Below are positions 1-12,011 of a stretch of DNA of 12,011 nucleotides, piece by piece. The first letter of the stretch is position 1, and the number at the start of each line of letters is the position of its first letter. The notes beneath the pieces are model-generated. The model worked only from the letters and a program-made list of their open reading frames with translations. It was not told the origin of the DNA and made no database searches. The translations under genes were made by a program, and so were the position numbers. Where the stretch lies: the NCBI GenBank assembly GCA_022361095.1, contig JAKSBO010000515.1, positions 1 through 12,011 of the forward strand, written 5' to 3'. This stretch comes from Desulfobacterales bacterium. Its GTDB lineage: Bacteria > Desulfobacterota > Desulfobacteria > Desulfobacterales > Desulfobacteraceae.

Positions 1-3000
1 CCTGGATACCTTCGGCATCGGTGGCGCACAGGGAGACCGAATAGACACCGGCATTGGTGTAGGTATATACCGGATCGGCATCCCCAGAGGCATCTCCGTT
101 TCCGAATGTCCATGCATAGGTGTAAGGTTCGGTACCGCCGCTCACGTAGGCGGTGAACCCGACCTCGGCATCATGGGTGGTCACGGTATCGGGAGAGGCC
201 GTAAAATTCACACTGAATCCGGTGGAAACTTTGCGCACCACCCGGACATTGTCCACACCGATACGCGCCCCATCCCCGCTGCCGGTGCCGGTGGAGGTAT
301 AACGAAACGCCACATAGACAATGCCTGAGTAATCGCACAGATCAACGGAGACCTCTTTCCAGTCGTCATAGTATTCGGCGTCAAATTCAACCGTAACCGC
401 ATCCCAGGTAAAGGCGTCATCTGCGGGATCACTTTCACCGTCATAATCGGTGGAGATCATTACCTGCAGAGCCGGGCCGCCGTATTTATGGTAATGGTCA
501 AAAACCAGGTCTGAACATTCAGAAGGAGCCAGCAGCACGGCAGGTGAAATCAACCAGTCATCACTGGCCGTATCTGCACCGTATCCGTTGGCCACCGCGC
601 CTTGTTGGCCTGCCTGCTCTTGAAGTATCCAGTCGGCATCGCTGGCCGCACTGAATACCGTAAAGCTTGAGGCGGAGATCAGGTCCTGGTCAAAATCTTC
701 GGACAGGTAAGAGACCTGATTGGCCCGGAACTCAAAATTGTCGATTTCCCATACACGGCCGTCACCTGATCCCGTTCCCGTGGAGAGGTATCTGAAGGCC
801 ACCCGTGCAGCAGCGGGCTGGATTACGATGTCATCCACCCCGATGCGGGCCCCGTCTCCGGAACCTGTGCCGGTGGAGGTGTAACGGAAGGCCACGTAAG
901 CGGTGGCATCCCCATCAAAGGTGTGGGTCAAAGAGACATATTTCCATGCGTCGTAAATATCATCATGGGAAACGGCGGTGCTGGTCCAGGTGTAATCATT
1001 GGGATTACCGCTGCCTGGGTAATCGGTGGAGACCATCACCTCAAGTTCCGGACCGCCGTATTTCCGGTACAGGCTGAAGCTGATCTCAATTTCAGCCTTT
1101 GCGCCCACAGACAATGCCGGAGAGATCAGCCAGTCATCGCCGGCCTCATCCGCACCAAATCCGTTGGCCACGGCCCCAATTTTATCGGCGCGTTCTTCAA
1201 TCACCCAGTCGGCATTGCTTGCCGCACTGTAAACTGTGAAATTGCCGAATTCACCGTCATCAAAATTTTCAGCGGCCAGATCAAAGCTGAGTTGCCCGGT
1301 GGTTTCAAAGGTGTAGCTGCCCGTGGACGGCATGGCGGCCCCCATCCCAAGCCAGTGGGCGTCACCGGGATCCGTGTGTAGGTCAGGGTCGTAGTTGTCG
1401 GAGACCAGCACCTGGATTTCAGGGCCGCCGTAGTTGTATGCCAGGTCAGCAGTCACGTATTCATCTTCATAGGCATACAGGTTTAAAACCGGTGAAATGA
1501 GCCAGTCATCACTGGCCTCATCTGCCCCGTACCCGTTCATTTTGGCCACCATGCCGTCATCCCCCATGTCGTAGAAGGACCAGGAAACGTCGGAGGAGAC
1601 ATCCACAGTGGTGAACCGGCCAAAAGATCCGGTATCAAAAGTTTCCGAATAAACCAGCGGGGTGGATGCGCTTTGCGTGGTTACCGTTAATGTGTTGCTG
1701 AACCCGGAGAGGCCGGCCGAATTATATGCACGAATCTTATAAGAATATTCAGTGCCTTCGGAGAGCATGGTATCTTCATAAGTCCCGGTATCCGCTGCCA
1801 GAGCGGCTTCGAGAATTCCCCAGGCACCGTCTGATCCGGCCTTGCGCCACAGCTCAAAGCCCACTTCATCATCGGCATTATCCAACCAGCCAAGATTCAC
1901 GGTGGCGGTGCCAAGCCCGGTGTCGGCAAGGGTAGCGGGTGCCAGGGGTGCCGTACCCCCGGCATTGGATGTGACGCCGTAAAGCACCATGTCAAAGCTG
2001 ACGTCGGAACTGGCGGCGCTTGCCTGGTGTACTTCCACGGCAATGGTGTTGGAACCGTCGGTTAAAAGGGAGGCATCCAGGTTGTAGGCATAATATTTGG
2101 TTTCATCCCCGGCATCATTGGCCTTGGTGGTATAGGTGATATCCCCGTCGGGCATTGAAGATCTCACAGCTTCGGTGCCGTTGATATAAACCACAGCACC
2201 GTCGTCCCGCAAAAGCATCAGCTTGAGCTGAATGAGTTTGGACGCATCCTCCACGGTAACGGATTTACGAAAATAGGTGGTGATATATTTATCATCTTTA
2301 TCCGGGCCATAGCCGACCACGGTGGTTTCATCGCCGTCACCATACCCCAGTTGCCCTGCACCCTCAGACCATGCGGAATCATCAAATGAGGGATCAACCC
2401 AGTTCGAGCCCTGGTCCGACCCGTCATCCAGGTATTTCCAGGTATCGCCGGTACCCACATAAATGTTGTTATCCACCAGTGCCCCTGCAAACAGGGTTTC
2501 TCCTGCGCTCAGTGTCACCACTTTACCGGCCAGCGGATTCCAGAGGATCGTGTCAAGCCCGTCGGGCAGGGCAAATGCATCGGCATCCTGGGCATCCTGG
2601 GTCAGGGCCGCCACATCATCCATCTCATACCCCAGTGCCGGGTTGCCGTCGGCATCATACTGCCCGAATTTCACGGTACGGATGTATATGTTGGCGGGAT
2701 CGGCCTGGATCAGCTTGAACTGCCAGAAGGAGTCCGAAGACAGGGTCCAGGGCTTGTCATCGTCATTGGGCCGGTGGGGGGCACCCCAGGAACCTTCTCC
2801 AATGAACATGGTGCCGCCGGCATCATCCCGGACAAAGCTTTCAAAGCTGCCGGCGTTGTCGGACGGGGCCAGGGGATAGGTATATTTAACCAGATGGGAA
2901 TCACAGTCAATGACCAGGTCCATGCCGTTGTCGTACATGGTCCGGGCCCAGGCGCCGATTCTTCCCGTGCCTTCGGATTTACCGCTCTGGTGGGGCCGCA

Positions 3001-3856
3001 TGGGCCGGTGGAACTGGCCGATTTTCCAGGTATAGCCGGAATTGGCCGCCAAATCGTTGGCAAACCAGTTGGCCTGGGCGTTCCACTTGGTATCGTCCTG
3101 GCCGGTAAACGCACCGTATCCCACACCCGGTTCAAGTTCGGTATTCAAAGAGTAGAGCCGCATCATGGTGCCGCCCACGCTTGCTGCATAGTAGGCATCG
3201 GCATTGGGCATGTTGAAGATCAGTTGAACGAATTCAGTCATATCATTTTCATGGTTGCCGTGGGCCGGGATCACGGGGTACATGCGGTTGTCCGGAGAGA
3301 TGGTATACTGCCAGTCATCCAGCCACTCACGCATTTCATCGTTGGTACAGTCATCATGGTAATCCCCGCCAAAGGCCACGAACAAAGGCCGCAGCTTGGA
3401 CACCAGGGTGTTGCCCCATTGCCGGGGCTCCTGGTGGGTCCTTGAATCCCCGCCGGATATAAAGGTAACGGGTTTGGGTGTGTCCGGCGCGGTTTTAAAC
3501 CAGTAAATGGTATTGTCGCCCCGGGAATCATAGGTCCTGAAATAATAGACCGTATCCGCCTGCAGGCCTGTAAGGTCGCAGAAGTAGCTGACCAGGGGGC
3601 CGCCCTCTGCACTTGCGGTGTTGTCATAGGTCCGGGTGATGTCCACAACCTGGGTTGTGTAGGTGGTCAACTCCGGGTCGGTACCATATTTAACGCCAAA
3701 GGCATCGCCCGATGTCTGGCACCACCCGATGGTCATGGTCGTGGCCGGATCAGATGTCCAGGAAAGCCTGTACTTGTCACTGGCGGCAAAGGAGCCTTGG
3801 GTGATCCCAAGCACCGCAAGCCCCAGCAGCAGGCCTAAAACCAATCTTAACTTCAT
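1..3856 (-). CDS. Secreted multidomain metallophosphoesterase (purple acid phosphatase-like), 3' end outside window
   Basis: An uninterrupted reading frame of 1285 codons runs from ATG at 3856 off the left edge, so the C-terminus is missing. AGGGGA at 3864-3869 (complement) is a well-placed ribosome site. Residues 1-25 are a signal peptide (KLR, then a Leu/Gly-rich core, SFAA). Residues 28-123 resemble the FnIII-like N-domain of purple acid phosphatases. Residues 130-395 are a calcineurin-like phosphoesterase: GGDSR (135-139), GGDY (163-166), GNHE (200-203), FHRP (282-285) and CDSH (318-321). Residues 462-628 form a jelly-roll-like domain (DTWKYLDDGSDQG, then AWSEG and QLGYGDGDE). Residues 634-728 are FnIII. 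Residues 738-1207 hold choice-of-anchor-J-like repeats, and 1213 onward is a PKD domain (YAWTFGNGD). The protein is probably exported and hydrolyses phosphoesters outside the inner membrane; the substrate is unknown. The usual GHxH motif reads CDSH. It is divergent from the chelatase operon, with no evident functional tie. Confidence 0.88.
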   Translation of the reverse strand, partial: MKLRLVLGLLLGLAVLGITQGSFAASDKYRLSWTSDPATTMTIGWCQTSGDAFGVKYGTDPELTTYTTQVVDITRTYDNTASAEGGPLVSYFCDLTGLQADTVYYFRTYDSRGDNTIYWFKTAPDTPKPVTFISGGDSRTHQEPRQWGNTLVSKLRPLFVAFGGDYHDDCTNDEMREWLDDWQYTISPDNRMYPVIPAHGNHENDMTEFVQLIFNMPNADAYYAASVGGTMMRLYSLNTELEPGVGYGAFTGQDDTKWNAQANWFANDLAANSGYTWKIGQFHRPMRPHQSGKSEGTGRIGAWARTMYDNGMDLVIDCDSHLVKYTYPLAPSDNAGSFESFVRDDAGGTMFIGEGSWGAPHRPNDDDKPWTLSSDSFWQFKLIQADPANIYIRTVKFGQYDADGNPALGYEMDDVAALTQDAQDADAFALPDGLDTILWNPLAGKVVTLSAGETLFAGALVDNNIYVGTGDTWKYLDDGSDQGSNWVDPSFDDSAWSEGAGQLGYGDGDETTVVGYGPDKDDKYITTYFRKSVTVEDASKLIQLKLMLLRDDGAVVYINGTEAVRSSMPDGDITYTTKANDAGDETKYYAYNLDASLLTDGSNTIAVEVHQASAASSDVSFDMVLYGVTSNAGGTAPLAPATLADTGLGTATVNLGWLDNADDEVGFELWRKAGSDGAWGILEAALAADTGTYEDTMLSEGTEYSYKIRAYNSAGLSGFSNTLTVTTQSASTPLVYSETFDTGSFGRFTTVDVSSDVSWSFYDMGDDGMVAKMNGYGADEASDDWLISPVLNLYAYEDEYVTADLAYNYGGPEIQVLVSDNYDPDLHTDPGDAHWLGMGAAMPSTGSYTFETTGQLSFDLAAENFDDGEFGNFTVYSAASNADWVIEERADKIGAVANGFGADEAGDDWLISPALSVGAKAEIEISFSLYRKYGGPELEVMVSTDYPGSGNPNDYTWTSTAVSHDDIYDAWKYVSLTHTFDGDATAYVAFRYTSTGTGSGDGARIGVDDIVIQPAAARVAFRYLSTGTGSGDGRVWEIDNFEFRANQVSYLSEDFDQDLISASSFTVFSAASDADWILQEQAGQQGAVANGYGADTASDDWLISPAVLLAPSECSDLVFDHYHKYGGPALQVMISTDYDGESDPADDAFTWDAVTVEFDAEYYDDWKEVSVDLCDYSGIVYVAFRYTSTGTGSGDGARIGVDNVRVVRKVSTGFSVNFTASPDTVTTHDAEVGFTAYVSGGTEPYTYAWTFGNGDASGDADPVYTYTNAGVYSVSLCATDAEGIQ
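236..1645 (-). repeat. Choice-of-anchor-J-like domain repeats, apparently one nested inside another
   Basis: Within the large secreted protein, a module of about 150 residues recurs. Each copy has an FD..F start, the motif GADxASDDWLISP (GADEAGDDWLISP in copy 2), a YGGP segment followed by VxVSxxY, and, in complete copies, a C-terminal AFRYTSTGTGSGDG stretch. Copy 1 (residues 738-857, bases 1286-1645) stops before that C-terminal stretch. Copy 2 (862-1013, bases 818-1273) is complete. An extra orphan C-terminal stretch (1015-1046, bases 719-814; AFRYLSTGTGSGDG) follows copy 2. Copy 3 (1052-1207, bases 236-703) is complete. The order fits copy 2 being inserted into copy 1, just before its last strands. 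Such beta-sandwich domains are common in secreted adhesin-like and enzyme proteins; a binding role is inferred. Confidence 0.7.
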
Positions 3857-4167
3857 TTTCTTTTCCCCTTTTGTAAAATTACGTTTTCTTTAAATGTAAT
3901 CAAACGCACTGCTTCCTATCCGGAAACACAAAATAGCGTGAAAACAATAGAGGGGAATTAGGTAAATATTAAAATTACACCCCGGATATTATGAGACGGT
4001 TAACATACTGCTCATTAAATAGTGTCCGACCGAAAATCCCGGGTTTGGTTAGTTTTTTGTTTAAACCCGTATTTCTCATCAAACCCGAATGTTTCTGTGA
4101 TCTTCTCAGTCGTCAAACTGAAAAGACCGACCTGTAAAACTTAACCTAAGATACCCGAGGATATAGC
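3857..4167. other. Divergent intergenic region between the phosphatase gene and the chelatase operon
   Basis: This 311-bp AT-rich stretch separates two genes that point away from each other, so it must hold both promoters and no terminator is expected. I could not assign a convincing -35/-10 pair on either strand. No cobalamin-riboswitch B12 box and no clear Fur-type 19-bp palindrome were seen. ATTAC at 3879-3883 and GTAAT at 3896-3900 form a short interrupted palindrome close to the phosphatase start. The chelatase gene has GAGG at 4157-4160, seven bases before its ATG. The most structured part is the hairpin at 4040-4069, listed separately. Confidence 0.6.
4040..4069 (+). promoter_or_regulatory. 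Possible leader hairpin with a second competing arm upstream of the chelatase operon
   Basis: CGGGTTT at 4040-4046 pairs exactly with AAACCCG at 4063-4069 across a 16-base T-rich loop. A second AAACCCG at 4081-4087 could pair with the same left arm, which would give two mutually exclusive stems about 80-100 bases before the ATG at 4168. This could be a transcribed leader that controls the operon, or simply a repressor site with repeated half-sites. No run of U follows either stem, so it is not a standard intrinsic terminator. The regulatory role is inference. Confidence 0.3.
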
Positions 4168-7100
4168 ATGCATTGGACCGTCTCCTGCGGCAGGCAAAAA
4201 ATAATATACTTCGCAGCGCTTCTTATAGGGGCATTCGCGTCAACATTTTTGCCGGGGCCTAGGGCTGCAGTCCAGGAAGCCGGGAGTTTGAGCCCTGCCA
4301 AGGCGGAATTCAGGATCGGGGTGATCGGTATGGCCGGCGGTGCGGTTGAGGCCATGTCCGAAGCACGGGAGAGATTGAACGTAAATATACAAAAGGTTGA
4401 ACCCGGTGCCTTTGCCGCAGACCCGCTGCCGGACCTGGCCGGCTTTGATCTGATTTTTGTCTCGTTTGCCGCAGGTGATTATAAGGATAACTATAAGCGT
4501 GCTGTTGTGGCCGCTAAAAAGAAAACCCCCGGCTTAAAGATATTTTGTGTGGGCCCGCCCCATCTGTACCAGAACTGGGCGGACTGGATCGGTCCTGAAA
4601 ATGTCATCCTCGATAAAAAAATGGCGGCCTATTACGGACTCTCCCGGCAATCCATGGGCGACATGGTCCAGTTCGCACTGGTGAACTATTTTGGCAGAAA
4701 GGCCACAGTGCCAAAACCGGGCCAGGGAAAACCGGTGCGTATTTACCACCCGGAATACGGGCAGCCGGCGTCGGTTAAACAGTTTTTTGAACAGGCCGCC
4801 CAGGCGGGCTGGGACATTGAAGCCACCCCGCGTGTGGTGATCGGCTCCTGGCGGCACCATGTGCTCTTCCACCAGCCCCAGGTGATCCGGGCATTAACGG
4901 ACGGATTGAAAACCCAAGGGATTTTATCGGTGTGCCTGGTGGCCGATGATCCCAAATTTCGGCAGCACTTGATCGAGTTTAAGCCGGATCTGGTGATCAT
5001 GACCTCCCATACCCGGGAATCGGCGGATTTCTGGAAAACCCTGAATGTGCCCAGGATCCATGCCCTGTGGTTCACCGAAGCGTCCATTGCCCAATGGGAG
5101 ATCAACAACCGTCCCGGCATGAGCGTGGGCCGCCAGGTGCACCAGATCACATCGGCTGAACTCAAAGGCGCCACAGAGTGCCTCACTTCCGGGGGCACAA
5201 AATCAGGGCATGACAGCGGCGAACAGATTGTTCCCATTCCCGATCGCATTCAACGCATCTGCGGCCGGGCCAAAAACTGGATCGACCTTGAAAAAATGCC
5301 CAATGACCGGAAAAAAATCGCCCTGGTCACCTATGACCGGGTAGCGGACAAACTCAGCCTGATGAGCGGTCCCCACCATTGCCTTAACGCGCCCAAAAGC
5401 ATGATGCTACTGCTCGAACGCCTCAAAGCCGAAGGGTACACCACCGCCAACCTGCCCGCCGATGAAACCGAACTGCTGGACCGGCTGATCGACCATGGGC
5501 GCCAGATGGGCACCTGGGAGCCGGCCGTCCTGGATGCCCTGGCCCAAAGCGGCAAAGCGGTGCTGATCCCCTTGGAAACCTACAAAAAATGGTTTGAAAC
5601 CAAGGTGCCGGAATGGCGCCGGCAGGAGGTGGTCAAACATTGGGGGTCCCCGCCGGGCAACCTTATGATGTGGGCGTACAGCGGCCGGAAATACCTGGTC
5701 ATTCCCCGGCTGGACCTCGGCAACCTGGTGCTGCTCACCCAGCCCCCCAAGGGCGAGGCATTGACCGCCACCACAAAAAAAGAGATGGAAGAGACCATTT
5801 TACCGCCCACCCACCACTATCTTGCCACCTATTTCTGGCTCCAGGAGGAATTTAAAGCCGATGCCGTGGTCCATTTCGGCTCGCACGGCACAGAGTGGCT
5901 CTTTCCGGGAAAGACGGCGTTTATGTCAAAAGCGGACTGGAGCGATATCCTTTTGGCAAACATGCCCAATATCAACCCGTGGCTCTCCAGCAACATTGCC
6001 GAACATACCCCCTGCAAGCGGAGGGCGTATGCCGTTACCCCGGACTTCATGCCCCCGCCCCTGATGGACGCGGATCTGCCCGAAAACCTGTTGAATATGG
6101 AATCCGCCATCACAAAATACCTGGCCCTGGATGAGGGGGCCCTGAAAGCCAAATTTGCCGACACCATCACCGAACAGGTGAAATCGAGTAACCTGGATGT
6201 GGAATGGATTATCTCTTCCGGGGAGAAGGATCTCTCCGTACGCCTGGAAAAACTGCGTTCCATGGCCGGATTCACCCTCAATGAAGCCCAGATCAAACGG
6301 ATCAGTGTTTACCTGCATGACCTGAAAAACCAGCAGATTCCTTCGGCCATGCACACATTGGGCAAGGGGCCGGACGATAAACTGCTGATCCCCTATATTG
6401 TCCAGTGCGCAGGGAAACGCTTTACCAGGGCCCTGGCAGGGTTGGCACCGGACAATGCATCGGCTGCCGGAAATGGGGATGCCCCGAACAACCCAATGCG
6501 CGGCAAAGCCGTTGAAGTCCTGGATCTGATTCTGCACAGCGGGTTTTCCAACATGGAGGCCGTTAAAGGTGCAGGGCTGACAGTGGCGGACAAAAAGCTG
6601 CCTGAACCGGTGCACGAAGGGCTTGAACTTGCCCGGCGGCTGTACAAGGAGATGAGTGATCCCAAAATGGAGATGGAGAGCATCATCAATGCCCTGGACG
6701 GCAAATTCATTGTCCCGGGGTCTTCGGGCAGTCCCGAGCGGAACCCGGGTGTGATCCCCACCGGCAGAAACATGGTGGTGCTCAATCCCGCCGAACTGCC
6801 CACCCGGGCCTCCTGGAAACTTGGCACCCAATTGATGAAAACCTATCTGGCCAACGAATTAAAGGCAAAGGGGCGTTACCCGGAAAAAGTCGCCTTTTCC
6901 CTGGTGCCCTATGCCACCTACAGTGATTACGGGATCACGGAGTGCCAGATTTTGTACCTCATGGGGGTACGTCCTGTGTGGGATACAAAGAACCGGGTGC
7001 GGGATGTGGCATTAATTCCTGCAAAGGAATTGGGACGGCCCCGGATTGATGTTTTTTTGTCCGCCCGGAGCGTTTACAGAGAAGAGCTGCCCTCCCTGAT

Positions 7101-8298
7101 GACATTCATGGACAAGGCGATCCGGCTGGCCGCCTCCCACAAGGAAGAGGACAATTATCTCTACCGGAACAGCCAGGCCATCCAGTCAGCGCTGATGGCA
7201 TCGGGCCGGTCTGAAAAAACCGCCCAAGCCCTTTCTTTAGCACGTATGTTCGGCGCGGAAAAGGACGAAATCCAGGACAGCCACAACTGGTTCTTTTACC
7301 TGGCCGACCGCACCGGCGAATGGGACTCCCGAAAGGATCTTCTGGACGTATACCTCAAGTATTGCAAGCATGTGTACACCAAGGGCCACTGGGGTGAAAG
7401 TGCGCCCCAGGCCTTTGACCAGGCCATCCAGGGCACCGAATCCATTATCAGGAGCTGGTATGACAGCCGTGATTTTGCCCTGGGAAATAAATTTTCCTGG
7501 TGGGTGGAAGGGATGATCTCTTTGGCCGTCAAAGAATCAACCGGTAAAGAACCGGACTACCTGTACATGGATGTACGAAATCCGGATAACGCAAAGATTG
7601 TCCGGGCCGAAGATGCCGTAAAAATGGATCTTAACGCCCGCCTGCTCAATCCAAAGTGGATAAAATCCTTGATGAAAGAGGGGTATGCCGGGGCCACGGT
7701 GCTGGCCAAGGATACCGGCAACCTCATGGGCTGGGAGATCACCCGGGAGAATACCATCACCGGCCGGGACTGGCAAACGGTGACCGATGTCTATGTAAAA
7801 GACAGCTTTGATCTGGGACTTTTCCAGTGGTTTGACAAACATAACCCCCATGCATTCCAGGATATCACGGTGACCCTGCTGGAAACCGTGAGAAAGGGAT
7901 ATTGGCAGGCGGATGAAAAGACCCTGGCGCAGATTGTTCAGGCCTATGCCCGGTCTGTTGTGGATCACGGCACAGGCTCGGGCATCCGGGCAGGGGGCAA
8001 TGAAAAACTTGAACAATTTGTAACCCGGCAACTGACAGCTCCGGGAAAGCCCGAACTCAATGCCCTGGCCGAACCCTTTAAAAGAAAGATCGCCCAAATG
8101 ACCCTGCCCCCGGAACAGGCCCGGGGCGCGCAGCAGGTGCAGGGGAAAAAGATGGTGCATGAACAGATGGAAAAACCGGATAAGACCAAGCAAGAGAGTC
8201 ACGCCGTTCATGATCAAATGATGCTGTACATCATTGCACTGGGCATACTGGCCATTATCCTGGCCGGGTTCATTGTTAAAGGGATAAGGAAAAAATAA
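4168..8298 (+). CDS. hmuS-like: CobN/HmuS-family chelatase, membrane-anchored (cobaltochelatase subunit CobN-like)
   Basis: This 1376-residue protein belongs to the CobN/BchH large-subunit chelatase family, which inserts or removes metals in tetrapyrroles. Family marks seen: KKIALVTYD near 382, WGSPPGN near 492, HFGSHGTEWLFPGK at 569-582, NIAEH with CKRRAY from 609, IPTGRN at 863-868, GVRPVWD at 933-939, LGRPRIDVF near 955 and LNPKWIKSLMKEGYAGA near 1160. The N-terminus has a short basic stretch and a hydrophobic segment (about 12-28). The C-terminus has a transmembrane helix (about 1351-1371) followed by IRKK. By the positive-inside rule the large body lies in the periplasm, unlike cytosolic CobN. 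The start is supported by GAGG at 4157-4160. The next gene starts on the last base of the stop codon (TAATG). The downstream ExbB-like, DUF2149 and TonB-receptor genes match the Bacteroidetes hmu heme locus, so a heme-handling or dechelating role is favoured over B12 synthesis. No ChlI/ChlD or CobST ATPase gene is present. Substrate and direction are inferred. Confidence 0.9.
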   Translation: MHWTVSCGRQKIIYFAALLIGAFASTFLPGPRAAVQEAGSLSPAKAEFRIGVIGMAGGAVEAMSEARERLNVNIQKVEPGAFAADPLPDLAGFDLIFVSFAAGDYKDNYKRAVVAAKKKTPGLKIFCVGPPHLYQNWADWIGPENVILDKKMAAYYGLSRQSMGDMVQFALVNYFGRKATVPKPGQGKPVRIYHPEYGQPASVKQFFEQAAQAGWDIEATPRVVIGSWRHHVLFHQPQVIRALTDGLKTQGILSVCLVADDPKFRQHLIEFKPDLVIMTSHTRESADFWKTLNVPRIHALWFTEASIAQWEINNRPGMSVGRQVHQITSAELKGATECLTSGGTKSGHDSGEQIVPIPDRIQRICGRAKNWIDLEKMPNDRKKIALVTYDRVADKLSLMSGPHHCLNAPKSMMLLLERLKAEGYTTANLPADETELLDRLIDHGRQMGTWEPAVLDALAQSGKAVLIPLETYKKWFETKVPEWRRQEVVKHWGSPPGNLMMWAYSGRKYLVIPRLDLGNLVLLTQPPKGEALTATTKKEMEETILPPTHHYLATYFWLQEEFKADAVVHFGSHGTEWLFPGKTAFMSKADWSDILLANMPNINPWLSSNIAEHTPCKRRAYAVTPDFMPPPLMDADLPENLLNMESAITKYLALDEGALKAKFADTITEQVKSSNLDVEWIISSGEKDLSVRLEKLRSMAGFTLNEAQIKRISVYLHDLKNQQIPSAMHTLGKGPDDKLLIPYIVQCAGKRFTRALAGLAPDNASAAGNGDAPNNPMRGKAVEVLDLILHSGFSNMEAVKGAGLTVADKKLPEPVHEGLELARRLYKEMSDPKMEMESIINALDGKFIVPGSSGSPERNPGVIPTGRNMVVLNPAELPTRASWKLGTQLMKTYLANELKAKGRYPEKVAFSLVPYATYSDYGITECQILYLMGVRPVWDTKNRVRDVALIPAKELGRPRIDVFLSARSVYREELPSLMTFMDKAIRLAASHKEEDNYLYRNSQAIQSALMASGRSEKTAQALSLARMFGAEKDEIQDSHNWFFYLADRTGEWDSRKDLLDVYLKYCKHVYTKGHWGESAPQAFDQAIQGTESIIRSWYDSRDFALGNKFSWWVEGMISLAVKESTGKEPDYLYMDVRNPDNAKIVRAEDAVKMDLNARLLNPKWIKSLMKEGYAGATVLAKDTGNLMGWEITRENTITGRDWQTVTDVYVKDSFDLGLFQWFDKHNPHAFQDITVTLLETVRKGYWQADEKTLAQIVQAYARSVVDHGTGSGIRAGGNEKLEQFVTRQLTAPGKPELNALAEPFKRKIAQMTLPPEQARGAQQVQGKKMVHEQMEKPDKTKQESHAVHDQMMLYIIALGILAIILAGFIVKGIRKK

Positions 8299-8906
8299 TG
8301 CCCGTGTTAATGGAGATACTGTTCCAGATCACCATGGTGCTCAAAATTCCTGTGGTGGTCTGCCTGTTATTGCTCTTTGCCGTTATCCTGTTTGAAACCG
8401 GCATGTTCCTGCACGAATGGGTCAATCGCAGGGCCGGGTCCGGGCAGTGGGAAGCATTTCAGGATGAATTGATCGCAAGACAGACCGATCCGGTGCGGAT
8501 GCTGGAAACCCTGTCCGAAAACCGGCAGATCTGCCCGGAAACAGTGGCGGCCTTTTTGGAAAAGGCAGGCGAACACCCTGAAAATCCAGCCTACCTGGAC
8601 AAGGTCTTTACGGATGTGGAGATGGAAGCGGCCCGCAGGTGCCGGCTGGTGCAGCTTGGGGTGCGCCTTGGCCCGGTACTGGGGCTGATGGGGACCTTAA
8701 TTCCCATGGGGCCTGCCTTAATGAACATTTCAACGGGCAACCTTGAAACCATGGCCCAAAACCTGATTATGGCATTTTCCACCACCGTGATCGGACTTTT
8801 AACCGGCTCGGTCTGCCTGGTGATCCTGGTGGTGCGCCGGCACTGGTACAAGATGGATATTGCGTTTCTCGACAACCTGTTTCAGCAGATCTGCCCCGGG
8901 GGATAG
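8298..8906 (+). CDS. MotA/TolQ/ExbB-type proton channel protein (HmuU-like)
   Basis: This 202-residue inner-membrane protein has three predicted helices: about 9-38, 117-143 and 155-180, with a cytoplasmic domain between the first two. RLGPVLGLMGTLIPMG (123-138) is the signature of the MotA/TolQ/ExbB family, and AFSTTVIGLLTG (159-170) matches the third helix. Thr133 and Thr162/163 fit the channel-lining threonines of the family. An acidic residue equivalent to the ExbB third-helix glutamate is not visible; Met158 falls there by eye. Its ATG overlaps the chelatase stop by one base (TAATG), which indicates translational coupling. By analogy with ExbB/TolQ it would form a proton-conducting oligomer with the next gene product. 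It probably powers the chelatase or the nearby TonB-dependent receptor; which one is not shown by the sequence. Confidence 0.88.
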   Translation: MPVLMEILFQITMVLKIPVVVCLLLLFAVILFETGMFLHEWVNRRAGSGQWEAFQDELIARQTDPVRMLETLSENRQICPETVAAFLEKAGEHPENPAYLDKVFTDVEMEAARRCRLVQLGVRLGPVLGLMGTLIPMGPALMNISTGNLETMAQNLIMAFSTTVIGLLTGSVCLVILVVRRHWYKMDIAFLDNLFQQICPGG

Positions 8907-8908
8907 CC

Positions 8909-9298
8909 ATGGTGACACCGCATTATAGAACAAGACGGTCACGCCGTAAACGTGCATTGTCTCAAAGCGATGCCGATGATCCCATGTCCGGTGTGGCCAA
9001 CCTGTTTGACGTGGCCATGGTATTTGCCGTGGCACTGATTTTAGGCATTTTCCATGTCCTGAACATTCCGGAACTGCTTATGGGGGCGGATGACGTCACC
9101 ATCATAAAGAACCCGGGCAAAGCCAATATGGAGATCATCCAAAAAAATGGGAAAAAAATGGAAAAGTACACCATGACCCGGGAGGATGCCGGGGGCAACG
9201 GGCGGCGGTTAGGCGTGTGCTACAGGCTGGAAGGCGGCCAGATGGTCTATGTACCGGAACCCCCGGGGACAGCCGGAGCAAGCCATACCGATAATTAA
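8909..9298 (+). CDS. DUF2149 protein with ExbD-like topology (HmuV-like)
   Basis: This 129-residue protein starts two bases after the previous stop, with GGGGGAT at 8897-8903 as its ribosome site. A very basic N-terminus (RTRRSRRKR, 7-15) precedes DPMSGVANLFD (24-34) and one transmembrane helix (about 31-53). A soluble C-terminal part of about 70 residues follows, which should face the periplasm. The DPMSGVANLFDVAMVF segment is typical of DUF2149, a family found beside CobN-like and ExbB-like genes in Bacteroidetes and methanogens. FDVAMVFAVALIL lines up by eye with the ExbD/TolR segment IDVMLVLLIIF, placing Asp34 where ExbD and TolR carry their proton-binding Asp. I infer that it is the ExbD partner of the upstream channel protein. 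The soluble domain is short and otherwise unrecognised. Confidence 0.82.
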   Translation: MVTPHYRTRRSRRKRALSQSDADDPMSGVANLFDVAMVFAVALILGIFHVLNIPELLMGADDVTIIKNPGKANMEIIQKNGKKMEKYTMTREDAGGNGRRLGVCYRLEGGQMVYVPEPPGTAGASHTDN

Positions 9299-9301
9299 GC
9301 T

Positions 9302-9310
9302 AAGGAAGAG
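9302..9310 (+). promoter_or_regulatory. Ribosome binding site that fixes the receptor start
   Basis: AAGGAAGAG lies 5-13 bases before ATG 9315. The reading frame extends upstream to another ATG at 9249, but that one lies inside the DUF2149 gene and would place 22 polar residues ahead of the signal peptide. The start at 9315 gives a normal export signal, so it is preferred. Confidence 0.75.
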
Positions 9311-9314
9311 AATA

Positions 9315-11348
9315 ATGAATGGAAGATGGAACCTGATCCTTTTAATTTTTGTCTGGCAATGTTTCAGTATGAATGCCTGGGGACAAGACGCTGATAAAGT
9401 AGAAAACACTGAACTTGAGTCCATGACGATTATCGGGGCGCCTGCGGCCCCGGAAGCGGTGGAGGTTTCAAGCCGTTTTTATCTTCCGGAAAGCGTGGAA
9501 GCCGTCCAGACCCTGACCCGGGAAGATATCGAGGCCATTCAACCCCGGGATGTCACAGACCTGATCGAGTACTCCCTCGGCATGAACATGTGGAAACAAG
9601 GTGCCCGGATTCATACCTTTTCCTTCAGCCGCGGGGATGAGGTCAGCGTGATTCTGGACGGGGTCTACCTGACCTCAAACGAGGCGCGGCGCATGATTTC
9701 AGATATACCGGTGGAGATGATCGATTCCATTAAATTTGTGCGTGACGCATCGGTGATTACCATAGGGCCCTTAATGTCGTTCGGCTCTGCATCGGCAGGG
9801 TCCCCCAACCAAGGCTTCATCATCATTGAAACCCGGAAAAAAGGGCCGGACACCCAATACGGCACCCAGCTCCGGGCAAGCTACGCGTCCCATGACACGT
9901 TTAAAGCCTCGGGGGTCACCGGCCAGTCGTGGCAGGACGATAAATTCACCTTCAGCGCAGGATATCAGCGGACCCAGAGCCAGGGAAGAGACGGGTGGAA
10001 TAACGGGTATACCGGGGATACCTTGCTTTTGAACGGCGGTTTTAACAGTGATGCACTTCTGGCAGGCGTCTCGCTTTATTACAACACGGCTGAAAGAGAG
10101 ATCCAGCGCCACGAGAGCATCTATACCGGAGAGCTGAATGAAAATGCCTGGGAATACGATCCCATCGACACCCTGCTGATCTCCATCAATCTGACCCGGC
10201 CCTGGAATGAACACCATGCCACCTCGCTTACCTATGGCTGGAACAGAACCGAGTGCACGCGATATATGTATAAAACGACCATTGATAACAATACGGTAAC
10301 CGGCGAAGATGCCGAAGACAGCTCCCGGGAGTGGAACCTGATCCACTCCATTGCCACAGACCGCAATACCTTTAAGATCGGCGCGCAGATGGTCCGTTGG
10401 TATTACCTTCTTGAGGGCTATACCTCCGCGCGTGAGGAAGAGATTTACGGGGCATATGTCACCGATGCCTATAAGCTCAAAGCGTGGTGGTCCATGGATG
10501 CGGCCCTGCGGGTGGATAAAAAGAAAATTATTCAGGGGGGAGATACATACCTGTCCAACGGAACACAGGTAAAGCTGTCCGACGGGGAGTGGACCGATGA
10601 GGCCTTTGTGGCTTCCCTGGGCAATGCCTGGCAGATCAATCCCAAATGGAAACTGACGGCGCGCTATTCGTTTAATTTAACACCGACGCCGGATGTGCTG
10701 ACAACCGTTGATGATTCCGAACTGCCCGATGAACAGCGGCACCGCTGGGAAGTGGGAGTGGCAGCCGATTTCAACAAGGCCGTCCGGGTCTCGGCAACCC
10801 CGTTTTACTATAACATTAAAAACGCCAAGGTTTCGGCGGGAAAAATCAGCACGGATGCCAATGGTGCTCCCATCCTTGATCCGGTTACCGGAGATCCCAC
10901 CGACGTGACGGTATATGATTCACAGAACCGGGAACTGTACGGTTTTGAATTGAGCATTAAGGGCCGCTTTTACAAGGAGATCCTGGGATATGAACTGGGA
11001 TGGACACATTTCGTGGACACCGAAGAGGATGGGATCAATGGTACCGAGAATCCTGAAAACAAATTCAGCGGACGTCTTAACTGGCGGTATGGTGGCTGGC
11101 GCAGCGACCTGACGGTGCTTCACGTCGGGCCCTATTCAAGTTACGGATACACTGTGGGGGATTTCACCACGGTGAACTTAAGTGTCAGCCGGACGATGTT
11201 CAATGATGTCAAGGTTACCCTTTTTGGAAAAAATATCACGGATGATGAATACGCAACCAACAACAAAGGATTTCCCACGTTTGCCCAATGGGGCTGCCTG
11301 CGTGATGTCGGGGCCGCTTACGGTGTTGAAGTCAGCTATAGTTTTTAG
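9315..11348 (+). CDS. TonB-dependent outer-membrane receptor (HmuR-like position)
   Basis: This 677-residue outer-membrane protein starts at ATG 9315. Residues 1-23 are a signal peptide (NGRW, then a hydrophobic core, ending near AWG). SMTIIG (36-41) looks like a TonB box. The plug spans about 57-176 (AVQTLTREDIEAI, then GARIHTFSFSRGD, VILDGVYL and IIIETRKKG). The rest is a 22-strand-type barrel ending in LFGKNITDDEYATNNKG and a terminal Phe, as expected for BAM-assembled proteins. It takes up a scarce ligand across the outer membrane using TonB energy. I did not find clear FRAP/NPNL heme-receptor boxes, so the ligand is not settled; heme, another metal-tetrapyrrole or a cobamide are candidates because of the adjacent chelatase. 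The 16-base gap after DUF2149 indicates the same operon. TonB itself is not encoded here. Confidence 0.92.
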   Translation: MNGRWNLILLIFVWQCFSMNAWGQDADKVENTELESMTIIGAPAAPEAVEVSSRFYLPESVEAVQTLTREDIEAIQPRDVTDLIEYSLGMNMWKQGARIHTFSFSRGDEVSVILDGVYLTSNEARRMISDIPVEMIDSIKFVRDASVITIGPLMSFGSASAGSPNQGFIIIETRKKGPDTQYGTQLRASYASHDTFKASGVTGQSWQDDKFTFSAGYQRTQSQGRDGWNNGYTGDTLLLNGGFNSDALLAGVSLYYNTAEREIQRHESIYTGELNENAWEYDPIDTLLISINLTRPWNEHHATSLTYGWNRTECTRYMYKTTIDNNTVTGEDAEDSSREWNLIHSIATDRNTFKIGAQMVRWYYLLEGYTSAREEEIYGAYVTDAYKLKAWWSMDAALRVDKKKIIQGGDTYLSNGTQVKLSDGEWTDEAFVASLGNAWQINPKWKLTARYSFNLTPTPDVLTTVDDSELPDEQRHRWEVGVAADFNKAVRVSATPFYYNIKNAKVSAGKISTDANGAPILDPVTGDPTDVTVYDSQNRELYGFELSIKGRFYKEILGYELGWTHFVDTEEDGINGTENPENKFSGRLNWRYGGWRSDLTVLHVGPYSSYGYTVGDFTTVNLSVSRTMFNDVKVTLFGKNITDDEYATNNKGFPTFAQWGCLRDVGAAYGVEVSYSF

Positions 11349-11581
11349 GCCGGGGCTACTATTTGTTGGATGAAGTTGCAAGTAACACCCCGAAGCCAAC
11401 AAATAACGACCCGCTTGTTCGATTAACGAGTTTGATTCTCCCGGGTTTTGAAATCCATCCTTTGGCACGATCGGCTAGGATCGAATAAGACAATAAAAAT
11501 GAAAATGAGAAAAACATTAATTGAGTTGTCATTTAATTTTTCCTCTCCGGAGGCCGTTTCGGGGGTATACCAGAAGTGAAG
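11349..11581. other. Non-coding gap between the receptor gene and the convergent GNAT gene
   Basis: This 233-bp gap lies between two genes that face each other. It contains one perfect 10-bp inverted repeat just after the receptor stop (listed separately), but no hairpin followed by a T-run that would make a convincing intrinsic terminator for either gene. The base composition shifts to AT-rich from about 11480 onward. Confidence 0.5.
11360..11405. repeat. Perfect 10-bp inverted repeat after the receptor stop codon
   Basis: TATTTGTTGG at 11360-11369 is the exact reverse complement of CCAACAAATA at 11396-11405, with a 26-base loop. It begins 12 bases after the receptor stop codon. It may stabilise the 3' end of the operon transcript or be a weak terminator, but there is no T-run after it and the stem is AT-rich. 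It could also be a protein-binding site. Confidence 0.4.
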
Positions 11582-12011
11582 TCAGGGAATTCCGGGGAAT
11601 TTTTTTATTATGAGTTCCATCGGTATGAAGCGAATACCGTTATAACACTGCTCTTTTGCTTTAATTTTAAAGCCAAGCCGTTTATACGAAGGAACTGCGT
11701 TTAAAGACGAATTGACCGTTAGCTTGCCTGTATCGATTTTTTTGGCAGAAATTATAGAAAGCGCCTCGTTAAACAACGCTTTGCCATACCCTCTTTTTTG
11801 ATATTCAGGTTTTACAAAAAACATGGAGATATGACAATATTCTTTAATTTCGATGATGCCGACAGCTTGTTGTTCCTGATAGGCAATTATAGTAAACGTA
11901 TCGGCTTTTGATCTTTCGGCCAAACTACTTTTATTTGCATATTTATAAAATTCTTCAACCCCTTCTTGGGTATAATCTGAAGCAACACTTTCATCAAAAG
12001 CTTCTTTGACG
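11582..12011 (-). CDS. GNAT-family N-acetyltransferase, N-terminus outside window
   Basis: The frame stays open from the stop at 11582-11584 to the right edge, giving 143 codons, so the gene is cut at its 5' end. A TTG at 11921-11923 is in frame but is not the likely start: the frame continues upstream with normal GNAT N-terminal sequence (VKEAFDESVASDYTQEG, then EEFYKYA). The core acetyl-CoA-binding motif is FVKPEYQKRGYGKALF, containing the Q/RxxGxG/A signature. Further GNAT marks are VGIIEIKEYCHIS and, near the end, AVPSYKRLGFK. It transfers an acetyl group from acetyl-CoA to an unknown amine and is probably cytosolic. Three 60-base lines counted by hand are about 37% GC, well below the operon, which suggests a different origin. 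No link to the receptor system is seen. Confidence 0.85.
   Translation of the reverse strand, partial: VKEAFDESVASDYTQEGVEEFYKYANKSSLAERSKADTFTIIAYQEQQAVGIIEIKEYCHISMFFVKPEYQKRGYGKALFNEALSIISAKKIDTGKLTVNSSLNAVPSYKRLGFKIKAKEQCYNGIRFIPMELIIKKFPGIP

Follow-up and report, generated by a model that had tools for sequence, protein, structure and literature searches.

The closest described relatives of the locus studied here, which encodes a class I chelatase (S), an ExbB/MotA-like channel subunit (U), a DUF2149 protein (V) and a TonB-dependent receptor (R), are the HmuS/BtuS systems (hmuYRSTUV) of Bacteroidota. Both include a membrane-anchored class I chelatase with ExbB-like and DUF2149 partners and a TonB receptor, and HmuS forms the clade nearest to S in phylogenetic trees, having in common with it the HFGxHG motif, Glu577 and His254. 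The locus differs from hmuYRSTUV as follows: (i) the gene order is S-U-V-R, (ii) the cluster lacks HmuY and HmuT, and (iii) Met79 and the D-H-xx-E motif of HmuS are lost. The soluble class I chelatases, CobN-CobST and ChlH-ChlID, are cytoplasmic and driven by AAA+ motors. They belong to the same large-subunit family as S and share the HxGxHG motif with it, but they have no U-V pair, and hydrophobic anchors were found in none of the eight CobN-like rows examined.

Related clusters have been published outside Bacteroidota. In Pseudomonas aeruginosa, PA1922-PA1925 encode a clustered receptor, CobN-like protein, ExbB/D-like protein and DUF2149 protein (PMC4542158, PMC9431628); according to the accessible parts of these reports, the receptor comes first by locus number, unlike in the locus studied here, and the cluster is under zinc (Zur) control, PA1923 being compared by description only. 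A cobN-receptor cluster is reported on plasmid pSZ77 of Geobacter (Trichlorobacter) lovleyi, and its authors, in the accessible text, identified no CobS or CobT homologues (PMC3403914). Like our locus, pSZ77 combines U-V-S with receptors, but its chelatase (L152) falls into another clade, and the cluster sits among cobalamin genes and has DUF2162. Archaeal U-V-S clusters in Methanosarcinaceae and Methanomicrobiaceae likewise place an ExbB-like protein, a DUF2149 protein and a membrane-anchored chelatase side by side; the archaeal S proteins lack D-H-xx-E, mostly having NDD instead.

The window makes up the entire contig C979 (12,011 bases), which belongs to a draft genome of 5.2 Mb, and its source organism is a member of a sulfate-reducer family. 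An ORF check and a Pfam scan of six proteins, with matches above the cut-offs, bore out the four tightly packed genes and the families given in the preliminary description. All lie on the forward strand: S (4168..8298, 1376 aa, PF02514; BtuS/HmuS-like membrane-anchored type), U (8298..8906, 202 aa, PF01618; HmuU counterpart), V (8909..9298, 129 aa, PF09919; HmuV counterpart) and R (9315..11348, 677 aa, PF07715). S and U overlap by one base, the final base of the S stop codon serving also as the first of U; V begins two bases past the end of U. The R ORF as listed (9249-11348) overlaps V, and the ATG at 9315, which yields the 677-aa protein with a hydrophobic N-terminal start, is probably the true start. 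Of the complete hmuYRSTUV operon the cluster contains only S, U, V and R; judged by gene order at the locus, no HmuT or HmuY gene lies between or beside them, in agreement with the order and the missing genes noted earlier. No Rfam match reached the gathering threshold in the window. The intergenic region upstream of S (3857..4167, forward strand), common to a divergent phosphatase gene, is well conserved in G004, a complete genome of the same genus, as seen in the alignment of the window with L033. The G004 genome has S-U-V-R in identical order (91, 91, 84 and 87% identity, respectively), and the set is thus not an assembly accident.

S matches PF02514 (CobN-Mg_chel) at 805.8 bits (cut-off 24.5), and its top solved-structure match is HmuS 9d26 (E = 1.4e-117). 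A hydropathy scan, used instead of a dedicated membrane predictor, places a hydrophobic segment or signal near the N terminus (about residues 12-30, maximum 1.86) and another segment near the C terminus (about residues 1352-1370, maximum 2.86); by this measure both HmuS-type membrane segments are present. We collected 64 V-linked S ORFs longer than 1100 aa, each having V no more than 3.5 kb away in the same orientation; a C-terminal hydrophobic segment lies in the last 90 residues of 62, and the remaining two are cut by the contig end. The 14 S proteins without such V comprise eight soluble CobN-like proteins lacking the segment, three that have it and three cut by the end of the stretch retrieved for them. 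In a 62-row tree, S and six relatives are sister to a 14-row HmuS clade holding 9d26 (SH-aLRT 99), and in a 45-row tree the same 21 rows lie on one side of a branch with support 100. The relatives come from a deltaproteobacterial MAG, Planctomycetota and Lentisphaerae. The hmu-like kinship proposed earlier therefore holds in both trees, in which the S clade is a separate sister of Bacteroidota HmuS, part of the system by which gut bacteria extract iron from heme, and not HmuS proper.

This kinship favors the view that the locus is an ordinary hmu system, in which S is an HmuS orthologue and a functional heme de-chelatase taking iron from heme. To weigh it, we used the HmuS criteria (HFG(T/A)HG, LSLDHxxEFMGG, Met79, His254 and others) and the role of His538 as given in the accessible part of PMC12583661. 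HFG(T/A)HG is kept as HFGSHG (residues 569-574, 5872..5889, forward strand), with Ser at the T/A place and His573 as the counterpart of His538; alignments give His at this position in all seven S-clade rows covering it, and Glu612, the counterpart of Glu577, is retained in 7/7 members covering that site. His254, found in HmuS within HGR, corresponds to His281 within HTR, and this position is His in 6/6 S-clade rows covering it and in 9/12 HmuS-clade rows. In addition, the receptors adjoining S in L070 and L112 have their best match, below its cut-off, to the heme family TIGR01785 (TonB-hemin).

Other residues argue against this reading. Met79, a heme ligand of HmuS, is replaced by Ala101 (A, L or V in the six S-clade rows covering the site), and Ser1067 by Arg. 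LSLDHxxEFMGG, with His1209 and Glu1212, is absent from S, and the window reads LGNKFSWWVEGM; in an ungapped alignment, L1207-D1208-H1209-V-Y-E1212 of HmuS faces N1107-K1108-F1109-S1110-W1111-W1112 (7486..7503, forward strand). Thus the second of the His residues proposed for the metal side is Phe, its Asp neighbor Lys and its Glu partner Trp. D1208-H1209-xx-E1212 has become K-[F/Y]-xx-[W/Y] in 8/9 S-clade members, the exception being Lentisphaerae L112 (N-H-H-V-Y-E), whereas D-H-xx-E is retained in all 12 HmuS-clade rows. Met79 is also missing from 5/12 HmuS-clade rows. The methionine-rich insertion region spans 105 aligned residues with 5 Met in S; the Met count varies between 1 and 17 across the HmuS clade. 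Because Met79 and D-H-xx-E are lost, S is not HmuS itself; a role as heme de-chelatase cannot simply be assumed for it, and the heme claim does not extend to it. With HmuY and HmuT also missing from the cluster, we consider an ordinary hmu system unlikely.

U matches PF01618 (MotA_ExbB) at 37.9 bits (cut-off 22.9) and has the conserved pattern GPxLGLMGTLIPMG...AFxTTVxG. The sole family found for V is PF09919 (DUF2149; 106.4 bits, cut-off 27.1), the ExbD family PF02472 giving no match, and N31-L32-F33-D34 is invariant in 37 rows. Its AlphaFold model (mean pLDDT 66.8) has one helix (25-50) followed by short strands and gave no meaningful structural matches. The similarity between V and ExbD profiles was not significant, with 2/30 shuffled profiles scoring higher; the Asp nevertheless aligns in register, and V may be called ExbD-like by position.

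A receptor-energizing role is given for HmuU and HmuV in the accessible parts of PMC10100974 and PMC12583661. Transferred to our locus, U-V would be an ExbB-ExbD pair energizing R with TonB encoded elsewhere, and S would act alone in the periplasm. U is indeed a MotA_ExbB protein, and receptors lie near S-U-V in 19/28 Bacteroidota loci and 3/3 Thermodesulfobacteriota loci, the pattern that this older model expects. Against it, a receptor was found near U-V in none of the four Planctomycetota loci, two of them short. Our sample of 80 kept loci includes 39 with V from archaea, with no receptor; S lies inside the stretch in 25 of these, and a chelatase was found in 11 of the other 14 genomes. No chelatase was found in the remaining three or in one Prevotella MAG with V, all four being MAGs; the contigs of L087, L098 and L101 stop 0.7-1.4 kb past V. 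Ten archaeal loci out of the 39, all with U-V-S and all in cultured-type records from two related families, were followed by genome searches, which found neither a plug domain nor ExbD in any of the ten genomes; the same searches detected both in 5/5 bacterial genomes. Five V-linked archaeal S proteins (L074, L081, L090, L102 and L142) lack the His538 counterpart in HFGxHG, and V-linked S proteins are therefore not all HmuS-like enzymes.

Among 242 genomes of the host order, V scored above the cut-off in 34, of which 33 have a chelatase (Fisher p = 5.7e-27, with no correction for relatedness), on one contig with V and within 10.1 kb of it in 31. In G058, the lone exception, V is interrupted by an internal stop. 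A chelatase without V occurs in 17/242 genomes, some of these proteins being soluble CobN; in G071 and G130, which have no V, a membrane-type S is cut at the contig end, and G151 has S without V in the 2.6 kb alongside. Given these distributions and the published clusters of P. aeruginosa and G. lovleyi, the setting outside Bacteroidetes had been overstated as unusual. On pSZ77, U-V-S adjoins a separate exbB-exbD-tonB, which also speaks against a receptor-energizing role. The archaeal comparison points to the enzyme S, rather than R, as the partner that the channel pair serves.

R matches PF07715 (Plug) at about 38.2-38.3 bits (cut-off 23.9), and it gave no match to any barrel family, even with E values as high as 10 allowed. 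Its sole NCBIfam match, to the hemoglobin/transferrin/lactoferrin receptor family TIGR01786, reaches 29.7 bits, far below the cut-off of 323.75. Within the S clade other than G004, R had no match better than E = 0.014, whereas S, U and V remain alignable (55, 42 and 61% identity between the window and L070). Thus, on sequence comparison, R is not co-inherited with S-U-V, which travel together; the proposed four-gene co-conservation stands for S-U-V and fails for R. The source genome has 24 plug and 4 ExbD matches, so R has other possible energizers. Taken with the differing R, the evidence makes energizing of R by U-V rather improbable.

We favor, with a probability of about 0.55, the reading that S-U-V form one unit, a proton-motive-force-driven periplasmic (de)chelatase, and that R is an importer energized by the ordinary TonB-ExbB-ExbD of the cell. 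R would carry a metal-tetrapyrrole or related chelate across the outer membrane. S, as an inner-membrane-anchored class I tetrapyrrole (de)chelatase presumably facing the periplasm, would bind this ligand at its head/neck interface at His281, and the metal may be removed or exchanged at the cleft around His573, if the reaction runs in this direction. U-V would act as an ExbB/ExbD-like stator that uses the proton motive force to drive the conformational cycle of S, substituting for the cytoplasmic AAA+ motor (CobST, ChlID) of soluble class I chelatases; the freed metal would be taken in through another transporter. The computed features behind this reading are gene content, hydrophobic anchors, HmuS kinship, the HmuS residues that S has lost, and a linkage of S-U-V seen both in organisms that have an outer membrane and in those that do not. 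The proton-driven chelatase idea of the preliminary description gains comparative evidence from the archaeal U-V-S genomes in which searches found no receptor plug or ExbD and from V-chelatase co-occurrence. Co-occurrence of U-V and S does not by itself prove coupling. Heterologously expressed B. theta HmuS turned over heme with NADH, and the accessible text mentions HmuU and HmuV a single time each, in the operon figure (PMC12583661); HmuS thus need not have a stator. Assigning U-V to the chelatase departs from the receptor role printed for HmuU/HmuV (PMC12583661, PMC10100974, as far as accessible).

As a first guess, with roughly one chance in three, the substrate of S would be a heme-like metalloporphyrin; the receptor scores of L070 and L112 lean towards heme. 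A broader proposal, to which we give somewhat less than even odds, is that DUF2149, together with the ExbB-like protein paired with it, acts as the dedicated proton-motive-force motor of extracytoplasmic class I chelatases in bacteria and archaea. On this view the metal site of the window clade has been rebuilt and is one-sided, which would imply a new substrate, either a tetrapyrrole or a metal chelate. If true, stator drive would explain metal removal from tetrapyrroles in an ATP-less compartment, DUF2149 would gain a function, and class I chelatases would have a third power source beside CobST and ChlID.

The ligand might instead be a zinc, cobalt or nickel chelate, not heme, the locus being a metal-scavenging relative of PA1922-PA1925. 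The Zur-controlled P. aeruginosa cluster has an equal gene set, as described in the accessible reports, and in Azospirillum, nikR and ABC genes are found near an S-U-V cluster; however, L151 and L153-L155, which are chelatases from proteobacterial plasmids, belong to a different clade from the window, PA1923 not being among the tree rows, and we regard such a role as improbable. Similarly doubtful is the conversion of S into a carrier or sensor that binds tetrapyrroles but performs no metal chemistry. In its favor, one of the two proposed metal-side residues is Phe/Tyr and the Glu partner Trp/Tyr in 8/9 clade members; with Phe in place of the second metal-side His, S may take no metal from its ligand, which counts against the favored reading too. 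On the other hand, His573 and Glu612 are retained, and conservation of the change across phyla suggests a selected function. The window clade, with members among Desulfobacterota-type bacteria and Planctomycetota, offers a naturally occurring variant of the active site that bears on the role of the second metal ligand.

That S is the biosynthetic cobaltochelatase CobN for vitamin B12, as the family-level PF02514 annotation might imply, is very improbable: S scores below the cut-offs of 9/9 matched NCBIfam CobN/BchH families, does not cluster with CobN 7c6o and soluble CobN in either tree, and is membrane-anchored by its hydrophobic segments. The first refuting condition of the preliminary description, checked as clustering with biosynthetic CobN and presence of CobT, came out negative. 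The earlier statement that an ATPase partner is missing stands for CobT (PF06213, 0/2 genomes searched), the sole partner covered; CbiK was found in 2/2 genomes.

The four genes of the window, a single contig within a 5.2-Mb draft genome, are closely packed and encode S (4168-8298; Pfam CobN-Mg_chel), U (8298-8906; MotA_ExbB), V (8909-9298; DUF2149) and R (probably 9315-11348; TonB plug). G004, a completely sequenced member of the genus, shares this set of four genes and their order, and among the 19 genomes of the genus searched, this one included, only these two possess this type of S. A conserved stretch with GTTAACAT is located upstream of S in the window (3990-4025) and in G004; no Rfam elements were found in the window at the gathering threshold. 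The gene set is flanked by a divergent secreted metallophosphatase gene with choice-of-anchor J and PKD domains (2-3856, minus strand), truncated by the contig start and 79% identical to the G004 copy, and by a GNAT acetyltransferase gene that runs off the contig end (11582-12010, minus strand). A metallophosphatase also follows V in the gammaproteobacterial locus L073, with no similarity to that of the window detectable at E 1e-3.

The top match of S among solved structures is the HmuS heme de-chelatase. A biosynthetic CobN role is very unlikely: all nine matched NCBIfam CobN/BchH families score S under their cut-offs, CobT was found in neither of the two genomes, S is the sole CobN-family match of its own draft genome, and soluble CobN and ChlH are placed away from S in both chelatase trees. 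CbiK, an anaerobic chelatase family, is present in both genomes. In G004, a second, broken chelatase, preserved in pieces only and accompanied by an ExbB-like gene (L034; G004:C1:153000-172000), adjoins a CbiK-family gene (G004:C1:161476-162189), with a receptor plug nearby (C1:166586); this locus is a class II chelatase adjoining remnants of a class I chelatase.

A search of genome_contigs for window-type relatives by way of two 91%-identical sequences yielded none, the two motifs used being poorly conserved. An alignment scan of the same set with DUF2149 gave at least 587 stretches, of which 273 were confirmed; the best 80 of these 273 were retained as named loci, so that more distant V loci are unrepresented. 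Among the chelatases of these 80 loci and the fetched relatives, one distinct block comprises L070 from a deltaproteobacterial MAG (55%), L071, L072 and L076 from Planctomycetota (41-43%), and L112 from Lentisphaerae (33%); chelatases outside this block score at most 514 bits. L073 (gammaproteobacterial MAG) and L118 (Planctomycetaceae) are partial clade members by motif. The long members form one clade that is sister to HmuS (support 99 in a 62-row tree; joint branch 100 in a 45-row tree, made by removing 17 of the 62 rows, 3 as long or isolated and 14 for thinning); both trees were built by a brief search, and SH-aLRT is their sole support measure. The membrane CobN-like type as such is already known as BtuS/HmuS (PMC6460266, PMC13227078).

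PMC10100974 and PMC12583661 have HmuU/V serving TonB and the receptor. Four lines of evidence favour S over the receptor as what U-V serves. (i) The archaeal genomes searched, representing 10 of the 39 archaeal loci and all having S beside V, yielded neither plug domain nor ExbD (0/10); the same searches found both in 5/5 bacterial genomes. (ii) In a sample of 242 genomes of the order, uncorrected for kinship, a chelatase is present in 33 of the 34 genomes with V over the DUF2149 cut-off, and in 31 of these 33 the two genes lie on one contig, at most 10.1 kb apart. The exception is G058, in which no chelatase was found, the DUF2149 gene has an internal stop (G058:C106:32304-32528), and neither S nor U occurs in the 7.7 kb examined. 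Two genomes with weaker DUF2149 hits were left out of the 34; the chelatase hit is partial in G172 and lacking in G225. The converse fails, as a chelatase unaccompanied by V occurs in 17 of the 242 genomes; some of these chelatases are soluble CobN, and of three that resembled the membrane type, those of G071 and G130 are cut at the contig end and that of G151 has no V in the 2.6 kb alongside it. (iii) Among the best 80 loci, 17 lack S in the retrieved stretch; 13 of their genomes have a chelatase, and the 4 that do not are all MAGs.

(iv) The gene order had been given in advance as S-U-V-R. The whole order holds in G004, and S-U-V holds in all seven wider relatives (L070, L071, L072, L076, L112, L073 and L118); the receptor part does not extend to L070 and L112, where S, U and V can be aligned with those of the window and the receptors, that of L070 being a fragment of 458 aa, lie upstream of S and cannot be aligned with R (lowest E 0.014). 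A home-made profile of 10 seeds and unmeasured sensitivity found receptors near S-U-V in none of the 4 Planctomycetota loci, two of them short; many of the loci surveyed are short. In addition, a C-terminal hydrophobic segment is present in 62 of 64 V-linked S proteins, the other two being cut by a contig end, versus 0/8 soluble CobN-like rows; the Desulfospira locus is counted twice in this survey (L046, L122).

A juxtamembrane [EQ]Gxx[ML] pattern before the C-terminal helix occurs in 32 of the 64 tails, where shuffling predicts 0.19; we give it no weight, because it was chosen after inspection and kinship was not controlled. In two of the Planctomycetota loci, a DUF1559 pseudopilin-like gene immediately precedes S (L072, 4121-5161; L076, 3446-4573), and no receptor was found in these stretches. 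A small membrane protein precedes the archaeal U-V pairs in L082, L084, L120, L147, L087 and L149; by eye it is like the DUF2162 protein of pSZ77, DUF2162 itself being identified for L152 only, and it is possibly a counterpart of HmuT.

We infer U-V-driven motion of S by analogy. The receptor R would import a metal chelate on ordinary TonB power, for which the four ExbD hits in its own genome are the basis, and S would act on the imported chelate in the periplasm. The U-V pair would turn proton flow into motion of S via its membrane helix, much as ExbB-ExbD act on TonB. Kinship of V with ExbD was significant neither in profile comparison nor in a fold search; for HmuV, such kinship is reported in PMC10100974. 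No title or abstract opening found describes an ExbB/DUF2149 pair as powering a chelatase; since most subscription journals lie outside this coverage, this is no proof of absence from the literature.

PMC12583661 proposes that His538 and His1209 of HmuS face each other on the metal side and reports the H538A mutant to be inactive. The window clade keeps His538 (H573 in the window S), Glu577 (E612) and His254 (H281); the counterpart of Met79 is Ala101 in the window S. From a comparison with B. finegoldii, whose numbering differs beyond an insertion, only the Met counts and the positions as far as 577 are used. In ungapped alignments, 8 of the 9 window-clade rows have Asp1208 replaced by Lys, His1209 by Phe or Tyr, and Glu1212 by Trp or Tyr, and in the window S itself Lys takes the place of D1208 and Phe that of H1209. 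The basal L112 retains H-H-V-Y-E, and thus the loss of the His1209 motif looks derived. The window, its G004 counterpart L033 and L070 share Ser1067 to Arg and His506 to Glu or Asp, the latter position being His in 75/76 rows outside the clade.

No solved structure matches R within an E-value limit of 1, and thus the substrate cannot be read from R. The only NCBIfam hit of R is TIGR01786, at 29.7 bits; the receptors beside L070 and L112 match best, under its cut-off, the heme receptor family TIGR01785. Related modules are found among cobalamin genes on pSZ77 (PMC3403914), near nikR in Azospirillum, and under Zur as PA1922-PA1925 (PMC4542158, PMC8531726 and PMC9431628); given these settings, this kind of module is not in general bound to heme. 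Five archaeal V-linked chelatases (L074, L081, L090 at 10854-15194, L102 and L142) have FSI or similar followed by a gap in place of the HFGxHG His, and their other motif reads LEHP, LDHP or LDHS; they may represent a non-chelatase branch of the same module.
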